Source: a virus. Taken from it: a stretch of 64,000 nucleotides of DNA. Position 1 is the stretch's first letter. Each line of letters starts with the position of its first letter. A model generated the notes under the pieces. That model was not told where the DNA came from, did no database searches, and was given only the letters and a program-made list of their open reading frames with translations. Shown here one piece after another: positions 1 through 64,000 of the stretch. The position numbers and the translations under genes are program-made. The stretch lies in the IMG/VR virus record IMGVR_UViG_3300005095_000015, positions 1-64,000 of that record; one strand, given 5' to 3'.

Positions 1-2
1 TC

Positions 3-344
3 TTTGAGAAGATCAAGAAGAACTGGAAAGAGTTTGGTTTAGATAAAAGCCCATCGGATACAATGGCAAAGCAGCTTGTGCTATTGCAGCCAGAGTATCA
101 AGAAGCCTATCAGGAATACATTAGAGCTAAGAAGAATGTAGAGGTGTTGAAAGCAGCTAAGACAGCTTTTGAGCAAAGGAAAAAGGCTTTAGAAAATATC
201 ACTATGCTTTGGGTGACCGGTTATTATGCTGAACCTTATGTTCCAAAGGAAGCTAAAGAGAAAGCTGAAGAGTATAACAGAAAGTTAGTTCAAGAAAAAC
301 TTACTGCAAGCTTGAAGAGGAGAGCGGCAAAGAAGGGGGATTAA
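3..344 (+). CDS. Hypothetical protein, 5' end outside the window
   Basis: The reading frame is open from the left edge and codes through to the stop at 342-344. The first internal ATG is at 63, but no ribosome-binding site precedes it and the frame stays open upstream, so the gene probably starts before base 1. The visible part is charged and helical, with many K/E/A residues. A long helix or coiled coil is likely. I do not recognise the family. A small membrane-protein gene follows after 1 base. Confidence 0.6.
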   Translation, partial: FEKIKKNWKEFGLDKSPSDTMAKQLVLLQPEYQEAYQEYIRAKKNVEVLKAAKTAFEQRKKALENITMLWVTGYYAEPYVPKEAKEKAEEYNRKLVQEKLTASLKRRAAKKGD

Positions 345-345
345 G

Positions 346-507
346 ATGCTTAAAGGTATTTTGATTGTGGGAGCAGTAGTGGCTAGCCCTTTTGTTTTGT
401 ATACAATTGCTCGTGTCGTTTCGTCAGCAGTTTTTAGAAGTTATTTTGAATTGAAGCATCAGCAGGGTAGAGATGAGAAGGTCAAAATTAACGAGAAAAT
501 ACACTAA
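346..507 (+). CDS. Small single-pass membrane protein (53 aa)
   Basis: The ATG follows the previous stop by one base, and a purine-rich GGGGGA lies just upstream. Residues 4-30 form a hydrophobic segment able to span the membrane. A short charged tail rich in K/E/Q follows. It sits directly before the SSB gene. No family is recognised; short phage membrane proteins of this kind are common. Confidence 0.5.
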   Translation: MLKGILIVGAVVASPFVLYTIARVVSSAVFRSYFELKHQQGRDEKVKINEKIH

Positions 508-524
508 CTAAGGAGGTGTTTATT

Positions 525-1604
525 ATGCCTAAAGTCGATCGCAAAAAACTGAGGGAACAATTACTTAAACAAGTTGAGCGTTCTTACCAGTCAAGAGATA
601 GCTTTGCTACAGGCAAGTCCATCTTCAAACCTGATATTGGATATCCATTCTGGAACTGTAAGGAAGGAACACATATTATTGACATTCTTCCGTTTGTAGC
701 AGGCGAGAATTGCCCTAATGCTAAGCCAGGTGAGGCAACCTACCTACTTGATTTATGGGTTCACTACAATGTAGGCCCTGATGACAGTCAGTACATCTGC
801 CTTGCTAAAACCTATGGTAAGCCTTGTCCCATTTGTGAATACAGAAAAGAGCTTGCTAAGCAGGGTGATGTAGATAAGGAAGAGTTAGATGCTTTGAGAC
901 CCAAACGCAGAACAGTCTATGCTATAATCTGTTATGACACCAAAGAGGAAGAGGAGAAGGGTATTCAAATTTGGGAAGTTGCCCACTTCTTTATGGAAAG
1001 GCACCTTACAGAGCTTGCTAAGAATCCCAGGGGTGGTGGATTTGTTTTATTCAGTTCTCCTTGGAAGGAAGAAGGTAAAAGCATACAATTTACTAAGAGA
1101 GGGCGTGGTGCAGGTAATGTAGAGTTTATTGGGCATAAGTTTGTGGATAGGGACTATGATATCCCGGAGGAGATCCTTGAGCAAGTACCAGTGCTCGATG
1201 AACTCATTCACATACCTACTTATGAGGAAGTGTACGAGGCGTTCTTTGGAAAATCCTCCGTGTCTGATGAGAGAATGAGTGAGTCAGTAGTAAAAGAGGA
1301 AGTGGTAGAAGAACCTATTGAAGAGGAAGTTGAGGAGAGACCAAGGCATAGAGCTGTTTCTAAAAGGGCATCGAGAAAAACCACAGAAAAAGAGGATATT
1401 CCTGTAGATGAATTTACTGAAGAAGCAAGCAGAGAGGCAGATGAGGGATCACCTGAGTGCCCAGGTGGTGGTGTGTTTGGTAGGGATACTGATGAGTTAG
1501 ATTATTGTACTGAGTGTGAGTTTTACGATGACTGTTTAGAGGAATACGAGCGTAGGGAGGCTGAAAGGAAGAAGAGAAGACAGGCAAGGAGGTTGCGTAG
1601 GTAA
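525..1604 (+). CDS. gp32-like single-stranded DNA-binding protein
   Basis: This is a 359-aa protein that should coat single-stranded DNA during phage replication and recombination. The start is ATG 525, placed 8 bases after AAGGAGGT; an upstream GTG in the same frame overlaps that site. Residues 80-104 carry a zinc pattern, His80, Cys92, Cys101 and Cys104 (H-x11-C-x8-C-x2-C), close to the zinc site of T4 gp32. The N-terminal 20 residues are basic, like the gp32 cooperativity domain. Residues from about 255 onward are acidic and low-complexity, like the gp32 tail that recruits partners. A second Cys cluster lies near residues 310-340. It is followed by a RecA-like gene, the usual partnership in T4-like replication. 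The family assignment rests on motif and context; I made no alignment. Confidence 0.8.
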   Translation: MPKVDRKKLREQLLKQVERSYQSRDSFATGKSIFKPDIGYPFWNCKEGTHIIDILPFVAGENCPNAKPGEATYLLDLWVHYNVGPDDSQYICLAKTYGKPCPICEYRKELAKQGDVDKEELDALRPKRRTVYAIICYDTKEEEEKGIQIWEVAHFFMERHLTELAKNPRGGGFVLFSSPWKEEGKSIQFTKRGRGAGNVEFIGHKFVDRDYDIPEEILEQVPVLDELIHIPTYEEVYEAFFGKSSVSDERMSESVVKEEVVEEPIEEEVEERPRHRAVSKRASRKTTEKEDIPVDEFTEEASREADEGSPECPGGGVFGRDTDELDYCTECEFYDDCLEEYERREAERKKRRQARRLRR

Positions 1605-1614
1605 AAGATGTTAG

Positions 1615-1664
1615 GGCAGGAGCGGTAAGCGTTGTCCATCTGGGTTTGTGTCTCAGCTCCTGCC
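1615..1664 (+). promoter_or_regulatory. Long-range inverted repeat upstream of the RecA-like gene
   Basis: GGCAGGAGC (1615-1623) is perfectly complementary to GCTCCTGCC (1656-1664), giving a 9-bp stem around a 32-base loop. It fills the 82-base gap between the SSB and RecA-like genes and ends about 10 bases before the AAGGAGG ribosome-binding site. There is no T-run, so it is not a classical terminator. An mRNA element that stabilises or regulates the recombinase message is possible. Confidence 0.4.
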
Positions 1665-1686
1665 TGTAATGTTAAGGAGGTAGACA

Positions 1687-2736
1687 ATGGCTGAGCTTAG
1701 AAAGAGAAAGAAGGCAAAACAGGACGAAGTAGAAGAGGCTGTCAAGGAAGTAGAAGAGGCTGTCAAGGAAGATGGTTTCGAAGAACATAAACCTGTTTGG
1801 GATAAAGTAGTCTCTACAGGTTCAACCTTACTTGATCTTGCTATTTCGGGTAAGCGTATAAGAGGTGGCGGTCTACCTGGCGGTATTTTGGTTGAGATAT
1901 TTGGGCCTGAGTCATCAGGAAAGACCGCAGTTATAGCGGAGATAGCAGCCAGTGCTCAGGCTCGAGGTGGCGAAGCTTTATTTCTTGACCCAGAGGCAAG
2001 GTTTGATAGAGAGTATGCGAGGATATATGGAGTAGAGATAAATGAAAAATATTATTATAGGCCTGATACGGTTACTGAGACTTTTGAGATTATCCGTAAC
2101 TGGAAGCCAAGCAAAGATGATGTTATTAATGTAGTAGCCTGCGATTCTTTAGCAGCTCTTTCTACACAGATGGAGCTTGATGATGGTGATAAGATGGGAA
2201 TGCGGCGGGCTAAAGAGTTTAGCCAAGAGTTAAGAAAGGTTTGCAGGCTTATTGCCAATAACAATTGGCTTGTTGTTTGTAGTAATCAATTGAGGCAAGG
2301 TGATAAAGGCGAAATTACCCCAGGTGGTAAAGCTATTCCATACTATTCAAGTTTGAGAATAAGGATAGCTGCTGAAGAAAAGCTCATCAAACAAGTTACT
2401 TTACCTTCAGGTAAGACAATAAAGAAAGTGATAGGCATCAAGTCTAAATTTCTTATTAAGAAGTCGTCGCTCGATGATCCATTCAGGGAAGGTTACCTTT
2501 ACATAATTTTTGGTTACGGTATAGACGATGTTAGGGCAAACCTTCAGTATATCAAAGATATGGAGAAGCTTACCAAGTATAGAGCAGTAGATAGGGAATT
2601 TCGGCGTATGGATGACGCTATAAGGTATATTGAGGAGAATGATTTATACGACGCTTTAAGGGAAGAAGTTATAAACCTTTGGGAGAGTATTGAGAGCAAG
2701 TTTGAGGTGAAGAGGAAACCTAAGCCGAGGAGATAG
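1687..2736 (+). CDS. uvsX: RecA/UvsX-family recombinase
   Basis: This 349-aa strand-exchange ATPase should form filaments on single-stranded DNA beside the gp32-like protein. Walker A is GPESSGKT at residues 73-80. A Walker B-like strand (VVACDSLAAL) follows near residue 155, and an SNQLRQG segment near residue 205 fits the RecA L2 region. The start ATG 1687 has AAGGAGG 7 bases upstream. The length matches RecA and UvsX. The N-terminal linker contains an exact 21-bp tandem duplication (1726-1746 and 1747-1767), which repeats the peptide EVEEAVK. The basic C-terminal tail ends in KRKPKPRR. T4-like context favours the UvsX name, but the sequence could equally be called a phage RecA. Confidence 0.88.
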   Translation: MAELRKRKKAKQDEVEEAVKEVEEAVKEDGFEEHKPVWDKVVSTGSTLLDLAISGKRIRGGGLPGGILVEIFGPESSGKTAVIAEIAASAQARGGEALFLDPEARFDREYARIYGVEINEKYYYRPDTVTETFEIIRNWKPSKDDVINVVACDSLAALSTQMELDDGDKMGMRRAKEFSQELRKVCRLIANNNWLVVCSNQLRQGDKGEITPGGKAIPYYSSLRIRIAAEEKLIKQVTLPSGKTIKKVIGIKSKFLIKKSSLDDPFREGYLYIIFGYGIDDVRANLQYIKDMEKLTKYRAVDREFRRMDDAIRYIEENDLYDALREEVINLWESIESKFEVKRKPKPRR

Positions 2737-2739
2737 TTA

Positions 2740-2991
2740 ATGCGCAGCAAGGTATATTTAGTAGTTGAGCAAAAGCCTGATTATGCAGTTTTCTACGGCG
2801 GGACTGGTAAGGCAGGAGAAAGTGTGGTGTTGAAAGGTGTGTTTGCTGATAAACAGCAGGCAGATCAGTTGTATAGCAAGTTGGTTAAAGGTTCTGGTTG
2901 TGGGTGTTCGGGGAAGTTTTCAATTTTTGAGGTAGATCCTGACAAGGAAATAGATGTTATGTTAGCCTATGTGTGGTGTGATAGGAGATAA
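2740..2991 (+). CDS. Hypothetical protein (83 aa)
   Basis: The gene starts 3 bases after the recombinase stop, and the purine-rich end of that gene (GAGGAGAT) may serve as the ribosome-binding site. The N-terminal half reads as beta strands (KVYLVVEQ, YAVFYGG), and a GCGCSG motif lies near residue 55. The C-terminus contains CDRR. No family is recognised. Its position in the recombination operon is the only functional hint. Confidence 0.5.
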   Translation: MRSKVYLVVEQKPDYAVFYGGTGKAGESVVLKGVFADKQQADQLYSKLVKGSGCGCSGKFSIFEVDPDKEIDVMLAYVWCDRR

Positions 2992-2994
2992 GCG

Positions 2995-3243
2995 ATGAAA
3001 GTAGCGCTAAGGCTTAAAGTGAAGTGTTGTAACTGCCTGAATAGCTATTTCCGACTCCGAGGCAAGTACTATGATTGTGTGGATGGTATATGTGTTCTTT
3101 GTGGAGAGCCGAAAGAGTTAGGTGATATTCTTGCAGATCTTTTGAGTGAGGGTGTTTTAAAATCGGTGGAAGTTCTTGGCATGGCTTATACTCTAGATTC
3201 TTTTGCGGAGCTGGAGGCTCAGGGTGGGCAAGAAAGGAAATAA
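2995..3243 (+). CDS. Small zinc-finger-like protein (82 aa)
   Basis: Two Cys pairs, CCNC near residue 11 and CVLC near residue 34, with a further Cys between them, suggest a zinc-binding fold. The C-terminal half is helical. The gene overlaps the start of the downstream nuclease gene, so the two are probably translationally coupled. I do not recognise a specific family. Confidence 0.5.
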   Translation: MKVALRLKVKCCNCLNSYFRLRGKYYDCVDGICVLCGEPKELGDILADLLSEGVLKSVEVLGMAYTLDSFAELEAQGGQERK

Positions 3244-3775
3244 AGGAAAGGGTAAACACAAAGGCTCTCAATTTGAGAGGGATGTCTGTAGAATCTTAAC
3301 CAAATGGGTTACTGGCAAGGAAGATCCAGTTATCTTTTGGCGCACTGCTGGTAGTGGTTCTCAATTTACGGTTAAGAAAGGTGAGTCCCCTATGTGCGGA
3401 GACATTATGGCAGTTGATCCAAGAGGTGAGCCTTTTATAGATTATTTTTGTGTTGAGTGTAAAAATTGGAGAAGAATACCTATAATGGCATTCCTTACAG
3501 GACAAGAAGTTGGTTTGCTTAAGGAGTGGTGGGAAGAGCTTGTAGGTAAATGTAGTTGGGCAGACAAGAAACCTCTTTTAATATTCAAAGAAAATTATCA
3601 ACCTATTTATGCTCTTATGCAGACTTCTGAGTTTTTCGAGTTGTCTGACTGGGTAGGTAAACCCGAGAGATATTTTCAGGTCAAGTTACCTTGGGTTGAT
3701 GGAGTGCTTATGGCTTTGGTTGAGTTTTTGGATTGGGTTGATATTGGTATATTTGAGCAACTTAGAAAGGAGTGA
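3224..3775 (+). CDS. PD-(D/E)xK nuclease, Holliday-junction-resolvase-like
   Basis: This is a putative DNA endonuclease. The basic N-terminus precedes FERD (first acidic residue), a GDIM motif (catalytic Asp) and VECKNW (the ExK core of PD-(D/E)xK nucleases), in the order and spacing seen in Hjc-like and RecB-like phage nucleases. I chose GTG 3224 because GGAGG lies about 8 bases upstream, inside the previous gene. A TTG at 3203 would add seven residues but has no good site. It lies between the recombinase and Rad50/Mre11 genes, which supports a role in processing recombination intermediates. Resolvase and structure-specific nuclease are both open. Confidence 0.6.
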   Translation: MGKKGNKGKGKHKGSQFERDVCRILTKWVTGKEDPVIFWRTAGSGSQFTVKKGESPMCGDIMAVDPRGEPFIDYFCVECKNWRRIPIMAFLTGQEVGLLKEWWEELVGKCSWADKKPLLIFKENYQPIYALMQTSEFFELSDWVGKPERYFQVKLPWVDGVLMALVEFLDWVDIGIFEQLRKE

Positions 3776-3778
3776 TTT

Positions 3779-3808
3779 GTTTCATCTCTAAGTGGAATTG
3801 GTTATAAT
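3779..3808 (+). promoter_or_regulatory. Phage promoter P1 (box plus TATAAT)
   Basis: GTTTCATCTCTAAG (3779-3792) is followed by exactly 10 bases and TATAAT (3803-3808). The same arrangement occurs at 9009, 12615, 16199 and 21442. It lies just upstream of the Rad50 N-half gene. If transcription starts 7 bases after the -10, the box is centred near -30, as in T4 MotA-dependent middle promoters. Confidence 0.8.
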
Positions 3809-3827
3809 ATACAGTAGGAGGGCGGAC

Positions 3828-4934
3828 ATGATTAGAAAAATTACGATTGAAAACTTTCAATCCCATAAGCATACTGAGGTAGAGTTCTGTCCCGGTGTAA
3901 ATGTTATTACCGGACGCTCCGATTCAGGTAAGAGTTCAATTCTCAGAGCTTTGCAATGGGTTTTATGGAACCGTCCAACAGGCTTTGCTTTCCATTCTTA
4001 CTTTGCTAAGAAGGAACCTACTAAGGTAAAGGTTGAGTTTGATGATGGTTCTGTAATAGAGAGGATAAAGAGCAGTAGAGAGAACAAATACATAGTTAAC
4101 GGAGTAGAGCTTAAGGCGCTTGGCTCTCAGGTACCCGAAGAGGTTTTGCAGACACATAAATTAGAAGATTTTAATCTACAAACACAATTTGAAAACTATT
4201 TCTTACTTCAGGATTCTCCGGGTGAGGTTGCAAGGAAACTTAACAAAGTAGTAGGGCTTGATATTATTGACGAGTTGGTTAAGCGTGCTAATAGTTATGT
4301 AAATTCATTTCGTTCTCAGATTTCCGAATCGGATATTCGCATAGAGGAGCTACAAAAGGAAATAGAAGGTTATTGCTATTTAGACGAGATAGAACCTTTA
4401 CTTGTTCAAGTTGATGACTATTTGCATGAGCTTGAGCAGTTAGAGAGCGAATTAGATGAGCTTAAGCAGTTGGTAACGGATTTGGAAGAGTTGGAGAGAA
4501 TGCTTGCAGAGTTTGTTGATATTGAGACTTTAGAAGAGAAGTTACAACAGTTAGAGTCTTTGGAATGTGAATTACAGCAAGTTACGGAAGAACTTACAAG
4601 ACTCAGCGGTGTAGTGAGGGAGATCGAGTTAGTCGAGCAGGAGTTGCTGGAGTTTGAAGAGTTTGGAGACTTTGCTGAATTAGAAGAGGAGATGGATGAG
4701 ATTCTTTCGTTAGTAGAGAGGATACAGAAAATAGAGGAAAAGTTGGAAGGGTTGCAGGGTTGGGTTGAGGATTGGTTAGATGTAAGTGCTTTGTTGAATC
4801 GAGCAGATGAGTTACTTAGGGATTATGTTGGGGAGTATTTGGAGTCGATAGAGACTGCTGGTGTTTGTCCTGTATGCAAGTCTTCTATTACTAAGGATTG
4901 TATCGAGGAGATTAAGGAGGAGCTTTTATCATGA
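3828..4934 (+). CDS. Rad50/SbcC-like ATPase, N-terminal half ending at the zinc hook
   Basis: This 368-aa protein is the first half of a Rad50 (T4 gp46-type) ATPase, which works with Mre11 to process DNA ends. Walker A GRSDSGKSS is at residues 29-37 and a Q-loop-like LQTQFENYFLLQD near residue 120. A Leu/Glu-rich coiled coil follows, at roughly residues 150-330. The zinc hook CPVC (Cys347, Cys350) lies 19 residues before the stop. There is no signature motif, Walker B or returning coil here; those are encoded separately at 6834-7451. I chose ATG 3828 because TAGGAGGG lies 7 bases upstream. An in-frame start at 3792 falls inside promoter P1. The stop overlaps the Mre11 start by 4 bases. Confidence 0.85.
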   Translation: MIRKITIENFQSHKHTEVEFCPGVNVITGRSDSGKSSILRALQWVLWNRPTGFAFHSYFAKKEPTKVKVEFDDGSVIERIKSSRENKYIVNGVELKALGSQVPEEVLQTHKLEDFNLQTQFENYFLLQDSPGEVARKLNKVVGLDIIDELVKRANSYVNSFRSQISESDIRIEELQKEIEGYCYLDEIEPLLVQVDDYLHELEQLESELDELKQLVTDLEELERMLAEFVDIETLEEKLQQLESLECELQQVTEELTRLSGVVREIELVEQELLEFEEFGDFAELEEEMDEILSLVERIQKIEEKLEGLQGWVEDWLDVSALLNRADELLRDYVGEYLESIETAGVCPVCKSSITKDCIEEIKEELLS

Positions 4935-5830
4935 AAATCCTTTGCTTTGGAGACATTCACCTACGCTACCGTAAACCTGAGAACAGACTTGATGATTATT
5001 TCGAAACTCAGTTCAAGAAGTTACGCTGGGCTTTTGACTTAGCGGTAAAGGAAAAATGCAAGGTTGTAATCATGCCCGGTGATGTCTTTGATACAGCTAC
5101 AGCAAGCTATGCTGTTACAAGCAGGTTTATGTTTGAGCTTTACAAGTATCGTAAGGAGTTCAGGGTTTTAGCTGTTTATGGACAGCATGATTTACGGTTT
5201 CACAGCACTCAAAGGGAAAACACACCACTTTATGCGGTGGCTTCAGCGGGGCTGATTCACATTCTAAGTTCTAAACCTTTTACCTTATTCGGTTGCAACT
5301 TTTACGGGGCTTCTTGGGAAGAGGAGATTCCAAAGGTTGAAACTCAGAGTCCTAATGTCTTAGTGACACACAGAATGGTTATCAAGGACGAAAAGCTTTG
5401 GTCGACCCAGGACGAGTTTGAGACTTCTTATCAGTTGCTTAGGCGGACTAAGTTTGACCTGATCGTTTGTGGTGACAATCATACTTTCTTTGTAGATAAT
5501 TACGAGGGTAGGTGGTTGGTAAATTGCGGTTCTTTATGCAGAATGAAGGTAGACCAGGTTGGACATAAACCAGCAGTCGTTATTTATGATACGAAGACAA
5601 GAGAAGCTAAGATTCATTACATTCCCGTAGAACCGGCTGAAAAAGTACTTAATCTAAAGGTTTATGAGAAGAAGGAGAAAGATTTGGCAATAGAGGCTTT
5701 TGTAGAGTCTTTGTCAAGCGCTGAAGAAGTAAGTTTGGATTTTCTTTCTAACTTATGGGCTTATGTGGAGAAAAACAAAGTGGAGCAGGGTGTGGTTGAT
5801 GCTTTGAAGGAAATGTTGAGGGAGGAGTGA
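4931..5830 (+). CDS. Mre11/SbcD-like nuclease (T4 gp47-type)
   Basis: This 299-aa metallophosphoesterase is the nuclease partner of Rad50. The motifs appear in order: GDIHL near residue 7, GDVFD near 50, GQHD near 83 (GNHD in most relatives), THR near 149 and GDNH near 182. Together they form the two-metal active site. The length is close to T4 gp47. The ATG overlaps the Rad50 N-half stop, with GGAGGAG upstream, so the two are coupled and probably made in equal amounts. The C-terminal 60 residues are helical and would be expected to contact Rad50. Confidence 0.87.
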   Translation: MKILCFGDIHLRYRKPENRLDDYFETQFKKLRWAFDLAVKEKCKVVIMPGDVFDTATASYAVTSRFMFELYKYRKEFRVLAVYGQHDLRFHSTQRENTPLYAVASAGLIHILSSKPFTLFGCNFYGASWEEEIPKVETQSPNVLVTHRMVIKDEKLWSTQDEFETSYQLLRRTKFDLIVCGDNHTFFVDNYEGRWLVNCGSLCRMKVDQVGHKPAVVIYDTKTREAKIHYIPVEPAEKVLNLKVYEKKEKDLAIEAFVESLSSAEEVSLDFLSNLWAYVEKNKVEQGVVDALKEMLREE

Positions 5831-5831
5831 T

Positions 5832-6299
5832 ATGGCTGCAGTAATAACTAAAGTTGAAGAGTACAACACACTCGAAAGATGGTATCCGATTGCGTCTCAA
5901 GTCGCTCTTCTTTGTTGTTTAGGCTCTTGTTTAGGACTGACTGATTATACGGAAGACAAAAGAATGATCGAAAGAGATACGAAGGCTTTTAGGGAGGGCG
6001 GTAAGTGGTACAGGGTTACTGTGAAGGCAGATAATGTTCAAGACGATGCTGTGGCTTTGGCTTTTTGGCTGAGGGAGATGTACGAGAAGTATTCAGAGCT
6101 TGAATTTTGGCTGATTATGCATGATAAGATTGATTCTCGAACCAGATGGTACGAGATAGCCACTACCCCTAAAGATTACAAGTTAGACGCATCCAGGATG
6201 GTAGCTTATTGTAAGGAGTGTGGTGTTTTTGTTCCTTTGAGAGATGTTGGTGAGAATTGCCCTAAGTGCGGAAGACCTTTTAGGTATGGATGGATGTGA
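5832..6299 (+). CDS. Hypothetical protein with C-terminal zinc ribbon (155 aa)
   Basis: The gene starts 1 base after the Mre11 stop. The C-terminal 25 residues hold CKEC and CPKCG, a zinc ribbon. The N-terminal part is mixed alpha/beta with a CCLGSC cluster. The family is unknown. It sits between the Mre11 and Rad50 C-half genes, so it may associate with that complex, but only its position suggests this. Confidence 0.55.
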   Translation: MAAVITKVEEYNTLERWYPIASQVALLCCLGSCLGLTDYTEDKRMIERDTKAFREGGKWYRVTVKADNVQDDAVALAFWLREMYEKYSELEFWLIMHDKIDSRTRWYEIATTPKDYKLDASRMVAYCKECGVFVPLRDVGENCPKCGRPFRYGWM

Positions 6300-6325
6300 T
6301 GGTTTATAAATTTGGGGGCGATGCA

Positions 6326-6598
6326 ATGATACTTGAGCTAAGAAAAGGCAGGCCTACCGAGTCTGGAATTTACTTAGTGTTCTATGGCAGGTGGGAGTCT
6401 ATTCACGGGCATTTTGATGAGTTTATTATTTACAGAGGTGTGGTTACTTGTTTTTCGGATAGATTCTATGAAACGAACGGTGGTTCTGAGCATAGGTATT
6501 TGAATTCTGACGATTTTCTTATACTTGCTCATGTCAGGTTGCCTTCGGATAAAGAATTGTCTGAATGGTTACAAGGCTATGAAGGGGGTGTAGAATGA
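6326..6598 (+). CDS. DUF551-like small protein
   Basis: The 90-aa product begins MILELRKGRPTESGIYLV, which resembles small phage DUF551-type proteins (a W/P-rich, G-x-Y-L-V-rich fold). The start was placed at ATG 6326 because the similarity begins there and GGGGGCG lies upstream. In-frame ATGs at 6290 and 6299 would add only a few unlike residues. The stop overlaps the next ATG by 4 bases. Function is unknown. Confidence 0.5.
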   Translation: MILELRKGRPTESGIYLVFYGRWESIHGHFDEFIIYRGVVTCFSDRFYETNGGSEHRYLNSDDFLILAHVRLPSDKELSEWLQGYEGGVE

Positions 6599-6834
6599 AA
6601 GAAGTCTTAAGTGAACTCAACAGTCTTAGACGCAAAATTGAGAAAATGAAAGCAGAGAAGGCAAAGCTTGAGGGCAGAAAAGCTGAGCTTCTGAAAAGGC
6701 TTGAGGAGTTCGGTGTTAAGTCGCCAGATCAGGCTAAGAAGAGGATTTCAGTGTTAGAGAGAAAGGCTGAGAGCTTAAGGGAAGAGATTGAGGAGAGGTT
6801 GGAAGAGTTAAGGCAGAAGCTGGGAGGTTATTAA
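6595..6834 (+). CDS. Short coiled-coil protein next to the Rad50 C-half
   Basis: Nearly all 79 residues form a charged heptad-like helix (K/E/L/R), with one break near GVKSPDQ. That break resembles a coiled-coil turn, giving two helices of about 35 residues. It overlaps both neighbours by 1-4 bases. Because the Rad50 C-half has only about 60 residues of coil and the N-half about 180, this protein could supply missing coil, but that is inference. Confidence 0.55.
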   Translation: MKEVLSELNSLRRKIEKMKAEKAKLEGRKAELLKRLEEFGVKSPDQAKKRISVLERKAESLREEIEERLEELRQKLGGY

Positions 6835-7451
6835 TGAGTTTGCAAGCGGAATTTAGTCAGTTAAAGTCCAGATTTCTTGAGTTGAAAGCAAGAAGAGACT
6901 TACTTAAAGAACAACTTGAAAAGGAAAAACAGAGAAAACAGGAGCTTGAAACCAAACACGAAAACTTTACCAAAGCTCGTTCTATAATCCAAGAAGTAGC
7001 AAGGCAAACCCAATCTAAACTTGAGCTTAGAGTATCTTCTCTTGTTACCACGGCCTTATCAGCAGTCTTTCCTGATCCTTACAAGTTCGAAACTGAGTTC
7101 GTTACGAAGCGTAATAAGACGGAATGTGAGTTTTGGTTTACAAAAAGTAAAGAGAAGATGAAGCCTCTTGACTCCTCAGGCGGGGGTCCTATAGATGTAG
7201 CTTCTTTTGCATTGAGACTTGTCTTTTGGTCATTGAGGAAGACTCGTCCAGTTCTTGTCCTTGATGAAACCTTCAGGTTCGTTTCTATGGATCTGCAGTA
7301 TAAGTGCAGTGAAATGCTCAAGATGTTGTCAGAAAAGCTCGGTGTTCAAATTATACTTGTATCTCACTCTCCTGAAATTATACAATCAGCAGATAAGGTG
7401 TTTAGAGTAGAAAATAGAAATGGTGTGAGTTATGTTGAGGAGGTGCAATAG
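6834..7451 (+). CDS. Rad50/SbcC-like ATPase, C-terminal half
   Basis: This 205-aa protein holds the second half of the Rad50 ATPase head. Residues 1-65 are coiled coil. The signature segment DSSGGGPIDVASF is near residues 113-125, Walker B is PVLVLDE at 139-145, and the switch histidine is in ILVSHSPE (His178). There is no Walker A and no zinc hook. Alone it cannot bind and hydrolyse ATP; it needs the N-half encoded at 3828-4934. It starts at the stop of the coiled-coil gene (GGGAGG upstream). Four genes separate the two halves. Confidence 0.85.
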   Translation: MSLQAEFSQLKSRFLELKARRDLLKEQLEKEKQRKQELETKHENFTKARSIIQEVARQTQSKLELRVSSLVTTALSAVFPDPYKFETEFVTKRNKTECEFWFTKSKEKMKPLDSSGGGPIDVASFALRLVFWSLRKTRPVLVLDETFRFVSMDLQYKCSEMLKMLSEKLGVQIILVSHSPEIIQSADKVFRVENRNGVSYVEEVQ

Positions 7452-7717
7452 TGGAGAGAGTTAGCAAAGGTATGGTGGATGTGTTAAGAGAGGTGTCTCC
7501 TAGAAATAAGCGTGAGGAAGACTTGGTTGTGCAATCAGTGTTTCGCTTAATGTATTTGATGTCAGAAGCAGCTCCGGGCGAGACTTTACGCTTAGGTATT
7601 TACAAGGTAGAAAAAGTAACTGATGATTTGCTTTCGGTTTCTGTTGCTCTTAGTGAGAAGGAATCTGTTGAAGCAGGACTTGAGCGACTTGCAGAGAAAG
7701 GTCTTATCTCATTTTAG
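7451..7717 (+). CDS. Hypothetical protein (88 aa)
   Basis: The GTG start at 7451 follows AGGAGGTG and abuts the stop of the Rad50 C-half. The protein is mixed alpha/beta and ends LAEKGLISF, which resembles the end of a winged-helix or helical bundle. No motif is diagnostic. Co-translation with the Rad50 C-half is likely. Confidence 0.5.
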   Translation: MERVSKGMVDVLREVSPRNKREEDLVVQSVFRLMYLMSEAAPGETLRLGIYKVEKVTDDLLSVSVALSEKESVEAGLERLAEKGLISF

Positions 7718-7728
7718 GGGGTTAATAT

Positions 7729-9009
7729 ATGCCTTGTTTTGATTTTGTAGAGCTTGAGCGAAAACTACAAAGTGCTTATGATAATTACATTGCTAATACA
7801 GAATCAAAAAAGTGCAAAGAAGTTCTTTTTCTTGCCATTCAAGAGCTGACGAGAGCAATTGTAGAAGTAGAAGGTAGGAAGGCCCAGCGTGATGATCCTT
7901 TTAGGGATGTTGATAAAGAGTATTTGGTTTATGAATATTCGTTGTATCTGTTTCAGCGGATTGTTGAGGGTAGGTTTGTGCTTCCTGATTTAAAAGGTAG
8001 AGATAAGTTTGCTTGGACAGCTTATATTAGAATTAACTTACAGCATATCCTCTGGACTCTTTATAGGGAACAACCAAGGGAGGTGCCTTTCAAGGATATA
8101 GCTATTCTGCTTGGAGATCTTATTGCTGAGAGAGAACAGGTAACAGTTAGTTCTTTACTTGATGAATTTAGTGTATTAGATGTTGAAGCTGGAAAATTTT
8201 ACTACACAATTGAAGAGAATGATGATGGTGTAGAGTTGCGTGTGTATAGGGAAGATTTGTTGGTTAAGTTAGCAAACATATTAAAAACTTTTTATTCAGA
8301 GGCTGAGATTAGAAAGTATCTATCGTTGTTAATTTCTCTACCTAAGTCAAAGTGGAGAGAAGATAAAGAGTTATATAAGTTTGTTGGTATTTTAACCGCT
8401 CTTTATAAACGGTATTTTGAGGAGTATAGTATTAAGAAGCTGCAAGAGGTGGATATTGATTCTGTACTTCGTTCAACCTTGTTTCTTGCTACAATTCTGA
8501 GTTCAGATATAGACAATCGTTTGTTTGTCGGTCTTGATTTACAAAATCTTTACCGTCTTGCTGTGCTTTGTGGTGGGGAAAGTATAATTGTTCCAACGGT
8601 TGAGGAGATAGAAGACCTTGTTGCTGCTGCTTATGTGGTTTGGAGGATGTTGAGAGAAGGAGAGAGTGTTGAGGATGCCAGGGTGAAGTGTCGTAACAAG
8701 TTAAGTCTTCGTGCTAATCCAGTTCGTGTTGATAAATACATTAAATCGCTTAGTAAGTTTCTTTCAGTTAATTTTCGTGAAACGGGTTCGGAACAAAACC
8801 TTACAGTGATAGGTATGCTTTTGGCTGTTATTACTTCTTTGCATAAGACTACTCAGCAGGTGCTTGAAGAGATAGAGAAAGCAACTGAGTCCGAGAGGGA
8901 CATCAGAAAATTGGTTGAGGTTTACAAAGAGCTTTCCTCTATGCTTCAGACAGTTCAGGATTCAGTGATCAATATGCGGAAGTTGATACACGATAAGACA
9001 AAGAAGTAG
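7729..9009 (+). CDS. 426-aa helical protein, possible sigma-region-2-like segment
   Basis: I do not recognise the whole protein. Residues 60-110 read like region 2 of sigma factors: an acidic helix, then LYLFQRI, a GRF turn, and WTAYIRINLQHIL, which parallels the LW-x-I and FRAWLYRIARN helices of ECF and T4 gp55-type sigmas. No region 4 helix-turn-helix is obvious. The remaining 300 residues are helical. The gene starts ATG 7729 after GGGGG and ends exactly where promoter P2 begins. A role in phage transcription is attractive, given the phage-specific promoter, but it is unproven. Confidence 0.4.
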   Translation: MPCFDFVELERKLQSAYDNYIANTESKKCKEVLFLAIQELTRAIVEVEGRKAQRDDPFRDVDKEYLVYEYSLYLFQRIVEGRFVLPDLKGRDKFAWTAYIRINLQHILWTLYREQPREVPFKDIAILLGDLIAEREQVTVSSLLDEFSVLDVEAGKFYYTIEENDDGVELRVYREDLLVKLANILKTFYSEAEIRKYLSLLISLPKSKWREDKELYKFVGILTALYKRYFEEYSIKKLQEVDIDSVLRSTLFLATILSSDIDNRLFVGLDLQNLYRLAVLCGGESIIVPTVEEIEDLVAAAYVVWRMLREGESVEDARVKCRNKLSLRANPVRVDKYIKSLSKFLSVNFRETGSEQNLTVIGMLLAVITSLHKTTQQVLEEIEKATESERDIRKLVEVYKELSSMLQTVQDSVINMRKLIHDKTKK

Positions 9010-9038
9010 TTTCATCTCTAAGCTAGGTTTGCTATAAT
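9009..9038 (+). promoter_or_regulatory. Phage promoter P2 (box plus TATAAT)
   Basis: GTTTCATCTCTAAG (9009-9022), 10 bases, then TATAAT (9033-9038). Spacing is identical to P1. The box overlaps the last base of the upstream stop codon, and the next gene starts at 9058 after GGGAGG. Confidence 0.8.
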
Positions 9039-9057
9039 AAAATAGGGAGGGTTAGTT

Positions 9058-9267
9058 ATGGTAAAGAAGAACAAACCAGATTTAACAGGTTGGGTTGATG
9101 TGGTGGAGTTGAGAGACGGTATTTTGACAGGGAAAAAGTTTGTGCAGGTATCAAGTGTTTTGTTTCCTAGTAAGCAGGAGTTGATTAAAGCGCAGCCTAA
9201 TGCTACACCGGCTTACATAGAGATATATCTTAGGGAAAAGCCTGATTTAGTAGAGATGAATGAGTAG
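9058..9267 (+). CDS. Hypothetical protein (69 aa)
   Basis: First gene downstream of promoter P2, with GGGAGGGTTAGTT ahead of the ATG. The product is small and soluble, with beta-strand-like segments (GWVDVVELRDG, KFVQVSSVLF). The family is not recognised. Being first after the promoter, it is probably well expressed. Confidence 0.5.
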   Translation: MVKKNKPDLTGWVDVVELRDGILTGKKFVQVSSVLFPSKQELIKAQPNATPAYIEIYLREKPDLVEMNE

Positions 9268-9314
9268 GATCAAATCAAGAAAGCATGATTGCGGTAGTAA
9301 TGAGGAGGTGATAA

Positions 9315-10217
9315 ATGATCCTTTTAGTTGATGGCAACAGTGTAGGTTGGACGGTATGGCATGCTTTGCCTAAGTCGATTAAGGAATCAGATGATATGGG
9401 CTTGGTTTGCGGTGTATGGAGGCATGCTTTCCTTACCAAACTTATAAAGCTGGTGAAGAAGATTGGGAATGGTAGAGCGGTGTATACATTAGTTGTATGG
9501 GATGGTAAGAAAGGAGCTAAAAATAGAAGGGTTTTGTGTGAGCAGTACAAAAAGAAAAGATCCGAGGAAAGGAGAAAGGCAAAGGAAAGGAAGGACGATG
9601 TAAATCTAAGATATTTTGAAGCAGTGAAGATTTTTAAGAAAATGCTTAAAGAGACGCAGACAGGGCAGAAGCTTTTTATCAGGATTGACGAACTGGAAGC
9701 AGATGATTCCATAGCGGCTTTGTGTGTAGTAACTGATCCTGATACGCCGGTTGTTGTCTACAGTGGTGATATGGATTTGCTTCAGTTGCTTCAGTATAAA
9801 GGGGTAAGGGTTATTGCGCCTAGAGATGATAAGGAGTGGGATGCTCAAAGAGTTATGACAAGGTTTTGGGTAAAGCCTGAATACCTTTGGGTGTATAAAG
9901 CTGTAGTAGGTGATCCTTCAGATGAGTGGGTGGGGATTAAAGGTGTGGGTGAGAAGAAGTTTAAAAAGGTGATACAGGAGAAAGGTATCCACGGGGTATT
10001 CAAAGAATGGCAGGATAGGGAGGAGTTTAAGCTTGGTGAGAAGCTTTGTAAGTTGCCTGCAGAGTGGTTGTTGGAGCAAGTGTTTGGTGGAGCCTGGGAA
10101 TCAGTGTTTTTAGAAATGTTAGACAACTTTCTACAGGTGGAGTTAGATCCAGCAGAGATTGCTTTAGCTCTTGACTTGAGAAAACTTTCCACAGCCGATT
10201 TGCAATATCTTATGTAG
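9315..10217 (+). CDS. 5'-3' exonuclease / flap endonuclease (T4 RNase H-like)
   Basis: This 300-aa FEN-family nuclease should remove RNA primers and 5' flaps during lagging-strand synthesis. It starts MILLVDGNS (first metal-binding Asp). A basic arch-like region lies around residues 68-95. The acidic cluster ELEADD is near residue 127 and YSGDMDLLQL near 150. GDPSDEWVGIKGVGEKK near residue 200 is the helix-hairpin-helix DNA clamp with its aspartates. The length matches T4 Rnh and T5 flap endonuclease. The ATG follows GGAGGTGATAA. Confidence 0.85.
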   Translation: MILLVDGNSVGWTVWHALPKSIKESDDMGLVCGVWRHAFLTKLIKLVKKIGNGRAVYTLVVWDGKKGAKNRRVLCEQYKKKRSEERRKAKERKDDVNLRYFEAVKIFKKMLKETQTGQKLFIRIDELEADDSIAALCVVTDPDTPVVVYSGDMDLLQLLQYKGVRVIAPRDDKEWDAQRVMTRFWVKPEYLWVYKAVVGDPSDEWVGIKGVGEKKFKKVIQEKGIHGVFKEWQDREEFKLGEKLCKLPAEWLLEQVFGGAWESVFLEMLDNFLQVELDPAEIALALDLRKLSTADLQYLM

Positions 10218-10226
10218 GAGAGTGTA

Positions 10227-10571
10227 ATGTTTAATCTCAAGGTTTATTGTACTTTGTATGATGGTAAAGTGAAGATTGTCGAGTACCATCCACTTATTAC
10301 TAGAACCTTTCCTACAAGGAAAGAGTTACAAGACTACTTAGAGATGTGTTTTGCAGAAGCTTGCGATCAGGTCAAGTTTGAACAAGGAACTTATCAAGTT
10401 GAGTGTGACTATCCTATACCTATGCAGGACAGAAAAATCAAAGTGAAATACAAGTTCACTATAACGGAGGAGGGCAAGAAGTATGGAAAAAGTAGCAGCC
10501 GAATTCCAAGTAAAAAAGAGGAACGGAAGCATTGTCTCTTTCGATTACTGGAGAATCTACCACGCCGTTAA
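10227..10571 (+). CDS. Hypothetical protein overlapping nrdD (114 aa)
   Basis: The ATG follows AGGAGAGTGTA, 10 bases after the flap endonuclease stop. The N-terminal 85 residues look like an ordinary small alpha/beta protein. The last 30 residues are very basic and lie in the 89-base overlap with nrdD, whose start at 10483 has its own strong ribosome-binding site. Such a long overlap is unusual here and may mean the tail is an accidental extension. The family is unknown. Confidence 0.45.
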   Translation: MFNLKVYCTLYDGKVKIVEYHPLITRTFPTRKELQDYLEMCFAEACDQVKFEQGTYQVECDYPIPMQDRKIKVKYKFTITEEGKKYGKSSSRIPSKKEERKHCLFRLLENLPRR

Positions 10572-12609
10572 AAAGGCTTTTAACTCAGTAAATCTCAATT
10601 CTTACTTATCTCCTCAGCAGGAACATGAAGTAAAGTCCGTAGCTGACACAGTTTTTACTAAGCTTTATTCCGAGTTTTTTAAGTATGGCTCAATTCCTCA
10701 TGTGGAACGGATTCAGGACATAGTTGAGACAACCTTGATGGAGAAAGGATTTCCCGAGGTTGCCAAGGCTTACATACTTTACCGTGAAAAGAGAAGACAG
10801 GCAAGAGAGATTAGTGAAGCTTTAGTGGACGGAATAAATCTTATAGATGATTATTTGGAAGAGGAAGATTGGAGAGTAAGAGAAAACTCAAATATGACTT
10901 ATTCACTACAAGGACTTAACTTTCATGTATCTTCTTCTATTGTAGCTCGCTATTGGCTTACCAAGATATATCCAAAGGAGGTGGCGGAGGGTCATCAGAA
11001 TGGTGATTTTCACATACATGATTTGGGCTGTTTATCAGCTTATTGTGTGGGTTGGGATTTGTATGATCTGCTTCTTAGGGGTTTTGGCGGTGTTAGAGGA
11101 AAGATAGAAAGTAAACCAGCTAAGCATTTTAGAAGTGCTTTGGGTCAGGTAGTTAATTTCTTTTTCAGTCTTCAAGGAGAAGCAGCGGGGGCTCAAGCAT
11201 TTTCTAATTTTGACACTTTACTTGCTCCTTTCATTCGCTATGATAAATTGACTTATCCTGAAGTAAAGCAAGCACTGCAAGAATTTCTTTTCAACATGAA
11301 TGTACCTACGAGAGTCGGGTTCCAGACACCTTTCACGAATCTCACATTTGATCTTAAACCTTCCTCTATTTATGCTAATATGGCTGTTATTGTAGGAGGG
11401 CAGGCTAAGGATGAGACTTATGCTGAGTTTTGTGAGGAAGTGATAATGATAAATCGTGCCTTTTGTGAGCTTATGATGGAAGGTGATGCGAAGGGCAGGA
11501 TCTTCACCTTTCCAATCCCGACCTATAACATTACGAAGGACTTTGATTGGGACAATTCTGAGTACACACCTCTTTGGGAAATGACGAGAAAGTACGGCAT
11601 TCCTTACTTTGCTAATTATGTGAATTCTGATATGGATCCAGCGGATGCTATGAGTATGTGCTGCAGGTTGAGACTTGATAAGAGAGAGATACAGAAAAGG
11701 AACAAAACGCTTCAGAAGAGAGGCGGTGGATTGTTTGCGTCTAACCCTTTGACTGGTTCAATAGGTGTTGTTACTATTAATCTCCCTCGTATAGCCTACT
11801 TATCATCTTCTGAAGATGAATTCTTTGAAAGGCTTACCGAAGCAATGGAGCTTGCTAAGACTTCTTTGGAGATTAAGCGTAAAGTAGTCGAGGAGCTTAC
11901 CGAAAGAGGTTTATATCCATACTCCAAGGTTTATCTTGAGTCAGTAAAACAAGCAACTGGTAAGTATTGGACAAACCATTTTTCTACTATAGGTTTGGTA
12001 GGTATGCATGAGATGTGCCTTAACTTTCTCGGTCTACCTATCTATGATCCTGATGCTAAGCAGTTTGCTATAAAAGTGCTTAAGTTTATGAGAGAAAAAA
12101 TTTTGAAGTTTCAAGAGGAAACCGATAATCTTTACAATCTTGAAGCTACTCCTGCAGAAGGTGCAAGTTACAGACTTGCTAAAGTGGATAAGAAAAAATT
12201 TCCTAACATTAAAACATCTGGTACAGATGCTGTACCTTACTATACAAATTCTTGTCATTTACCGGTAGACTACTCTGACGATGTTTTTGAAATATTGACA
12301 CATCAGGATGATCTTCAGGTGCTCTTTACCGGAGGAACCGTCATCCATCTCTATATAGGAGAAGAGATCTACAGTGCTGAGCTTGTAAAGGAAATGGTTA
12401 AGACGATTACTCAAAACTTCCGTTTACCTTACTTTAGTATCACCCCAACCTTCTCTATTTGTCCTGTTCATGGTTACATACCAGGCAAGCATGAGTTTTG
12501 TCCTTATCCACACACAGAGGAAGAGCTTAAGAAGTATGGTATAGAGATTGAGGTTGGGGATAAGTTTTTGAGCAGGACAAGTCCTAATACTTATAAAGTA
12601 AATATGTAG
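10483..12609 (+). CDS. nrdD: Anaerobic (class III) ribonucleotide reductase, lacking the glycyl-radical domain
   Basis: This 708-aa catalytic chain reduces ribonucleotides to deoxyribonucleotides without oxygen. Residues 5-105 form an ATP-cone regulatory domain (KKRNGSIVSFD). The alpha/beta barrel carries Cys393-Cys394 in SMCCRLRLD and the conserved ANPLTGSIGVVTINLPR segment. SICPVHGYIPGKHEFCPYPH (Cys660, Cys673) marks the start of the C-terminal zinc region. Relatives then continue into a glycyl-radical loop with the motif RVVGY or RVCGY. Here the chain stops after about 35 more residues without it. The missing segment is encoded by its own gene at 13980-14135. The start ATG 10483 has GGAGGAGGG upstream. 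No activase (NrdG) is seen in the window. Confidence 0.93.
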   Translation: MEKVAAEFQVKKRNGSIVSFDYWRIYHAVKKAFNSVNLNSYLSPQQEHEVKSVADTVFTKLYSEFFKYGSIPHVERIQDIVETTLMEKGFPEVAKAYILYREKRRQAREISEALVDGINLIDDYLEEEDWRVRENSNMTYSLQGLNFHVSSSIVARYWLTKIYPKEVAEGHQNGDFHIHDLGCLSAYCVGWDLYDLLLRGFGGVRGKIESKPAKHFRSALGQVVNFFFSLQGEAAGAQAFSNFDTLLAPFIRYDKLTYPEVKQALQEFLFNMNVPTRVGFQTPFTNLTFDLKPSSIYANMAVIVGGQAKDETYAEFCEEVIMINRAFCELMMEGDAKGRIFTFPIPTYNITKDFDWDNSEYTPLWEMTRKYGIPYFANYVNSDMDPADAMSMCCRLRLDKREIQKRNKTLQKRGGGLFASNPLTGSIGVVTINLPRIAYLSSSEDEFFERLTEAMELAKTSLEIKRKVVEELTERGLYPYSKVYLESVKQATGKYWTNHFSTIGLVGMHEMCLNFLGLPIYDPDAKQFAIKVLKFMREKILKFQEETDNLYNLEATPAEGASYRLAKVDKKKFPNIKTSGTDAVPYYTNSCHLPVDYSDDVFEILTHQDDLQVLFTGGTVIHLYIGEEIYSAELVKEMVKTITQNFRLPYFSITPTFSICPVHGYIPGKHEFCPYPHTEEELKKYGIEIEVGDKFLSRTSPNTYKVNM

Positions 12610-12614
12610 TTTGT

Positions 12615-12643
12615 TTTCATCTCTAAGTTTCTCCGGTTATAAT
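12615..12643 (+). promoter_or_regulatory. Phage promoter P3 (box plus TATAAT)
   Basis: TTTCATCTCTAAG (12615-12627), preceded by GTT rather than GT alone, then 10 bases and TATAAT (12638-12643). It lies directly after the nrdD stop and drives the run of small genes that includes the glycyl-radical protein. Confidence 0.78.
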
Positions 12644-12741
12644 ATAATGTGAAGGAAAGCAGTTCAAGGAGGTGAAAGCGGCTATAACAAGAATAGTGGT
12701 TGAAGGGTTGAAAAAGGTTAAGGTAAAGTAAGGAGGTGAGA

Positions 12742-13011
12742 ATGCCTTGGTGGAAAATTGTTTGGTGTGTAGGTGGTGTTATAACTTTCTTGATTTTGCT
12801 TGTCTTCTTTTTCTCTTTTTGGAAGGAAGAGCTTCGTTTGAAAGGATATCTAACTTTAGGTGAGATTGTAATCTCTTTGTTCATTGTAGCCTTAGTTTCT
12901 TTTTGTTGGGTTGCTGTACCTGCGGCTTTTCTGTTTTGTTTATCGGTGTATCCAGTATATTGGTTGCTTAGTAAAGTATTTAGTGTGAAGGTAATAACGA
13001 GGAGGAACTAA
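12742..13011 (+). CDS. Membrane protein, 2-3 transmembrane segments (89 aa)
   Basis: ATG 12742 was chosen because AAGGAGGTGAGA lies just upstream; an in-frame GTG at 12736 overlaps that site. Residues 3-26 are strongly hydrophobic, and residues 36-80 contain one or two more spans. The end is basic (VKVITRRN), so the C-terminus is probably cytoplasmic. Aromatic residues are abundant (W, F). It is the first clear gene after promoter P3. Function is unknown; an inner-membrane effector or holin-like role cannot be tested from sequence alone. Confidence 0.55.
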   Translation: MPWWKIVWCVGGVITFLILLVFFFSFWKEELRLKGYLTLGEIVISLFIVALVSFCWVAVPAAFLFCLSVYPVYWLLSKVFSVKVITRRN

Positions 13012-13049
13012 GGATTGGTAGGGTTAAGATTATAAGAAGGGGGTTTGTT

Positions 13050-13349
13050 ATGAGTAAAGAGTCTAAAGGTTGGATTTGTCCTAAGTGCGGGATTGCTTTG
13101 GCACCGTGGATGAGTTTTTGCCCTTTTTGCTCTCGTATAGGTGAACGAAGAGTTGATGAAGGAGAATCAGTAGTTCAACCTCCTGATCCGAACATCAAGC
13201 CTCCAGAATTTGAAGAAGTTAGTGAGGGCGAAGCTCCCGATCCTTTGGGTTGGGCAGCGAATAAGTTAAGTCTTAAGCGCAAGATTGAAGAAGTTATGGA
13301 CAAGGCTAAGAAGTCGAAGCGCGAAGTAATTTATCGCAGTATTCTTTAA
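13050..13349 (+). CDS. Small zinc-ribbon protein (99 aa)
   Basis: Residues 9-28 contain CPKCG and CPFC, a classic zinc ribbon. A Pro/Glu-rich linker (about 45-65) and a basic helical tail follow. It begins ATG 13050 after AAGGGGG. It could bind nucleic acid or protein; the family is not identified. Confidence 0.55.
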   Translation: MSKESKGWICPKCGIALAPWMSFCPFCSRIGERRVDEGESVVQPPDPNIKPPEFEEVSEGEAPDPLGWAANKLSLKRKIEEVMDKAKKSKREVIYRSIL

Positions 13350-13363
13350 ATTGGGGGTAGTCT

Positions 13364-13591
13364 ATGAGCGACTTTCCTTTTGAAACTATAACAAAGGACA
13401 ATGGTGAGTTACTTGTTAAGTTTGACGAAGAGAATGTTAAAAGGTATTTAGATTGGGCAGTGGAAAAGTGGAGAAAGCGTTTGAACGATGCACAGCAGAA
13501 CAAAAGCAAAGTTGGCGAACTAATTGCAAATTGTTATATTGATGCTTTTCTTTCAGTTAAATGTTCTCTGTTTGGGAGGGAATGGTTATGA
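13364..13591 (+). CDS. Hypothetical protein (75 aa)
   Basis: The ATG follows GGGGGTAGTCT. The product is short, acidic at the start and helical in the middle (WAVEKWRKRLND), ending in a Cys-containing hydrophobic helix. It overlaps the next start by 4 bases. No family is recognised. Confidence 0.45.
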   Translation: MSDFPFETITKDNGELLVKFDEENVKRYLDWAVEKWRKRLNDAQQNKSKVGELIANCYIDAFLSVKCSLFGREWL

Positions 13592-13791
13592 ATTGGATGA
13601 ATCCTGTTGATATTACTAATCTGTCTCATCCGTTGAATCCTGCCAACCCTGTAGGTTTAGCAATTTACTCAAGGCATGCAAGTAAAGCGTCTAATTGTGC
13701 GGCTTCGAATGATGGAGTCTAGATTATCCTTTTGGTAGTTTTGTTTATGATTGCTATTGGGTTGTTTTTGAAAGTTGCTGATAAGTGGTAA
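13588..13791 (+). pseudogene. Asn/Pro-rich small membrane protein interrupted by an in-frame TAG
   Basis: From ATG 13588 (GGGAGGG upstream), 44 codons give MNWMNPVDITNLSHPLNPAN and onward, then TAG at 13720-13722. The same frame continues without break for 22 codons that encode a hydrophobic span (IILLVVLFMIAIGLFLKVADKW) ending in TAA at 13789-13791. Small phage proteins with NP-rich starts and a C-terminal membrane span are familiar, so the two parts look like one gene. The TAG may be a mutation, a sequencing error, or a site of suppression or readthrough. Confidence 0.5.
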
Positions 13792-13804
13792 GGAGGAAAA
13801 TCAC

Positions 13805-13987
13805 ATGATACCTACTTACGCCGAGTTTCTTATCAAGTTTAAAGATTTGCTTTACAACTATCCATTGATTGTCATTTTACATGCATTTGAAGATTACCTG
13901 ACCGGTGGAGAGAATGCAGCTAAGCAGGTATTTATTGAGTATGATAAAATTTTAAATACAACTGAAAGGAGGTGTAGTGATGAGTAA
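13805..13987 (+). CDS. Hypothetical protein (60 aa) overlapping the glycyl-radical gene
   Basis: ATG 13805 has AAGGAGGAAAATCAC upstream. The product is a small helical protein ending TERRCSDE. Its last 8 bases overlap the start of the glycyl-radical gene, whose AAAGGAGGTGTAGTG site lies within it, so the two are probably translationally coupled. The family is unknown. Confidence 0.5.
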   Translation: MIPTYAEFLIKFKDLLYNYPLIVILHAFEDYLTGGENAAKQVFIEYDKILNTTERRCSDE

Positions 13988-14135
13988 GAAGGTTGTTGTA
14001 GTACCCTGCGAAGTTTACTCTAGGGTAGTAGGTTATTTTAGACCAGTGCAGAACTGGAACAAAGGCAAGCAGCAGGAGTTCAAGGAGAGGAAGACCGTAA
14101 GGTTAGATTCTTTTAAAAAACAGTTGTCAAAGTAA
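13980..14135 (+). CDS. Stand-alone glycyl-radical domain of NrdD (51 aa)
   Basis: The product contains EVYSRVVGYFRPVQNWNKGK, the C-terminal glycyl-radical region of class III ribonucleotide reductases; Gly18 in RVVGY is the expected radical site. A Cys at position 10 (VPCEVYSR) may join the zinc site begun by Cys660 and Cys673 of NrdD. The start ATG 13980 has GGAGGT 7 bases upstream. The NrdD chain encoded at 10483-12609 ends just before this region, so the two together make one full-length enzyme. Six genes and promoter P3 separate them. It resembles in concept the YfiD/GrcA protein that repairs pyruvate formate-lyase, but its sequence is of NrdD type and NrdD has no copy of its own. Confidence 0.9.
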   Translation: MSKKVVVVPCEVYSRVVGYFRPVQNWNKGKQQEFKERKTVRLDSFKKQLSK

Positions 14136-14152
14136 ATTAGGAGGGACTAGGT

Positions 14153-15115
14153 ATGATTACTCTTCGTCAGTTTTTAAACCACTCTCGCCCCGCTTTTGAC
14201 AAGCTATTTCAAACAAGAATGGTTTATTCAGCTCCTGATAGTTTGTTACTTTCAGCTTTAGGTGCTCGTATTTGTTATTCAGCAGATCATCCTATCAAAC
14301 TTCTTCGTAAAGATCCCCGTGTAAATTCTTTGGAAGACCGAGTAAAGTTTCTCACTCGTCTTTACCAAGCTAAACATTTCTCAGTCTTCGCTCATTCCCC
14401 ATTCTTTTTTGTAGAACCAGCAGAAAGAAAGCCTTTGATTTTGTTTAAGTTGTGGTTTGTAGATAAAGGGGCAGATAGATACTACTGTGGTAACTTTAGG
14501 CATTTAGCCGAGGCATGCAAGTTTAACAGTTTATCAGCAGAAGCATTCGAGCTTTATTTGAGACATGTTTCTGATTTAGCTCAGGGTGTAGATATTAGTT
14601 TGTGGGTTTCTTGGGAGTTTGATGATGAGCCTACAGTAGTTGAACTTAGTGATTATGGCTATGGTGAAGATTTAGAGAAATCTTGTGTGCTTTGTTTCTA
14701 CATTGATTCTTTTCCTTGGGGTTGGTTTAGTTTTATAATACATGGAGCATCTCGAGTATTTAGCCATCAACTTGTTCGTCATACTTGGTTGAACTTTAGT
14801 CAGAGGAGCCATCGTTATACGAAAGTAGATAGAGTTGTTAAGCCTTGTTTGGCTGAAGACCTTCACTATAGCTTTGACGAAGCTGTATGGCTCTCTATTA
14901 GGACATATCATACTTTGGTTGAACTGGGTACTCCCAAAGAAGACGCTCGCTTTATAGCTCCTACTGGTACAGCTACTACTATCATGGCTTCAGGTCCGCT
15001 CTTTGTTTGGCAAGACTTTGTAGAAAAACGCAATCATCAGCGGGCTCAGTGGGAAATACGAAGATTCGCTCAGATAGTCGATCTTTGCATCAAGAAATGC
15101 TGTCCAGTATTATAG
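14153..15115 (+). CDS. thyX: Flavin-dependent thymidylate synthase
   Basis: This 320-aa protein should make dTMP from dUMP using FAD and methylenetetrahydrofolate. The key region at residues 209-222 reads RHTWLNFSQRSHRY, against the family pattern RHR-x7-S; the third position is Thr instead of Arg, while Ser219 and Arg221 are kept. FAHSPFFF near residue 83 and SRVFSHQLVRHT fit the family, as does LAEACKFNSL. It is longer than many ThyX (about 220-260 aa), with an extra segment around residues 120-175. ATG 14153 follows AGGAGGGACTAGGT. It sits with RNR and dCMP deaminase in a dTTP-supply set. Confidence 0.85.
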   Translation: MITLRQFLNHSRPAFDKLFQTRMVYSAPDSLLLSALGARICYSADHPIKLLRKDPRVNSLEDRVKFLTRLYQAKHFSVFAHSPFFFVEPAERKPLILFKLWFVDKGADRYYCGNFRHLAEACKFNSLSAEAFELYLRHVSDLAQGVDISLWVSWEFDDEPTVVELSDYGYGEDLEKSCVLCFYIDSFPWGWFSFIIHGASRVFSHQLVRHTWLNFSQRSHRYTKVDRVVKPCLAEDLHYSFDEAVWLSIRTYHTLVELGTPKEDARFIAPTGTATTIMASGPLFVWQDFVEKRNHQRAQWEIRRFAQIVDLCIKKCCPVL

Positions 15116-15128
15116 AGGAGGTGAGCTT

Positions 15129-15410
15129 ATGCCTCTTATTAGTTACAGGTGTCCGTACTGCAATGGTAAAGGTTCTTACCAGACTGTGTGTATGTTGTGT
15201 GAAGGTACAGGAAAGTTAGAAGAGAACGGACAAGAGGTGATTTGTTATAATTGCAATGGGAATGGTTACATTGAGCCTAAGTGTGATGTATGCCACGGTA
15301 AAGGCTTTATTGTCATGGATGTGGATGAGCACTTTGTAGATGCAATTGATTTGTATTCGTCCTATGAGGTTTGGGAAGTTTTTAAGATCAAGAAGTCTGA
15401 TTTGCCATAG
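15129..15410 (+). CDS. DnaJ-type zinc-finger protein without a J domain
   Basis: Four CxxCxGxG repeats (CPYCNGKG, CMLCEGTG, CYNCNGNG, CDVCHGKG) make up residues 8-65 and match the cysteine-rich domain of DnaJ. There is no J domain or substrate-binding domain. The tail is acidic. The 93-aa protein probably binds two zinc ions. It may act as a small chaperone or redox protein; its target is unknown. AGGAGGTGAGCTT precedes ATG 15129. Confidence 0.7.
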   Translation: MPLISYRCPYCNGKGSYQTVCMLCEGTGKLEENGQEVICYNCNGNGYIEPKCDVCHGKGFIVMDVDEHFVDAIDLYSSYEVWEVFKIKKSDLP

Positions 15411-15421
15411 GAGGGTTTGAT

Positions 15422-16225
15422 ATGTTAAAGGTGGGAGATAAGGTAAAAGTAAAGACTTTTGAAGAGCTCAGTAAAAATGCTAAGGATGTGCTTGGTGATA
15501 ACAAATTGTTTTTTGGTTTTTCGATTCCGTATCTTACTTCTGAGATGCAAAGGTTTTGTGGTAAAGAAGTGACTATAGCTGCATGCCTGGGGAATCGCTT
15601 GTATTGGATTGAAGAGGATAATCATAGTCATACTTGGCATGAAATGTTTTTTGAATCACCTGAAGTGCTAGCAGAGGAACTAGATGAGGGAGTAAAGAAG
15701 GTGTTGAAAGACATTGTTGATAGATCAGATGTGTGTATAAAGAGCTTTGCTGGGGTTAAGCATGATGAAGGTAAAGCCCGCTTTGACCTCATTCCTCCAG
15801 AACCTCTCTGGGAACTTGCCAGACTTTATACCAAAGGTGCTGAGAAGTACGGAGACAGGAACTGGGAAAAGGGAATGAGATGGGGAAAGGTATTTGCTGC
15901 TATGATGAGACATGCTTGGAAGTGGTGGCAGGGTGAGGAGTATGATCCAGAGGACGGGCAACATCATCTTGTCTCAGTGGCTTGGTGTGCTTTTGCTCTT
16001 TATACTTACTATGTAAGAGGGGTAGGAGAGGATGACAGAGTGAAATCCAGAAAGAATTGCCCTGTCTATGAGCAAAGCAATTTCATTACCCATACTTGGG
16101 CTGATTGTCCTGGCGTATTTTCTATTCCTGATTATGAGGCTGGTGATTTGAAATGTAATGAATGCGGCGCTTCGTTGAGAGGCGAGATAGAGAATTTTGT
16201 TTCATCTCTCAGGTACAGAGGTTAA
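15422..16225 (+). CDS. dATP/dGTP diphosphohydrolase-like (DUF5664/MazG-type) protein
   Basis: Residues 110-205 contain KHDEGKARFDLIPPEPLWEL, AEKYGDRNWEKG, MMRHAWKWWQGE and DGQHHLVSVAWCAFAL, the hallmark segments of the phage DUF5664 family, helical metal-dependent nucleotide pyrophosphohydrolases. The acidic and His residues there would hold Mg. The N-terminal 100 residues are a separate domain. The C-terminal 40 residues carry Cys and CNECG, probably zinc. It should trim the nucleotide pool beside ThyX and RNR. The last codons (VSSLRYRG) overlap promoter P4. Confidence 0.72.
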   Translation: MLKVGDKVKVKTFEELSKNAKDVLGDNKLFFGFSIPYLTSEMQRFCGKEVTIAACLGNRLYWIEEDNHSHTWHEMFFESPEVLAEELDEGVKKVLKDIVDRSDVCIKSFAGVKHDEGKARFDLIPPEPLWELARLYTKGAEKYGDRNWEKGMRWGKVFAAMMRHAWKWWQGEEYDPEDGQHHLVSVAWCAFALYTYYVRGVGEDDRVKSRKNCPVYEQSNFITHTWADCPGVFSIPDYEAGDLKCNECGASLRGEIENFVSSLRYRG

Positions 16226-16228
16226 AAT
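16199..16228 (+). promoter_or_regulatory. Phage promoter P4, embedded in a coding end
   Basis: GTTTCATCTCTCAG (16199-16212), one base different from the consensus, then 10 bases and TAAAAT (16223-16228). The box lies inside the last codons of the diphosphohydrolase gene. The next gene starts at 16264 after GAGGAGGAAGG. Confidence 0.7.
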
Positions 16229-16263
16229 ATAAAGTGAAGGAAAAATAGATCGAGGAGGAAGGG

Positions 16264-16551
16264 ATGGTTGAGTGGGAGAAAATATTGAAGGTAGACAGAG
16301 GATATCAACTTTTGATAGATGGCTTTACTTTTTATCAAGGTATTTATCGTGGTACAGTTGATGGCTTTTTGTTGTTCGCTTGGTATCATTGCGTAACTTT
16401 TCCGGAGGAAGAAAGAAAAGGTAAGGTTCAAATATATCCTATCTATGTGCAACCAAGTAGTCTTTCAGTTGCCTCTTTATCACCTTCTGCAAAGGAAGAG
16501 TTTGAACGGTTTACAAATGAAGAACTTTATGAAGTGGAGGAGCTGTTATGA
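16264..16551 (+). CDS. Hypothetical protein (95 aa)
   Basis: First gene after promoter P4, with GAGGAGGAAGG before the ATG. It is rich in aromatic residues and reads mostly as beta strands, with an acidic helical end. It overlaps the next start by 4 bases. No family is recognised. Confidence 0.5.
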   Translation: MVEWEKILKVDRGYQLLIDGFTFYQGIYRGTVDGFLLFAWYHCVTFPEEERKGKVQIYPIYVQPSSLSVASLSPSAKEEFERFTNEELYEVEELL

Positions 16552-16865
16552 TAGTATTGGTTTTTACAAGTTTTGGAATGTTTATAGGTAAGGATGGTGG
16601 GTTAGATACAGAGAAGAGATTAGAAAACCCTTGTTTAGTTTTACAGTTACAAGCTATGTCTGATGGGAGAATATCATCGGGTTTAGTCCCTTTGGAGACA
16701 AAGTGGCTTAGGTTGAACTGTGACTTTGCGTTTTGTCCTGCACCTAAGCATTTTGAGGAAAAGTATTTATCAGCAGTTACTGGGATAGCAGTGGCAGATC
16801 ATTTAGATGTGAATCAGGTAAATCATTTTCTTAGCTCTTTGAAAAAGTTCAAGGGTGAGGGGTAA
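16548..16865 (+). CDS. Hypothetical protein (105 aa)
   Basis: The ATG overlaps the previous stop, with GTGGAGGAG upstream. The product begins with a hydrophobic beta strand (IVLVFTSFGMFIG). No motif identifies it. It lies between two unrelated genes in the P4 transcript. Confidence 0.48.
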   Translation: MIVLVFTSFGMFIGKDGGLDTEKRLENPCLVLQLQAMSDGRISSGLVPLETKWLRLNCDFAFCPAPKHFEEKYLSAVTGIAVADHLDVNQVNHFLSSLKKFKGEG

Positions 16866-16867
16866 GA

Positions 16868-17509
16868 ATGCGAAGAATATGTTTAAACATTCTCGTTCCT
16901 TCATTCATAGTATTTACAGCTTTTGGCTCGTTGTTTTTCCTGAGAGGTGTGGATAAACATCACGGTGTAAAAGTGGTGAGTAAGAAATCAGTAAGTAAGG
17001 CGTGCAAAAACAAACAGCAAAGAATTAAACAAATTCTTTATAAGAAAGCCTTGAGTTATTCTAAATCTTATGTACCGAAAAGTTTGGTGTTTTCTATAGT
17101 TGACCAGTGTCTAAAGGTTAATCATAGTCTATTGGTTCTTTCTATCATTACTGAGGAATCACATTTTGACATATTTGCAAGAAGTAGAAGTGGGGCGGTT
17201 GGGTGCGGGCAGATAAAGTGGAAGTTTTGGAAGGAGAGACTCAGAAGTGTTGGAATCAACTCGTATCGTGATATGTTTGATCCTAAACTTTGTGTGCAAG
17301 CTGTCAACTTTGTTTTTTCTTATTATTTAAACAAGGTTAAAGATCCTGTCAAAGCATTACAACTCTATTATTGTGGAGAGAATAATCCAGATTGCAAGGT
17401 AGGTAGGTACTATGCTGATAAGGTTTTAGCTACTTATGCGAGGTATAGTTTTGCATTGAGGCAGGGGGTTGATGATGAAAGAGAAATATTGGCATTTGGT
17501 AAAAGATAA
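16868..17509 (+). CDS. SLT-family lytic transglycosylase with N-terminal membrane anchor
   Basis: This 213-aa protein should cleave peptidoglycan. Residues 6-26 form a signal anchor. Residues 95-190 are an SLT domain: ITEESHFDIFARS holds the catalytic Glu, followed by SGAVGCGQI and a later LYYCGENN helix. The canonical GLMQ is GCGQ here. ATG 16868 follows GAGGGGTAAGA. It lies in the early/middle half, away from the lysis genes at 61-63 kb, so it may serve entry, superinfection functions or lysis. Confidence 0.75.
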   Translation: MRRICLNILVPSFIVFTAFGSLFFLRGVDKHHGVKVVSKKSVSKACKNKQQRIKQILYKKALSYSKSYVPKSLVFSIVDQCLKVNHSLLVLSIITEESHFDIFARSRSGAVGCGQIKWKFWKERLRSVGINSYRDMFDPKLCVQAVNFVFSYYLNKVKDPVKALQLYYCGENNPDCKVGRYYADKVLATYARYSFALRQGVDDEREILAFGKR

Positions 17510-17681
17510 GCGGTTTGAGAACTGTGCTGAGTATCAGAGACCACCTTGGTGCGATTACAAGGAAGCACTTGATTATAGAATAGGATGCTGGAGATTAATA
17601 GATGGATCAATTACAAATAGTATGCAGTGTATAGGGTGCCCTCATTATAAATATAAAAAGCAGGAGGTGCAAGATGTTTAA
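17475..17681 (+). CDS. Small Cys-rich protein (68 aa)
   Basis: ATG 17475 (or 17472) follows GCAGGGGG. Cysteines in CAEY, WCDY, GCW and CIGCPHY could bind metal. It starts inside the end of the transglycosylase gene and overlaps the next gene by 8 bases. The family is not recognised. Confidence 0.48.
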   Translation: MKEKYWHLVKDKRFENCAEYQRPPWCDYKEALDYRIGCWRLIDGSITNSMQCIGCPHYKYKKQEVQDV

Positions 17682-18015
17682 AAGAGCTCTGCTTTTAGTG
17701 TTATTTCTGTTTGTATTTTGTGTTGGTTTGAGTAAGGCAGATCAGGTATTTTCAATTACAGAGTCAAGAGTTACTAATTGTTCGTATGGTTATGCTTTGC
17801 TGAGTTATTGTTTTTGGAAGAGTGATGAGTATACCTCTTGTAAGGATGTAACAACGAACTTTGCTTCTTTTGTGTACAAGTTGACTAATGATAATACTAT
17901 GGCTTCTACACTGGAGGATAGTTGTTATGATATATGTATTAGAGCAAAGAGCAACCCTATTCTTGGGTTAAAGCGTTTAGTTGATTACGGTTCCTCTTGC
18001 TATTTGGGTAGATAG
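17674..18015 (+). CDS. Secreted Cys-rich protein (113 aa)
   Basis: Residues 1-22 are a clear signal peptide (basic start, LLLVLFLFVFCVGL, then SKAD as a likely cleavage site). The mature part has several cysteines and is probably disulfide-bonded outside the inner membrane. It follows a transglycosylase gene, so it might act in the periplasm with it. The family is unknown. AGGAGGTGCAAG precedes the ATG. Confidence 0.55.
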   Translation: MFKRALLLVLFLFVFCVGLSKADQVFSITESRVTNCSYGYALLSYCFWKSDEYTSCKDVTTNFASFVYKLTNDNTMASTLEDSCYDICIRAKSNPILGLKRLVDYGSSCYLGR

Positions 18016-18028
18016 AGGAGGTGTATAA

Positions 18029-18808
18029 ATGAGTATGTGGAAAGGGTATTTTGTATGTCCAAATTGTGGCAAGCAAAACCCTTTATTGCAGTGGATGATT
18101 AAGGAAGGGGATTCGCTGATTTTAGAGTTTGAAACTACTTCTGATGAGCGGTGCTTAGTGTTTGCTTGCCCGCATTGTGGTGCGAAGGTAAGATTTGGTA
18201 TAAAAAAGGATGATGGGGGTAAGTCGATGGAAACAGTAAAAGCGGGAAGGGATCTAATTAGAGAGGATGTAAATGATGAATTGATTAGGGCTGTGGAGTA
18301 TTCGAATGGAAGTCTGGAGGTTAGGAAGGAAATTCCTTTTAATGAGAGTTTTGAAATTAATTCTCGTCCTTCTTGGCATGAGTACTTTATGGAGATTGCA
18401 AAGTTAGTAGCACGCAGGAGCACATGTTTAAAACGCAAGGTAGGTGCGGTAGCTATTGATCCTCAATCAAAACAGATACTTGCTACTGGTTACAATGGTG
18501 CAGCATCAGGATCAAAGCATTGCTCTGAGCTTGGCTGTCTTAGGAGAGATATTCCTTCAGGTGAGCGATTTGAGCTTTGCAGAGCCGTTCATGCTGAGGC
18601 AAATTTGCTATGCCAAGCAGCGAGGCGCGGGGTTAGTTTGATAGGTGCTTGGGTTTATTGTACACATAAACCTTGTTATTGGTGTATGAAGCAGTTGATA
18701 AATGCAGGAATTACCAAAGTTATTTATGAGCAAGATTATCCTCACGATAAGCTTGTGGAGGAATTAATTAGTCAGAAGTTGATTCAAGTTGAAAAATACG
18801 GAGGGTAG
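18029..18808 (+). CDS. dCMP deaminase with N-terminal zinc-ribbon extension
   Basis: This 259-aa protein should convert dCMP to dUMP, feeding ThyX. Residues 110-250 are the deaminase: HAE at 188-190 (zinc His and catalytic Glu) and PCYWC with Cys216 and Cys219. [12 protein letters not shown] is conserved in phage enzymes. The N-terminal 60 residues hold CPNCGKQN and CPHCGAKV, an extra zinc ribbon not found in most dCMP deaminases. An internal ATG at 18227 (residue 67), with GGGGGTAAGTC upstream, could give a shorter form. The main ATG 18029 follows GAGGAGGTGTATAA. Confidence 0.85.
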
Positions 18809-18811
18809 GTA

Positions 18812-19192
18812 ATGGTTTACTTCTTCTATAACCAACAACCGCCTTCAACGATGTTTGATCTTAACCATGGGTACAATCTACTGCTAGCGCCGTTGACTCT
18901 GGACGCAATGAAAGAATGGTTATCAAAGTACAAGAGAAAAGTAAAGTTTATAACATTGCCTGATTATTTGGAACAATCAAAGCGTTTCTATTTTTGTGTT
19001 ATGAGCGAGTTTCCTTCGTATATTTATACTAGGTTGCCGAAGGGTATATCCTTGAAAACGGACGATGTCATAATTTATACGATAGGTGTTAAGGATAGTT
19101 ATTTGTTTCCTGAAAAATTGTTTGCTTCTCTACTTGATGGTAAATTTAGAATCAATTTGTTGAAAGTCAAAGAAGTATACGAAAGGTTTTGA
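18812..19192 (+). CDS. Hypothetical protein (126 aa)
   Basis: It starts 3 bases after the deaminase stop (GGAGGGTAGGTA upstream). It begins MVYFFYNQQPP and contains TRLPKGISL near residue 75. This faintly recalls the STIV B116 family, but that family's GH-containing core is absent, so I leave it unnamed. Mostly alpha/beta, soluble. Confidence 0.48.
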   Translation: MVYFFYNQQPPSTMFDLNHGYNLLLAPLTLDAMKEWLSKYKRKVKFITLPDYLEQSKRFYFCVMSEFPSYIYTRLPKGISLKTDDVIIYTIGVKDSYLFPEKLFASLLDGKFRINLLKVKEVYERF

Positions 19193-19204
19193 GGAGGTAT
19201 GGTA

Positions 19205-19534
19205 ATGGGTTTTACTGGATGTATTGGTGAGTTGTGGAAAGAAGTAAAAGAGAAGTATAGAAATGAGTACCTTAGAAGGCTAGCAATTCTTTACCACATT
19301 AGGGAACTTTATGTTAAGGAGGAAGCAGCCCTTGCAAAGGATTCCTGTGCTTTTAAAGAAGATGCTTGGTTGAAAGAGTTAGCAGACCTTTACATCCTGC
19401 TGGAAATGTATAAGGAGCTTGATGAGGATTTTGCAAGGAAGGTTAAACTCAGAAGAATGCGCTTTATTGAGAAGCTTCAGCAGGAAAAGAAAACATCTAT
19501 CATTATAGACGAAGATGATGGGTATCAGGATTAA
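19205..19534 (+). CDS. Hypothetical helical protein (109 aa)
   Basis: I chose ATG 19205 because GAGGAGGT lies 7 bases upstream; an ATG at 19199 would be only one base from that site. The product is almost wholly helical and charged (KEVKEKYRNEYLRRLA), possibly a helical bundle. The family is unknown. Confidence 0.5.
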   Translation: MGFTGCIGELWKEVKEKYRNEYLRRLAILYHIRELYVKEEAALAKDSCAFKEDAWLKELADLYILLEMYKELDEDFARKVKLRRMRFIEKLQQEKKTSIIIDEDDGYQD

Positions 19535-19614
19535 GAGGAAGACATGCTAGCGCAGCGTTACAAGATGGTAGTGGTGAAGAAAAGGTAGTTGAGTGTAAAT
19601 CTGAGGAGGGAGCC

Positions 19615-19887
19615 ATGAGTGAAAAGAAATCTTGTATTCAGTTAGATGTGCCTAAAGAGGTTGTTGTTAGTAACTGTACATTTAAGCAAGGAGTATTTTG
19701 GGAGAAAGAAGCTGTTGAAGCGGTAACTCTTGTAGCAAAAGCCTTGCTGAATCTCACTGAGCTCTTCAAAATGCAGAGTAGTACCTTTGGTCCTGCAATT
19801 GAGATAAAGATGGGACAAGGTTTGGACAGCGAAGATCAGGAAACCCAGGAAGAGAAGGAGGCAGAAGATGCCGAGAAAACCAAATGA
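19615..19887 (+). CDS. Hypothetical protein (90 aa), acidic tail
   Basis: ATG 19615 follows GAGGAGGGAGCC. The N-terminal part has two cysteines in beta-like segments, the middle is helical, and the last 20 residues are acidic. It overlaps the next gene by 20 bases. No family is recognised. Confidence 0.45.
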   Translation: MSEKKSCIQLDVPKEVVVSNCTFKQGVFWEKEAVEAVTLVAKALLNLTELFKMQSSTFGPAIEIKMGQGLDSEDQETQEEKEAEDAEKTK

Positions 19888-20722
19888 CAAGTTACTCCCT
19901 TATTCAGCTTACAGTAGAGAGCTTGGATCGTCTGAAGGAGCTGTTTTGGTATTTGCAAGGAACAGTAGAGAGGCTAAAAAGGTTGTTGCGCGGAACTGTT
20001 TGGGCTGGCTTGTTGGTGATTATACCGATATTGCTGTCAGGAGATTAAGAGAGTACGAAGATTATCTTTACACCTTAGCCGATCAAGAGAAGCTTGCCAA
20101 GAATGAGCCTCATGTAATAGACAGTCCACCTTTTTGTAAGCTGTGCGAGAGGTGGGGTACTCCTTTGGACGAGGAAGGTATTTGTGAAGATTGTAGAGAG
20201 GACCTGGTTCATTTGTATTGGAACTGTTGGGGTGAGCATAAGAAGTTTCTCGGAGTCAGGAAGGTCGGCAAGGAGCATTACAAGGTCTTTCCTTTTAGTC
20301 TTAGCGATCCCTGTGCTCAGGATATTTTTAGTAGAGGTGTGTATGGTAATATGTCTTTTGCTGAACATATCGATGAGCATGGTGCTTTGGTAACCATAGA
20401 AGAGTTCAATAAATTCGCAAACAGACACTTTATCGGTTATGCGGGCTGGATCTATAAGGTAGAGCTTCAGCAAAAGTTCGAGTTCTACGAGCTAAAGGTT
20501 ACTTATTACGGTCATGGTTTTGGCCAGGCTAAGGTGTTTCGTTCAGTTGCACCTTTGAAGATCGGAGATCTGATTATACAACCAACTTTTGATGGGACTT
20601 ATGCAATTATCTCTAAGTCGACTCCTTTTAGTGCTAAGGTGACTTTGGCTGATCTGCAAGAAGCTGTTAGGAGACTTAAGCTTGCTTCTACAATGAAAAA
20701 AGAGGAGATTGAAAATGGGTAG
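19868..20722 (+). CDS. Hypothetical protein with a zinc-finger segment (284 aa)
   Basis: ATG 19868 follows AAGGAGGCAGA. Residues 82-107 contain CKLC and CEDC about 20 apart, a zinc finger. The N-terminal 70 residues look like a small domain with RNSREAKKV. The C-terminal half is alpha/beta with YYGHGFGQAKV. I do not recognise the family. It is followed directly by the SLOG gene, which it overlaps by 8 bases. Confidence 0.5.
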   Translation: MPRKPNDKLLPYSAYSRELGSSEGAVLVFARNSREAKKVVARNCLGWLVGDYTDIAVRRLREYEDYLYTLADQEKLAKNEPHVIDSPPFCKLCERWGTPLDEEGICEDCREDLVHLYWNCWGEHKKFLGVRKVGKEHYKVFPFSLSDPCAQDIFSRGVYGNMSFAEHIDEHGALVTIEEFNKFANRHFIGYAGWIYKVELQQKFEFYELKVTYYGHGFGQAKVFRSVAPLKIGDLIIQPTFDGTYAIISKSTPFSAKVTLADLQEAVRRLKLASTMKKEEIENG

Positions 20723-21101
20723 TTTGGATCGTTGGTTTAAAATAGCCATCGTCGGTTCAAGACTGTTCAATGATTGTCGCTATATTTACAAAGTACTCAC
20801 AGAAACAGTTTTACCCGAGTTACAGGTAGATTCTAAACAGGTTCTGATTGTTACAGGAGGAGCGAGAGGTGTAGATTCTTGTGCTGAGTATATCGCAAAA
20901 GAGGTTCTCAAGTGTCCCGTACTCGTATTTCCAGCAAACTGGTTCAAATACGGTAAGAAAGCTGGAATGATAAGAAATACTTATATAGCAGAGGTAGCGG
21001 ACATTGTTTTAGCTTTTCCTACCAAGGAGTCACGAGGCACTTGGGATACAGTAAACAAAGCAAAAAGACTTGGAAAGAAGGTTTTTATGTTTGAAGTTTA
21101 G
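20715..21101 (+). CDS. SLOG-superfamily (YspA/DUF2493-like) nucleotide-binding protein
   Basis: The 128-aa Rossmann-like protein shows KIAIVGSR at the start, VTGGARGVDSCAEYIA near residue 50 and a Pro-rich FPANWFKYGKKAGMIRN loop. These are the diagnostic motifs of the DprA/SLOG clan and YspA-like proteins, which bind nucleotides or nucleotide derivatives. ATG 20715 has GAGGAGATTGAAA upstream. The role in phages is unknown; ligand sensing or nucleotide-derivative processing is usually proposed. Confidence 0.75.
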   Translation: MGSLDRWFKIAIVGSRLFNDCRYIYKVLTETVLPELQVDSKQVLIVTGGARGVDSCAEYIAKEVLKCPVLVFPANWFKYGKKAGMIRNTYIAEVADIVLAFPTKESRGTWDTVNKAKRLGKKVFMFEV

Positions 21102-21119
21102 TTTTTAGGAGGCAAGCCT

Positions 21120-21405
21120 ATGAGAATTGCAGTTGTAGGTGTACATGATGTAGGTAAAACAACTGGGAGTGAATCGAGTCTTTTATAAGTTGGTGGAAGT
21201 AGTTCATCCTATTGCAGGACAGTTTGCGAGCGTAAGTAAAAGCTATTTGTTACTTGCTCGTTATCTTGATACAGGTTTTATTGTGGCTGAGGAACAGGTA
21301 GGTTACTTAGTGGAAGCGGTCAAGTCTTTGATTCAGGAGAAGGAACAAGAATTGTCAGATCTGAAAGGTTTGCTAAGTAAAGTCGAGACTTTCACTTACA
21401 GGTAA
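21120..21405 (+). pseudogene. P-loop protein broken by a frame change or deletion
   Basis: ATG 21120 has an excellent site (TAGGAGG, 7 bases before) and begins MRIAVVGVHDVGKTT, a perfect P-loop of the GxxxxGKT type. The frame stops after 22 codons at 21186-21188. A second frame, open from GTG 21169 to 21405, encodes 78 residues with no ribosome-binding site of its own. Removing one base near 21165 would join them into one 94-aa protein. Even joined it lacks a recognisable Walker B, so it may be a remnant of a nucleotide kinase or ATPase. Confidence 0.5.
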
Positions 21406-21441
21406 GGAGGAAAGCTATATTTATTTGGAGTACTGGAAGTA

Positions 21442-21471
21442 GTTTCATCTCTAAGGTGCAAAGGTTATAAT
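21442..21471 (+). promoter_or_regulatory. Phage promoter P5 (box plus TATAAT)
   Basis: GTTTCATCTCTAAG (21442-21455), 10 bases, TATAAT (21466-21471). It lies in the gap before 21490. It is the last copy of this promoter in the window. Confidence 0.8.
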
Positions 21472-21489
21472 TTGTAATGAAGGTGGGTA

Positions 21490-21708
21490 ATGACAAGGTT
21501 TGTAGGCAGAGCAGAGATTAAGTTGATTAATCGTCCAGCTAAGCTTGTGCCAATTCGTTTTATGGAGTTTGATAGGGGAGGAGAATTGAAGTACATTGTC
21601 GTGGAGTATCCATTGGATGAACAACATACCCAGCTATTGCAGTATGATTATGGTTCGGAAGCTTGGAACGAGGTTGTTAAAGGAATTGTTTTGAAGGAGG
21701 TTCTTTGA
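21490..21708 (+). CDS. Hypothetical protein (72 aa)
   Basis: First gene after P5, with AAGGTGGGTA before the ATG. Predominantly beta-like, with no recognisable motif. It overlaps the regulator gene that follows by one base. Confidence 0.48.
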   Translation: MTRFVGRAEIKLINRPAKLVPIRFMEFDRGGELKYIVVEYPLDEQHTQLLQYDYGSEAWNEVVKGIVLKEVL

Positions 21709-22469
21709 TGGAAGAGAAAGAAGCTAAGATAAGATCACTGAGAGGTAAATATAAAGATGTTTTAAGCCCAACTATTGGTTTATCGGATCTGTTTGCAGAA
21801 GCAAGGAAAGGCACATCCTACAAGACGCATCGTTTGCTTCTTGAGCTTACTGCTCAGTTGTATAACCGAATGATTGAGCTCAAGCTTGACTATCCAAAGC
21901 TGGCAAAGCTTACAGACATTTCAGAGTCGAAGCTCTCTACAATCTTCTCCTGCGGACACGATGTAACTATAAGAGATCTTATTGCAGTGGCAGATGCGCT
22001 TGGTTATGATCTGTGTGTCAGCTTAATTGATCGTATGGAAGAGGATGACGAGGATGTTTATGGATCAGAAAAGAGCAAGAACAAGGTAAAGGAAGTAGCA
22101 GTTATCAGTCCTGATTTTAAAGAACGCTTGTCCAGACTAAGAAAGAGTTGTGAATCCTTTTTAGGTTGCCAGATGAACTGCCACGAGACATGGGTTATGC
22201 TCGGCGAGGTAAAGGGAGGCGAGGTTTTTGAGATTGTTGACTATTATGAAGCCCCTTGTGGTAACAAGATTCCTGTGGTCGATTGGGAAGGGTGGAAGTG
22301 TCCGGTTTGTAGGGCTTTGCTATGGACTGGCAGAAAAGAGAAGGTAGATGATGTTAATTGTTATTCAGAAGAGATTGTGCCAAGATGCCCGAGGTGCGGT
22401 TCTCCGATGGAAGAGTTGCCTAACGGAGAGTATTGTCCCAATTGTGGGTGGATTGATGTTGATGTTTAG
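21708..22469 (+). CDS. HTH protein with C-terminal zinc ribbons (probable regulator)
   Basis: The 253-aa protein has an XRE-like helix-turn-helix around residues 60-100 (LAKLTDISESKLSTIFSCGHDVTIRDLIAVADALG). The C-terminal 90 residues contain CPVC, then CPRCGSP and CPNCGW, probably two zinc ribbons. It likely binds DNA and controls transcription. It is the second gene of the P5 transcript. ATG 21708 follows GAAGGAGGTTCTTTG. The target sites are unknown; the repeated promoter box is one candidate. Confidence 0.6.
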   Translation: MEEKEAKIRSLRGKYKDVLSPTIGLSDLFAEARKGTSYKTHRLLLELTAQLYNRMIELKLDYPKLAKLTDISESKLSTIFSCGHDVTIRDLIAVADALGYDLCVSLIDRMEEDDEDVYGSEKSKNKVKEVAVISPDFKERLSRLRKSCESFLGCQMNCHETWVMLGEVKGGEVFEIVDYYEAPCGNKIPVVDWEGWKCPVCRALLWTGRKEKVDDVNCYSEEIVPRCPRCGSPMEELPNGEYCPNCGWIDVDV

Positions 22470-22510
22470 GAGGAAAGAGACTTGAAGTCGATGAGCAAAG
22501 AGCCAAGGAA

Positions 22511-22693
22511 TTGTCTCAAACAGAAACAGGCTATTATGTCTGGGCTTACTGGCCAAGTGAACAAAAGTTTAAAGCAACAGACATTATACACCTGAAAAAG
22601 GAAAGCTTAGAGCAGTGGCTTAGTAAGTATGACAAAGAGAACCTAATCCGTATTATTCTGGGTCTGTTAGGTTATCCTAATGGGGCTTGTTGA
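22511..22693 (+). CDS. Uncertain small gene (60 aa)
   Basis: The frame starts at TTG 22511 with only AAGGAA upstream; no ATG or GTG is available in frame. The product has an alpha/beta pattern (YYVWAYWPSEQKF). The start is doubtful. Alternatively translation may start at a non-standard codon nearer the AGGAGG at 22468. Confidence 0.35.
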   Translation: MSQTETGYYVWAYWPSEQKFKATDIIHLKKESLEQWLSKYDKENLIRIILGLLGYPNGAC

Positions 22694-22705
22694 GGGCAGA
22701 TAGAG

Positions 22706-23104
22706 ATGGATCTTACAAAAACCTATATCAAAATGAGCAAAAAGGCTAAGGAGATTCAAGAGAGATGGATTCCTATGGTAGGTGACTTTATTTGGCTTGG
22801 AGCTAATTACATAATGGATGAAGCGGCTTGTAGGATTATCACAAGTCACGAAAATGCATTGAAGCTTCGCTTGCGTCCTAATAGAAGTGAGGTTTGGCTT
22901 CCGAAGCAAGATCAACTACAGGCTATGGTTGTGAATCCGAAGCTTGGTATAGCTGAACTTCTCTCTATTGCTTTGATGATGAACGAAAATCCAGATTATT
23001 GGTACTCTTTTGACTCCTTCGAACAACTTTGGCTTGCTATAGTAATGTATAAGAAGTATGGTAAGGTTTGGGACAATGAGAAGGAAGAATGGGTAGGGGG
23101 GTAA
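22706..23104 (+). CDS. Hypothetical protein (132 aa)
   Basis: GAGGGCAGATAG precedes ATG 22706. It is a soluble alpha/beta protein with a WIPMVGDFIWLG segment near residue 20 that recalls small phage proteins of unknown function. The C-terminus is basic and aromatic. Nothing more can be assigned. Confidence 0.5.
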   Translation: MDLTKTYIKMSKKAKEIQERWIPMVGDFIWLGANYIMDEAACRIITSHENALKLRLRPNRSEVWLPKQDQLQAMVVNPKLGIAELLSIALMMNENPDYWYSFDSFEQLWLAIVMYKKYGKVWDNEKEEWVGG

Positions 23105-23107
23105 GTT

Positions 23108-23473
23108 ATGAAAGAATGGCAAAGAGTTAAAGAAAAAGTAGAGCACATTGGAGACTGGGATGATATTGAATATGCAATGAGCTCAGCAGGTTTGATAGAC
23201 GCAAGCGAAAGGGTCACTGAAAGGCAAGTAAGGCAAGCAGGTTTATTGCGTGTATACGGAAATGATCCAGAAAGAGACTGCAGGGTAGCTTATAAGCACA
23301 TAGGTGAAAGTTTGTCGGATAACGCATTTGTAGGTGCTATTGAGGTTAAGGATGGTAAAGAGTGGTTGGTTGTTTATAAGAAGTATTCAGATAGTTTTGG
23401 CGAGGTAAAGATAACTTGGGATAAGATAGAAGAGATTTACTCTTTAGTAAACAAGAGGGAAAACAATGTTTGA
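23108..23473 (+). CDS. Hypothetical protein (121 aa)
   Basis: It starts 3 bases after the previous stop (GGGGGGTAAGTT upstream). Charged, alpha/beta. The last residues overlap the next start by 8 bases. No family is recognised. Confidence 0.5.
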   Translation: MKEWQRVKEKVEHIGDWDDIEYAMSSAGLIDASERVTERQVRQAGLLRVYGNDPERDCRVAYKHIGESLSDNAFVGAIEVKDGKEWLVVYKKYSDSFGEVKITWDKIEEIYSLVNKRENNV

Positions 23474-23945
23474 GCAAAAGTTAACCTTTATAATAAAGGA
23501 TAAAGAGTTTAGAGACAAGTTCGAACCTATCATTTTCTATGAAGAACCTTTAATGTTTGTGAATTCTACTGGCGAGGTTTTGTTGTATTTTTATGACAGT
23601 CATATAATGCACCTCATAGTTACAGAGTGGGTAGTTATTTATAATTCTAAACTTATTTTACGATACATACAAAACAGAATTTCTTTAAGAAAGTTACTTC
23701 TTTCAAAACATAGTAGGGTTTTCTATGCTGAAAGTGTTGATGAAGAAAATTTCTTTGTAGAGAGGAAGATTGGTAAAGATGAACTGCAAAACAGTTTTGT
23801 TTTGCCTAAAGAAGATAGTTATTTAAGAAATCTTTATATGTTTAAAAATAAGTCGCAAAAGTTTATTCGAGCTAAACGATTTCGTAGAAAAAGATTAAAA
23901 TGTTTTGACAGGATTCAAGATATACTGTCTTACAAAGTAGGATAA
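23466..23945 (+). CDS. Hypothetical protein, basic C-terminus (159 aa)
   Basis: ATG 23466 follows AAGAGGGAAAAC. The first 100 residues alternate beta strands, and the last 35 are strongly basic (KRFRRKRLK). RNA or DNA binding is possible. Its codon use is somewhat more AT-rich than that of its neighbours. The family is unknown. Confidence 0.48.
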   Translation: MFEQKLTFIIKDKEFRDKFEPIIFYEEPLMFVNSTGEVLLYFYDSHIMHLIVTEWVVIYNSKLILRYIQNRISLRKLLLSKHSRVFYAESVDEENFFVERKIGKDELQNSFVLPKEDSYLRNLYMFKNKSQKFIRAKRFRRKRLKCFDRIQDILSYKVG

Positions 23946-23998
23946 GATTAGTATTAAGTATAATATCATTACTTTGTTGGTAAAAGGAGGGATAAGCT

Positions 23999-24403
23999 AT
24001 GCACTTAACTTCTTGGCAAGTGTACCTTTGGCTGAAGCTGGATAATTTGAATTTGCTGTTCGGCTTCGCAGCGTGCTTTTGCTTTCTTTATGCCCTTGCA
24101 GTGCTCTTGTTAGCCTCTGGAACAGCTGATCATTGGGAGGAGTTTCTTGATCTGGCAAGAAAGTTGAGGTTCAAACTAGCAGTTCTCTTTTCAGTACTAT
24201 TCTTTGTACTATACATATTCTTACCATCTACTAAGCAGTTTGCTCTTATCTATATCTTACCGAAAGTAGCTAATAGCAAAACAGTACATGCACTTCTAAC
24301 TGAAGGTGATGATACAGGTAAGCTGTTGATTCAGTATGCTAAGCAAGAGCTTGAGAAGGAATTGAGAGAGACTTTGGGTGCAAACAATTACAAAAAGGAG
24401 TAA
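23999..24403 (+). CDS. Conserved-type phage membrane protein (two spans)
   Basis: Two hydrophobic segments, about residues 17-40 and 59-76, are separated by a charged loop. LPSTKQFALIYILPKVANSK follows, a segment familiar from membrane proteins of unknown function in many unrelated phages. The C-terminal 35 residues are helical. AAGGAGGGATAAGCT precedes ATG 23999. A TATAAT at 23959-23964 lies upstream but without the phage box. Confidence 0.6.
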   Translation: MHLTSWQVYLWLKLDNLNLLFGFAACFCFLYALAVLLLASGTADHWEEFLDLARKLRFKLAVLFSVLFFVLYIFLPSTKQFALIYILPKVANSKTVHALLTEGDDTGKLLIQYAKQELEKELRETLGANNYKKE

Positions 24404-24406
24404 GTT

Positions 24407-24613
24407 ATGTGTCGTGTGTATGTAACTCCTCAGTATGTTATAGTAGATGATAAGTGGCTGAATCAGTATAGGAAAGAGATTGAACTTTTTGGTATGCCAG
24501 AGTGTGTGGTGTGTGGGAAACCTTTAAGGAAAGGCAGTTTAGTAGATCATTTTTATCCTTTCTACAATGACTTTAACTATCACAAAAGGTGCTTGAAGAG
24601 GGTAAAAGGATAG
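24407..24613 (+). CDS. Small zinc-finger-like protein (68 aa)
   Basis: CVVCGKPLRKGSLVDHFYPF and a later HKRC give a Cys2-His-Cys arrangement that could bind zinc, similar to short HNH or treble-clef fragments. No complete HNH motif is present. It is the last gene before the terminator at 24605, which overlaps its stop codon. Confidence 0.5.
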   Translation: MCRVYVTPQYVIVDDKWLNQYRKEIELFGMPECVVCGKPLRKGSLVDHFYPFYNDFNYHKRCLKRVKG

Positions 24614-24633
24614 ATAGTATCCTTTATCTTTTT
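24605..24633 (+). terminator. Rho-independent terminator closing the early/middle half
   Basis: AAAGGATA (24605-24612) pairs with TATCCTTT (24618-24625) around a 5-base loop, then ATCTTTTT. It overlaps the stop codon at 24611-24613. It separates the region driven by the repeated promoter from the packaging and head genes. Confidence 0.65.
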
Positions 24634-24711
24634 GAGATTATCAGCATCATCAAATCATCTACCCCATTTTACCATCAACTATTCCGCTCTTTTCAAACCA
24701 TCACTTCACTT

Positions 24712-24728
24712 CCGCTTTTCTTAGTGAA
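24712..24728 (+). repeat. 17-base repeat CCGCTTTTCTTAGTGAA, copy 1
   Basis: An exact copy occurs at 30797-30813, and a third inside a coding region at 48383-48399. Here it lies 35 bases before the first packaging gene and forms part of TTCACT-N12-AGTGAA. It is a candidate late regulatory site. The surrounding 150 bases (24614-24763) hold no gene. Confidence 0.45.
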
Positions 24729-24763
24729 AATGCAAAGTAATCACTGTCACTATGGGGTAGTTC

Positions 24764-25279
24764 ATGGCAAAAAGACTCAGGCGCAGGAAGAAAGCAAAGA
24801 AACAACTGCCGACAACCAAAGCAGCTGAGGTTGAAGTAGTTGAAGCTAAGCCAAGAAAGGCACCAACTACCCAAGACCTCATCAATGCTCTTACCAGTGG
24901 TGTGATGGCGCTTGAGGCTACTCTCTTTACCCAAGCCTCAGCGGAGTGTAACAGGTTACAAAAGCTTTCCTCAGCGCTTACGACTTTGGAGAGACAGTTA
25001 TTTGATCCTGAAGTACTAGAAACTTTAGACCTAAAGGAAAAACTTACCTTATATAGAGAGGCAAGAAAGTCGCAGGAAACGATTCTTTCTTTTCTACAAC
25101 ATTTACACTCTATGTCACTTGGCACTAAGGATGTGCTTGCGTTTGTGGATCAGCTTGAGAAGGAGAGAAGCAAAGCTGAAGAGGGTGGTAAACAAGAAGA
25201 AACAAATCAGCAAAAGCTACAGCAGTTCAAACAGCTTGTAGCTGAAGTTCTTTTAAAGAAGAGACTATCCAGTAGTTAG
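24764..25279 (+). CDS. Putative terminase small subunit
   Basis: The 171-aa protein lies immediately before the large terminase gene, the standard place for the small subunit. The N-terminal 12 residues are strongly basic, residues 40-170 are helical with a Gln-rich segment, and the C-terminus is basic. This fits the helical ring-forming architecture of T4 gp16-like proteins. I see no specific motif, so the call rests on context. The ribosome-binding site is weak (GGGGTAG). Confidence 0.45.
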   Translation: MAKRLRRRKKAKKQLPTTKAAEVEVVEAKPRKAPTTQDLINALTSGVMALEATLFTQASAECNRLQKLSSALTTLERQLFDPEVLETLDLKEKLTLYREARKSQETILSFLQHLHSMSLGTKDVLAFVDQLEKERSKAEEGGKQEETNQQKLQQFKQLVAEVLLKKRLSSS

Positions 25280-27103
25280 ATGATGATGATGCTCAACGGT
25301 GTTGATCTTGATTGGAAGCAGGTAAAGGAGCTTTTAGAGAATCTTTCACCTGAAGAGCTTGAAGAGCTTCTTTTTGAGCTTGATGACTACGAAGAAAAAC
25401 CAGTAGATATAGAAACTTTTGTTACTCACCCTGACTTTCTTGGTAACTATTTTGAGGGTGGGTTCAGGAAGTTCTGGCTTGAAAGACTAAAAGAAATCTA
25501 TCCTACACCTTATCACAGCCCTTACTGGCTTGTGATCTTAAGAGGAGCAATTGGGCTTGGTAAAACTACCTTGGCATGTACAGGTATTGCCTATGACATT
25601 TATAGACTTCTTTGCATGAGAAGTCCTCAAAAGGCGTTGGGTGTTATTGAGTCGACAAAAATTGTTTTTGCTATAATGAACATGACGCTTGGCTTAGCTA
25701 CTGATGTTGTTTGGGATAAGTTATCAAGAATGTTTGGTACTTCACCTTGGTTTACATCCCAAATGGCTAAAATGCCAAGAATCAATAAAGAATCTTTATT
25801 TCCAAAAAGGATTGACATATTTGTAGGTTCAAGAATAGGACATACTTTAGGTAAGGATGTAATTGGTGCTATCATAGATGAGGCGAATTTTGAGGTGTTG
25901 AAAGGACAGGTTCAAGAGACTTTTACTTCACTGCTTAGAAGAATTCAGTCCAGATTCATGCAAGCTGGAGGGGTTATACCAGGGCGTATTTGGATTGTGA
26001 GTTCTGAAAGTGAGAAAGGTGCAGCATTAAACAAGTTGGCTGATCAATATAGGAAGAAGAGAGGTGTTTGTGAGATAAAAGCTGCACTTTGGGAAGTCAT
26101 ACCTGAGCGTTACAGTGGTAGGTTTTTTAAAGTATTTGTAGGGAGTGAGACAAGACCTCCTGAAGTTATTACAGAGCAGAATCAGAAGTTGATTGAGCTT
26201 GAACCAGATAGGATCATCGATGTGCCGATTGAACATTGGGATGATTTCACAACTGATATTCACGCTGCATTGAGAGATCTTGCCGGCTATTCTACCAGCT
26301 CCTCTTACAAGCTGTTTAGGCTTAGGCACAAAGTAGTAGAAGCTCTATCGGTAACTAATATCTTTCCTGATGAGATAAGCCTTGATTTTGATGATGAAGA
26401 GGATCAGATTCAGAACTACTTGCTTTACCCAGACTACTTCCGTAATCCACTGGAAAAGAACATACCGCGCTGCATACACATTGACATAGGTTTAAGTGGA
26501 GACAGACTTGGTATTGCAGCAAGTTTTGTTTCAGGGTTTAAGGAGAGGGTGGTAAGAGATCCTCATACCTTTGAGGAGTCAGTTGAGGTAGTGCCCATAG
26601 TAGTGACTGAGTGGTGTTTGGGTATCAAAGCTAAGCCGGGGCAGCAAATCCCACTTTACAAGATAAGGCAGTTCCTCAACTGGCTCTCTATGCTTGGCTA
26701 TCCGATTGATACTGTTACCTGCGACGGGTTCCAGAGTGCTGACATGTTACAATGGGTAAAGAAAGCAGGTTTTACCGCTGATCTTTACTCAGTGGACAGA
26801 ACAAGTCTGCCTTATCTGCAGTTCAGATCAGCGATATATGAAGGTTTACAGGTTATGCCAAGGAATGAGATTTTGAAGAAGGAGTTACTTGGGCTTGAAC
26901 TTAGTCCTGATGGTAAGAAGGTAGATCATCCTGATAAGTTTAGTGATGGTGAGAAGGGAAGTAAAGACATTGCTGACGCAGTGTGTGGGAGCAGTTGTGT
27001 AGTGAGAGAAAGAGCTGATAACTATAAGATGTTGTTTGTCAGAACCTACGAAGAGTCAATGAGCAGTGAACTTAAAGAAATGTTCTGGGGAGAGTATCAA
27101 TAA
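25280..27103 (+). CDS. Terminase large subunit (packaging ATPase-nuclease)
   Basis: This 607-aa protein pumps DNA into the prohead and cuts it. Walker A is near residue 93 (GAIGLGKTTLA) and Walker B near residue 196 (GAIIDEANFE). The RNase H-like nuclease carries Asp residues in HIDIGLSGDR, TCDGFQSAD and KDIADAVCG. The length matches T4 gp17. The start has four ATG codons in a row right after the previous stop and no clear ribosome-binding site, so translation is probably coupled to the upstream gene. Confidence 0.9.
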   Translation: MMMMLNGVDLDWKQVKELLENLSPEELEELLFELDDYEEKPVDIETFVTHPDFLGNYFEGGFRKFWLERLKEIYPTPYHSPYWLVILRGAIGLGKTTLACTGIAYDIYRLLCMRSPQKALGVIESTKIVFAIMNMTLGLATDVVWDKLSRMFGTSPWFTSQMAKMPRINKESLFPKRIDIFVGSRIGHTLGKDVIGAIIDEANFEVLKGQVQETFTSLLRRIQSRFMQAGGVIPGRIWIVSSESEKGAALNKLADQYRKKRGVCEIKAALWEVIPERYSGRFFKVFVGSETRPPEVITEQNQKLIELEPDRIIDVPIEHWDDFTTDIHAALRDLAGYSTSSSYKLFRLRHKVVEALSVTNIFPDEISLDFDDEEDQIQNYLLYPDYFRNPLEKNIPRCIHIDIGLSGDRLGIAASFVSGFKERVVRDPHTFEESVEVVPIVVTEWCLGIKAKPGQQIPLYKIRQFLNWLSMLGYPIDTVTCDGFQSADMLQWVKKAGFTADLYSVDRTSLPYLQFRSAIYEGLQVMPRNEILKKELLGLELSPDGKKVDHPDKFSDGEKGSKDIADAVCGSSCVVRERADNYKMLFVRTYEESMSSELKEMFWGEYQ

Positions 27104-27120
27104 CTGGAGGTTGGTTAGCG

Positions 27121-27375
27121 ATGTACTCAAGAGAAGTTGTGGACACGATTACTGGTATAGAAGAAACCGTGATTACTTGTCCTTATTGTGAGATGGAATT
27201 TGTAGTAAAGCTGCTTACACGCACATCGGAAGACGATCCTGATATATTTGACGCACTTGAGATATTAGGAATTTCCTATGATTCGGATAGAGAGTATGGT
27301 GTTTTCTTTTACAAGCAAGTTCCTGAGTTCTGTCCTTACTGCGGTGAAAGGTTAGAGTGGGAGAATGATGAATGA
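27121..27375 (+). CDS. Small zinc-ribbon protein (84 aa)
   Basis: CPYC near residue 20 and CPYCGERLEW near the end give a zinc ribbon split by about 50 residues. It lies between terminase and the portal region. CTGGAGGTTGGTTAGCG precedes the ATG, and the stop overlaps the next start by 4 bases. Function is unknown. Confidence 0.55.
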   Translation: MYSREVVDTITGIEETVITCPYCEMEFVVKLLTRTSEDDPDIFDALEILGISYDSDREYGVFFYKQVPEFCPYCGERLEWENDE

Positions 27376-27875
27376 CTAAAGCTAAGATGCTTTTGATGAT
27401 AGTTGAAAGCTTAGAGTGGATCTACAATCCAGAAGAAGTTAGCAGCAGAATGCACCGTAAGTATGTATCTAAAGACTACATGTTTAGAGGTGTTGGTAAG
27501 ATAGGAGAGGTTGTACATGTGTTGAAAGGTGGGAAGACTGGTGGGTTTTGGTCAAACATTTTAGAAGAGTCTTACATCTCATCTGCTCTGTTTATAGCAC
27601 CTAACTTAAGTCCGGTAAGCAAACCTCTTCCAGAGATACTAGCAAGTTTAAAACTGCCTTTGAGTAAGTTAAAGGCTATTTACCTTGCTCCTAGTGTGAT
27701 TGACTTTATCTCGCTTGTGAGAATTTATCCTTTACCTACTAAAGAAGAATTTGCCAGTTTTTATTTCAACAAAAGCATAGCCTCACAGTATTATAACGAG
27801 GTGTATTCAAAGGTGGAGAAAGTGTTAGGCTTGTCGCTTGATTTTCTTAAGAAACTAAGCAGAGGTAAACTATGA
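27372..27875 (+). CDS. Head-region protein with a variant LLE-type N-terminal tag (167 aa)
   Basis: It begins MTKAKMLLMIVESLE, close to the MSKAKxLLE start of six other proteins in 29-34.5 kb. The remainder is alpha/beta with no known motif. If the tag is a capsid-targeting peptide this protein is an internal head protein, but the LLE motif itself is replaced here (LLM). It sits between terminase and portal, overlapping both neighbours by 4 bases. Confidence 0.45.
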   Translation: MTKAKMLLMIVESLEWIYNPEEVSSRMHRKYVSKDYMFRGVGKIGEVVHVLKGGKTGGFWSNILEESYISSALFIAPNLSPVSKPLPEILASLKLPLSKLKAIYLAPSVIDFISLVRIYPLPTKEEFASFYFNKSIASQYYNEVYSKVEKVLGLSLDFLKKLSRGKL

Positions 27876-29320
27876 AAGCTAAGCAGATTTCGTTAAATGA
27901 GTCTTTTGCTATTCAACAGCAGCTTGCCAAGGAATACTCAGACAGAGTCAAAGAGGCAAAATCAGCACTGGAAGACTATCAACTTAGGCTTGCTCTCATC
28001 TCTGCACTTACCCGTGTAGCCAAGAAAAGAGCTGAGATAGTAAAGCAGGTTGATGAGGTTAAAGACTTTTATCTCGTAGATGCTATACTTCAGCAGTACA
28101 TCGAGGATGCACTCGCTCCTGACATCTCTACAGGAGACATACTCAGTGCTTATTCTAACAAATCATTAGTTGATAAGGAGATAAAAGAGCTCGATGATAA
28201 GTTTAAGTTTGATACTCTGATTCAAGACATAGCTTACGACTTACTTGCTTACGGTGAGTATACTTTGAAGACCGAAGTAGCGAAAGGTAAAGGTATAGTC
28301 GATATAAGAGACGATGTAGATCAGGCCTCAGTCTTTGCCATATCACGCAGAGGTGAAATAGAGAAGTATCTTGTCCGTGAGATTGATCCTCAAAAAGGCG
28401 AAACAGTCAGGCTTGTTGAACCTTGGCAGTATGTAAAGTTCATCTTAGCTGGACGCAAGGTCAGGCTTGATCTACAGGCTGAGCTAGGTGCTCGTTACAA
28501 ACAGCTTAAAGATAAAATACCTCGTTTCATTAGAGTAGGCCGCAGTTTAATTTACTCTATTATTCCCAAGGTGAGAGAGCTTCAGGTACTAGAAACTCTT
28601 GTTCCTGCCTCAAAGCTTAACAAATTAACTCAAGGCTCTGTTATCGGCGTAGCTGTCCCTACCAACATGCGCCCCGAAGATGCGTTCAAAGTAGCAAAGA
28701 GAGTTGAAGAGTTACTTAACAAGCGTATAGGAGTGAATCCTGATACAAACACCCTGGCAGTTGAAAAAGCAATCGCTGCTGCGGGTAGGTTGAGAGTAGT
28801 TCCTATCTTCGGGGATAAGGGACAGCTGCAGAAGTTTGATTACAAGATGGATGAGCCAGATGAGTTGATGTCTTCTATTGAGGATTTAAGGAGAACAATT
28901 TGCAGTGCCATAGGGGTGCCTTATGAGATTTTGTTTGGAGGAGACGGTCCTAAGAGTGACATATTGAAGAGGTATGCAAGGTATTTGAGAAGACTTAGAG
29001 CTATTCAGCGTGCGATAGCTGATGGAGTAAGACAGATTATTTACATACACCTTATCAACAAAGGAGTTAGTTTTACTCCAGCTGATGTACAGGTTGAGTT
29101 CAGGAATAAGCTTATTGAAATTGACAACCTTGATACCCTTGAGTTTTTAGACTCAAGCATCCAAATGCTTACAAATGTAAGAGACTTCGTACTTGACTTG
29201 GCTGGTGACGGTAGTCCATTTGCTGATAAGGTGGACTTAGAAAAGTTTGCTGAGTTCTTAAATAAGCAGTTTAGTGTGATTGGGTTGAATGGAGTAATAA
29301 AAGTTGGGGAGGAGCAGTGA
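27872..29320 (+). CDS. Portal protein
   Basis: This 482-aa protein fits the portal by position (after TerL, before the protease and capsid genes), by length and by texture: a helical N-terminus, beta-rich middle, then VPYEILFGGDGPKSDI near residue 350 and a long helix around residues 360-400, as in portal stem regions. The portal is the dodecameric ring through which DNA passes and to which the neck binds. I cannot confirm T4 gp20 homology without alignment. It overlaps both neighbours. Confidence 0.72.
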   Translation: MKAKQISLNESFAIQQQLAKEYSDRVKEAKSALEDYQLRLALISALTRVAKKRAEIVKQVDEVKDFYLVDAILQQYIEDALAPDISTGDILSAYSNKSLVDKEIKELDDKFKFDTLIQDIAYDLLAYGEYTLKTEVAKGKGIVDIRDDVDQASVFAISRRGEIEKYLVREIDPQKGETVRLVEPWQYVKFILAGRKVRLDLQAELGARYKQLKDKIPRFIRVGRSLIYSIIPKVRELQVLETLVPASKLNKLTQGSVIGVAVPTNMRPEDAFKVAKRVEELLNKRIGVNPDTNTLAVEKAIAAAGRLRVVPIFGDKGQLQKFDYKMDEPDELMSSIEDLRRTICSAIGVPYEILFGGDGPKSDILKRYARYLRRLRAIQRAIADGVRQIIYIHLINKGVSFTPADVQVEFRNKLIEIDNLDTLEFLDSSIQMLTNVRDFVLDLAGDGSPFADKVDLEKFAEFLNKQFSVIGLNGVIKVGEEQ

Positions 29321-29660
29321 TGAGTAAAGCATCTATGTTACTTGAGCAGTTTGACGCTGTCTTGGAGGAGAAAGGTATAACAATGCCCCTAAAGGACTGT
29401 TAAAGAAAGCCTTCTACAAAGATTTATGCCTGATTTGTTTCAAAGTTGTTAGAGGTAAGAAAAGTGCACATTTACTTGAGCATTGGGTAGATGCTGGGTG
29501 TGCATATGGAGACAAAGCAGACAAGTGTACAGTAGAAGATTTGCGTAACTGGTATCTTAAGAACAAAGTTAACTTCCCAGCTGATAAAAAGCGAATCAAA
29601 GCAATCGTCGATGATTTGAAAAAGAAAGGTGTAGATATTAAATTACCTAAAGACTTTTAA
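29320..29660 (+). pseudogene. Tagged head protein with a frame break
   Basis: ATG 29320 has GGAGGAGCAGTG upstream and starts MSKASMLLEQFDAVLEEKG, then stops after 27 codons at 29401-29403. The -1 frame is open from about 29389 to TAA 29658-29660 and encodes some 90 sensible residues (KGLLKKAFYKDLCLICFKVV and onward, with Cys pairs). Adding one C to the CCCC run at 29387-29390 would restore a single protein of about 113 residues. It carries the MSKAxxLLE tag. Mutation, sequencing error or programmed -1 slippage are all possible. Confidence 0.55.
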
Positions 29661-29673
29661 CGGAGGAGTAGTG

Positions 29674-29883
29674 ATGGGTAAAGCGAAAGAGTTATTAATT
29701 CACTTACTAGAGACAAGGAAACTCAAAGAGTTTGAAGTTATTTGTCCTAAGTGTGGTAAAGGTTTTGCGCTTTCAGAGAAAGTTCTAGATATTGATTATG
29801 AGATGCATGATGAGTGCGGCCAAGTTATTCGTGGTATAAATGTCATTTGTCCGTTTTGTAAGTACAAACAAAAGTTGATTTAG
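29674..29883 (+). CDS. Tagged zinc-ribbon protein (69 aa)
   Basis: ATG 29674 follows CGGAGGAGTAGTG; an in-frame GTG lies one codon earlier. It begins MGKAKELLIHLLETRK, a version of the shared tag. CPKCGKGF and CPFCKYK form a zinc ribbon. If the tag targets proteins to the prohead, this would be packaged inside. Confidence 0.55.
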   Translation: MGKAKELLIHLLETRKLKEFEVICPKCGKGFALSEKVLDIDYEMHDECGQVIRGINVICPFCKYKQKLI

Positions 29884-29907
29884 AATATCTAAACGGAGGA
29901 GAAAGGT

Positions 29908-30543
29908 ATGAGCAAAGCCCAAAAGCTACTTGAACAGTTCAACTCTCTTATCCCCTACACCGAAGCTGATGTAGCTCAGGCTTTTAATGCTAAACTCCAG
30001 GAGCTTGGCATTGACGGAGTAACTGTTGACGAAGTGATCGTGGGTTATGAGGGGGATGTACTTGTGGAGTTTGCTGACAACGAAGGTGATGCTGTATCTG
30101 TACTCTTTGGGTATGATCCACAGGAAGGACCTTTTGCTATGGTAGTCAGCGATGATGACGAGCAAATAATCATCGACTTAAGTCCTTTAGAACCACCAAT
30201 TATCAACACTCAGACTGGAGTTTTTCTTGACCTTGTAAACCTTGACTGGGTAAACCTCAGCACTATCAAAACCTTACTCCAGGCGGGTGATGTCGGGACT
30301 AACGAAAACTTCGATCCTAACAAAGTAGATGCTATTGATGAGGTAGTTTACAAGAAGGTGATAAGGCATGGTAAGGTTGTTAAGATTCCTGTGTTGAAGA
30401 GAAAGAAAAGACATCATCTTACAGCTGCTCAGAAGAGAGCATTAGCTTTGGCAAGGAGAAAGGCACACAGTGCTGAGGCTGAGAGGAAGAGGAAAATGAG
30501 CTTGAAGGTAAGACAGAGAATGGGCTTAGATAGAAGTGCATAA
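29908..30543 (+). CDS. Tagged head protein with basic C-terminus (211 aa)
   Basis: It starts MSKAQKLLEQFNSL, matching the shared tag with an LLE motif at residues 7-9. The middle is an acidic beta-rich domain. The last 55 residues are very basic (KRKKRHHLTAAQKRALALAR, then many K/R). A DNA-binding internal head protein, packaged with the genome, fits these features. CGGAGGAGAAAGGT precedes the ATG. Confidence 0.6.
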   Translation: MSKAQKLLEQFNSLIPYTEADVAQAFNAKLQELGIDGVTVDEVIVGYEGDVLVEFADNEGDAVSVLFGYDPQEGPFAMVVSDDDEQIIIDLSPLEPPIINTQTGVFLDLVNLDWVNLSTIKTLLQAGDVGTNENFDPNKVDAIDEVVYKKVIRHGKVVKIPVLKRKKRHHLTAAQKRALALARRKAHSAEAERKRKMSLKVRQRMGLDRSA

Positions 30544-30558
30544 GAAGGTGACTAAGCT

Positions 30559-30777
30559 ATGAACATAGACCACTTAACAGCCATAGCGGTACTCAGTGTA
30601 ATCCAAGCCCGTTACCGTGACAAAGCACCGCCTGACAAGGATGTTCTTGTAAACTGGCTTAAAGAGGAAGGTTCAGAGGCAACCGCAAGCTTCATCCAAG
30701 CTCTGCCTTCCTCTACCTATCGTCAGGTGTTACAAAGTATCCGCAGAGTGAAAGTAAGCGCAAGGGGCAATAGGTAA
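30559..30777 (+). CDS. Hypothetical protein (72 aa)
   Basis: AAGGTGACTAAGCT precedes ATG 30559. It is a small helical protein with a basic end (RRVKVSARGNR). No tag and no known family. It lies in the head cluster. Confidence 0.48.
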   Translation: MNIDHLTAIAVLSVIQARYRDKAPPDKDVLVNWLKEEGSEATASFIQALPSSTYRQVLQSIRRVKVSARGNR

Positions 30778-30796
30778 CCTAATCATGTCATGTTTT

Positions 30797-30813
30797 CCGC
30801 TTTTCTTAGTGAA
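30797..30813 (+). repeat. 17-base repeat CCGCTTTTCTTAGTGAA, copy 2
   Basis: Identical to 24712-24728 and 48383-48399. It lies in the 55-base gap before the gene at 30833 and ends 4 bases before that gene's AAGGAGG site. Confidence 0.45.
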
Positions 30814-30832
30814 GAGTAAGGAGGAAGTATAG

Positions 30833-31573
30833 GTGAAGTTCCAGCGCCTTGAAGACAAAAAGCTCTTCTTACTTGAGCTAGGCAGAACTGACTTGCTTGA
30901 ATCAGTAACTGATGATTGGCAACCTGATGACGAGTTAGTTGAACTGTTCCTCAAGCGCAGAAAGAAGTTGATACAAAGGCTAAAAGACTTCCGCCGTTCT
31001 CAGATACAGAAAGCAAACTGGCGCAGATATAGGTGGAAGTACCTAAAGGGCATAAGAAGGTTTCATCGTTCAACTAAAGGTAAAAGATTCCACAGAGCTT
31101 TAGGCAGGTTTTTAGCTACAAGGATTTTTAGACCAAGTGAGAGCTTAACCACATTTGAAGCCGCTGAAGCCTTAAAAGCATTGAACAGTGCAAAGACTCA
31201 TGCTTATATAGAGCTTGAGTATTACATGCCACTTGAAGATGAGCTTGACTACATTTTCTTTATTGAAGAGCTTGTTCCTATGATAGACAGAGCTGAGAAA
31301 CACCTCATTAGCAAGACTTCACTTTTAACCGAGGATAAGGTTGAGCTAAGTGATGAGGATTTTGAGTTTTTACTCAGACTCGTTGAACCAAATGCTCTTA
31401 TGAAAGCCTTGGCTGAGCAGTTGGGCAAAGAGGTTGAAGAGGTTCAGAGGCTTTGGAACAAGGCTAAGGAGATAGTTGAGAAAGAGCAAGGTAAGCGCGA
31501 AGAGGAATCAGGTTGTTATCTATCTGTAGCTCAAGTGTTTACCAAGTTAGCAGAAGGAGGTAAAGATGAGTAA
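30833..31573 (+). CDS. Head-region protein, basic N-terminal half (246 aa)
   Basis: GTG 30833 follows AAGGAGGAAGTATAG. Residues 45-105 are rich in Arg and Lys; the second half is acidic and helical, with an EVEEVQRLWNKAKEIVEKE coil. A capsid-internal or scaffold-associated role is possible. The family is unknown. Its last 8 bases overlap the next gene. Confidence 0.5.
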   Translation: MKFQRLEDKKLFLLELGRTDLLESVTDDWQPDDELVELFLKRRKKLIQRLKDFRRSQIQKANWRRYRWKYLKGIRRFHRSTKGKRFHRALGRFLATRIFRPSESLTTFEAAEALKALNSAKTHAYIELEYYMPLEDELDYIFFIEELVPMIDRAEKHLISKTSLLTEDKVELSDEDFEFLLRLVEPNALMKALAEQLGKEVEEVQRLWNKAKEIVEKEQGKREEESGCYLSVAQVFTKLAEGGKDE

Positions 31574-32474
31574 AGTAGAAGAATTACTGTCTTTAATCTT
31601 TGAACTATCTGAAAGCAAACAATCGGAAGGGTTTCCGATTGTTCAAGTAGCTGAGTTGGATTCTGGAAGCATTAGATTTCTTAGCAGTTCTGCTAGGCTC
31701 AGTGCTCCTGGCAAAGTTACTACAGTTGATACCAGCGAGTTAGAACCTTATGTTGATAAGCTTTATTATGTCACGGCTATCAAATCTGACATCTCAAAGT
31801 CAGAGTTAGCGAAGAAGATCCTTGAGGAAGCAAAATACTTTTTCATTCCTGGGTCCAAAGAAGGAAAAGGTCAAGTATTTTGTTTTGGTGAAATGGAAGA
31901 TGTTAAGTATAAGAAGATAAACACAAATCTTGGTATAATTATAGAGAAGTTCCAGAAAGAAAAAGACGGGCTCAAGCTTTCATTCTCCCTTTTGAAAACA
32001 AAAGCCACAATCTATAGGATTGACGATATCTACAATCACCTTGCTTTCTGGGCAAACCTAAGAGATGTTTTTAAGTTATGTAGAATAAGCAATTGGAAGG
32101 AACTTTACGACCAGAAAGTTGCAGAGTTCCAGAAAGAGATAAAGAAATCCCAAAAGAAAACCAAAAAGAAGAAGAAGGGAGGCAAAGTCCTTTGCTACAA
32201 ACTAATTCAAATCAAAGGGTTCAGTGATTTGAAAAAAGTTGATTATGATTGGATGGAAGACGAGGGAGTCGATTGGACAGATCTTATAGATTGTTGGGTG
32301 GAGGCTCCTAACGAGATGCGTACCATAGATACAAGAAAAGCAAAAGCAGTTAAAGTTACCTACGCTTACTACGATAACAGGGCAGATGCAATTGGTAAAG
32401 TTGAAGTTACTGCGTACAAGAAAGGTTCAAGTTACTACATTCCTGTAGAGACAGTTGATAACATAACTGGGTAG
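31566..32474 (+). CDS. Tagged head protein (302 aa)
   Basis: It begins MSKVEELLSLIFELSESK, a variant of the shared tag; a similar LSESK-type segment also follows the tag of the gene at 34157. Residues 195-210 form a run of Lys (KKSQKKTKKKKKGGK). The rest is alpha/beta without a recognised motif. An internal head protein is the best guess. AGGAGGTAAAG precedes the ATG. Confidence 0.52.
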   Translation: MSKVEELLSLIFELSESKQSEGFPIVQVAELDSGSIRFLSSSARLSAPGKVTTVDTSELEPYVDKLYYVTAIKSDISKSELAKKILEEAKYFFIPGSKEGKGQVFCFGEMEDVKYKKINTNLGIIIEKFQKEKDGLKLSFSLLKTKATIYRIDDIYNHLAFWANLRDVFKLCRISNWKELYDQKVAEFQKEIKKSQKKTKKKKKGGKVLCYKLIQIKGFSDLKKVDYDWMEDEGVDWTDLIDCWVEAPNEMRTIDTRKAKAVKVTYAYYDNRADAIGKVEVTAYKKGSSYYIPVETVDNITG

Positions 32475-32488
32475 GACTGGAGGAAGTG

Positions 32489-32764
32489 ATGAGTAAAGCT
32501 AAAGAGCTACTTGAATCGATCAGCCGATTGAAACTAAGTCGTGATTTTGAGCTTGATATTGAGGAGTTGTTGAAAGACTTAGCAGACGACACTGTTGATG
32601 AGCTAAAGCATCAAGAGTTACTTGATGATAACTCAGTAGACGAAATGGATCTTGAAAAAGCTTTTGAAGAGGTAATAAGAGACAACACTGAAAAAATAAC
32701 CAAAACTTTACTGAAAGGCGTCATCGAAATTTTATCGTCTGAGTACAAGATCAAGGTGGAGTAA
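32489..32764 (+). CDS. Tagged small helical head protein (91 aa)
   Basis: ATG 32489 follows TGGAGGAAGTG; a GTG lies one codon earlier. It begins MSKAKELLESISRL, a full match to the tag with LLE at 7-9. The remainder is acidic and helical. It directly precedes the prohead protease gene, as would an internal or core protein. Confidence 0.58.
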   Translation: MSKAKELLESISRLKLSRDFELDIEELLKDLADDTVDELKHQELLDDNSVDEMDLEKAFEEVIRDNTEKITKTLLKGVIEILSSEYKIKVE

Positions 32765-32794
32765 AACATTAAGATAGAGATAGAGGGTAAAGCA

Positions 32795-34141
32795 ATGGCT
32801 GAGCGTTTAATTGACATCTTCCAACCAGAGATCAACTTTACGGTTGAGGAAGCCAGAGGCGAGGTTGACGGTAAGCACATACTTGCTAAGGTGAAGGGGC
32901 AGTTCTTTGTTCCTGAAGGTGTTTCTCGCAATCGTCGTTACTACTCAAAACGCCTCTGGGAGAAGGCAATAGCAAAGGTAAAGCCTAAACTAGAGAACAG
33001 AACCTTGTTTGGTACTATTGGGCATGAGCAGGAACTTACTGACACAGCTTTACTTGAAGGTAAAGTGAGTCACATCGTTACCAACCTTTATATTGATGAG
33101 AAGGGGAGAGGTATTGGTGAGGCTCTTATCCTTAACACACCAGCTGGACGCATCCTAAACACCTTACTCAGGGCAGGTTCAAAGCTTTATGTTTCAAGCA
33201 GAGCTGAGGGTAAGTATAGTGGAACTAAAAATGGTGTTCCAGCTGTTGATGAGGATGCATACGACTTGAAAGGTTTTGACTTTGTTATAGATCCTGGCTT
33301 TCTTGAGGCTCAGCCCACTTTGGTTGAGTCTTTACAGAAGGATCTAAGTTACTGTTTTCCAAATCTTTGCAGAACCAAAGACGAAAAACAATCTGAAGGA
33401 GGTAGTGAAATGCCTGACACCGCATTACTCGAAGCTAAGGTTAGGGAGAATTTAAAGCTACAGGAAGACTTGAACAAGGCTTTAGAGCAGCTTGAGGAAC
33501 TCAAGAAGCAAGTTGCAGTGCTTGAGAGCAAGAACAAAGAGCTTGAGAAAGAGGCTGAAGTGAAGAAAGAACTCGAAGCAAAGGTAAAAGAACTCTCTGA
33601 CAAGCTTGAAGCTTACGAGAAGCTTGGCTCTGTTGATGAGTTAAGCAAAGCACTTGACGAAGCTAAGAAAGCTTTAGAAGCTTATAAAGAACTCGGTACT
33701 CCAGAGGAGATACAGGAAGCATTAGACAAGGCAAAAGAAGCACTTGAGGCTTACAAGGAACTTGGCTCACCTGAAGAGCTTGATGAGGCTATAGAGAAGG
33801 CAAGGGAGTTGCTTGAGAAGTACAAAGAACTCGGTACTCCAGAGGAGATAGAACAGGTATTTGAAAAGGCCGAGGTTCTTATCTCTGAGTCTCTTGAAGC
33901 AGCTAAGGAGAAGAAGATTGAAGAGCTGGCCAATGAGCTCGGTGTGGCTAAGGAGATGGTTGCTAAAGTGTATGACAAGATGAGTGAGGGAGAGATTAGA
34001 GAGTTTTTCAAAGAGTTTTCTGAGCATCTCAAGATAAAGGAAAAGTACGAAAAGAAAGACGAAAGCAAAGAGCACGAGCCAGCAAAGAAACCTTTATGGG
34101 AGAGCAGAGGCGAAAGACTTTTGTCTTATTTCAGCAAGTAA
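32795..34141 (+). CDS. Prohead protease fused to scaffold/core protein
   Basis: This 448-aa protein combines two head-assembly functions. Residues 1-195 resemble T4 gp21-type proteases: GQFFVPEGVSRNRRYYSKRL, His77 in GHEQE and Ser134/Ser135 in VSSRAEG as likely catalytic residues. Residues 206-448 are almost all charged coiled coil, like scaffold proteins, with about four repeats of a 23-residue unit (A-YKELGTPEEI) between 275 and 370. TALLE at the junction (residues 209-213) is an LxE site where self-cleavage might separate the parts. An internal start at 33410 can give the scaffold alone. GAGGGTAAAGCA precedes ATG 32795. Confidence 0.8.
   Translation: MAERLIDIFQPEINFTVEEARGEVDGKHILAKVKGQFFVPEGVSRNRRYYSKRLWEKAIAKVKPKLENRTLFGTIGHEQELTDTALLEGKVSHIVTNLYIDEKGRGIGEALILNTPAGRILNTLLRAGSKLYVSSRAEGKYSGTKNGVPAVDEDAYDLKGFDFVIDPGFLEAQPTLVESLQKDLSYCFPNLCRTKDEKQSEGGSEMPDTALLEAKVRENLKLQEDLNKALEQLEELKKQVAVLESKNKELEKEAEVKKELEAKVKELSDKLEAYEKLGSVDELSKALDEAKKALEAYKELGTPEEIQEALDKAKEALEAYKELGSPEELDEAIEKARELLEKYKELGTPEEIEQVFEKAEVLISESLEAAKEKKIEELANELGVAKEMVAKVYDKMSEGEIREFFKEFSEHLKIKEKYEKKDESKEHEPAKKPLWESRGERLLSYFSK
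33410..34141 (+). CDS. Scaffold protein from an internal start
   Basis: ATG 33410 is in frame with the protease gene (residue 206) and has AAGGAGGT (33396-33403) 6 bases upstream, as strong as any site in the window. It would give a 243-aa scaffold without protease, beginning MPDTALLEAKV. The same layout is known for lambda C/Nu3. Sequence shows the site; use is inferred. Confidence 0.65.
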   Translation: MPDTALLEAKVRENLKLQEDLNKALEQLEELKKQVAVLESKNKELEKEAEVKKELEAKVKELSDKLEAYEKLGSVDELSKALDEAKKALEAYKELGTPEEIQEALDKAKEALEAYKELGSPEELDEAIEKARELLEKYKELGTPEEIEQVFEKAEVLISESLEAAKEKKIEELANELGVAKEMVAKVYDKMSEGEIREFFKEFSEHLKIKEKYEKKDESKEHEPAKKPLWESRGERLLSYFSK

Positions 34142-34156
34142 GAGTGGAGGTAGACG

Positions 34157-34507
34157 ATGAGTAAGGCTAAGAAGTTACTGGAGTTAATAGAGGGGTTATC
34201 TGAGAGTGAGAAAGTGGAATTAACCTTTTGGCGTTTATTGGAAGTAACTACTCCTGACGGTGTGCAGGTTGTCTTAGCAGTATACCGAGACAAACAAGGT
34301 AACAAGTATCTAAGCTGTTGTGGATGGGGTACGGACGAAGGTTACAAGCTAAGAAACGATTATCCTGAAGTCGAAGTAGTTTATGACGGCAAAGATGCTG
34401 ACGGTGACGATCTTTACAAAGGAGAGAAAGGTATCTACTTTTCTAAGGTGAAAGATCCAAGGAAAGCAGCTAAGGAAGCCTTTGGTGGAAAGGCTAAGTA
34501 TCTTTAG
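34157..34507 (+). CDS. Tagged head protein (116 aa)
   Basis: It begins MSKAKKLLELIEGLSESEK, a full match to the tag. The rest is a small alpha/beta domain with an acidic GKDADGDDLY loop. It lies between scaffold and major capsid genes. GTGGAGGTAGACG precedes the ATG. Probably an internal or decoration-type head protein; the family is unknown. Confidence 0.55.
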   Translation: MSKAKKLLELIEGLSESEKVELTFWRLLEVTTPDGVQVVLAVYRDKQGNKYLSCCGWGTDEGYKLRNDYPEVEVVYDGKDADGDDLYKGEKGIYFSKVKDPRKAAKEAFGGKAKYL

Positions 34508-34512
34508 TTAGA

Positions 34513-34542
34513 CTGCCTCCCTGCACTTCAGGGACTGAGCAG
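34513..34542 (+). promoter_or_regulatory. Two-part hairpin upstream of the capsid gene
   Basis: CCCTG (34519-34523) pairs with CAGGG (34529-34533); outside it CTGC (34513-34516) pairs with GCAG (34539-34542). There is no T-run. It fills the gap before the capsid gene and may stabilise or define the 5' end of its message. Confidence 0.4.
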
Positions 34543-34586
34543 AGAACTTCAATCCAAAACTAAGACTTGAGAGGAGGTTGTTAGCA

Positions 34587-35993
34587 ATGGCTGACATGGT
34601 AGAAAGCAGAGTTAAGAAGATGGAACAGGAGGCAGAGATACTCTACGAGCGTTATCGTCCACAGATGGACTTGTTTGAAAAATCCATTGTAGCTCAACTC
34701 AGAGGAGGTTTACAGCCTTACGATGTGTACGCATTAGGAAAGCAACTCGAGGCATTCGATGTTTACAAGCAAATTTGTGAAGAGGACGGTAATGTTAATC
34801 AGCTTGGTAGAATTCCTGACATTGCTTACGATGTCATCACAGTGGCTTACGGAACATCTGTAATACCTGTTATTGCTTCTGTTCAGCCTGTGGATGACGA
34901 GAGAGGAACTGTATACTTCAAGAATGTAAAGGCTGGAACTACGAAGGGTGCAGTAACTGAAGGTGAGACCTTAGCGTCTCCGACTTCTGGTGCAACTACG
35001 CCTTCTGGTTATGCTTCTAACTACATTGAGGGTGAGGTTGTAGGAACTGGAGATACCGCTGGAACCACAACCTTCAGTGCAACCTTAGCACAGGCACCTG
35101 TTAGGTCTCAGACTGTAAAGGTAACTGTTTCTGGAGTTGCTAATGTCTTTGGACAGGATGATGGAAACGGAAACATCATAGGTGCAGGTGTAAGTGGTAC
35201 TATTGATTACACTACTGGTGCAATTACTCTTAACTTCCTCAATGCTCCACCTGCAGGAGCACAGATTCTTGTAAGCTATCAGACCAACTACGAGCTCGCA
35301 GAGGACATTCCTTCCATCTCCACATTCTGGGACAGCACTTCTATAATGGCAAGGGTCTATGCACTCAAAGGTACAATTGGAATGCTCCAGAGCTTCGGAA
35401 TGAGAAAGAGGTTTGGAATTGTTGCTGAGGACGAGCTTGCAAAAGACCTTGTTGCAGAGATCAATGCAGAGGTAGGAGGAGACCTCATCAGAAAGCTCAA
35501 TGCAAACGCACCTGGGTCTGTAACCTGGAGCAAAACTCCTCCAGCCGGTGTTTCCTACTATGAGCATAAGCAGACCTTTAAGGATGCATTAGCAGATGTT
35601 GAGTCTACCTTAGTTGGACAGGCTGGAAGAGGTGTGATTAGTACTCTTATCGCTGGAAGAAATGTGGCTGCAGTAATTCAGACTTTACCTGGATTTACTA
35701 AACTTACTGATGGTTCCACAATAGGTGCACACATCTTTGGAACGCTTGACGGAATGACAGTGGTAAGAGTAACTGATGCATCTGTGCTTGATCCTAATAG
35801 AGCAATTGCAATCTATAAGGGAGCTAACCCATTTGAGGCTGCAGGAGTGTATGCTCCTTATATGCCACTTACAGTAACTACAACCTTACCTGCAGGAAAG
35901 AATCCTCTTGGTAACCAGAGAGCTGCTGCTGTTTGGGCTGGTGTTGAGGTGCTCGTACAGAACTTTGTTGTTGCTCTTGTTATGACTTCTTAA
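34587..35993 (+). CDS. Major capsid protein (T4 gp23-like) with inserted beta-sandwich module
   Basis: This 468-aa protein builds the icosahedral shell. It follows protease/scaffold and is rich in Gly, Ala and Thr, with a long helix around residues 265-285 as in the HK97 fold. Residues 149-233 are a beta-sandwich insertion (VGTGDTAGTTTF ... GTIDYTTGAITL) shared with a baseplate protein and two tailspikes. I chose ATG 34587 (GAGAGGAGGTTGTTAGCA upstream); an upstream in-frame start lies too close to that site. GGA and GCA codons are preferred over the GGT and GCT common in neighbours, consistent with very high expression. An efficient terminator follows. Confidence 0.85.
   Translation: MADMVESRVKKMEQEAEILYERYRPQMDLFEKSIVAQLRGGLQPYDVYALGKQLEAFDVYKQICEEDGNVNQLGRIPDIAYDVITVAYGTSVIPVIASVQPVDDERGTVYFKNVKAGTTKGAVTEGETLASPTSGATTPSGYASNYIEGEVVGTGDTAGTTTFSATLAQAPVRSQTVKVTVSGVANVFGQDDGNGNIIGAGVSGTIDYTTGAITLNFLNAPPAGAQILVSYQTNYELAEDIPSISTFWDSTSIMARVYALKGTIGMLQSFGMRKRFGIVAEDELAKDLVAEINAEVGGDLIRKLNANAPGSVTWSKTPPAGVSYYEHKQTFKDALADVESTLVGQAGRGVISTLIAGRNVAAVIQTLPGFTKLTDGSTIGAHIFGTLDGMTVVRVTDASVLDPNRAIAIYKGANPFEAAGVYAPYMPLTVTTTLPAGKNPLGNQRAAAVWAGVEVLVQNFVVALVMTS
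35031..35285 (+). repeat. Shared beta-sandwich module, copy in the capsid protein
   Basis: Encodes residues 149-233 of the capsid protein. It matches modules at 49252-49506, 51629-51889 and, more loosely, 59410-59613. Twenty bases (GATGATGGAAACGGAAACAT) are identical between this copy and the baseplate copy. Confidence 0.7.
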
Positions 35994-36003
35994 TTCCTGA
36001 CTT

Positions 36004-36038
36004 AACCCAGCCTGCCTAAAGTGGCGGGCTGGGTTTTA
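36004..36038 (+). terminator. Rho-independent terminator after the capsid gene
   Basis: AACCCAGCC-T-GCC pairs with GGC-G-GGCTGGGTT around TAAAGT, followed by TTAT. It is the strongest terminator I see in the structural half and would let capsid message outnumber that of downstream genes. Confidence 0.8.
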
Positions 36039-36070
36039 TGTGTTTACTCCAGCTATCTAAGGAGGTTACA

Positions 36071-36448
36071 ATGGCAAAGGTTAGAATTGTAAACAACACC
36101 AAAGGGCCTATCAGGATTAATAAGGTTGGGCGTTCTCCTCTGATTATTAGCCCAGGTGAGATGGTGGTAGATGTTAGTGTACTAGGACCTTACAATGACG
36201 CTCTTCTAGTTTGGCAAAAGGCAGGGGTTATACAGATTTTACCTGTTGAGGAAGAGATTGAGAAGTCAGCAGAAGTTAAAGTAAAAGAAGTGCCTACAAA
36301 GGTTGAAGCTGAAGCAGATGAAAAGGCAGAACAATCTGTAGCTGAAGAGCAAGAAGTAAAAGAAGAAGTTAAACCTGAAGAGGATAAAGAGGAAAAGAAG
36401 GAAAAACCTAAGAAGCGTGTAGTAAAACGCTCTAAGCGTAATAGATAA
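36071..36448 (+). CDS. Small beta-domain protein with charged tail (125 aa)
   Basis: ATG 36071 follows AAGGAGGTTACA. Residues 1-55 form a compact beta domain (KVRIVNNTKGPIRIN, LIISPGEMVV) resembling the protein at 38906. Residues 60-125 are low-complexity, alternating E, K and V. Head-to-tail or decoration role is possible by position. The family is unknown. Confidence 0.55.
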   Translation: MAKVRIVNNTKGPIRINKVGRSPLIISPGEMVVDVSVLGPYNDALLVWQKAGVIQILPVEEEIEKSAEVKVKEVPTKVEAEADEKAEQSVAEEQEVKEEVKPEEDKEEKKEKPKKRVVKRSKRNR

Positions 36449-36462
36449 AAGGGTAAAGCGAA

Positions 36463-37095
36463 ATGATCCCCCTTACCGAACTTTGGGAAAGATTATTAGA
36501 TGAGTCAGGACAGTACTTGTATGAGAACTTACCTGACACTACCTACGATCCAGCTAAGTTTGAACCTTTTGTTAAACGGGTTCTGTCAATCTACAGCCAG
36601 TACCGTCCTATAGAGAGAACCTTCAATATAAGTGTAACAAACTTAAAGTTCGACTTTACTGATCACACTTACGGCGTACCTGAGTGGATCTCCAGAGCAG
36701 TTTGCGTTAGTTTTCCTTACGCACCGTTGCTTTGGAATATGCAAAAGAGCCCGGTAAGCCAACCACCTGAAATGCCTTGGACTTACAGAAAACCTATACT
36801 TTACACCTCAGCAAATGGAGAGTTTGAGGTCACAGCAGTCTATCACCACAGCATAGAGCAAGATACAGCTGGTAACTATTACTTACCAACCATAGACTAC
36901 AATGATGATTTATTCTTCAAACTCCTACTCGGTAAGTTTTTACAGAAGTTAGGTAGGTCAAGAAAAGCTTTCACCTTAAACGACTTACCCATAGCTTCAG
37001 ATGCTGCTGATTTGGTAAGTGATGGTAGAGATTTGGAGCAGGAAGCATTGCAAGAGCTCGGTGAGCTTAGCAAGTGGTATTTAGCGTGGGGTTAA
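36463..37095 (+). CDS. Putative neck / head-tail connector protein (210 aa)
   Basis: It begins MIPLTELWERLLDE and is mixed alpha/beta, soluble, with conserved-looking aromatic residues. It lies in the block between capsid and sheath where T4-like phages encode neck proteins such as gp13 and gp14. No specific motif is visible, so the assignment is positional. Confidence 0.45.
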   Translation: MIPLTELWERLLDESGQYLYENLPDTTYDPAKFEPFVKRVLSIYSQYRPIERTFNISVTNLKFDFTDHTYGVPEWISRAVCVSFPYAPLLWNMQKSPVSQPPEMPWTYRKPILYTSANGEFEVTAVYHHSIEQDTAGNYYLPTIDYNDDLFFKLLLGKFLQKLGRSRKAFTLNDLPIASDAADLVSDGRDLEQEALQELGELSKWYLAWG

Positions 37096-37101
37096 GGTTA
37101 A

Positions 37102-37848
37102 ATGCATGCAAAAGAGGTTTTAGCATTGGTAGAAGCAATAAAACCTAAACTTACTCTTTACGATCTGTATAAAAATACAGCTGAGTTTCAAAGAAGACAG
37201 CCTTCACGGATAGGAAGAGTTCCTCCGCCTCATCAGGAGCTAAGGATACTTGAATGGAGTGTAGTTCCTTTTGTGGGAACTAAAAGCTTGCTTGTTACAG
37301 CATTGGTTGAGCCAGGAACTCCAGGAAGACTTCCCAAAAAAGCAATCATCAAGTTTTACAATGTTGAATTTGCTGAAAATCCTGCTGAGGTAAGGCACGA
37401 TCCCGACTGGTATAACTTTGTGAGCTATGTGAAGATTCCTGTTAGAACAGGTGGCTTTGTTACTGAGCCGCAGGAAGTAGCTTTCAAAAAGATAAATGCT
37501 AAGTGGTGTCCAGTACAGGTTAGATGTAACTGTGAAGATTTTTACTTCAGGTTTGGTTGGTACTTGAAAGAGTTTGGTTCTTTTTATGGTAAAGGACCTA
37601 AACCTTACCAGAGGAAAACTACCTGGTGGCCGTCTCAGAACAGATATCACATACCTGCAATGTGCAAGCATCTATGGAACCTAGCTAGGGCTTTAGAAAG
37701 AGCAGGTGTACTTTATGGGTTACCACCAATTAGACACAATGCGCCACCACCTAATGTAAGCAAGCCTACTACGGGTGGTAAGGTTGAAATGAGTGCACAA
37801 GCGTTTGTTAAGTTTATGCAGAAGATTTTAAGCGGAGATGTTAAGTAA
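37102..37848 (+). CDS. SWIM-type zinc-finger structural protein (248 aa)
   Basis: CNCEDFYFRFG near residue 148 and CKHLWN near residue 191 give the C-x-C-xn-C-x-H pattern of SWIM domains, seen in several virion-associated phage proteins. The N-terminus MHAKEVLALVEAIK faintly resembles the head tag (LVE). Located among connector genes. Nucleic-acid or protein binding at the vertex is possible. Confidence 0.55.
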   Translation: MHAKEVLALVEAIKPKLTLYDLYKNTAEFQRRQPSRIGRVPPPHQELRILEWSVVPFVGTKSLLVTALVEPGTPGRLPKKAIIKFYNVEFAENPAEVRHDPDWYNFVSYVKIPVRTGGFVTEPQEVAFKKINAKWCPVQVRCNCEDFYFRFGWYLKEFGSFYGKGPKPYQRKTTWWPSQNRYHIPAMCKHLWNLARALERAGVLYGLPPIRHNAPPPNVSKPTTGGKVEMSAQAFVKFMQKILSGDVK

Positions 37849-38252
37849 TGAGTGTTCTAGATGTGCTTGAGAATTACTTAGAGATAGTAAGCAATGTTCT
37901 TACTAATACTTTTGGCAAGGTTTACGGAGTAGATTTTGAGCTGTATAGAGCTGATCCAGTTGATCCTTATACAGTATATGGAGCTGATCCCGATGAAACT
38001 TCTTACAACCTTGTTACGACTGCTAAGGGAATACTTGTTCCTGCTTATGGCTTCGTTGATTATTCAAGTGAGGAAGCTGGTGTACTTGACGAGGCTTATC
38101 TCTATGCATCTGAAAACCTACAGCCTGGTGATATTGTGAAAATCCTGCGAAGTGATACAGCGACAAAGCGCTATAGGGTCTACGCAATGGAAGCTATTGG
38201 TATCACATCTCCTGTGATAAAGAGGTATAGGTTGAGACCTTTGGTGGATTAG
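37848..38252 (+). CDS. Putative connector / head completion protein (134 aa)
   Basis: Mostly beta, with an acidic YRADPVDPYTVYGADPDE loop. The ATG overlaps the preceding stop by a base. It lies between connector-type genes. No family is recognised. Confidence 0.42.
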   Translation: MSVLDVLENYLEIVSNVLTNTFGKVYGVDFELYRADPVDPYTVYGADPDETSYNLVTTAKGILVPAYGFVDYSSEEAGVLDEAYLYASENLQPGDIVKILRSDTATKRYRVYAMEAIGITSPVIKRYRLRPLVD

Positions 38253-38256
38253 CACT

Positions 38257-38892
38257 ATGGCTGCAACTGTTGCGTATGTAATGAAACATTGGGCAGATCT
38301 GGTTGCTGAGGTTGAAGGTGTTAAAGTGCTCTATGCTCCTGACCTTAGCCTGCCTGATCCTATAAAGAGTGTTCGCAGGTTGCAGGTTAAGACTATTGCT
38401 GGTGTACCTATGCTCAGCGGCGGTGAACCTTTTATCGTTTTTTCGAGGAGACCTCTTACAACCAGCGATACAGCACAACCAAGAATATTCAAGGTGAGTG
38501 GTCCTGTTGACACCACAGGAAGTGTTGCTATCTACAAAGCAAAGATGGCAAGCTGTGATTTTCAGTGCCTTTATCTTAGCAAAGACATTCGCAAAGTTGA
38601 AGAGTTTGAGCTTAAGTACATCACTCAGTCAGGCATAACTGAGAAAATGACAATGGAAGTCGATTACGGAGATCCAATAGGTATTATCAACTACAGCTTG
38701 CAATGGAAGGAGATTGACGATTTGCAGATCACAGGTGATGGGTTAGATGTAAAAGCTTTGAGTTTTACCTGTACGGTAAGCGGTTGGTTTGTATCGGCTC
38801 CAGTTGATACAGGTAAGATAATAACTGAAATTGATATATTTTACAAAGACTATGTAACTGAAATTGACATAGACTACGACATAGTCACTTAG
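38257..38892 (+). CDS. Putative neck or tail-completion protein (211 aa)
   Basis: An alpha-helical start is followed by a beta-rich body that ends in a repeat-like EIDIFYKDYVTEIDIDYD. Position just before the sheath gene suggests a neck or tail-terminator protein (compare T4 gp14, gp15, gp3). No diagnostic motif. Confidence 0.42.
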   Translation: MAATVAYVMKHWADLVAEVEGVKVLYAPDLSLPDPIKSVRRLQVKTIAGVPMLSGGEPFIVFSRRPLTTSDTAQPRIFKVSGPVDTTGSVAIYKAKMASCDFQCLYLSKDIRKVEEFELKYITQSGITEKMTMEVDYGDPIGIINYSLQWKEIDDLQITGDGLDVKALSFTCTVSGWFVSAPVDTGKIITEIDIFYKDYVTEIDIDYDIVT

Positions 38893-38905
38893 AGGAGGAG
38901 AGCTG

Positions 38906-39100
38906 ATGGCTAAAAAGAAGGCAAGAAAAGCCAAAGAAGTCAAACCTATAGTTCTCGTTTCAAGAGTAGATTACCCAATCAGATTATCACTTTCTGATGG
39001 AACTGCACTTATGCTCTCTCCAAGAGCAAAGGTAACACTTCCCAAGGGCACTGAACCTGCAGGGGAGTTACCAAGTGGTGTGATCAAGCTGAATGTGTAA
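38906..39100 (+). CDS. Small beta-domain protein (64 aa)
   Basis: ATG 38906 follows GAGGAGGAGAGCTG. Basic first 14 residues, then a beta domain (DYPIRLSLSDGTALMLSPRAKVTL) like the first domain of the protein at 36071. It immediately precedes the sheath gene. Function is unknown. Confidence 0.5.
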   Translation: MAKKKARKAKEVKPIVLVSRVDYPIRLSLSDGTALMLSPRAKVTLPKGTEPAGELPSGVIKLNV

Positions 39101-39122
39101 AACTTAGGTGGAGGTGAAAGAT

Positions 39123-40889
39123 ATGGGAGCTCCTGCAGTAACACTAAGAGAACAAGACATATCTACCAGGGTACCAAGTTTCCCTGGTATTTACGGTGGA
39201 ATTGTTATTCCAGCTAAGAAAGGACCAGTAAACAAGCCAACACTTGTTACTAATGAATCAGACTTGCTTAAGTATTTTACTCCTAACGAAAGAATAGAGG
39301 TTGGTTACGATCTTAGCTACTACTCTGCTCTAGCTTTCCTTCAGAAGAGTAATAAGCTTTGGGTGGTGAGAGTTGTTAACGGTGCTAAGTACGGTGGAGC
39401 TCAGATTGTAACTAGTACTTCAACTAACAGTAACTATCAAGCTGTCCAAGCTATAAGCGATTTAACCGCTTTCGATTTCGGTGCAAATGCAAGCACCTGG
39501 TCTCCTGGTACAGCTTACACTGTAGGACAAGAGGTTGTGCCAACTACTGCTAATGGTTATTATTATGTATGTGTCACTGCTGGTACTTCTGCCTCTGTTG
39601 AACCAACCTGGCCAACCACTTTGGGAGACACTGTAACAGATGGTGGTGTAACTTGGCTTTGTGTCGGAACATTAGATAGCTGCTTACTTATAACAGGAGC
39701 AAATGAAGGTGCTTGGAATAATGACATAGGTATTACCATTATAACTGATCCTGATGTAGTGAAAGTTGATAACGCTTTTATAGTACAGGTGTATAGGAAA
39801 AACGGAGATGTTGTGGAGCAAGTTGAAGAGTTTCTCTGCTCCAGAACCCCAGGTGCTAAGGATGGTTATGGTAGAAACATCTATGTAGAAGATGTGACCG
39901 AAGGTTCTAATTACATTAGAATTCGGAATAATCCAACTATTGACTCAACTGTCTTACCAAAGGCTCAGGATACAATTCTTTATCTTGCTCAGGGGACAGA
40001 TGGTGATGCAGTAACGAGTGCTCAGATGATAGCTGGTGCTGACTTGCTAGCTAACCCCGATGATGTCCCTCTTACTTTGCTTATGGATGGTGGCTGGGCT
40101 GTACCAGAGTATCAGCAAAAACTTTACAGTGTAGCTGAGTCGAGGAAAGATTGCGTAGCTATTTTGTCTACTCCTTATGACGCTGAAGACAGTGCTGATT
40201 ATCTCAATGAAATTGTAAACTATAGAAAAGTTGACCTGAATGCAAACACAAGCTACGCAGCAATCTTTACTCCGCATCTTAAAATCTATGATAAGTACAA
40301 TGACAGGTACATCTATGTGGCACCTGACGGCTATGCGGCTGCAGCTATCTCTGAAACCGCTTCTAACTATGAGATTTGGTTTGCTCCTGCTGGACCAAAG
40401 AGAGGTGTGCTCAATGTACTTGATGTGAAGAGAAGATTTGCTCAAGGTGAAATGGATTATCTCTACGATAACGGTATCAACCCAATTAGGTTCAAGCCAG
40501 GTAAGGGTATAGCGATTTGGGGACAGAAAACCTTGCTCAGTACTCCAAGCGCACTTGACAGATTGAATGTAAGATTGCTGTTTATAGTTATTGAGCCTGC
40601 TATTAAGGAAGCTCTTGATGGATTTTTGTTTGAGGTGAATGATGAGGCAACAAGGGCTTTGGTAACAGCTATGATACAATCTTATATGGACGGTATTAAG
40701 GCAAGAAGAGGAGTATACGATTATTACATTGTTTGTGACAGTACAAACAACACACCTGAAGACATAGACAATCACAGACTTAATGTTTGGTTGTTTGTGA
40801 AGCCGATCCAGGTTGCTGAGTACATACAGTTCACCACTATTATCACAAGAACAGGAGTTGACTTCAAAATAGCAGCACAAACACTGTAA
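39123..40889 (+). CDS. Contractile tail sheath protein
   Basis: This 588-aa protein is the outer contracting tube of the tail. It starts with a sheath-like segment, VTLREQDISTRVPSFPGIYGGIV, common to sheath N-termini. The C-terminal third contains NPIRFKPGKGIAIWGQKTL, then LNVRLLFIVIEPAIKEAL and RGVYDYYIVCDSTNNTPEDIDNH, the conserved sheath core. I chose ATG 39123 because GGAGGTGAAAGAT lies just upstream; a GTG at 39108 is within that site. A segment near residues 115-200 is an extra domain. A tRNA gene starts 2 bases after the stop. Confidence 0.9.
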   Translation: MGAPAVTLREQDISTRVPSFPGIYGGIVIPAKKGPVNKPTLVTNESDLLKYFTPNERIEVGYDLSYYSALAFLQKSNKLWVVRVVNGAKYGGAQIVTSTSTNSNYQAVQAISDLTAFDFGANASTWSPGTAYTVGQEVVPTTANGYYYVCVTAGTSASVEPTWPTTLGDTVTDGGVTWLCVGTLDSCLLITGANEGAWNNDIGITIITDPDVVKVDNAFIVQVYRKNGDVVEQVEEFLCSRTPGAKDGYGRNIYVEDVTEGSNYIRIRNNPTIDSTVLPKAQDTILYLAQGTDGDAVTSAQMIAGADLLANPDDVPLTLLMDGGWAVPEYQQKLYSVAESRKDCVAILSTPYDAEDSADYLNEIVNYRKVDLNANTSYAAIFTPHLKIYDKYNDRYIYVAPDGYAAAAISETASNYEIWFAPAGPKRGVLNVLDVKRRFAQGEMDYLYDNGINPIRFKPGKGIAIWGQKTLLSTPSALDRLNVRLLFIVIEPAIKEALDGFLFEVNDEATRALVTAMIQSYMDGIKARRGVYDYYIVCDSTNNTPEDIDNHRLNVWLFVKPIQVAEYIQFTTIITRTGVDFKIAAQTL

Positions 40890-40890
40890 C

Positions 40891-40964
40891 GCCGGCGTAG
40901 CTCAACTTGGCAGAGCAGGGGATTTGTAATCCCTTGGGTGTGGGTTCAACTCCCTCCGCCGGCT
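40891..40964 (+). tRNA. tRNA-Thr (anticodon UGU)
   Basis: GCCGGCG (40891-40897) pairs with CGCCGGC (40957-40963), a fully G/C acceptor stem. The D arm is GCTC...GAGC, the anticodon arm GGGGA-TTTGTAA-TCCCT gives anticodon TGT, and the T arm GTGGG-TTCAACT-CCCTC has one U-U mismatch. CCA is not encoded. It reads ACA threonine codons. The gene lies between sheath and tube genes on the same strand, an unusual place. Confidence 0.93.
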
Positions 40965-40990
40965 CTTAATCCAAGAGGAGGTGTTTAACG

Positions 40991-41509
40991 ATGGCAGTAA
41001 CTATAGACCAAATTAGAAACTTGGGAGACTTTCTCCCAGTTTACAAGTGGGATGTGCAAATTTCCAAAGTGCCGAATGGTGTCACTATTGACTCAAATGC
41101 CTTAAACTTTAGAATGCTTACCTCTGAAATACCAAAGATGACAGGCCAGTCTATTGAGATTAACATAAAAGGACACAAGGTGAAGCAGCCCGGTATTTAT
41201 AACTATTCTAACACCTTGAACATGACCTTTGCTGAGACAGTCGATGCTACAATACTTGACTTTATTAAACAGTGGAGAGAGTTGTGTTGGGAGACCAAAA
41301 CGGGTAAGCAGAAAAAGTCAGAGGATGTAAAGGCTGAGTTCCTGATGTTTTTGCTTAACAGACAAGACGAGGCTGTTTGGAAGTTTAGACTAATTGGCTG
41401 CTATCTTGAAGACTACGACTTAGGTTCTCTTGATGGTTCCTCTAGTGACATAGTTAGACCTTCCATTACCATAAGCTACGATTACTTTGAGGATGAGAAG
41501 GTAGCATAA
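40991..41509 (+). CDS. Tail tube protein (T4 gp19-like)
   Basis: This 172-aa protein follows sheath and is the likely inner tube subunit. MAVTIDQIRNLGDFLPVYKWDVQI, then EIPKMTGQSIEINIKGHKVKQPG and NTLNMTFAE, fit tube proteins of contractile tails. The length matches gp19 (163 aa). AAGAGGAGGTGTTTAACG precedes the ATG. A related protein follows at 41520. Confidence 0.82.
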   Translation: MAVTIDQIRNLGDFLPVYKWDVQISKVPNGVTIDSNALNFRMLTSEIPKMTGQSIEINIKGHKVKQPGIYNYSNTLNMTFAETVDATILDFIKQWRELCWETKTGKQKKSEDVKAEFLMFLLNRQDEAVWKFRLIGCYLEDYDLGSLDGSSSDIVRPSITISYDYFEDEKVA

Positions 41510-41519
41510 GGTTTGAGCG

Positions 41520-42008
41520 ATGCCAGTATCTATAGATAAAGTTCGCAACATAGAATGGAGCAGGAGTTATCTTTGGGATGTTAAGTTTCCTGATGCACCT
41601 GCTCCGTTCAATGACTGGTTTCCGGCTATAGATGTTGAGCTCAACCTTGCAACTCTTAATTCTTACGAGTTTCAAGGTGGTGCGTCCACTTATAAGGTAC
41701 CTCAGCTTTCATCAGCATTTGACTTAAAAATAACCTATGTTGATGATATCAATGACAGTTTGACTAGATGGATTAGTGATTGGATAAATGCTGATATTCT
41801 TTCAGAGAATAACACTTTGAAACCGTTAAAACAGATTGTAAAAATGGTTCAGATTATGACTTTAGACCTCGACAGGACTCCACTTCATGTCTATTCACTC
41901 TGGGTGTATCCTGAAGGCAGCATCTATTTTCACGGCGATTCAAATGCAGATCCTCATACTTACACAGTTGATTTTGTAATAGTTGGTAAGGCAAAAACTA
42001 CTCATTAG
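41520..42008 (+). CDS. Tube-like protein, paralogue of the tail tube (162 aa)
   Basis: It begins MPVSIDKVRNIEWSRSYLWDVKF, clearly parallel to the tube protein (M-x-V-x-ID-x-x-RN...WDV). Different body sequence. A second tube-fold protein may act as a tube initiator, terminator or minor subunit, as gp54 and gp48 do in T4. It lies between tube and the chaperone-like gene. Confidence 0.6.
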   Translation: MPVSIDKVRNIEWSRSYLWDVKFPDAPAPFNDWFPAIDVELNLATLNSYEFQGGASTYKVPQLSSAFDLKITYVDDINDSLTRWISDWINADILSENNTLKPLKQIVKMVQIMTLDLDRTPLHVYSLWVYPEGSIYFHGDSNADPHTYTVDFVIVGKAKTTH

Positions 42009-42020
42009 AGAGGTGCTTAA

Positions 42021-42800
42021 ATGAGATTAGAGAGAGTAACTCAAGAGCAGAATGTCCAGCAAACCACTGTTCAGTCTTTACCTAAGTTTGAAGTTACAAC
42101 TTTGCCTTCCCGAGGTATCCCTTATCCTAATGGATGGAAGATCTATTACTATCCTTATACTTACGGAGATTTGTTAAAACTTTCTCAATCTAAACTTGAT
42201 CCTGTGTCTGAAATAGAAGAGGTTTTAAAAGGTATAGAGTGTCAAGGTTTTGATAAGTATGATTTGACTATTTTTGACTTTCAATATCTATCTATTTTAC
42301 GACAGCTTTCCTTCTCTGATGATATCCAGGTTTTACTTGAAGCTCCTTGTCCTAGCTGTGGACAAATGGTTCAGAAGGCGGTATCTGCAAGCTCCGTACA
42401 GTACAGTGAGCTTGAAGTTCCCCAACTACCAGTAGTGGTTGAGATTGCTGGACAAGAGCTGGAGTTCTGCCCTCTTACTGTGGGAAAATTTGTAGAAGCA
42501 GTAAAGGTAAAGAAACATACAGATTTGATTTACCTCTTTGCTTTACAAGTTAGTAACCTTGACATCAATAAAGCGTATAGCCTTATCACTAATGCCTTTG
42601 GTGAGGATTTAGTAAAGCTAAAAACAGTTGAGGAAGTGCTTGACCACGGTTTACTACCAGTTGAACTGATCTGCAAGTGCGGCCACAAGTTTAGTGTGTT
42701 GTTTGGGAGAGATGCTGAGAACTACTTTTTTCGTCCCACATTTACCAACAAAAGAGCTGCTGGAACTTGGCTACGATTTGGCAAGGTATCAAATAGTTGA
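42021..42800 (+). CDS. Tail assembly chaperone / T4 gp26-like protein, zero-frame product
   Basis: The 259-aa protein sits between tube and tape-measure genes. It has LPSRGIPYP near residue 32, a zinc ribbon CPSCGQ (about residue 111) with CKCGHKF (about 217), and a helical core. This resembles T4 gp26-type baseplate-hub assembly proteins. After six T's (42726-42731) the zero frame runs 23 more codons. The +1 frame continues instead for 53 conserved-looking codons to 42894. The zero-frame tail (residues after 237) lacks regular structure, so the longer form may be the main one. Confidence 0.6.
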   Translation: MRLERVTQEQNVQQTTVQSLPKFEVTTLPSRGIPYPNGWKIYYYPYTYGDLLKLSQSKLDPVSEIEEVLKGIECQGFDKYDLTIFDFQYLSILRQLSFSDDIQVLLEAPCPSCGQMVQKAVSASSVQYSELEVPQLPVVVEIAGQELEFCPLTVGKFVEAVKVKKHTDLIYLFALQVSNLDINKAYSLITNAFGEDLVKLKTVEEVLDHGLLPVELICKCGHKFSVLFGRDAENYFFRPTFTNKRAAGTWLRFGKVSNS

Positions 42801-42894
42801 TTTCTATCATGTACAGTTTCTTGATGCAGGTATTCTCAGAGCTTTGCATGCAATGCTCATGAAGGAGTTAAAGGGAAAAGAAAATGCTCGGTGA
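42733..42894 (+). CDS. +1-frame extension of the chaperone-like gene
   Basis: Reading shifts from UUU-UUU to GUC at 42733 and yields VPHLPTKELLELGYDLARYQ and onward to KELKGKENAR, a well-formed helical domain, giving a 290-aa fusion. The slip site U6C and the location before the tape-measure gene match the known use of frameshifting in tail assembly chaperones. A simple indel is the alternative. The extension overlaps the tape-measure start by 11 bases. Confidence 0.5.
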   Translation, partial: VPHLPTKELLELGYDLARYQIVDFYHVQFLDAGILRALHAMLMKELKGKENAR

Positions 42895-44521
42895 AACCTT
42901 TAACAGAGTTAAAGGTAGATTTGTTTCAGTTGTAGCTACCCCTTTGTCAAAACTTAAATCATCAGGGCTATCAAGTACATTTGCTCCAGGGGTGGCTGAG
43001 AAGTATCATAATGAGCTGGTAAATACTCTAGTCCAAGCAAAACAAACTGCTTCAATTCTTACTTACAATCAAAAGATACTTCAGGAGCTTGCTATAAAGG
43101 GAGATAAGCAGGCTATTGAAACGCTTAAGGTGCTAGAAAGCGTAAAGGAAACCAATACGATATTTGACAAGATTCTGAACCGTGAAAAGATTAGTAAAGA
43201 GGAAGCTGATCAGCTCGTTAATGTGCTAGAGAGGTTCACCGAGGTATTGCAAAACTTTGATAAGAATTTGGAAGTCAATCTAGGGCAGATTCTTGATGCA
43301 TACAAAGAGCTTATTAAAGATGAGAGAGTTTCAAGAGAAACAAGAGAGCAGATTGTTGAAGAGATTAAGCAGGTTGTAAAAGAGTCGCAGTTAACAGACG
43401 AAGCTGCTGAAGCTATTCTCAAGGCAGGAACAGATGAGTTTGACAGAATAAGCCTTGCTTTAGATAGGTTGAGTTCTGATGCTACTAATAAAAAGATGTA
43501 CGCTACATTGAGAGACTTAAACAAAAAATTTGATTTGTCTGTCCTTGAGAATAAAGAGCTTAAAGATTTACTTGAATCTGAAGTTGAGAAAGGTAAAAGT
43601 TTCAAAGAAGCGTTTCTTGAACATCCCGAAATCTTCTCTACAGCTAAAGATGTTTCCCGGTCCTTGGTTGCTTACGAAGCAGGAAGGATGTTCGGTCCAG
43701 TTGGACAGCTTATTGGCTCAATGTTTGGTGATAAATTTATAGAGTGGGTTGGTAAAGGGTTGTTTCGTGTTTTTAGTAGAGGTAGGATTGCTGGTTTGTT
43801 TGATAAAGTATTAGAGAAGATTCCTTTCGGCGGAAGGATAGGTGGTGTTGTAGAAGGAATGATACCTGCAGCTGGTGGCTTGGCTTCCGAGGCGGGAATC
43901 TTTGGCAAGATATTAGGTAAAGTTAAAGGACTTGGTGGTCTATTTAGCCTTGGTAAAATAGGAGATCTCCTGGGTGGTGTTACAAAGCTCGGTGGTGGAT
44001 TAGTAAAAGGACTTGGTTCAGTTATGGACTTTGTACCTGGCTTAGGACAGCTCTTAGCAATAGGTACAGGTTTATTTGGTGCTGTGAAGGGCTTCTTTAA
44101 TGCCAATCAGATAGCAGGGCATAAGGTAGGCTTAGGTGGTAGGTTAGGTGCAGCTGGTGCATCAGCTTTGTCTGCTTTGACGCTTGGATTGATTTCACCA
44201 AAGAGCATTTACAAGTTTGGGGAATCTGTCATTGGTAAGATTTCAAACTTCTTTGGTTCTTTGTTTGGTGGAAGTACAGAAGCCAAAGCTCAAACGAAAC
44301 CCAAGTTAGTCCAAGAGAGTGCTACAGCAGTCAAGCAGATACAGCAAGCTAAAGGAGCGAAAACATTACCGATTGATAAATCAGTAAAGAAAGAATCGCC
44401 AGCGGCTGGAGTAAGAGCTGAAGCTCCTACAGCTCAGTTTAACCTTACATTAGCAGCGCAGAGAAAGTTCTACATTGATGACTACGGAATAGCTTTTGCT
44501 AATATGGTATTATTTGGGTAA
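42884..44521 (+). CDS. Tail tape-measure protein
   Basis: This 545-aa protein sets tail length. Residues 30-260 are helical and Lys/Glu/Leu-rich, and residues 265-450 are hydrophobic and glycine-rich (GGLASEAGIFGKILGKVKGL), the usual membrane-active part of tape measures. At about 1.5 angstrom per residue it predicts a tail near 80 nm. It begins inside the +1 extension of the chaperone gene and precedes tube-cap and baseplate genes. Confidence 0.78.
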   Translation: MLGETFNRVKGRFVSVVATPLSKLKSSGLSSTFAPGVAEKYHNELVNTLVQAKQTASILTYNQKILQELAIKGDKQAIETLKVLESVKETNTIFDKILNREKISKEEADQLVNVLERFTEVLQNFDKNLEVNLGQILDAYKELIKDERVSRETREQIVEEIKQVVKESQLTDEAAEAILKAGTDEFDRISLALDRLSSDATNKKMYATLRDLNKKFDLSVLENKELKDLLESEVEKGKSFKEAFLEHPEIFSTAKDVSRSLVAYEAGRMFGPVGQLIGSMFGDKFIEWVGKGLFRVFSRGRIAGLFDKVLEKIPFGGRIGGVVEGMIPAAGGLASEAGIFGKILGKVKGLGGLFSLGKIGDLLGGVTKLGGGLVKGLGSVMDFVPGLGQLLAIGTGLFGAVKGFFNANQIAGHKVGLGGRLGAAGASALSALTLGLISPKSIYKFGESVIGKISNFFGSLFGGSTEAKAQTKPKLVQESATAVKQIQQAKGAKTLPIDKSVKKESPAAGVRAEAPTAQFNLTLAAQRKFYIDDYGIAFANMVLFG

Positions 44522-44527
44522 AGGACA

Positions 44528-45145
44528 ATGGCTGAGATAACTACATTCATAGAGCAAGAGCTACTGAATAATCCTTACTACAGGGTGTTAATTAACACTC
44601 CTGCAGGTGTGGTGAAAGGTTTTGTGATGACTGAGTTTCAGTTCTCTGCCCAAGCTGAGTACTCATCACCTTTTGAAAATATGGGACAGAGCGAAACTCT
44701 CAACATGGCAGCAACTGCTGTCTCAATGGCAACAGGTAAAGGGCAGTTTATGTTAAAGTCTTTGAGAACAACTGTAGCTACCTGGACAGGTACACAGAAA
44801 CCAACCTTTACACTACCTTTATTGATGATTTCACTAAATGGAGAAGATGTCAAGCAAGAAGTAGCTAAACTACTCAAAGGAGTATTTCCTACAGGAGTTG
44901 ATAAGTTGACTGCTCCTTATGGTTACGCAGTTGATGCTGAAGGTAATGTAAAGAGTGGAACTATATCGGTTCAGATTGGACAATGGTTTTATGCAAGGAA
45001 TCAGATATTACGCAGCGTTGATGTTCAGTTTTCCAAAGAGGTTTTGAACAACGGGCTACCTCTCTATGCAAGCGTAACTATCACTTTTGAACCATATAGA
45101 CTGCCTAATGCAGATGAAATACTTAGGTATTTTAAGGTGAGTTAG
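44528..45145 (+). CDS. Baseplate tail-tube cap protein (gp48/gp54-like)
   Basis: This 205-aa beta-rich protein has TVATWTGTQKPTFTLPLLMI near residue 78 and ends with SVTITFEPYRLPNADEILRYF. Position directly after the tape measure fits T4 gp48/gp54 or Mu-type tube initiators. It should connect hub and tube. The specific family is inferred. Confidence 0.55.
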   Translation: MAEITTFIEQELLNNPYYRVLINTPAGVVKGFVMTEFQFSAQAEYSSPFENMGQSETLNMAATAVSMATGKGQFMLKSLRTTVATWTGTQKPTFTLPLLMISLNGEDVKQEVAKLLKGVFPTGVDKLTAPYGYAVDAEGNVKSGTISVQIGQWFYARNQILRSVDVQFSKEVLNNGLPLYASVTITFEPYRLPNADEILRYFKVS

Positions 45146-45147
45146 TT

Positions 45148-45504
45148 ATGGCTGGATACTTTTACATAAATCTAGGCTATGATTCGCCGGTAAGATATGA
45201 TGAAGCAAAGTTTATGGAATACGATACCGATGTGTACGATTCTCTCACTTCGTACTTTTTGGATGTACTAAGAAAACTACCGGTTCACGGTGAGTATGTA
45301 GTGGTTGATGAGGAAGGAAGACCTGATCTGCTGTCTCACAGAATTTATGGATCTACACAGTACTGGTGGATATTACTTGTGTACAACAATCTGGTAAGTC
45401 CTTTTGATGTACAAAGCGGAATGACTATAAGATATCCATCTATTGACGACTTAGAAGCTCTCTTCTTTAAACTAGCTGCCTTACAAAGAGGTAAGACCTT
45501 ATGA
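45148..45504 (+). CDS. Baseplate wedge protein gp53-like (LysM-like fold)
   Basis: The 118-aa protein contains LSHRIYGSTQYWWILLVYNN, then SPFDVQSGMTIRYPS, the gp53/LysM pattern (YG-x-x-x-YWWI-x-x-x-x-N-x-I-x-x-P...G-x-x-L-x-I-P). In T4, gp53 links wedges around the hub. It overlaps the next gene by 4 bases. Confidence 0.72.
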   Translation: MAGYFYINLGYDSPVRYDEAKFMEYDTDVYDSLTSYFLDVLRKLPVHGEYVVVDEEGRPDLLSHRIYGSTQYWWILLVYNNLVSPFDVQSGMTIRYPSIDDLEALFFKLAALQRGKTL

Positions 45505-46631
45505 TAGGTGTAGAAGGACAATATTTACTTAAAGTAAGTTTAGGCGACCTGGATGATTTCCTTAAAGAGGAGGATTTGATATCTTTCACCTTGATAGAGG
45601 AAGTTGGTAATGTATTGCCACAGTTTGAGTTAATGTTTACTACCGCTGACGCTGATATTCTCTCGTACATAAGTGAAGGGAATAAACTGCAAATCTCTTT
45701 AGGAAGTCATCATTTAGAGCTACTTCCATCACCTTACATGATATTTAGTAAACAGATAGCAAAGGCTGGGCATCAGTTGTTTAGATTGAAATTGGTTGGC
45801 TTATATGACGCTCCTAGATATCTTTCTGAAGACAAAAGTCGTGCGTTTAGCGGAAACTCAAGTGAAGTTATTGTACAAATAGCTCAAGAAAATGGTTTTA
45901 CAGTAGACAACCAAGCAACGACTAACGATGCTCAGAACTGGTTGCAGTCTTCTATTTCTGATAAGCTGTTTGTAAATAAAGTGTGGTTGCATTCGTGGAT
46001 TGATAACTCGGTGCTTACTCTTGCTATAACATCTGATGGTTCTTTTCTACTCCGTGATATTAGAAAGCTCGCTACAGAAGATGAAAAGTGGAAATTTGTA
46101 CCTAATGATCCTAGAAGTGACAAAGAACATTCCTACGGCGGTGACTATGTGGTGATATCAGAGACAGGATTTTTGAATCAATATGCAGGCTACGGAAGAC
46201 AGTTTGAGCAGATAAGCCTTTTAGATTCTACCATAGAGACTGTTGTGCCTGATATCTCACCAATCTTTGGACTTTCGCAAGCATTGGATAGGTTTGCTGA
46301 GCTGGTGGGTAAGAGGAAAAGTGTTCAGCTTCCTGTTAACGATAATGTGCACAGTAACTACTGGAAAGCTTACTTCAACAATTTAGCTTTTTTATCATCC
46401 TTAAGCTCAACGAGAATACAGCTTACGGTTGCAGGTTATTACTTACCAGTGCGCCCTTTAGACCTAGTTCACTTTTATGAGTATGATCCTAATAACAAAA
46501 TCTCAGTTGGTGCTTATTCAGGTTTGTATGTTGTAACTAAGGTGTCAAGAGTTATTACCAACAAGTCCTTTCAAACACATATAGAGATAAGTAGGGAAGT
46601 ATTGAACTTCCTTAAAGGAGATATAGGGTAA
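45501..46631 (+). CDS. Baseplate hub protein (gp27 / gpD-like)
   Basis: This 376-aa beta-rich protein lies between gp53-like and gp5-like genes, the expected place of the hub (T4 gp27, P2 gpD). IVQIAQENGFTV near residue 117 recalls late-control D proteins. The end is a domain rich in beta strands (YYLPVRPLDLVHFYEYD). It should form the trimeric platform for the spike. Confidence 0.65.
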   Translation: MIGVEGQYLLKVSLGDLDDFLKEEDLISFTLIEEVGNVLPQFELMFTTADADILSYISEGNKLQISLGSHHLELLPSPYMIFSKQIAKAGHQLFRLKLVGLYDAPRYLSEDKSRAFSGNSSEVIVQIAQENGFTVDNQATTNDAQNWLQSSISDKLFVNKVWLHSWIDNSVLTLAITSDGSFLLRDIRKLATEDEKWKFVPNDPRSDKEHSYGGDYVVISETGFLNQYAGYGRQFEQISLLDSTIETVVPDISPIFGLSQALDRFAELVGKRKSVQLPVNDNVHSNYWKAYFNNLAFLSSLSSTRIQLTVAGYYLPVRPLDLVHFYEYDPNNKISVGAYSGLYVVTKVSRVITNKSFQTHIEISREVLNFLKGDIG

Positions 46632-47299
46632 TGTTTATCAAGTTACCTGAAGTGTTGAAAAAGAGAAACCCATTAGAGACAATCTGGCTTGGAACAGTGG
46701 TAGATAATAATGATCCAAAGAGGCTCGGCAGAGTAAAAGTTTCTATTCCTGGGCTGTGGGACGGTATAGAAACCGATGACTTACCTTGGTGTAGTCCTAT
46801 TAACCCTTACGGACTCGGTGGAAGTTCGAACTGTTCTTGGTTCTCTGTACCTGAAGTAGGAAGCGAGGTTTTAGTTTGCTTTCCTTACAAGGATCCGCAC
46901 TTTCCTTTTTACTTTGGTTACTTCCAAACAAGTAAAACACACCAAACCAAGTTTGATGCTGACTATCCAAATAGTTATGGTTGGGTTGATAGCAAAGGAA
47001 ACTACTTATTAGTAGATAAGTCGAGTGGGCAGGTAACGGTCAATCACTTCAGCGGCACAACCATAACGATAGATAGCAGTGGTAATGTGTCTATACAGAT
47101 AGTGGGAAATGATACAGTGAATATAAGTGGGGATTGTAGCTTAACCGTTCAAGGATCTGCTTCGGTTAAGGCTAGCGGAGGGGTAACTATTGACGGAGGA
47201 TCAGGTTCTTTATCTGGAGTTGTAACCCAGCAATGTATTTGTCCATTTACAGGTGCTCCTCACAGCGACTATTCAGGTGATGTCAAAGCAAGTAAGTAG
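46631..47299 (+). CDS. Baseplate central spike (gp5/gpV-like), no lysozyme domain
   Basis: The 222-aa protein has an OB-fold N-terminus: LGTVVDNNDPKRLGRVKVSIPGL, then PEVGSEVLVCFPYKDPHFPFYFG. Residues 140-195 are a beta-helix-like repeat of short strands (TVNHFSGTTITIDSSGNVSI). It pierces the outer envelope. Unlike T4 gp5 it carries no lysozyme domain, as in P2 and Mu. The C-terminal CICPFTGAPHSDYS might bind metal. Confidence 0.82.
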   Translation: MFIKLPEVLKKRNPLETIWLGTVVDNNDPKRLGRVKVSIPGLWDGIETDDLPWCSPINPYGLGGSSNCSWFSVPEVGSEVLVCFPYKDPHFPFYFGYFQTSKTHQTKFDADYPNSYGWVDSKGNYLLVDKSSGQVTVNHFSGTTITIDSSGNVSIQIVGNDTVNISGDCSLTVQGSASVKASGGVTIDGGSGSLSGVVTQQCICPFTGAPHSDYSGDVKASK

Positions 47300-47310
47300 G
47301 AGGTAACGCA

Positions 47311-47523
47311 ATGGCAATGAGTGCTTCAAGTCTAAAATCAAGGATAGTTACAAATCTAACCAATGCTGGATTTGATGTTACAGCAACCGGTAAAGACGGC
47401 ATAACTTGGATGGATAAGTTTCTCGATGCTATCTCCCAGGCGATTATCGATGAGATAACATCAAATGCTGAGGCAGTAGGACAAGACAGTAACGGTGATA
47501 CTCACGATCTTTCAATAATCTAA
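47311..47523 (+). CDS. Small baseplate-region protein (70 aa)
   Basis: It lies between spike and gp25-like genes, with AGGAGGTAACGCA before the ATG. The sequence (SSLKSRIVTNLTNAGFD, then WMDKFLDAISQAIIDEI) resembles short helical phage proteins in baseplate clusters of unknown role. Confidence 0.55.
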   Translation: MAMSASSLKSRIVTNLTNAGFDVTATGKDGITWMDKFLDAISQAIIDEITSNAEAVGQDSNGDTHDLSII

Positions 47524-47539
47524 TCGGTAGAGGTTAGCA

Positions 47540-47911
47540 ATGCCTATTTATTCAGATATAAATGTGCTGCCTGAAAAAGGTAAAAGCCCTGTTGTTTACG
47601 ATGTAGAAGCTGTATACCAAAGCATAGAGCATATACTATCCACCAAACCGGGAGAAAGGCTTTTCCTACCTGACTTCTATGCAGAGCTTGAATCTTTGCT
47701 TATGGAGCCTATAGATGATGAAACCTCTTTTAAAATTCTTGATACCATCCTTGGTGCAATAGAGAAGTGGGAAAACAGGGTGTATTTGCTTTATGCAGAA
47801 TGTCAAGTTACTCCAAAGCCTGACGAGCATGCATACGATGTTAAGCTCGTATTCAGAATAAGAGGCATAGAAGGACAAACATTTGAGTATAGAGGGGTGT
47901 TGAGGAAATGA
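47540..47911 (+). CDS. Baseplate wedge protein gp25-like
   Basis: The 123-aa protein has SIEHILSTKPGERLFLPDFYAEL, the gp25/GPW signature (I-x-x-I-L-x-T-x-P-G-E-R), near residue 30. It joins sheath to baseplate in contractile systems. It overlaps the next gene by 4 bases. Confidence 0.85.
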   Translation: MPIYSDINVLPEKGKSPVVYDVEAVYQSIEHILSTKPGERLFLPDFYAELESLLMEPIDDETSFKILDTILGAIEKWENRVYLLYAECQVTPKPDEHAYDVKLVFRIRGIEGQTFEYRGVLRK

Positions 47912-49683
47912 TAAATCTAACTTCGTTATCATTTGAGAAGATAAAAGAAGACCTGCTTAACTACTTACAATCACGCCCTGACTATGAGAGGTGGAAAGAC
48001 TTTTTTGAATCCTCTACAGGTACGATATTGATCGAATTGCTTGCGGGGCTAGGTTCTTTTCTATCTCATCTGCTTACTGTTGGTAGAAGAGAGGCTTATC
48101 TATTTCCTGCTATGCTCAAGTCTTCAACAATAGCAATGGCACAGTTTCTTGGTTACTCAGCGTTTAGAGGTAAAAACTCAACAGCCACTCTTACCATTAC
48201 ACCTGAGTATACTACCTCCGTAGCTCGATTTTCCTCTATCGGAACTTACAATGATTATGATTTGGTTATTTTAAGTGATGTATTTTTGACAGAAGGACAG
48301 AGCCAAAATGTAGAAGTTGTAATAGGTAAGAAAGGTGAAGAGACTTTATCAATAGACACAAACGGTATTCATCGATTCTCTACCGCTTTTCTTAGTGAAG
48401 ATGTCCGTCTCTTGCTTGACGGAGCTGAAGTGGAGTTAGGTACTTCGTTTGAAGATTTACTCAACGATAAGTGGTTGCTTGTTACTAACCCTCTAGAAAG
48501 TGTCGATGCAGTATATCTCGGAGAGATTACAGGTACTCACGAGTTGACTTTAGAGTATATCTTGTTTGCTCAAGTAGATAGTATAGACATTTCAAAAGCT
48601 CAATGCTACTACGGTACGATAGAAAGCCTTGTTGATTTCACTCGATATCAATCACCCGAGTCAATCGATAAAATTAAATCAGTTGCTCCAGCATATCACG
48701 ATTTGCAAAAGGTAATAAGAAGTAGAGAGGATTATGTAAAGCTGGTTAAACAGTTATTACCAAACGCTGTTGATGTTGCAGGTAATGACCCTTCACCACC
48801 AGAAGTTCAAATCTCTTATGTATTAGAGGATGAGAGCTTGTTGAGTGACGATGACAAGACAAGTTTGCTTAACGAACTTGACAAGTACAGACCTTTCGGT
48901 TTACCTGTACCAACGATTGTTGATCCTAAGAAGTTGAACTCTGAAATCATAGCACAGCTGAAAGTTTATTCAGGTTCAAACATGGATGAAATCAAAAGCA
49001 CTGTTCAAAGCGTAGCTGGTTCTTTTAGTAAGAAACTCGGTATCACGGTGGATGTCGATGAGATTGAGTCAATGATCGAATCAGATAGTGCTGTTAAGGT
49101 GGCTAGGGTGCAGTGGAAAGTACTCGGTGAGTTTCTAGGCGCTGGTAGCACCGCAACTTCAACCTTCACTGTTAGGTTCCCTCCCGTGGTTAGTGGTAGT
49201 GATATGGTGTACATAGATGGAACTCCAGCTAAAGAGATTACTTCGAGCGTGACAGGAGAAGTGGTTGGTACTGGCAGCACAGCAGGAACTACTGTTTTTA
49301 CGGCTACTTTAGCTAATACCAACATCAAACCTAGCACAGTAACCGTTCACTATACCATAGGTACAACAAACTACACGGCAGCCGATGATGGAAACGGAAA
49401 CATAACAGGAACTTACTTGACAGGAACGATTAACTACACGACTGGTGACATTTCACTGACATTTTCCAGTGCTCCTGATGCTGGAACCAACATAACAGTT
49501 GACTATCTTTACTTTCCTTACTGGTACACAATGAACTACACGACAGGAGAGATCACCTTCAAATCTCCACCACCTGCTGGATCTTCTATAACTGCTGATT
49601 ACATAACAACTTTAAACGAGGCTCAGCTAGAGTGGAATGAGTACACAACGATGAGTTATCAAATCTCAGTTGAGGTCGTATAA
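47908..49683 (+). CDS. Baseplate wedge protein (gp6 / gpJ-like) with nested modules
   Basis: This 591-aa protein follows gp25, as do gp6 and P2 gpJ. Residues 1-400 are the wedge body, with ILIELLAGLGSFLSHL near residue 40. Residues 409-566 are beta modules: an outer copy in two halves (409-446 and 539-566) with an inner copy (449-533) inserted between them. The inner copy matches the modules in the capsid protein and a tailspike. The C-terminal 20 residues return to wedge-like sequence. The 17-base repeat copy 3 lies in its coding region. Confidence 0.78.
   Translation: MINLTSLSFEKIKEDLLNYLQSRPDYERWKDFFESSTGTILIELLAGLGSFLSHLLTVGRREAYLFPAMLKSSTIAMAQFLGYSAFRGKNSTATLTITPEYTTSVARFSSIGTYNDYDLVILSDVFLTEGQSQNVEVVIGKKGEETLSIDTNGIHRFSTAFLSEDVRLLLDGAEVELGTSFEDLLNDKWLLVTNPLESVDAVYLGEITGTHELTLEYILFAQVDSIDISKAQCYYGTIESLVDFTRYQSPESIDKIKSVAPAYHDLQKVIRSREDYVKLVKQLLPNAVDVAGNDPSPPEVQISYVLEDESLLSDDDKTSLLNELDKYRPFGLPVPTIVDPKKLNSEIIAQLKVYSGSNMDEIKSTVQSVAGSFSKKLGITVDVDEIESMIESDSAVKVARVQWKVLGEFLGAGSTATSTFTVRFPPVVSGSDMVYIDGTPAKEITSSVTGEVVGTGSTAGTTVFTATLANTNIKPSTVTVHYTIGTTNYTAADDGNGNITGTYLTGTINYTTGDISLTFSSAPDAGTNITVDYLYFPYWYTMNYTTGEITFKSPPPAGSSITADYITTLNEAQLEWNEYTTMSYQISVEVV
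48383..48399 (+). repeat. 17-base repeat CCGCTTTTCTTAGTGAA, copy 3 (intragenic)
   Basis: An exact copy of the two intergenic repeats at 24712 and 30797, here encoding TAFLSE of the baseplate protein. It may be a coincidence helped by common codons. Confidence 0.4.
49252..49506 (+). repeat. Shared beta-sandwich module, inner copy in the baseplate protein
   Basis: Residues 449-533: EVVGTGSTAGTTVF ... DDGNGNITGTYL ... GTINYTTGDISLTF ... APDAGTNITVDY. It is closest to the capsid copy. Confidence 0.72.
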
Positions 49684-49685
49684 AG

Positions 49686-50324
49686 ATGAAGAAGCCTTGC
49701 AAAGATTACCTTCCTGATTATTTGAAAGAGAACGATTTCTTTGTATTGATAACGGACTTACTTGACTGGCTATTTGATGAGGAGTTGAGTATCGAGAATC
49801 TATCCCCATCCGAAAAGTACAATCTCGATGTAACTGATGAGGACGGACTTAAAGAGATAATGGCTGAGCTTGGTTTTGATTACATCAGTGATGTGGTAAA
49901 TTTAACCAAAGAAGAGCTGAAAACTTTAGTTCAGCACACCTTTTTACTTCACTATCTTAAAGGAACTAGAACAGGACTTGAACTTGCCTTAAAACTACTT
50001 GGAATAGAACACACAGTTGAAGAGTGGTTTGAAATGGATCCTCCTGGTGATCCTTATACCTTTAACCTCGTCATTGATATGCCGCTTAACCAGGTGCCTG
50101 AGCAGGTGCTTGATAAGCTTAGAACATTCTTTCGCTCCTATGTGTTTCCAAAGTGGATCATGTTCCTCACTTGGTACGGAGATATAGCTCAGGTAAGCGG
50201 TGCTTTTGGTGGATTTTCAAAAACCGAAGTGAGTGCAGAGTTTACCAGTTACATACCAGTACCAAGTGGATGGTTAGGAACTAGTGTTACTTCAATACCT
50301 GTAACTTTCGAGGCTACTTTGTAG
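49686..50324 (+). CDS. Baseplate protein gpI-like (212 aa)
   Basis: LPDYLKENDFFVLITDLLDWL at the start, then HTFLLHYLKGTRTGLELALKLLGIEHTVEEW, match the P2 gpI/tail protein I pattern (a run of helices ending G-T-x-x-x-L-E-x-x-L). It usually connects the wedge to tail fibres. It is the last baseplate gene before fibre genes. Confidence 0.75.
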   Translation: MKKPCKDYLPDYLKENDFFVLITDLLDWLFDEELSIENLSPSEKYNLDVTDEDGLKEIMAELGFDYISDVVNLTKEELKTLVQHTFLLHYLKGTRTGLELALKLLGIEHTVEEWFEMDPPGDPYTFNLVIDMPLNQVPEQVLDKLRTFFRSYVFPKWIMFLTWYGDIAQVSGAFGGFSKTEVSAEFTSYIPVPSGWLGTSVTSIPVTFEATL

Positions 50325-50337
50325 GAGGTAGGCTGAT

Positions 50338-51366
50338 ATGGCAATCATAGGAATAATCACAAACGCAGGACTTGAAGCTGCTCAGAAGGCTGCAACTAAC
50401 GAAGGTTGGTACCTAAAACCAGTAAAGTTTAGCGTGAGTGAGCTGTCTGGTACTTTGGATCCGTCAAGAACTGAACCTTACACTGAATGGTACAGCGGAC
50501 CTGTATCACCACCAACAATCCGTTCAGCTTCTTACATAGAATTTCCTTGCCACATACCACCTGATGCAAGCACTAGCAGTAAGAACATAGCCGAGATTTA
50601 TCTCTGGGTAGAAGATCCCGAGAATGCTGGTCAGTACATACTGTTCGGTATAGGACAACCAGATAATCCGATTCCTTACTATCCTGACTCAGATATTACG
50701 CTTAGATTGAGCATCATCATTCAAAATGTTAACCTTACTGAACTCTTTGAATTTAAGTACAGCCAGGCTTACGAAATCTCTGAGCACAATTCTGATCTTT
50801 ATGCTCATCCAGATATTCAAGACGCACTTGAGAAGGCAGGAATCTATGTAAGACCAGATAAGGATTTTAAGTACGCTGGGCAGTACTGGGATCAGTATGC
50901 AGTGTTCGATAGTACAGTATCCGACGGTGATGTTGTTTACAAAGGAAATGACGGAAAGTATTACCCAGCACTTGCTGATGGTAGTGAGAAGTCAAATGTA
51001 GTTGGTGTCGCTGATTTGAATAGAGGGTTGGTCATAGTTCAGGGGCTTATCCAGACCGCTTATACAACTTATCCAGCCAATGCAATGGTTTATCTCTCTG
51101 ACACTCAGCCAGGCAGACTTACGACGGAACAGACAATTGTACCAATCGGTGTTTGCCTTGGCAATGGAGTGATCCTGGTTGCTGGTAGGGGCGGGGGCGG
51201 TGGATCGATAGGTTTGCCTTACAGGACAAAACTTAGCTTGACTTCCAAGTTCACTGTACCAAGTGACTACGGCTGTGTTGTTCCAGATAGGTTTGTGGTT
51301 GATACTGGCGGTGAGCTAATTGTAGAAGATGGTGGCGTGTTTATAGTAGTTGATAACGAAGTGTAA
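50338..51366 (+). CDS. Tail fibre / collar-type adhesin (342 aa)
   Basis: Residues 1-145 resemble the conserved N-terminal fibre domain of P2 gpH-like proteins (MAIIGIITNAGLEAAQKAA and LYLWVEDPE-like beta segments). Residues 190-275 repeat short beta motifs. GRGGGGGSIGLPY links to a short C-terminal tip. GTAGGAGGTAGGCTGAT precedes the ATG. It probably anchors the tailspikes to the baseplate. Confidence 0.65.
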   Translation: MAIIGIITNAGLEAAQKAATNEGWYLKPVKFSVSELSGTLDPSRTEPYTEWYSGPVSPPTIRSASYIEFPCHIPPDASTSSKNIAEIYLWVEDPENAGQYILFGIGQPDNPIPYYPDSDITLRLSIIIQNVNLTELFEFKYSQAYEISEHNSDLYAHPDIQDALEKAGIYVRPDKDFKYAGQYWDQYAVFDSTVSDGDVVYKGNDGKYYPALADGSEKSNVVGVADLNRGLVIVQGLIQTAYTTYPANAMVYLSDTQPGRLTTEQTIVPIGVCLGNGVILVAGRGGGGGSIGLPYRTKLSLTSKFTVPSDYGCVVPDRFVVDTGGELIVEDGGVFIVVDNEV

Positions 51367-51385
51367 AGGTAGGAGGTGCTAAGAT

Positions 51386-53515
51386 ATGAGCACTTTAAAG
51401 GATAATCAGCTTTTAGTCCAAGATGTTATAACTAAAGGTATTGTGAGAGACATCAGAGCATACAATGGGTCTTTAACCGATGCTATAGCTGATATAGGTA
51501 GTGATGAGGTAACTCTACTCATCTCTGAGCCTATTACGGTCAATCAGGATTTGACTGTACCTGAGAATATATGTTTGAAAGTATTGAAAGGCTGTCCCAT
51601 TACAGTTGGGGTTAAAGCTCAGGCAAACGAAGTTATAGGTACAGGAAGCACAGCAGGTACTACATCCTTCAGTACCACCTTAAGTGATCCGCCTGTTGTT
51701 TGGAAATCGGTAACAGTGTCTTGGATAAGTGGAGGTGTAAGCTATACAGCAACTGATGATGGTAAAGGAAATATCAGCTCTCCCTATGTAAGTGGAACTA
51801 TTGACTATGATTCAGGAGCAATCTCTCTCACTTTTAGCACTGTTGCAGTTCCTGATGCAGGAACTAATATAATGTGTACTTATACTCCTGCTCATGTACT
51901 GACTATCAATGGAGCAATAGAAGCTGGACTGTGGCAGATATTCGACGGTCAAGGCAAAGTTACCGGCAATCCAAAGATCGAAGCCGTTTATCCAGAGTGG
52001 TTTGGAGCTAAGGGGGATGGGATGACGGATGATGCTCCTGCAATACAGAAAGCTATAGATTTTTGTGCGCAAAATCAAAAGGCTAAAGGCAGTTGTATTA
52101 AGCTTTCACGAAACCATTATAGGATAACTTCAAATATTTGTGTAAAAACCGATAATGTAACGATTGAAGGAGAAGGAGGCGGAAACTGGCAGAGCTCGGA
52201 TATCAACAATTTTGACTCTGCCGAGACTGTTATTGAGTACACTGGTGCAGATTACGCTTTTGTATGCGGAGACAACAGTGGAAGGACTTTCAGTGGTATA
52301 TGTTTTAGAGGTTTTAAGCTACTTTTGACGGGTGGGGGAGGTGGGATAAACTATGTTCGGTTATGTCATGGTAATTGCAATGTCGAAAATGTAGCTTTTT
52401 ATGGAAATGACGCTACTCCTTATTCGGGAGTTGGTATACGATATGGTGATATGTGTCAAAGTAATAGGGTTATAAACTGTTCTTTTTGGTATCTTGACTA
52501 TGGCGTATACCTTTATGGGTTGAATGACAATTTGGTCTTCATTGGTAATAAATTTATAAGGACAGGGACAGCTGGAATAAAACTTGGTGATTCAGCTTCT
52601 ACTTATACTGCTGGCAACAGTTTTCTTATTATAGGGAATCATTTTGGTAAGAATGGTAAAGCGGGAGTTTGGGTGTTCAAGAGCCCAAAGCCTGTTGCTA
52701 TCATAGGAAACTACTTTGAGAACTCAACAGACCTTGATGAAAGAGCGATAATAGTAGGGGATACTGGATACACAGCCTACTCTGTTGAGATAAGAGGGAA
52801 TGTTATATCGGGCTCTGGAATTTCAAATTATGGAATAGAATTGATAAATGTTGATGGTTGTGTGATCGAAAGCAACGCTCACATGGCGTATCTTGCGAAG
52901 TTTATACTTGTGTCTGGAGGGTCTGATGTAAGAAATGTTGTAGTAAGAAATAATTCTCGATTTTCTGGGAGTTATGGAGATTTGTCTGCCTATGATGGAG
53001 TTGTTGAATGGAAACCGAGCTCTACGAGTAATACTATCTATCTGAATACTCTAGGAGCAATTGTTTTAGCTGCAAGAGTGACGGGGAATAGCAACAACAA
53101 CTTTGCTGTTACTGCTGATGGTAAGTTAGAATGGGGGGATGGTATTAATCCTTTAGATATCGTTCTCTATAGGGCTGCTACAAAAAGACTGAACTTAATT
53201 GGGCACTTGCGAACGGAAGGGGGGGCTTTTTCTTCTGTGATTCAAACTTTTGTTGACGGAGATACTACCCCAAGTGTGGCCAATTCTAATGTATTTAGGA
53301 CAGCAAATACTTCAGCGACTTCAATTATACAGTTCGATGACGGTATAGATGGTCAAGAAATAACAGTTATTTTTGGCGATTCTAACACCACTATCGTTCA
53401 CAACAGTACAGCTGCTACTTATCCTATCTTGCTTAAAGGAGGCGTAAGTATTACACCTTCTACTAATACAGCTATAAAGTTTGTTTTCAGTGGAAACCGT
53501 TGGATAGAAGTGTAA
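51386..53515 (+). CDS. Tailspike 1, beta-helix, with inserted module
   Basis: This 709-aa protein is a likely receptor-binding or polysaccharide-cleaving spike. The N-terminal head (VPENICLKVLKGC at 59-70) is interrupted at residues 82-168 by the shared beta-sandwich, then resumes with LTINGAIEAGLWQIFDG and the pectate-lyase-3 motif PEWFGAKGDGMTDDAPAI near residue 200. A long right-handed beta-helix follows. The C-terminal 95 residues (DGDTTPSVANSN to the end) are shared with tailspike 3. Tailspike 2, at 53531, lacks the insertion. Confidence 0.78.
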   Translation: MSTLKDNQLLVQDVITKGIVRDIRAYNGSLTDAIADIGSDEVTLLISEPITVNQDLTVPENICLKVLKGCPITVGVKAQANEVIGTGSTAGTTSFSTTLSDPPVVWKSVTVSWISGGVSYTATDDGKGNISSPYVSGTIDYDSGAISLTFSTVAVPDAGTNIMCTYTPAHVLTINGAIEAGLWQIFDGQGKVTGNPKIEAVYPEWFGAKGDGMTDDAPAIQKAIDFCAQNQKAKGSCIKLSRNHYRITSNICVKTDNVTIEGEGGGNWQSSDINNFDSAETVIEYTGADYAFVCGDNSGRTFSGICFRGFKLLLTGGGGGINYVRLCHGNCNVENVAFYGNDATPYSGVGIRYGDMCQSNRVINCSFWYLDYGVYLYGLNDNLVFIGNKFIRTGTAGIKLGDSASTYTAGNSFLIIGNHFGKNGKAGVWVFKSPKPVAIIGNYFENSTDLDERAIIVGDTGYTAYSVEIRGNVISGSGISNYGIELINVDGCVIESNAHMAYLAKFILVSGGSDVRNVVVRNNSRFSGSYGDLSAYDGVVEWKPSSTSNTIYLNTLGAIVLAARVTGNSNNNFAVTADGKLEWGDGINPLDIVLYRAATKRLNLIGHLRTEGGAFSSVIQTFVDGDTTPSVANSNVFRTANTSATSIIQFDDGIDGQEITVIFGDSNTTIVHNSTAATYPILLKGGVSITPSTNTAIKFVFSGNRWIEV
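51629..51889 (+). repeat. Shared beta-sandwich module, copy in tailspike 1
   Basis: Residues 82-168: EVIGTGSTAGTTSF ... GTIDYDSGAISLTF ... DAGTNIMCTY. Inserted in the spike head between the LKVLKGC and LTINGAI segments. Confidence 0.7.
51989..52042 (+). repeat. 54-base identity with tailspike 3, copy 1
   Basis: The stretch encoding PEWFGAKGDGMTDDAPA is base-for-base identical to 59716-59769. Flanking sequence diverges, so recent gene conversion or recombination between tailspike genes is likely. Confidence 0.85.
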
Positions 53516-53530
53516 AGGAGGTAACTAACC

Positions 53531-55420
53531 ATGTCAGTAAAAATAACCTCTGACTACATCAGCACTCCAAACATCATCGATATCCGCCAGTACAGCACCT
53601 TATCCGAAGCTCTAACCCTCATAGGTTCCAACGAAGTTACCCTGCTTATTGCTGAGCCTTTTACAGTAGAGGAGAATGCAACAGTTCCTGAAAATATTTG
53701 TCTGAAGTTTACCAAGGGTGGAAAGCTTGTAATCAGTGCTGGATATACAGTTACAATAAATGGCGGGATTGAAGCTGGATTGTGGCAAATATTTGATGGA
53801 GATGGAAAGGTAACAGGTTCACCTAAAATCGAAGCTGTTTATCCAGAATGGTTCGGTGCAGTTGGTAATGGAGTTACGGATGATACATCCGCTTTTAACA
53901 AAGCAATTGATTTCGCTAAGACTTGTAATTTTGCTAAAGTTGAGTTAAGCGAAGCAGTTTATGTAGTGAGTAGTACACTATCACCATTGAATAATTCCTT
54001 TAATTCAATATCAATCGTGGGTAGAGGAAGATCGACAACTATAGATGGATCTGCAATTGGAAGTGAAGTTCCAATCTTTCAGCTAGTAGGAGGTTCCGGT
54101 GTCGTGACTTTGGGGTATATACAAGATCTTACAATCAAAGGAAGTGGAGCGGAAATAGGAATTGAAAATAAAGGATGTTGTGGTTTCAAATTTTACAGAG
54201 TAACTTTCAAAGGTCTTAAATATGGTATAGTATTCAGCAACGATATCGCTGCTGGAACATTCACAGAATATTCAGTTGCAGAGGAGTGTTCTTTCGAGTC
54301 AGATGTAGAAACAGCTGTCTTTTATAAGAGAGGAGCTGGTGATCCTAGCTTTCATGGTAGTGGTCTTAGAAAGTGCACGATAAATAATGGAGACACAATA
54401 ACAGCTCCTTCGATACGGATAGGGGATGCTATCGATACAGGTATTGTTTTGTATAACGCACCGTTGGACTTTCAAGTATGGACTCGCAATACTTATAATA
54501 TTATTGAAGCAAACGCATCTTTGATAACTACTTACGGAACAATTACAATAGAAAGATTCAATGGTACACCAACTCTTTGTAGTGGAACAACAATACACCA
54601 TGCAGGAGATGTATTGTTATGGGGTTCCACAGAAGGTGTGAAACTGGGGGATTTTGTCTTATGTGATCGACTTTGGACAAATTCAGACGGATCAATCAAC
54701 GCATTTGAAAAAACTACAAATTACTATGCAGAAACAAATGCTAATGAAAGTGTAACTTTATGTAAAGTAGACGAAGAAGGTAGTTTAATTTTTGTTCATT
54801 TAATTTCCAACAATTACGACAAAAAGTATTTGATTTGTGCTCACAAAGATAACTATGGTGGGGTTGGTGATGCTGGTTTCTTTCACGAAACAGTAACAGC
54901 CTTTGGTAGTGGGAGTGCAGTGGCCAGTAGCACTGTTGATACAACAATACACGAATTTTTTCTATCTCAACCAGCAATCTTGCAGCGAATAGATGCTTAC
55001 TTTCAATCTGCTTTTGCTCAGTATAATACGGCAGATTCAGCAGAGATTTTGATATTAAAAGGAACATCTGAAGTTGCATCACTCTCTTTGACACCAGGAA
55101 GCAAATATAATGCAAGTTGGGTGAATGTTGATCTTTCTACAGGAACTTACCAAATTGTTATTCGTGTAACATCTGCTGGAACAACTGCAGCAACACCTCC
55201 ACAATCAGGGAACATAACTCTTCGTTTAGTTCATCCTTACATTACACTTAATTCGTTTGATGTTGCAGGCTTAGGAGATCCCACTTTTAGCATAGACAGC
55301 GCAGGAAATCTGATAGTATCAAACCCAAACTGGGCAACTACCGCTGTCAATGTTTCTATCCGTGTAGTAAAAATAGGTACTATGCGTACTCCTTATTTTA
55401 ATAATTTTGTACAACAGTAG
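53531..55420 (+). CDS. Tailspike 2, beta-helix, without module
   Basis: This 629-aa spike shares its head with tailspikes 1 and 3 (VPENICLKFTKGG, then directly VTINGGIEAGLWQIFDGDGKVTGSPKIEAVYPEWFGA). No beta-sandwich is inserted. The beta-helix body is distinct. The C-terminal 180 residues include a jelly-roll-like beta domain (STVDTTIHEFFLSQPAIL ... YQIVIRVTSAG) not found in the other two. AAAGGAGGTAACTAACC precedes ATG 53531. Confidence 0.75.
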   Translation: MSVKITSDYISTPNIIDIRQYSTLSEALTLIGSNEVTLLIAEPFTVEENATVPENICLKFTKGGKLVISAGYTVTINGGIEAGLWQIFDGDGKVTGSPKIEAVYPEWFGAVGNGVTDDTSAFNKAIDFAKTCNFAKVELSEAVYVVSSTLSPLNNSFNSISIVGRGRSTTIDGSAIGSEVPIFQLVGGSGVVTLGYIQDLTIKGSGAEIGIENKGCCGFKFYRVTFKGLKYGIVFSNDIAAGTFTEYSVAEECSFESDVETAVFYKRGAGDPSFHGSGLRKCTINNGDTITAPSIRIGDAIDTGIVLYNAPLDFQVWTRNTYNIIEANASLITTYGTITIERFNGTPTLCSGTTIHHAGDVLLWGSTEGVKLGDFVLCDRLWTNSDGSINAFEKTTNYYAETNANESVTLCKVDEEGSLIFVHLISNNYDKKYLICAHKDNYGGVGDAGFFHETVTAFGSGSAVASSTVDTTIHEFFLSQPAILQRIDAYFQSAFAQYNTADSAEILILKGTSEVASLSLTPGSKYNASWVNVDLSTGTYQIVIRVTSAGTTAATPPQSGNITLRLVHPYITLNSFDVAGLGDPTFSIDSAGNLIVSNPNWATTAVNVSIRVVKIGTMRTPYFNNFVQQ

Positions 55421-55433
55421 GAGGTAACTAACC

Positions 55434-56018
55434 ATGAAACCGCTTTGGTCTGATTGGCGTAAAGTTGGCTTTTCTTTGATGAGATGGGGAATTAACATTG
55501 CCAAGCCTTTACTTACAAACAACCAATTTTGGCTACTTGAAACAGTAACCTCCGATACTCAGCTTGAGCTTGCAAGGAAGCTTACCATCACTCAAGTTAC
55601 CGCAAACGAACTTTCACAGCTCACCAAGCGGCAGCTAAATGTTGAGGCTTGGTGTTGGGATAGTAAGTATAACTGTATTAAACTAACCGATTTTCAGGCA
55701 ATCATAGCTTCCGACTTTACCAACCGAATGAAATGGCTCGCTGAGACCTGGGATTGTGATAACTTCGCATCATTATTCTCCTCACTTATGAGCCTTATCT
55801 ACAACTTCAATGGAGCAGGCATAGCACTTGGAGCTGTTGTAAATAAGCAAACGAAACAGATAGAAGGTTACCATGCCTACAACTGCGTGATACTTGACAC
55901 TAACAACACCAAGAAACTCTATCTCTACGAACCACAAGCCGACATACTTAAGCCAGCAGCAAAAGAAACAGACATGGAATGGGGTGTTTATAGAACCGAT
56001 TTAGTTATCTATCACTAA
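55434..56018 (+). CDS. Papain/transglutaminase-like fold protein in the tailspike locus
   Basis: The 194-aa protein has WDCDNFASLF near residue 108 (Cys), GYHAYNCVIL near 148 (His) and LYLYEPQ near 165, the order of a cysteine-protease-like triad seen in lectin-associated and transglutaminase-like families. It may act on a cell-surface polymer or be an inactive structural fold. AGGAGGTAACTAACC before the ATG matches the tailspike 2 leader almost exactly, hinting at co-regulation. Confidence 0.5.
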   Translation: MKPLWSDWRKVGFSLMRWGINIAKPLLTNNQFWLLETVTSDTQLELARKLTITQVTANELSQLTKRQLNVEAWCWDSKYNCIKLTDFQAIIASDFTNRMKWLAETWDCDNFASLFSSLMSLIYNFNGAGIALGAVVNKQTKQIEGYHAYNCVILDTNNTKKLYLYEPQADILKPAAKETDMEWGVYRTDLVIYH

Positions 56019-56028
56019 GGAACCAAAG

Positions 56029-56700
56029 ATGACAACCTTCATCATTCTAGGTTTACATAGAAGTGGCACCTCGCTGACAGCTTGCTTGTTGCATCATCTA
56101 GGTGTTCATCTAGGTGACACCCTCATCGGTGCTAATGAAGGTAACCCCAAGGGACATTATGAAAATATTGACATAACTCTTACCCACGAAGAGTGGTTGA
56201 GAGAGCTTGGCGGTTCTTGGTGCGAGGTGCCCTCTGTTGCTAAGGTTTGTAATAGCCTGGAGCGATTTGTTCCAAAGGCAAAGGAATTGGTTGAAAAACA
56301 TAAGAAGGATGGGTTATGGGGATGGAAAGATCCAAGGAACACTATCTTTTTACCTGTTTACTTAGAACTCTATCAGCAAGGACTTTTAGGGAATCTAAAG
56401 GTAATGGTCTGTACACGCAACTTTGTTTCTGCAGCAAGGTCAGTTTGTATAAGAGATAAATTTGATCAGCAAAAAGCATTCAAAGTTGTGTTTGCTTACC
56501 TCGAACACCTACAACATAACTTAAATCTGCTTTTCTTAGAAAAGATACCAGTGTTGTTTGTTGAATTTGAAAAGTACTTCAATCCAAAGTTTGCCAGAAG
56601 TCAGGTAGAAGAGATTGTGAGGTTTGTGTTAGGAAGACGGGATGTACAGCTTACTGATAAACTACTAACCTTGATTGATCCTACTCTCTGGAGGAGTTAA
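56029..56700 (+). CDS. Sulfotransferase-family protein
   Basis: MTTFIILGLHRSGTSLTACLLHHLGVHLG carries the 5'-phosphosulfate-binding loop (RSGTS) of sulfotransferases, which take sulfate from PAPS. VMVCTRNFVSAARSVCIRDK near residue 125 matches the 3'-phosphate-binding segment, and LFVEFEKYF fits a later conserved part. It heads a block of glycosyltransferase genes, so sulfation of a glycan on the virion or host surface is plausible. The stop overlaps the next start by a base. Confidence 0.7.
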   Translation: MTTFIILGLHRSGTSLTACLLHHLGVHLGDTLIGANEGNPKGHYENIDITLTHEEWLRELGGSWCEVPSVAKVCNSLERFVPKAKELVEKHKKDGLWGWKDPRNTIFLPVYLELYQQGLLGNLKVMVCTRNFVSAARSVCIRDKFDQQKAFKVVFAYLEHLQHNLNLLFLEKIPVLFVEFEKYFNPKFARSQVEEIVRFVLGRRDVQLTDKLLTLIDPTLWRS

Positions 56701-57416
56701 TGGATAAGGTAAGAGTGGTAATACCTACTGCTTTCAAGCATGAAAATGTTAGCTATGCAATACATTCCTTCATTGACCATAATGCACCTTGGATTGATAG
56801 CTTAGAAGTAGTGAACAGGGGAACATTTGCTGAGAACTGCAATTACGGAGCTGAGAAGTGTAGAGCTCCTTGGTTGCTTTTTCTAAACGACGACACTTAT
56901 ACGAGAAACTCTATCCTGAAGTTGATGCTAGACACCGCTAAGCAGTTTGATGCTCAAGTTGTAGGTGCTTATTTACAGTTCCCTGATGGTTCAATCCAAC
57001 ACTACGGAGTGTATTACACAGACGCTGGTTTACCTTTTCACTTGTTTTACAAACAGTACTTAGAAAGTGCTCTGCATTTTGGTGTGAAGCCTAGATTGGA
57101 ACCACACCTTGTTCCTTCTGTCACTGGAGCTTGCATCCTGATTAGAACTGAGCTTTTCTTTGACCTTGGTGGATTTGACACAGTATTTGTTAACGGATTT
57201 GAAGATGTAGATTTTAATCTAAAAGCCTTAAATGTTGGAGCAAAGATAGCTCTTTGCACAGAGACAAGTATTGTGCATTACGAGAAGGTTTCAAGGGGCG
57301 ACCCGAATAAAAAGAACAAAATGGATAACAGATTCCATGAGAACTTAAAGCTATTGACAAATAGATGGGACAGAAATAAGGTTCGTAGACTTGTCAAGGA
57401 GTATCAACCGTGGTAA
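56700..57416 (+). CDS. Family-2-type glycosyltransferase
   Basis: This 238-aa GT-A enzyme has VRVVIPTAFKHENVSYAI at the start, FLNDDTYTRNSIL near 65 (metal-binding NDD) and GGFDTVFVNGFEDVDFNLKALNVGAKI near 160, closely matching rhamnosyl-type GT2 enzymes. It lacks a membrane segment, so it is probably cytoplasmic. It may glycosylate virion proteins or the host glycan. Confidence 0.8.
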   Translation: MDKVRVVIPTAFKHENVSYAIHSFIDHNAPWIDSLEVVNRGTFAENCNYGAEKCRAPWLLFLNDDTYTRNSILKLMLDTAKQFDAQVVGAYLQFPDGSIQHYGVYYTDAGLPFHLFYKQYLESALHFGVKPRLEPHLVPSVTGACILIRTELFFDLGGFDTVFVNGFEDVDFNLKALNVGAKIALCTETSIVHYEKVSRGDPNKKNKMDNRFHENLKLLTNRWDRNKVRRLVKEYQPW

Positions 57417-58045
57417 GGATTCTTATCCATACTCCTGTAGTGAAACCAAATTGGCTGAATATTATTTCGACTTTAGAACTTAGGAAACCTGTAAGGTTTG
57501 CTTGGTACATCACGAAGGGGCAGGATAATCAAAATATCTATGATATAAGGGGGCAAGAGACAGATGGTAGGTGGAGAAAGTTTGTTGCTGACAAGATGAA
57601 CAGAGCTAGAGAGTTGGTTCTTTCTGAAGGCTACGATTACATGCTCAACATTGAGCATGACCACATGTTTACACCAAATACTTTAGAGTTGCTCCTCAAA
57701 CACGCAAAGCCTGACATCTATATCTCAGCTCTCTACAGACCAAGACCAAGCAGAAACCCAAGATCAGTGTACTGTTTACATATAAAAGCTCAAAGAGGTG
57801 GAAGGTTTCCTGATAAAGAGTTTGTTGACAGTAATGAATTAATCAAAGCGTTTACCGTGGTATTTGGCTTCACCTTATTTGGCAGAAAGGTTCTAGAGAG
57901 GTTAGATTTTGATGAGGGTTTAGACGGAACATTTGCTTGGAAAGCTGAAAGAGTAGGTATAAAAAGGTATGTCTTAACTACCGCAAGAATAGCTCACATA
58001 GACAGAGACGGGAAGGTGTATTGGGCATGGTTAGACGAATCTTAG
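57410..58045 (+). CDS. GT-A-type glycosyltransferase, paralogue 1 (211 aa)
   Basis: GTG 57410 overlaps the previous stop. MNRARELVLSEGYDYMLNIEHDHMF gives an EHDH metal site, and ISALYRPRPSRNP and AHIDRDGKVYW are shared with the gene at 58464. These are features of small GT-A glycosyltransferases. It lies in a tandem set of three related genes. Confidence 0.6.
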   Translation: MVRILIHTPVVKPNWLNIISTLELRKPVRFAWYITKGQDNQNIYDIRGQETDGRWRKFVADKMNRARELVLSEGYDYMLNIEHDHMFTPNTLELLLKHAKPDIYISALYRPRPSRNPRSVYCLHIKAQRGGRFPDKEFVDSNELIKAFTVVFGFTLFGRKVLERLDFDEGLDGTFAWKAERVGIKRYVLTTARIAHIDRDGKVYWAWLDES

Positions 58046-58467
58046 TTTCAGCTAAGGTTACCTTTACCATTACTGCTTTCTTTCTCACAGTTTTGTCATT
58101 GGATGCAAATGGATTTTGGGTAGATTACTTGTTTGTAGAGGACAAGGAGGTGCAAACAGTTTACCGAACAGCTAAGAACTACGATTACTTGCTTTGGTTA
58201 AGAGAAGATTTGCTTCCTTCTGCGGATTGCTTACATAGGATGGTTGCTAAGGGACACCCTGTAGTGACTGGTATTTGGAGAGGATGTGAGCATAAAGATA
58301 CAGAGGTTGAACTAGGCTGCTTGCTAATTCAAACAAACTTACTCTCTACTATAGATTTGAAAAGCAAATTTGTTAAGCTACCAGTTAATCCCTTCATTGC
58401 CAAAGATGTTGTTTGCGGTTTAATCTCAGACAACGGGTCAGTAGTTTACCCTAGAGGTGAGCTATGA
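58027..58467 (+). CDS. Shortened GT-A-like protein, paralogue 2 (146 aa)
   Basis: ATG 58027 lies inside the previous gene; a TTG at 58021 is the alternative. YDYLLWLREDLLPSADCLHRM aligns with the metal-site region of its neighbours, with LRED where they have EHDH or EDDH, and VVTGIWRG aligns with ISALYRPR. The C-terminal third typical of the other two is missing or changed. It may be an inactive or specialised relative. Confidence 0.5.
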   Translation: MVRRILVSAKVTFTITAFFLTVLSLDANGFWVDYLFVEDKEVQTVYRTAKNYDYLLWLREDLLPSADCLHRMVAKGHPVVTGIWRGCEHKDTEVELGCLLIQTNLLSTIDLKSKFVKLPVNPFIAKDVVCGLISDNGSVVYPRGEL

Positions 58468-59075
58468 CAAAGGTACTTATCCATGTACCTATCTTCAATA
58501 ATTGCCCGCAGTTTTGGGAAAGTTTTTGGAAGTTAGACATTGAAGGGCTTGAAGTTGACTACTTTTTCACTAAGACAGATAAAGTCAAGACAAGGCTAGA
58601 TGATAAAGGCAACTATGATGCAAGAGATGTAGGAGTAAACTTACCCTGGAAAATGGAGAAGGCCAGGAAAGCCGCATTGGAAGGTGGTTATGATTATTTG
58701 TTTAATATAGAAGACGATCACATCATACCCAGTGACGCTTTAAAGAAGCTGCTTAGCTTCGGCAAAGATGTCATTTCAGGAGTTTACAGGTTGAGACCAA
58801 GCAAGTTTCCAGCCAAGCCTATTGCTGCTACGAAAACAGATAGAAAGTCTTGGGTTACAGTTGAGGATTTAGAAAAGACTCCTTTGCTAGAGTGTCATCT
58901 CGTGCCTTGGGGATGCTTATTACTCAGCAGGAGGGTACTTGAATCTGTTTCATTTGAAGGTGCTTTAGACGGGTTGTTCGTGGATAGGCTTGACAAAGCT
59001 GGATTCAAAAGATGGCTTGCAACTGAGGTAAGGTTGGGACATATAGATAGAGATGGAACTATTATTTGGGTTTAA
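58464..59075 (+). CDS. GT-A-type glycosyltransferase, paralogue 3 (203 aa)
   Basis: MEKARKAALEGGYDYLFNIEDDHII supplies an EDDH metal site near residue 78. ISGVYRLRPSKFP and LGHIDRDGTIIW match paralogue 1. It overlaps the previous stop by 4 bases. It is directly upstream of tailspike 3. Confidence 0.62.
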   Translation: MTKVLIHVPIFNNCPQFWESFWKLDIEGLEVDYFFTKTDKVKTRLDDKGNYDARDVGVNLPWKMEKARKAALEGGYDYLFNIEDDHIIPSDALKKLLSFGKDVISGVYRLRPSKFPAKPIAATKTDRKSWVTVEDLEKTPLLECHLVPWGCLLLSRRVLESVSFEGALDGLFVDRLDKAGFKRWLATEVRLGHIDRDGTIIWV

Positions 59076-59088
59076 GGAGGTGTAAAGT

Positions 59089-61176
59089 ATGGGAAGAGCT
59101 AAACTCACAGCAACTGGACTTAACTATGTAGATGACAATCAGATAGAGCATACTGTGGTGGACTTAACTAAGCAGAGCTTAATCTCTAAGTTTCCGCTTG
59201 TCGATATAAGGGCTTACGGAGCCAAAGGAGATGGAGTGTATGATGATGCTCAGGCTATAACAGCCGCTCTTAATGAGATAGGGGCAAACGAATCTACCTT
59301 GCTGATACCTATTCCTATCTATCTTATGTCAGATGTAACTATCCCTGAAAATGTATGCTTAAAGTTTACCAAGGGCGGAAAGTGCGTAGTTGAAACGGAA
59401 GATATAAAGAGTGAACAGATTGGAGTAGGAGATACTGCTGGAACAACAACTTTTTATTTGAGCAGAACACCTGTGCTCAAAGATTCTGAGAAGATTTATG
59501 TAGATGGTGTTTTGCAAACAAGAGATACAGATTACGCAATTGATTATGAGACAGGAGAGATTGTGTTTACTACTGCTCCCTCGGCTGGAGCTGTTATTAC
59601 AGCTGATTACACACACAGATTCGTGTTGACAATAGATGGAGGGATACAAGCTGAACTCTTTCAGATCTTCTCTGGAAACGGAAAGATAACAGGTTCTCCA
59701 AAGATTGAGGCGGTGTATCCAGAGTGGTTTGGAGCTAAGGGGGATGGGATGACGGATGATGCTCCTGCATTTCACAAGTTGATAGAATTTGCTGAGAATG
59801 CGGTGAGAAGAATAGCATTGCAGAGCAAAACTTACTTATTGGCCTCGTACCAAGTAAGCACTTACATTCTCTACATTACATTCCCCGTTGTAATAGAAGG
59901 AAATGGTACAGTTATCAAGAAAGGACAGACTGGCTACTGTATAGTGATCGAAGGAACTGATGTCAGTCCTTTGGATTTTGTAGAAATATCAAATCTCGAA
60001 ATTGATGGAAACTCTTTAGGGCTACAATGCCTGACGATAAATTATGCTAAAAAAGTGATTTTAAAGAATGTTAAGGCTCACAATACAAGTTCTGACGATT
60101 GTATTTCTATTGCAAGAACAGAACAGGCTGATTTGACTAACATAGAAGCATACACAGCGGGGGCTTGGCCTTTGTTCTTCTATATGGTCGACGATGTCAG
60201 AATAAACGGATTCAGAGGATACAACTCTGCGAACAATGTAGATGTCATAGATGTTAAAGGAAGTTCCAATATTTTTATCAGAAATGTTGTAATAACAGGA
60301 TCTGCAAGGTACGGTATTAGAATCCGCAACAATGGAGTCAAAGTTTTAAAAACCTTGCTCATAGAAAATGCCGATATAACAAGTGACTGGGATGGTATTT
60401 CGATAGAAGCTGATCAAACTGACGGAACAACATCCGATATCTACTGTGTCATGTTAAACAACATCGCAACGAAGCGTATAGAGGCTACGGGATATTCAAC
60501 TACTCCAATTAAGTGCATCTATGTTAATAACCTGAAGGCAGAAGACTGGGGTGGAGACTATGCAACCGCCTTCAACTACGCCGAGCTTGTTAAGATAGAA
60601 AATAGCTACTTCGACATAGGATTCTACGGAATTTGTAATGCGCAGAATTGTAAACTGGTTATTGTTGAAGGTAATGTCATCAAGAATATAGGAGCAGGTA
60701 GTACGATAACAAGACCTGTTATTAGAATATACAACACGGAACATTTATATGTCAAAAACAATTTAGTAGAAGGTGGAACTTATACAGGATACTTAGTGGA
60801 AGATGACAGTACTTCAAAGATCGTACCGGTGTTTGAAAACAACAAGCTCTTTAATGTTCCTTCTTTGTTCAATGGTGACTTATATGTTTCCTTTCCTGAT
60901 GGAGACACAGCTCCCTCAGTTGCAAATGGAAATTACTTCAAAACGGTCAATACCAACACAGCAGGGACAGCTATCATTGAATTTAAAGACGGAATCCCCG
61001 GGCAGCGCATTACTGTAATCTTTACTGATGGGCTTACGACAGTAGTACATAATTCAGCTTCCGCTACACATCCTATTATTCTCAAAGGCGGAATTAACGC
61101 AGCTCCTCCGGCTGATTCAACTATGGAATTTGTATTTGACGGTAGCAAATGGTACGAAGTAAGTAGGAGCTTTTAA
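59089..61176 (+). CDS. Tailspike 3, beta-helix, with inserted module
   Basis: This 695-aa spike opens with DIRAYGAKGDGVYDDAQAI (residues 39-57), a pectate-lyase-type start, and repeats the motif as PEWFGAKGDGMTDDAPAF near residue 211. The head is interrupted at residues 108-175 by a shorter version of the shared beta-sandwich (IGVGDTAGTTTF ... IDYETGEIVFTTAPSAGAVI). The beta-helix body is unlike that of tailspike 1, while the last 95 residues are related to it. AAGGAGGTGTAAAGT precedes the ATG. Confidence 0.76.
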   Translation: MGRAKLTATGLNYVDDNQIEHTVVDLTKQSLISKFPLVDIRAYGAKGDGVYDDAQAITAALNEIGANESTLLIPIPIYLMSDVTIPENVCLKFTKGGKCVVETEDIKSEQIGVGDTAGTTTFYLSRTPVLKDSEKIYVDGVLQTRDTDYAIDYETGEIVFTTAPSAGAVITADYTHRFVLTIDGGIQAELFQIFSGNGKITGSPKIEAVYPEWFGAKGDGMTDDAPAFHKLIEFAENAVRRIALQSKTYLLASYQVSTYILYITFPVVIEGNGTVIKKGQTGYCIVIEGTDVSPLDFVEISNLEIDGNSLGLQCLTINYAKKVILKNVKAHNTSSDDCISIARTEQADLTNIEAYTAGAWPLFFYMVDDVRINGFRGYNSANNVDVIDVKGSSNIFIRNVVITGSARYGIRIRNNGVKVLKTLLIENADITSDWDGISIEADQTDGTTSDIYCVMLNNIATKRIEATGYSTTPIKCIYVNNLKAEDWGGDYATAFNYAELVKIENSYFDIGFYGICNAQNCKLVIVEGNVIKNIGAGSTITRPVIRIYNTEHLYVKNNLVEGGTYTGYLVEDDSTSKIVPVFENNKLFNVPSLFNGDLYVSFPDGDTAPSVANGNYFKTVNTNTAGTAIIEFKDGIPGQRITVIFTDGLTTVVHNSASATHPIILKGGINAAPPADSTMEFVFDGSKWYEVSRSF
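59410..59613 (+). repeat. Shared beta-sandwich module, short copy in tailspike 3
   Basis: Residues 108-175, best matched by the outer, interrupted copy of the baseplate protein (GAGSTATSTF ... YTTGEITF). Confidence 0.6.
59716..59769 (+). repeat. 54-base identity with tailspike 1, copy 2
   Basis: Base-for-base identical to 51989-52042. Confidence 0.85.
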
Positions 61177-61221
61177 GAAACAGAGAGTATAGTAAATTAA
61201 CAACCACAAGGAGGTGTTACT

Positions 61222-61401
61222 ATGAAGTTTAACTTTACAGTTATTTTAGCAGTAGTGATGGCAATTGCAACTAAGCTCCAGCAGGCAACCGAAGATAATC
61301 AGATTACAGTGAACGAGCTTTTTGAAATTGCTCAGGGAGTTGTACAAGCACTTGGCATTGGGGATCATGTAGTTGTTAAGTTTGACAAGAAGGAGAACTA
61401 A
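61222..61401 (+). CDS. Small protein between spikes and lysis genes (59 aa)
   Basis: ATG 61222 follows AAGGAGGTGTTACT. The first 18 residues are hydrophobic (FNFTVILAVVMAIAT), perhaps a signal or helix; then an acidic NQITVNELFEIAQGVVQAL. Small phage proteins of this outline are common near lysis genes. Function is unknown. Confidence 0.5.
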   Translation: MKFNFTVILAVVMAIATKLQQATEDNQITVNELFEIAQGVVQALGIGDHVVVKFDKKEN

Positions 61402-61608
61402 ATGTTTTCCTTTGCTGAAGCATTAAAACTTCTAAACAAAGCTGTTAACATTCTACTCAAGGTCTATCGTAAGTACCAACTCAAGGAAGTGGAGGAAACT
61501 TATGAAAAGATTCACGAGGATCCTGCTAATGCTTTTGCTGAGCACTTCGATACTAAGCTGCGCAAGATGCCCAAGACCTCCAGCACAGATGATTCCTCCG
61601 AAGCCTAA
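61402..61608 (+). CDS. Small helical protein with an embedded lipoprotein gene (68 aa)
   Basis: MFSFAEALKLLNKAVNILLK, then a charged YRKYQLKEVEETYEKI coil and EDPANAFAEHF. It starts one base after the previous stop. Short proteins with a DPxxxFxxHF segment occur in lysis-region clusters of other phages. The lipoprotein gene at 61502 starts inside it in another frame. Confidence 0.55.
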   Translation: MFSFAEALKLLNKAVNILLKVYRKYQLKEVEETYEKIHEDPANAFAEHFDTKLRKMPKTSSTDDSSEA

Positions 61609-61723
61609 CATTCATCCTTACAGCTGGAATGGAGGTATTTGCCTAGACAAGCAGGACACAGAGAACTTGTTGAAGTACATTGTTCAACTTGAAAACTGTT
61701 GCAAGGCTTGTATTACACAATAA
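61502..61723 (+). CDS. Lipoprotein, candidate outer-membrane spanin (73 aa)
   Basis: MKRFTRILLMLLLSTSILSC is a lipoprotein signal with a lipobox ending at Cys20, followed by Pro-rich CPRPPAQMIPPKPNIHPYS. That combination, and a start embedded out of frame in the upstream gene, matches Rz1-type o-spanins. The upstream gene lacks the membrane span of a classical i-spanin; the membrane-anchored coiled coil at 62023 could play that part. Implies a Gram-negative-type envelope. Confidence 0.6.
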   Translation: MKRFTRILLMLLLSTSILSCARCPRPPAQMIPPKPNIHPYSWNGGICLDKQDTENLLKYIVQLENCCKACITQ

Positions 61724-61744
61724 CTCAAAGGAGGTGATTAAACT

Positions 61745-61966
61745 ATGAACGAAACAAAGAAATGGTGGCAAAGTAAGACAATTTGGGGAGCAATAGTTAC
61801 TATACTTGCTATAATCTACGGACTTACAACAGGACACATGCCCTCCCAAGAAACCCAGCAAGCCATAACAAACAACATTGGACAGATTGTCTCTGCCATA
61901 GTTGCCATTATAGGCGCTATTACTGCTATAATCGGACGGCTTAAAGCTGATAAGATTATAAAGTAG
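61745..61966 (+). CDS. Holin (two membrane spans)
   Basis: The 73-aa protein starts MNETKKWWQSKTIWGAIVTILAIIYGL (first span 13-30), then a short polar loop and IGQIVSAIVAIIGAITAIIG (second span), ending in K-rich GRLKADKIIK. W-x-SKT-x-WG starts are typical of two-span phage holins. AAAGGAGGTGATTAAACT precedes the ATG. Confidence 0.75.
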   Translation: MNETKKWWQSKTIWGAIVTILAIIYGLTTGHMPSQETQQAITNNIGQIVSAIVAIIGAITAIIGRLKADKIIK

Positions 61967-61979
61967 CTTGCTAATTCAA

Positions 61980-61999
61980 AGCCCGCTACCCAGCGGGCT
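61980..61999 (+). promoter_or_regulatory. Strong hairpin after the holin gene
   Basis: AGCCCGCT-ACCC-AGCGGGCT, an 8-bp perfect stem with a 4-base loop. No T-run follows, so it may be an mRNA-stability element or a weak terminator. Confidence 0.5.
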
Positions 62000-62022
62000 A
62001 CTCCCCTAAAGGAGTTAGAGCG

Positions 62023-62325
62023 GTGAATGAATTTCAGTTTTTCGATAAGCATCCCTTTCTCGCAGGATTTGTGCTTATACTATGCATCCCACTTGCTTTA
62101 ATAGTAAAAAACTTGCTTAAGTCTACAGGTATCGATTTGCAAAGATTTATTGAGAAGTTAACAAAAGTGGAATCAAACATAGACTTATTAGAAGAGAAAC
62201 TGTCAAAGGAGTCTGACCTTGGTAAGTTGAGACACGAGCAAATTCTTTCCTCTTTGCGTGAGATAAAGGAAGAGATCAGAGAGCTGAAGTCATCTATAAA
62301 TAAAGGTAACTTCGGAGGACTGTAA
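62023..62325 (+). CDS. Membrane-anchored coiled-coil protein (100 aa)
   Basis: GTG 62023 follows AAAGGAGTTAGAGCG. Residues 11-30 are a membrane span; 40-95 form a coiled coil. Topology matches an inner-membrane spanin partner or other lysis-accessory protein. It overlaps the next start by a base. Confidence 0.52.
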   Translation: MNEFQFFDKHPFLAGFVLILCIPLALIVKNLLKSTGIDLQRFIEKLTKVESNIDLLEEKLSKESDLGKLRHEQILSSLREIKEEIRELKSSINKGNFGGL

Positions 62326-63143
62326 TGCAACTTTGTAAACAGTGCAAAAAGCACTGCCTACCCATCAGTTTCTCAGACTACATAACTCAGTACTTCGGAT
62401 TATTAGATGAGAATATAATTGTTCCTGACATAGAGATAGATAATGGTTTATTCAAACGAATGGCTAGGTTATCTTCAGCTACAGCTTCAGGACTTAGCTA
62501 CTTCTACTCACTAAAAAGCGAAGTGATGAAGCAAATCTATAGCAGCACTATGTTTTTTCATGCTAGCACACTTTACCTGATTGATATAGGTGTTGAATTG
62601 ATTCTCGACTGGTACAAGGTTATCTCTGCTTGGAACAAGTTTCTTGGTATTAGGGATGAGAAGTGCAGGAATTTTAATTCTTTCTTAGTGTCGTCGTTTA
62701 AAGAACTGATTACGAAGGCAATAAAAGTGAAGAGAAAGCTCGGTGATGTATTGTCAGAGAGAGGGCAACTCATTGCCGAGTATACGATAAAAAGCCATAG
62801 CAAAGTTGGTGAGCAATGGTTTTACCCAAAGTTAAAAGAACTCGATCCTAGTAAGAGCGAGGATTTTTATGTAAATTTTGTTTACGAAGTAACATCTTTG
62901 CTTTCAACCTTTATCAATGTATTTATAGGTGTTGCCTTGAGTGCTGATCAGCTATTAGAGAACAAAAGGATAATTTACACACAAGGATTTGCCCATCTGT
63001 TTTTAGACGGTGTTGATGTAGTAAAGATTTTAGTTAACACTATAGGGATTGAACCTAGAGAGGTTAGAGTGCTCAGACCTGACATATTGACCACAGCAAG
63101 GATAAATGTAGCTGAGCTGGGTTTGCATAGCCATGTGTATTAG
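62325..63143 (+). CDS. Hypothetical helical protein (272 aa)
   Basis: MQLCKQCKKHC gives an N-terminal Cys cluster. The remainder is helical with several moderately hydrophobic helices (FYVNFVYEVTSLLSTFINVFIG). It does not look like a known lysin. It overlaps the next gene by 11 bases. The family is unknown. Confidence 0.5.
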   Translation: MQLCKQCKKHCLPISFSDYITQYFGLLDENIIVPDIEIDNGLFKRMARLSSATASGLSYFYSLKSEVMKQIYSSTMFFHASTLYLIDIGVELILDWYKVISAWNKFLGIRDEKCRNFNSFLVSSFKELITKAIKVKRKLGDVLSERGQLIAEYTIKSHSKVGEQWFYPKLKELDPSKSEDFYVNFVYEVTSLLSTFINVFIGVALSADQLLENKRIIYTQGFAHLFLDGVDVVKILVNTIGIEPREVRVLRPDILTTARINVAELGLHSHVY

Positions 63144-63618
63144 AATCGCTGCATTTAAGGGAATAACTCTTACCTCTAAAATAATCAGGTTCTGGACTAG
63201 AAGCTGTTACTCACATGTTGCTTATGTGTTTGATGAGGGAATTATAGAAGCGTGGAAATTTAAAGGTGGTATGAGATGGGGTTACTCCGATTGGAGCTTG
63301 CACACTCCAGGCACTCCAGTTGAGATTTGGGAGAAAGAAGTTACCCCCGAGCAAAAGGCTATAGTTGAAGGTGTGCTTAAGGCTATGGCTAATGCTAAGA
63401 CTAAGTATGACTGGAAAGGGATTCTGGGTTTTGTGGTTAAGTGTGATGATTGGAAGGATAAGTACTTTTGTAGTGAGGGTGTTGCTTATGCATTGGTCAA
63501 AGCAGGTATTTGGCCTAAAGAGTTAAACATCCATGTAATCCATCCAGGCTACTTTGTACAATTAGCCTTGGTTTCAGGATTTAAAAAGATAAAAGAGTTT
63601 ACAGTAGGGAGGTGTTAG
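63133..63618 (+). CDS. YiiX-like permuted NlpC/P60 hydrolase
   Basis: The 161-aa protein has CYSHVAYVFDEGIIEAW near residue 25 (His first) and DKYFCSEGVAYALVKAG near residue 110 (Cys later), the circularly permuted order of YiiX/YebB papain-fold enzymes. It could cleave a peptide or amide bond in the cell wall or virion. It lies at the end of the lysis cluster, so an endolysin-like role is possible. Confidence 0.65.
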   Translation: MCIRIAAFKGITLTSKIIRFWTRSCYSHVAYVFDEGIIEAWKFKGGMRWGYSDWSLHTPGTPVEIWEKEVTPEQKAIVEGVLKAMANAKTKYDWKGILGFVVKCDDWKDKYFCSEGVAYALVKAGIWPKELNIHVIHPGYFVQLALVSGFKKIKEFTVGRC

Positions 63619-63621
63619 GTT

Positions 63622-64000
63622 ATGGCTATAACAGTGTACACTTGGAATGGTAGTGGATGGAACGATCCTGTTACAGCTGATACTTCACTGGTTTTTACAC
63701 AGGAGACATTCCGTCAAGATGTAGTGCTTTTGTATGTCGATTACACCAAAGGCGATGAGATAGGTTTGTTTTTAACAGCCTATTTCAAGGATTCTGATGT
63801 TGATGCGTTCTTTCAAGATAGCTATGTTGCTTCTGACATTTTATCAAACCGTACGATGTCCACTCCAGTGAGTGGAACATTTAGAGTACCGATTCCAGTC
63901 GGTATGAATGAAAGCGAGGTACAGATTAACATAGAATTGCAAGGAGCAACCACTTCTCCAGGCACAGTGAAAATATGGGCTAAGCCTACAATCATAGGAG
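63622..64000 (+). CDS. Hypothetical protein, 3' end outside the window
   Basis: ATG 63622 follows GGGAGGTGTTAGGTT and the frame is open to the last base (126 codons). The product is beta-rich (MAITVYTWNGSGWNDP), consistent with a virion surface or fibre-associated protein. The family cannot be set from this fragment. Confidence 0.55.
   Translation, partial: MAITVYTWNGSGWNDPVTADTSLVFTQETFRQDVVLLYVDYTKGDEIGLFLTAYFKDSDVDAFFQDSYVASDILSNRTMSTPVSGTFRVPIPVGMNESEVQINIELQGATTSPGTVKIWAKPTIIG

Follow-up and report, generated by a model that had tools for sequence, protein, structure and literature searches.

The Rad50 subunit of natural archaeal Mre11-Rad50, a DNA-repair ATPase, is a single chain, and the phage-encoded Mre11-Rad50 pairs of T4 (gp46/gp47) and T5 (D12/D13) likewise have a Rad50 subunit of one chain. 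A 64,000-nucleotide stretch of viral DNA (IMG/VR record IMGVR_UViG_3300005095_000015, positions 1 to 64,000; the window) appears to encode this subunit differently. A first-pass annotation of the window described a Rad50 split at the zinc hook into two genes, with Mre11 and a small coiled-coil gene between them, and suggested that the arm may be built from three chains. Is the split a lasting property of a protein family or an accident of one sequence? If it is lasting, what is the role of the small protein?

The Rad50 halves and the genes between them

The Rad50 N-half (368 aa; 3828..4934, + strand) consists of a Walker A lobe and a long helical arm, with a CPVC near the C-terminus. Its start was placed at ATG 3828; the mechanical ORF begins at GTG 3792, 12 codons upstream. 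The motif GRSDSGKS (residues 29-36; 3912..3935, + strand), which we take to be Walker A, contains G29, D32, G34 and K35, and these residues are invariant in 68 aligned N-halves. The same is true of C347 and C350 in the zinc-hook CPVC (residues 347-350; 4866..4877, + strand), after which 18 residues precede the stop. The N-half thus has the motifs and the end point first described for it. Its coil, previously put at about 180 residues, is indeed long, with predicted helices that give a length of about 200. In the predicted structure (mean pLDDT 87.7) the pre-hook helices span residues 144-180, 185-278 and 283-344, and the top fold match is Rad50 lobe I (E 1.1e-6). The N-half matched Pfam AAA_23 (E 1e-20) and PHROG 16465 (E 2.7e-40), and a PDB profile search placed Rad50 first (E 1.4e-13), ahead of SMC.

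The Rad50 C-half (205 aa; 6834..7451, + strand) has a putative short coil and carries SGGGPIDVASFALRL, LVLDET and VSHSP. Its conserved motifs are presumably the ABC signature, Walker B and the H-loop. In five diverse C-halves, the invariant residues are G116, G117, L127 and R128 of the signature region (GGGPIDVASFALRL and its flank, residues 114-128; 7173..7217, + strand), D144 and E145 of Walker B (VLVLDE; 7248..7268, + strand), and the H-loop histidine H178 (7365..7367, + strand). Matches were found to Pfam SMC_N (E 1e-4) and PHROG 15167 (E 1.9e-34), and P. furiosus Rad50 came first in the PDB profile search (E 2.9e-13), again ahead of SMC.

Four genes lie between the halves, and the ORFs and motifs agree with the earlier description of the C-half in this respect. 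The first encodes an Mre11/SbcD-like phosphoesterase (299 aa; 4931..5830, + strand) that matches Metallophos (E 1.5e-11) and the SbcD-like PHROG 100 (E 7e-24). It is followed by genes for a zinc-ribbon-like protein of 155 aa (5832-6299) and a protein of 102 aa (6290-6598), and then by the gene for the 79-aa coiled-coil protein, here called S (6595..6834, + strand), which is made up of a helix, a conserved turn (EFGVKSPDQAKK in the window) and a second helix. Three of the junctions overlap: the N-half stop with the Mre11 start (ATGA, 4931-4934), the stop of the 102-aa gene with the S start (ATGA, 6595-6598), and the S stop with the C-half start (TAATG, 6832-6836).

The split across relatives

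Neither a megablast of the window's first 20 kb against phages nor a single-protein scan with its C-half (38 patterns) gave a match or relative. Alignment scans of viral contigs reported 466 relatives for alignment A6, 69 for A8 and 67 for A7; A7 reported 84 in genome contigs, and A2 reported 89. The best 80 loci of each scan were taken, with overlap between scans. Among the best 80 A2 loci, 57 had a C-half and the other 23 were without one in the DNA examined. The distinct relatives listed number 274 (198 viral, 76 bacterial); they are distinct only over the last 140 aa of the C-half, and near-identical relatives remain among them. Some C-half ORFs, including those of L008 and L009, extend past the contig end.

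The same split is present in related phages, where the first-pass annotation had proposed to look for it, and also in prophages and bacterial chromosomes. No ORF joins the N-half to the C-half in any of the 274 distinct relatives listed. That annotation had named, as evidence against the split, a close relative whose Rad50 is one chain, with signs of a recent frameshift at the hook; none was found among them. Complete N-half ORFs end 2-32 residues (median 10) past CxxC in 240 of 245 cases, and the hook is CPxC in 227 of these 240. The five exceptions are L030 (a fusion), L143 (a degenerate hook), L144 (an in-frame HNH-like tail), and L199 and L334, in which the N-half is broken and the second piece ends in the hook. 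The N-half of Magritte is without CxxC. These comparisons show a split at the zinc hook that is real, conserved and old, and not a frameshift.

Mre11 is present in 264 of the 274 loci listed. Its position moves, with the order N-half, Mre11, S, C-half in 132 loci, Mre11, N-half, S, C-half in 59 and N-half, S, C-half, Mre11 in 54, while S stands between the N-half and the C-half in all 245 ordered loci. Natural fusions of Mre11 to the N-half were found in eight distinct proteins. Seven of these stop shortly after the hook, and the eighth, in L030, runs on into an S-like segment.

Some Bacilli and Clostridia have the set on the chromosome, often adjoining recA, and these loci rule out an oddity confined to phages. 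Among 120 genomes of a single order, canonical SbcC was absent from 6 of the 8 that bear the split set, and from 8 of the remaining 112 (uncorrected for kinship; the threshold for absence was E 1e-15, and scoring covered the first 8 or 12 candidates of each genome). Where Firmicutes have a chromosomal set, it probably stands in for SbcCD.

The small coiled-coil protein and the proposed complex

S was found in 270 of the 274 loci listed: 263 by HMM, one as a fusion, and six by eye as S-like ORFs (L066, L383, L391, L392, L394 and L395). As a control, both S models were run on 15,363 reversed ORFs: one had a single match at E<1e-3 and the other had none, and neither had any at 1e-6. Three of the four loci without S (L197, L263 and L370) are truncated where the contig ends; in the fourth, L247, the C-half is present, and S, the N-half and Mre11 were not found within 6 kb. 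Tunturi_5 and Magritte have C-halves, beside which an adjoining S was not found. A helix-turn-helix was predicted for one S homologue, and homology was not detectable between S and one canonical SbcC (its longest piece, 768 aa).

The first-pass annotation had noted that the coil lengths do not match, and this was seen again for the N-half arm, S and the C-half coil by a rough measure. Arm lengths were derived from motif positions and are crude, and over-long ORF starts inflate some C-half values. The correlation of 0.65 between the N-half arm and the C-half coil was driven by two related clusters and carries no evidential weight. S is 75-129 aa long, and the N-half arm ranges about threefold in length by the same rough measure. 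Since S stays steady while the arm varies, S would be unable to cover the full length of the descending strand in long-armed relatives.

We consider it probable that the set encodes an Mre11-Rad50 (SbcCD-type) complex for DNA-end processing with a three-chain Rad50. The N-half would provide the ascending arm as well as the Walker A lobe, ending just past half of a zinc hook, and two N-half chains would dimerise via their CPxC motifs. The C-half would provide the signature, Walker B and the foot of the descending arm, and its lobe would pair with that of the N-half to form a full ABC ATPase. Within the arm, S would occupy the stretch from the hook to the C-half lobe, replacing part of the descending coil. 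The C-terminal helical domain of Mre11 would bind the arm base, and DNA ends would be cut under ATP control. We infer the assembly of the chains, their stoichiometry, the location of S and the nuclease activity.

The suggestion of a third chain in the arm gains support from the prevalence of S, from the order of N-half, S and C-half, and from a fusion in L030, in which an S-like segment directly follows the hook (S1 model E 1.6e-5 for the whole protein) and a separate C-half comes next. A scan with this fusion as query recovered L030 alone. Could S instead be an accessory protein, such as a regulator, a chaperone or a DNA-end adaptor on the arm or head, with the two halves forming a split Rad50 with Mre11? 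The length of S does not track that of the N-half arm (Spearman 0.14, p 0.05, from crude arm lengths), a clamp-like gene separates S from the C-half in jumbo-phage loci, and two predicted helices with a turn suit a hairpin clip no less than an arm strand. The invariant gene order, the overlap of the S stop with the C-half start in the window, and the hook-S fusion speak against an accessory role. We regard this role as rather unlikely, though it is the strongest of the alternatives.

It is very improbable that the complex is architectural, in the manner of condensin or coalescin, with the phosphoesterase as a loosely linked neighbour and no DNA-end nuclease. That reading draws on the top NCBIfam match of the window's N-half, the archaea-specific SMC-related protein ASRP (E 1e-25). 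ASRP (NF045487), taken together with coalescin ClsN and Sph, is a short SMC-like ATPase with a zinc hook in one chain, and the parts of its account consulted make no mention of Mre11 (PMC9389158). The split set shares the zinc hook and the SMC-like ATPase with it but not the single chain. Membership of ASRP was ruled out, as the N-half scored 90.5 bits against a cut-off of 300; the window's C-half had no match to the ASRP model at E<0.01. The near-constant presence of Mre11, its fusions to the N-half, and the precedence of Rad50 over SMC in the PDB matches of both halves argue against an architectural complex. An ordinary Rad50 split by a recent frameshift, an assembly error or a pseudogene has a negligible probability: broken N-halves are seen in a few relatives (L199 and L334), and the reading is refuted by the relatives at large, in which 240 of 245 complete N-half ORFs share one break point across unrelated assemblies, phages and chromosomes, as well as by the four genes between the halves in the window.

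Known systems and the meaning of a Rad50 in parts

The best sequence and fold matches of the split set are to archaeal Mre11-Rad50 (P. furiosus and M. jannaschii; 1f2t, 1ii8, 3qkr, 3aux, 9a9j), with which it has ABC lobes I and II, the CPxC hook and the Mre11 partner in common. Archaeal Rad50 is without S, and its separate halves in crystals were engineered. In solved structures the N- and C-lobes occur as separate chains (1f2t_A, 149 aa; 1f2t_B, 148 aa), which indicates that the lobes are able to associate without a covalent arm. Bacterial SbcCD has the same type of partner and probably the same role, but SbcC (TIGR00618) is a single polypeptide, roughly 1030-1160 aa long. The set has the Walker A of the N-lobe, the signature, Walker B and H-loop of the C-lobe, the CxxC hook and the Mre11 partner of Rad50/SbcC; lobes and hook were in one polypeptide in none of the loci listed, and the set is thus a Rad50 variant and not an ordinary member. 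In the nine proteins scanned, the NCBIfam models for Rad50, SbcC and SbcD all scored well below cut-off, as would be expected for split or short chains.

The mad3 protein of the MADS defence system was matched in PADLOC by both the N-half (E 9e-18) and the C-half (E 8e-15), but it is a single-chain ATPase with a 374-position profile and a far shorter arm. A known anti-phage defence system was ruled out, as PADLOC gave partial ATPase-lobe matches only, and none for the S of L218.

No description of a three-chain Rad50 was found in the literature searched, whose coverage mostly excluded subscription papers and preprints. The set may be an undescribed branch of Mre11-Rad50, with a permanently three-chain Rad50, a universal S and a single origin, that has spread via phages and the chromosomes of Firmicutes and that, in some bacteria, lies next to recA and replaces SbcCD; we put this forward tentatively, as possible but short of probable. 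How the arm and zinc hook communicate with the ATPase head of Rad50 is an old question, and the parts of a one-chain Rad50 are separable only by truncation. With hook, arm and head divided among separate chains, the arm could open or exchange without a polypeptide break, and DNA could enter, or the hook uncouple from the head, in ways barred to a one-chain Rad50. As loose parts, the N-half, S, the C-half and Mre11 could be mixed, omitted or swapped between species. Does a Rad50 in three parts perform the function of SbcCD? Chromosomal sets without an apparent canonical SbcCD make this question testable in vivo. Proteins of the N-half and C-half types are already contained in PHROGs 16465 and 15167 ('exonuclease' and 'ATPase'), whose names do not indicate a split Rad50 and whose library text links them neither to each other nor to S. 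Phage homologues labelled only 'exonuclease', 'ATPase' or 'hypothetical protein' would thus be parts of one machine.

Two halves of Rad50 and the break at the hook

The recombination genes of the window, which is 64 kb out of a 95,675-base IMG/VR record, lie in a cluster that includes the Rad50 set. Family searches identified a protein resembling single-strand binding protein (516-1604), RecA (1687-2736) and a PDDEXK nuclease (3203-3775), followed by the Rad50 N-half (N; 3828-4934), Mre11 (4931-5830), two small genes, the coiled-coil protein S (6595-6834) and the Rad50 C-half (C; 6834-7451). The coordinates and motifs of the first-pass annotation proved correct when the window sequence was rechecked. 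The small genes (5832-6299 and 6290-6598) have no convincing family; the product of the former carries a zinc-ribbon-like CxxC pair at its end.

When profiles of N (alignment A5, 23 rows) and C (alignment A6, 12 rows) were searched against all solved chains, the top matches were Rad50 (E 1.4e-13) and P. furiosus Rad50 (E 2.9e-13), respectively. A model of window N built from 68 sequences (mean pLDDT 87.7, pTM 0.40) predicts a Rad50 lobe and three arm helices (144-180, 185-278 and 283-344), followed by the hook and, beyond it, a short helix (356-367). The direction of the arm in this model is not fixed because the pTM is low. A fold search with the model returned P. furiosus Mre11-Rad50 first (E 1.1e-6). 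The N/C/Mre11 set has the lobe, hook and partner of Rad50 but not its single chain, and it is therefore classed as a Rad50 variant.

The proposal that N and C are separate genes split at the hook was borne out among relatives. Pooled loci L008-L395 gave 355 C loci, of which 274 are distinct (198 viral, 76 bacterial), and no ORF joins N and C at any of the 274; the split is universal within this family. N was found at 255 of these loci. In 240 of the 245 complete N ORFs, a CxxC lies 2-32 residues (median 10) before the end, as CPxC in 227. Of the five exceptions, one is a hook-S fusion, one has a degenerate hook, one carries an HNH-like tail in frame, and in two the N gene is broken, with a terminal hook retained on the second piece. 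The HNH-like domain (L144:423-2015) is joined directly after the N hook, an arrangement that resembles the insertion of a homing nuclease at the gene's end.

S as the third chain

The design of S is alike in all groups: a helix of ~35-45 residues is joined to a second one by a turn (for example, EFGVKSxxEA or LGVKPEEL). Two HMMs detect S in 263 of the 274 distinct loci; another six S ORFs were recognised by eye, and at one more locus S is fused. Among the first 15,363 ORFs (E<1e-3), these HMMs gave 134 and 137 matches to real proteins and only 1 and 0 to reversed proteins, so coiled-coil composition does not explain the matches. The order N, S, C was kept in all 245 loci where all four genes were found, with Mre11 lying between N and S in 132, upstream of N in 59 and downstream of C in 54. 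In a model of the N-S read-through at locus L230, of moderate confidence (mean pLDDT 72.5), S is predicted to form two helices (442-483 and 488-512).

Eight distinct ORFs of 707-805 aa fuse Mre11 to N (L030, L343, L352, L353, L382, L386, L391 and L392; L030 and L377 are one contig, counted once). Seven end just past the hook; the L030 chain instead continues from there into an S-like segment. No ORF fusing C with anything was found among the loci examined. The first BFVD match, A7KV18, has 769 aa, the same length as the L353 fusion, which sits on a 218,948-base record; both may be Bacillus phage 0305phi8-36.

Several solved Rad50 structures were deposited with N- and C-lobe pieces as separate chains, so the lobes can assemble in this way. 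In the simplest reading, N and C would meet at the head and N dimers at the hook, and S would fill part of the arm. S could instead be an accessory factor, a less likely reading; the N-S-C order and the L030 hook-S fusion favour S as arm material, as the first-pass annotation had suggested with an arm of perhaps three chains. The mismatch in lengths argues that S would stand in for only part of the descending strand where the arm is long; there, the N arm may partly fold back on itself.

The Mre11 metal-site motifs G(N/Q)HD and G(H/D)xH covary across loci (N/H 122, Q/D 48, N/D 19, Q/H 0; 194 proteins, 5 unread), Q occurring only together with D. By eye, window Mre11 is of the Q/D type.

Occurrence in phages and uncultured viruses

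A tblastn search of window C against 50,697 phage records matched five records from four phages: Bacillus phage vB_BboS-125 (two records), Microbacterium phage Magritte, Tunturiibacter phage Tunturi_5 and one uncultured jumbo phage. The same split, which had been proposed for a search in related phages, is present in vB_BboS-125 (N, AP2 protein, S of 78 aa, C, Mre11) and in the uncultured jumbo phage (N, Mre11, S, clamp-like gene, C). In vB_BboS-125, N has 471 aa with CPLC close to its end, and Mre11 carries no annotation in the record. Profile scans found the N/S/C/Mre11 set to be common among uncultured viruses and genomes.

Several loci depart in detail. In L006, L075, L086 and similar jumbo-phage loci, genes read from sequence as sliding-clamp-like and PD-(D/E)XK-like lie in a fixed arrangement between Mre11 and C. 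In Magritte (L002, L005), ~93 kb of the linear record separates N from C, and N lacks CxxC, a hookless split form. A Victivallales genome has a C-half (L247:5944-6585) near which neither N, S nor Mre11 was detected.

Among named single-chain proteins, ASRP and mad3 are the nearest relatives of the split set. The available part of a review describes SbcC/SbcD homologues as practically universal in jumbo phages and does not mention a split Rad50 (PMC7824862). For the terms searched, the accessible part of the vB_BboS-125 genome paper mentions neither SbcC, Rad50 nor a split. No description of a three-chain Rad50 was found in the literature searched, which comprised few subscription papers or preprints, and within it the split set is an undescribed variant of Rad50.

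The chromosomal form and SbcCD

The chromosomal set of Shouchella clausii, Alkalihalophilus pseudofirmus and Peptoniphilus runs recA, Mre11, N, S, C, RNase Y-like gene, as named by reading the sequence. A motif test placed recA next to 37 of the best 80 genome loci, and all seven split-positive genome loci examined have successively recA, Mre11 and N, then a C-sized ORF, then an RNase Y-sized ORF. In a midpoint-rooted tree of concatenated lobes (109 representatives, no outgroup), a single clade (support 0.83), separate from the sequences of viruses and prophages, contains 27 bacterial sequences, with all 14 of the recA-linked ones among them.

Canonical SbcC (TIGR00618 at E 1e-15) was surveyed in 120 genomes from the order of bacterial genome G001. 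A C-half was matched at E 1.5e-57 or better in eight; the other 112 gave no match better than E 3e-10, and most of their matching ORFs are the size of SMC or RecN. SbcC was missing from 6 of the 8 split-bearing genomes versus 8 of the 112 others (Fisher p 2e-5, with kinship of the genomes ignored), and genomes G014 and G101 have both the split set and SbcC. Among 12 genomes chosen for having the split, which share G001 with the survey, SbcC was absent in 11; the sole carrier is a Paenibacillus whose split set looks like prophage.

Follow-up and report, generated by a model that had tools for sequence, protein, structure and literature searches.

Described systems and the phage locus

In class III ribonucleotide reductase, the radical glycine is usually taken to belong to the catalytic chain itself. 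The one-chain NrdD enzymes of known structure (T4, Thermotoga maritima, Prevotella copri and Streptococcus thermophilus) have the barrel, the finger-loop cysteines, the zinc ribbon and the glycyl loop in common with the phage system described here. The ATP-cone of the phage body is shared as well, except with the enzymes of T4 and Thermotoga, which have none. However, the one-chain enzymes carry the glycyl loop and the C-terminal tail on the same chain, whereas in the phage they are a separate gene product.

The pyruvate formate-lyase spare parts YfiD/GrcA and Y06I, the latter a protein of phage T4, are likewise free-standing small glycyl-radical proteins docking in a barrel enzyme, but the phage small protein belongs to the NRDD family (PF13597). 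Since the phage body itself lacks a loop, the small chain would be a needed subunit, and not merely a repair part as YfiD and Y06I are. According to PMC8683613, YfiD and Y06I were the sole validated spare-part glycyl-radical proteins as of that article, and whether such proteins exist beyond pyruvate formate-lyase is an open question that the present system would answer.

Catalytic chains in two polypeptides, as in the phage, also occur in NrdJa/NrdJb, a split class II enzyme of Pseudomonas aeruginosa, and in the split class I NrdA of phage Aeh1, but these belong to other reductase classes. To our knowledge, neither of these splits separates the radical-storing residue of the catalytic chain. 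In both cases the two polypeptides assemble, as stated in PMC3267527 and PMC9669993. Broken phage nrdD genes were reported by Dwivedi et al. 2013, whose article (PMC3653736) gives an intron in T-even phages and a fragmented gene in phiAS4 with a 97% identical one-chain relative. Although the phiAS4 and T-even genes are also in pieces, the present split is instead common to whole bacterial and archaeal clades. The archaeal virus ANMV-1 (KP703175.1) has a free radical peptide like that of the phage, a 144-aa CDS (AJP62049.1), but its 38,465-bp record contains no NRDD body and the peptide carries an additional N-terminal part with CxxC pairs; PMC4372165 presents it as an oxygen-sensitive ribonucleotide reductase of the virus rather than a radical peptide. 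In the open-access literature searched, no class III reductase was found described as split, with its radical peptide on a separate chain.

The two NrdD pieces of the phage

The window analysed is the whole stretch of 64,000 nucleotides, taken from a phage record of 95,675 bp that looks complete because both its ends carry the same exact 91-bp direct repeat. The features of the locus are as follows.

10466-10472, + strand: ribosome-binding site of the NrdD body gene, GGAGGAG (read from sequence)
10483-12609, + strand: NrdD body, catalytic chain of a class III ribonucleotide reductase that lacks the glycyl-radical loop, 708 aa (PF13597, NF006126)
10507-10797, + strand: N-terminal ATP-cone of the body, residues 9-105 (PF03477, E 5.7e-21)
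11653-11667, + strand: finger-loop motif SMCCR of the body, Cys393-Cys394 (alignment)
12460-12513, + strand: zinc-ribbon-like C-terminus of the body, CPVH ... CPYPH (Cys660, His663, Cys673, His677; sequence, tail comparison)
12742-13011, + strand: intervening ORF, 89 aa, hydrophobic (no family above cut-off)
13050-13349, + strand: intervening ORF, 99 aa, weak zinc-ribbon matches under cut-off (ORF call, Pfam)
13364-13591, + strand: intervening ORF, 75 aa (ORF call)
13588-13722, + strand: intervening ORF, 44 aa (ORF call)
13805-13987, + strand: intervening ORF, 60 aa, its 3' end overlapping the start of the radical-subunit gene (ORF call)
13965-13972, + strand: ribosome-binding site AAAGGAGG of the small gene, seven bases 5' of the ATG (read from sequence)
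13980-14135, + strand: detached glycyl-radical subunit, 51 aa (PF13597, 533-560 of 562)
14031-14033, + strand: Gly18 codon, expected radical glycine (RVVG-Y), unchanged across all 27 aligned homologues
14153-15115, + strand: ThyX thymidylate synthase, directly 3' of the small gene (PF02511, E 2.2e-34; TIGR02170, 95.5 bits, cut-off 87.9)

In the Pfam scan, PF13597 (NRDD) covered the body at profile positions 1-531 of 562 (597.6 bits versus a cut-off of 26.2), and the NCBIfam model NF006126 covered it at positions 4-653 of 684 (1007.5 bits versus a cut-off of 548). The 51-aa protein matched PF13597 at positions 533-560 (40.1 bits, E 2.4e-10, cut-off 26.2) and NF006126 at positions 651-682 of 684 (29.5 bits, E 2.2e-7, far under the whole-protein cut-off). 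Therefore, the body and the 51-aa protein tile the family profile between them. Since the glycyl-radical loop is absent from the C-terminus of the body chain and sits on a separate ORF, the phage NrdD was classed as a variant and not as an ordinary NrdD. The first-pass annotation had described an NrdD chain at 10483-12609 without its glycyl-radical loop, together with a 51-codon gene at 13980-14135 that has a strong ribosome-binding site and encodes the missing C-terminus; the coordinates and frames of both proved correct, and the profile matches agree with this description.

Cys393 and Cys394, which we take to be the thiyl-radical site, were invariant across 50 aligned chains picked from 72, including one-chain relatives. 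The AF2 model of the body had a pLDDT of 85.7 and a pTM of 0.80. When this model was compared with the PDB, the top 21 rows were all class III NrdD (Z 27-33) and the following rows had Z of 20 or below. The CPVH ... CPYPH ribbon, which stays on the body, would bind zinc.

The small protein was 82-91% identical to its nearest Thermodesulfobacteriota counterparts, and 12 positions were invariant among the 27 homologues selected for alignment. Compared with five Thermodesulfobacteriota homologues, the small gene showed a pN of 0.10-0.13 with a saturated pS (at least 0.82) and is, by this measure, under purifying selection. No Pfam family other than PF13597 was found for the 51-aa protein in a scan up to E 1. 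It gave no match to the pyruvate formate-lyase-type glycine-radical family (Pfam, E of 1 or below) and was not assigned to GrcA/YfiD. The PDB search yielded no relative of the small protein, the best hit being a chance match to PsaK (E 0.39).

An NRDD profile scan of the whole 95,675-bp record gave no NrdD match beyond the body and the small gene, and the full-length NrdD elsewhere, raised by the first-pass annotation against its own reading, is absent from the record. NrdG was found neither by TIGR02495 nor by PF13353 in the phage record, the single weak match being nearest QueE, so that a host activase is probably used.

The body and the small gene are 1.37 kb apart and lie in different frames. 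Six genes and a promoter had been placed between them, but only five ORFs of at least 44 aa were found, unless a tiny ORF near 12673 is included. No relatives of these five ORFs were seen within the fetched loci. The promoter-like site at 12614-12643 matches at 10/12; however, four such sites were observed in 12400-14200 versus 3.3 expected from shuffles, so that a chance-frequency site of this kind is no evidence for a promoter before the intervening genes.

Split nrdD in bacteria, archaea and viruses

Body and radical peptide were found as separate genes in Thermodesulfobacteria, Desulfuromonadales, Lentisphaerota, Diapherotrites and Spirochaetota. Fifty Spirochaetota genomes were drawn, 28 of which had an nrdD match; by profile ends and DNA reading, 21 of the 28 were split and 7 were one-chain, compared with 23 of 28 split by profile ends alone. 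Three split-looking spirochaetes (G164, G186 and G175) turned out to have a single chain with a long linker once the DNA was read, and profile-only counts therefore overstate the split form. In G061, which is split on DNA reading, the profile search had passed through a TAA. The one-chain class of G170, G155, G167 and G152 is from the profile alone.

The halves were adjacent in 17 of the 21 split spirochaetes and unlinked in four (G165, G176, G057 and G157). G165 and G176 are each essentially one contig, on which the halves lie approximately 527 kb and 97 kb apart, respectively. In both genomes, the body adjoins nrdR, the small gene overlaps nrdG and no one-chain copy is present; nrdG is above the TIGR02495 cut-off in both, and the nrdR of G165 is above that of TIGR00244. 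G057 and G157 are drafts, with the halves on different contigs. The gene overlapping the free peptide in G157 is a radical-SAM gene without an NrdG match.

In the draw from the Thermodesulfobacterium phylum, 54 of 79 genomes matched, and just 6 of these were split, with one more ambiguous (G082); the split state was read from DNA in G051, G098 and G120, from separate frames in G084 and G146, and by likeness to G051 in G135. One genome of this phylum (G141) had a one-chain enzyme plus a free peptide on another contig. A further set of 39 genomes shared 38 with this draw, and in the lone new genome (G065) the body match ended at 528 and two radical matches were present. Among the archaea, 15 of 28 genomes matched, one at a mere 17 bits. 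Nine archaeal bodies ended at 525-541 with a separate radical match, assigned by profile except in G063, which alone was read from DNA; four were one-chain, G218 runs through one TAA and G207 is ambiguous. In one bacterium, nrdR, a full nrdD, a free peptide and nrdG are consecutive.

Adjacent halves were in different frames in 63 of 93 pairs and in the same frame in 30 (32%, the chance level), with a single stop between the in-frame halves in 16 pairs. The genome pattern scan, whose loci are among the matches listed, demanded a ribosome-binding site, an ATG and a short lead; these loci are therefore split by selection, and their strong ribosome-binding sites prove nothing.

Trees were built under the simple model LG+G4, and long branches are present in them. 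The window, the viral L007 and 13 Thermodesulfobacteriota together formed a 15-row all-split clade, which lies within a 23-row all-split clade (support 99/99 and 100/99, respectively). The body and the small gene had the same closest relatives, which for the phage split genes are Thermodesulfobacteria. The quick tree with L209 needed nine state changes and the careful tree without L209 needed seven, at least five being needed in both. As judged from these trees, the phage gene falls within a group of split genes from Thermodesulfobacteriota, and the split NrdD is not a phage invention.

A free radical peptide was also present in 60 other IMG/VR records, 57 of which showed no NrdD body; many of these are fragments, and seven have terminal repeats of 68-127 bp. 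Seven viral loci with the NrdD body itself were found, six of them one-chain. In the annotated phage collection, 13 records matched the small protein, none with 80% coverage; four of the 13 were examined, and MT835493 and OR420712 are one-chain enzymes. In Lak-C1, the loop is on a 622-aa frame starting at profile position 260, and the fourth record, ANMV-1, has an orphan peptide. The model of the one-chain L194, with a pLDDT of 73-81 in the loop region, adds little. The orphan viral peptides and the free copy beside a full-length NrdD fit a putative spare-part role.

A probable two-chain enzyme and its alternatives

We consider it very likely that the phage enzyme is a two-chain class III (anaerobic) ribonucleotide reductase, consisting of an NrdD body and a detachable glycyl-radical subunit. 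Since the pieces are complementary, no one-chain copy is present in the record and the halves are unlinked in relatives, the radical is very probably assembled in trans; this proposal of the first-pass annotation is strongly supported by comparative genomics. The long chain, with its ATP-cone, ten-stranded barrel, thiyl cysteines and zinc ribbon, would be the catalytic body, and the 51-aa chain would bind it and insert the RVVGY loop into the barrel. The radical-SAM activase NrdG, probably supplied by the host, would put the radical on the small chain, and the glycyl radical would be passed to the finger-loop cysteine inside the barrel. The phage probably inherited the split from Thermodesulfobacteriota, the likely host group. 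The radical glycine is the site at which oxygen cleaves NrdD, so that a damaged small chain could be exchanged cheaply, and we infer that the split may double as a repair design in which the oxygen-damaged radical subunit is replaced.

The small protein might instead act mainly as a spare part for the host NrdD and not as the partner of the phage body. ANMV-1 and the 57 bodiless IMG/VR records are in line with such a use, and the 82-91% identity makes cross-use with a host NrdD likely. Nevertheless, the phage body has no other radical loop and therefore needs a partner, and the closest relatives are identical for body and small gene, which leaves this explanation improbable. Still less probable is a decayed nrdD, broken by an insertion into two functionless remnants: the pieces are indeed separated by 1.37 kb and five ORFs without relatives in the fetched loci, but both are intact, conserved and under purifying selection, the small gene retains its own ribosome-binding site, and the split is common to whole bacterial clades.

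The least credible explanation is that intron splicing, intein trans-splicing, a frameshift or stop readthrough yields a single chain. In its favour, one could cite the group I intron in nrdD of some T-even phages and the broken phage genes (PMC3653736), the intein-like in-frame insertions in some bodies of this set and the 16 adjacent pairs, out of 93, whose in-frame halves are separated by one stop. However, the frames differ in the phage, five ORFs intervene, just nine residues precede CEVYSR on the small chain, which leaves no space for a C-intein, and in relatives the frame relation is random (30/93 in frame), with halves 97-527 kb apart in some cases. Splicing of the two messages had also been raised by the first-pass annotation, and no Rfam intron reached the gathering score in the window. 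As to the single mechanisms, a group I or II intron was rejected because the Rfam scan yielded nothing but a tRNA; a split intein because the small chain is so short ahead of CEVYSR, the 36 residues that follow Cys673 on the body are not enough for an N-intein, and the Pfam and NCBIfam scans gave no intein profile; and readthrough or frameshift because of the random frame relation over 93 pairs and the unlinked halves.

With the two-chain enzyme as the preferred reading, the zinc site is perhaps shared between body and small chain. A cysteine on the small chain is in register with the fourth zinc ligand missing from the body in 44 of 95 pairs. In a Desulfuromonadales small protein, this cysteine precedes EVYSR by five residues; the Thermodesulfobacteria type has none there. 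Where the small chain lacks this cysteine, the body provides one (39 of 39 pairs), and the ligand was missing from both chains in none of the 95 pairs (Fisher p 3e-16). A candidate on both chains in 12 pairs weakens a strict either-or reading. The complementarity is not independent evidence, since the tree gives just two independent contrasts, both of which go the expected way but cannot reach significance.

We lean slightly towards a broader reading, in which the NrdD radical peptide is an exchangeable part traded in trans by anaerobes and viruses. Bodiless viruses would carry the small subunit as cargo that keeps the class III reductase of the infected host armed. In many lineages, body and small chain would complete the zinc ribbon together, the zinc stapling the part in place. 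If so, the exchangeable radical peptide would represent the first case of a spare-part system in ribonucleotide reductase, and the orphan viral peptides would be a new viral means of supporting the DNA-precursor supply of the host. A natural two-chain form would also make the radical step separable, so that body, carrier and activase could be combined, labelled and exchanged, something difficult to do with a one-chain enzyme. As a minor observation, the ThyX neighbour places the phage locus in a context of dNTP synthesis.

Two-piece NrdD of the window

The catalytic chain of NrdD (the body) and the glycyl-radical loop were found on separate ORFs of the window, and the sole RNA family match was a tRNA gene.

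10483-12609: NrdD body ORF, 708 aa, ATP-cone and NRDD barrel
13980-14135: small radical-subunit ORF, 51 aa, PF13597 positions 533-560, over the family cut-off
40891-40965: tRNA-Thr (TGT)

The first-pass annotation had described an NrdD without its glycyl loop and the loop on a separate 51-aa ORF, and the profiles bear this out. The PF13597 match of the body stops at position 531 of 562 in the Pfam profile, so that the two ORFs cover complementary positions, and NF006126 is tiled likewise. By reading, the body ends in a zinc-ribbon-like CPVH...CPYPH followed by a tail, and the small protein consists of a nine-residue lead plus CEVYSRVVGYFRPVQNWNKGKQQEFKER. Between the halves lie five ORFs, not the six genes first counted, with no relatives among the fetched loci; thyX is the next gene after the small ORF. 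The window is 64 kb of a 95,675-bp virus record that begins and ends with the same exact 91-bp repeat. A profile scan of the whole record revealed no further NRDD match; a full-length NrdD elsewhere, which the annotation had named as contrary to a split, was therefore not found.

An intein at the split was rejected, since the small chain is too short to hold intein sequence, as was a single chain by frame continuity, since the body and the small ORF are in different frames. For an intron, no Rfam match at the gathering score was found in the window. Among 93 adjacent body/small pairs of relatives, the frame differed in 63 and was the same in 30 (32%, equal to chance), with a single stop between the halves in 16 of the 30; the bodies ended in TAA (43), TGA (30) or TAG (20). 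The window enzyme is not one chain in disguise.

Split form in bacteria and archaea

The genome collection was searched with a DNA pattern in which a ribosome-binding site and an ATG are joined to the radical motif by a short lead. At least 119 stretches matched, and titles among the matches listed included Thermodesulfobacteriota, Desulfuromonadales, Spirochaetota, Lentisphaerota, Diapherotrites archaea and several candidate phyla. Among the 119 matches listed, a body accompanied by a separate radical ORF was seen in 92, and a radical ORF with no body on that stretch in 23; three held a one-chain enzyme (loop in the same polypeptide), and one, the bacterial locus L158, held a one-chain enzyme and a free peptide. 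At L158, nrdR is followed by full-length nrdD, then by the free radical peptide, which has CxxC pairs of its own, and then by nrdG. Two draws of genomes were not pattern-chosen, although the genomes at their centres were. In the Spirochaetota draw, 28 of 50 genomes matched (21 split, 7 one-chain), and in the Thermodesulfobacterium phylum draw 54 of 79 (6 split, one further unclear). The split class III form is widespread outside phages.

On sequence grounds, the strongest evidence for a putative assembly in trans is the unlinked halves of two spirochaetes, G165 (2.78 Mb) and G176 (2.76 Mb), each essentially one contig. The body lies behind nrdR, and the small gene, approximately 527 kb (G165) and 97 kb (G176) away, overlaps the start of nrdG, an arrangement that brings radical carrier and activase together. 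No one-chain NrdD copy was found in either genome. Both nrdG genes, at 140 and 148 bits, exceed the TIGR02495 cut-off of 131, and nrdR of G165 exceeds that of TIGR00244. The draft assemblies of G057 and G157 place body and small gene on different contigs, which makes a weaker case.

Profile scans found no NrdG in the window's phage record, and this phage would depend on host NrdG; a related split phage (G007) has a PF13353 match above the cut-off (42.5 bits). A radical-SAM gene whose product begins with an FGPVxSRRLG-like motif lies near the free-peptide gene in G057 (L095) and overlaps it in G157 (L285, no NrdG match for this gene), and is a possible alternative activase. More than one free radical peptide per body was present in G157, G166 and G187.

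Three spirochaetes (L304, L305 and L307 of G164, G186 and G175) carry a one-chain NrdD with a long linker from ribbon end to radical loop, a possible intermediate between the two forms. The body at L209 (G146) is far more divergent and lies about 190 nt from a separate radical match; another NrdD subfamily may also have evolved the split. One to three large in-frame insertions at recurring positions, probably inteins, were seen in the bodies of L007 (1080-aa frame) and of G024 at L025 (1501-aa frame), and the same kind in L092, L119, L146 and L186.

Possible zinc site across chains and probable origin of the phage genes

A Cys five residues upstream of the EVYSR glutamate, which we take to be the fourth zinc ligand, was present in 19 of 21 one-chain relatives. 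A Prevotella structure report places a structural zinc site immediately before the radical loop (PMC11226230). In split pairs, 56 of 95 small chains kept this Cys and 39 lacked it. All 39 partners of Cys-less chains had their own fourth ligand on the body (32 CPxxH, 7 CPxC), and the window pair is of this type; of the bodies partnering the other 56, 44 had no evident fourth ligand and 12 had a His at +4. The ligand was missing on both chains in 0 of 95 pairs, although too few of these pairs are phylogenetically independent for the count to be tested. Where only the small chain has the Cys, the two chains may complete one zinc site between them.

By sequence comparison, the closest relatives of the window body are Thermodesulfobacteriota: BLAST identities were 74% to Thermodesulfobacterium hydrogeniphilum, 73% to T. 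hveragerdense and 72% to Thermosulfurimonas dismutans, and identity to another Thermodesulfobacterium (L176) was 81% over 591 columns. The small protein shared 82-91% identity with the Thermodesulfobacteriota proteins nearest to it. The window, viral L007 and 13 Thermodesulfobacteriota formed a 15-row all-split clade (support 99/99), nested in a 23-row all-split clade (100/99). On the 100-row tree, the distribution of split and one-chain forms required seven state changes, and supported branches force at least five of them; the split therefore arose, or was lost, several times.

Orphan viral peptides and proposed mechanism

In IMG/VR, either protein led to 50 records: 6 were one-chain, 3 had body and separate small gene, and 41 had the small gene only. 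The small gene also stood alone in 16 of 16 further pattern matches; many small-gene-only records are fragments. Ends were read for 29 of the 31 such orphan records of at least 30 kb: terminal repeats were exact and 68-127 bases long in seven, repeats measured 22 and 30 bases in two, another two had end overlaps (186 and 206 bases, one mismatch), and 18 had none of these. Orphan genes are flanked by terminase and P22-like portal genes (L045) or adjoin terminase (L021, L017) or thioredoxin (L020) genes. ANMV-1, a virus of uncultured archaea (GenBank KP703175.1), encodes a 144-aa free peptide with CxxC pairs and the radical loop only (L310:2680-3114), and no NRDD body was found in its 38,465-bp record. 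The CDS is annotated as anaerobic ribonucleoside triphosphate reductase, and its authors read the gene as an oxygen-sensitive ribonucleotide reductase (PMC4372165).

Most likely, NrdG would abstract a hydrogen from the small chain at Gly18. Once charged, this chain would dock on the body, its loop entering the barrel beside Cys393/394, and NTP reduction would then run as in the one-chain enzyme. Since oxygen cleaves one-chain NrdD at the glycyl radical (PMC3019208), a fresh small chain would restore the costly body. The spare-part principle is already known from pyruvate formate-lyase, and split reductases from classes I and II. The class III family itself is known too. Searches of an open-access library turned up no class III reductase with the radical residue on a separate gene product; its pieces are present in sequence databases.

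Among other phages, Prevotella phage Lak-C1 (L312) has NrdD in two distant pieces (profile 31-170, then 260-560), the first holding three stops under the standard code, perhaps reflecting an insertion or another genetic code. By reading, one-chain phage NrdD of MT835493.1 (L309) has a glutaredoxin/thioredoxin-like domain fused C-terminal of the radical loop. Outside the window, QueD-like and QueE-like genes lie close together (L193:650-2136, record approximately 82.8-84.3 kb), the former at 84.7 bits, slightly below the 89.25 cut-off, which suggests a 7-deazaguanine pathway in the window's phage. Within the window, seven ORFs (starts 27372, 29674, 29908, 31566, 32489, 34157 and 37102) share an N-terminal tag like MSKAKELLE, reminiscent of the capsid-targeting sequence that internal head proteins of T4 carry.
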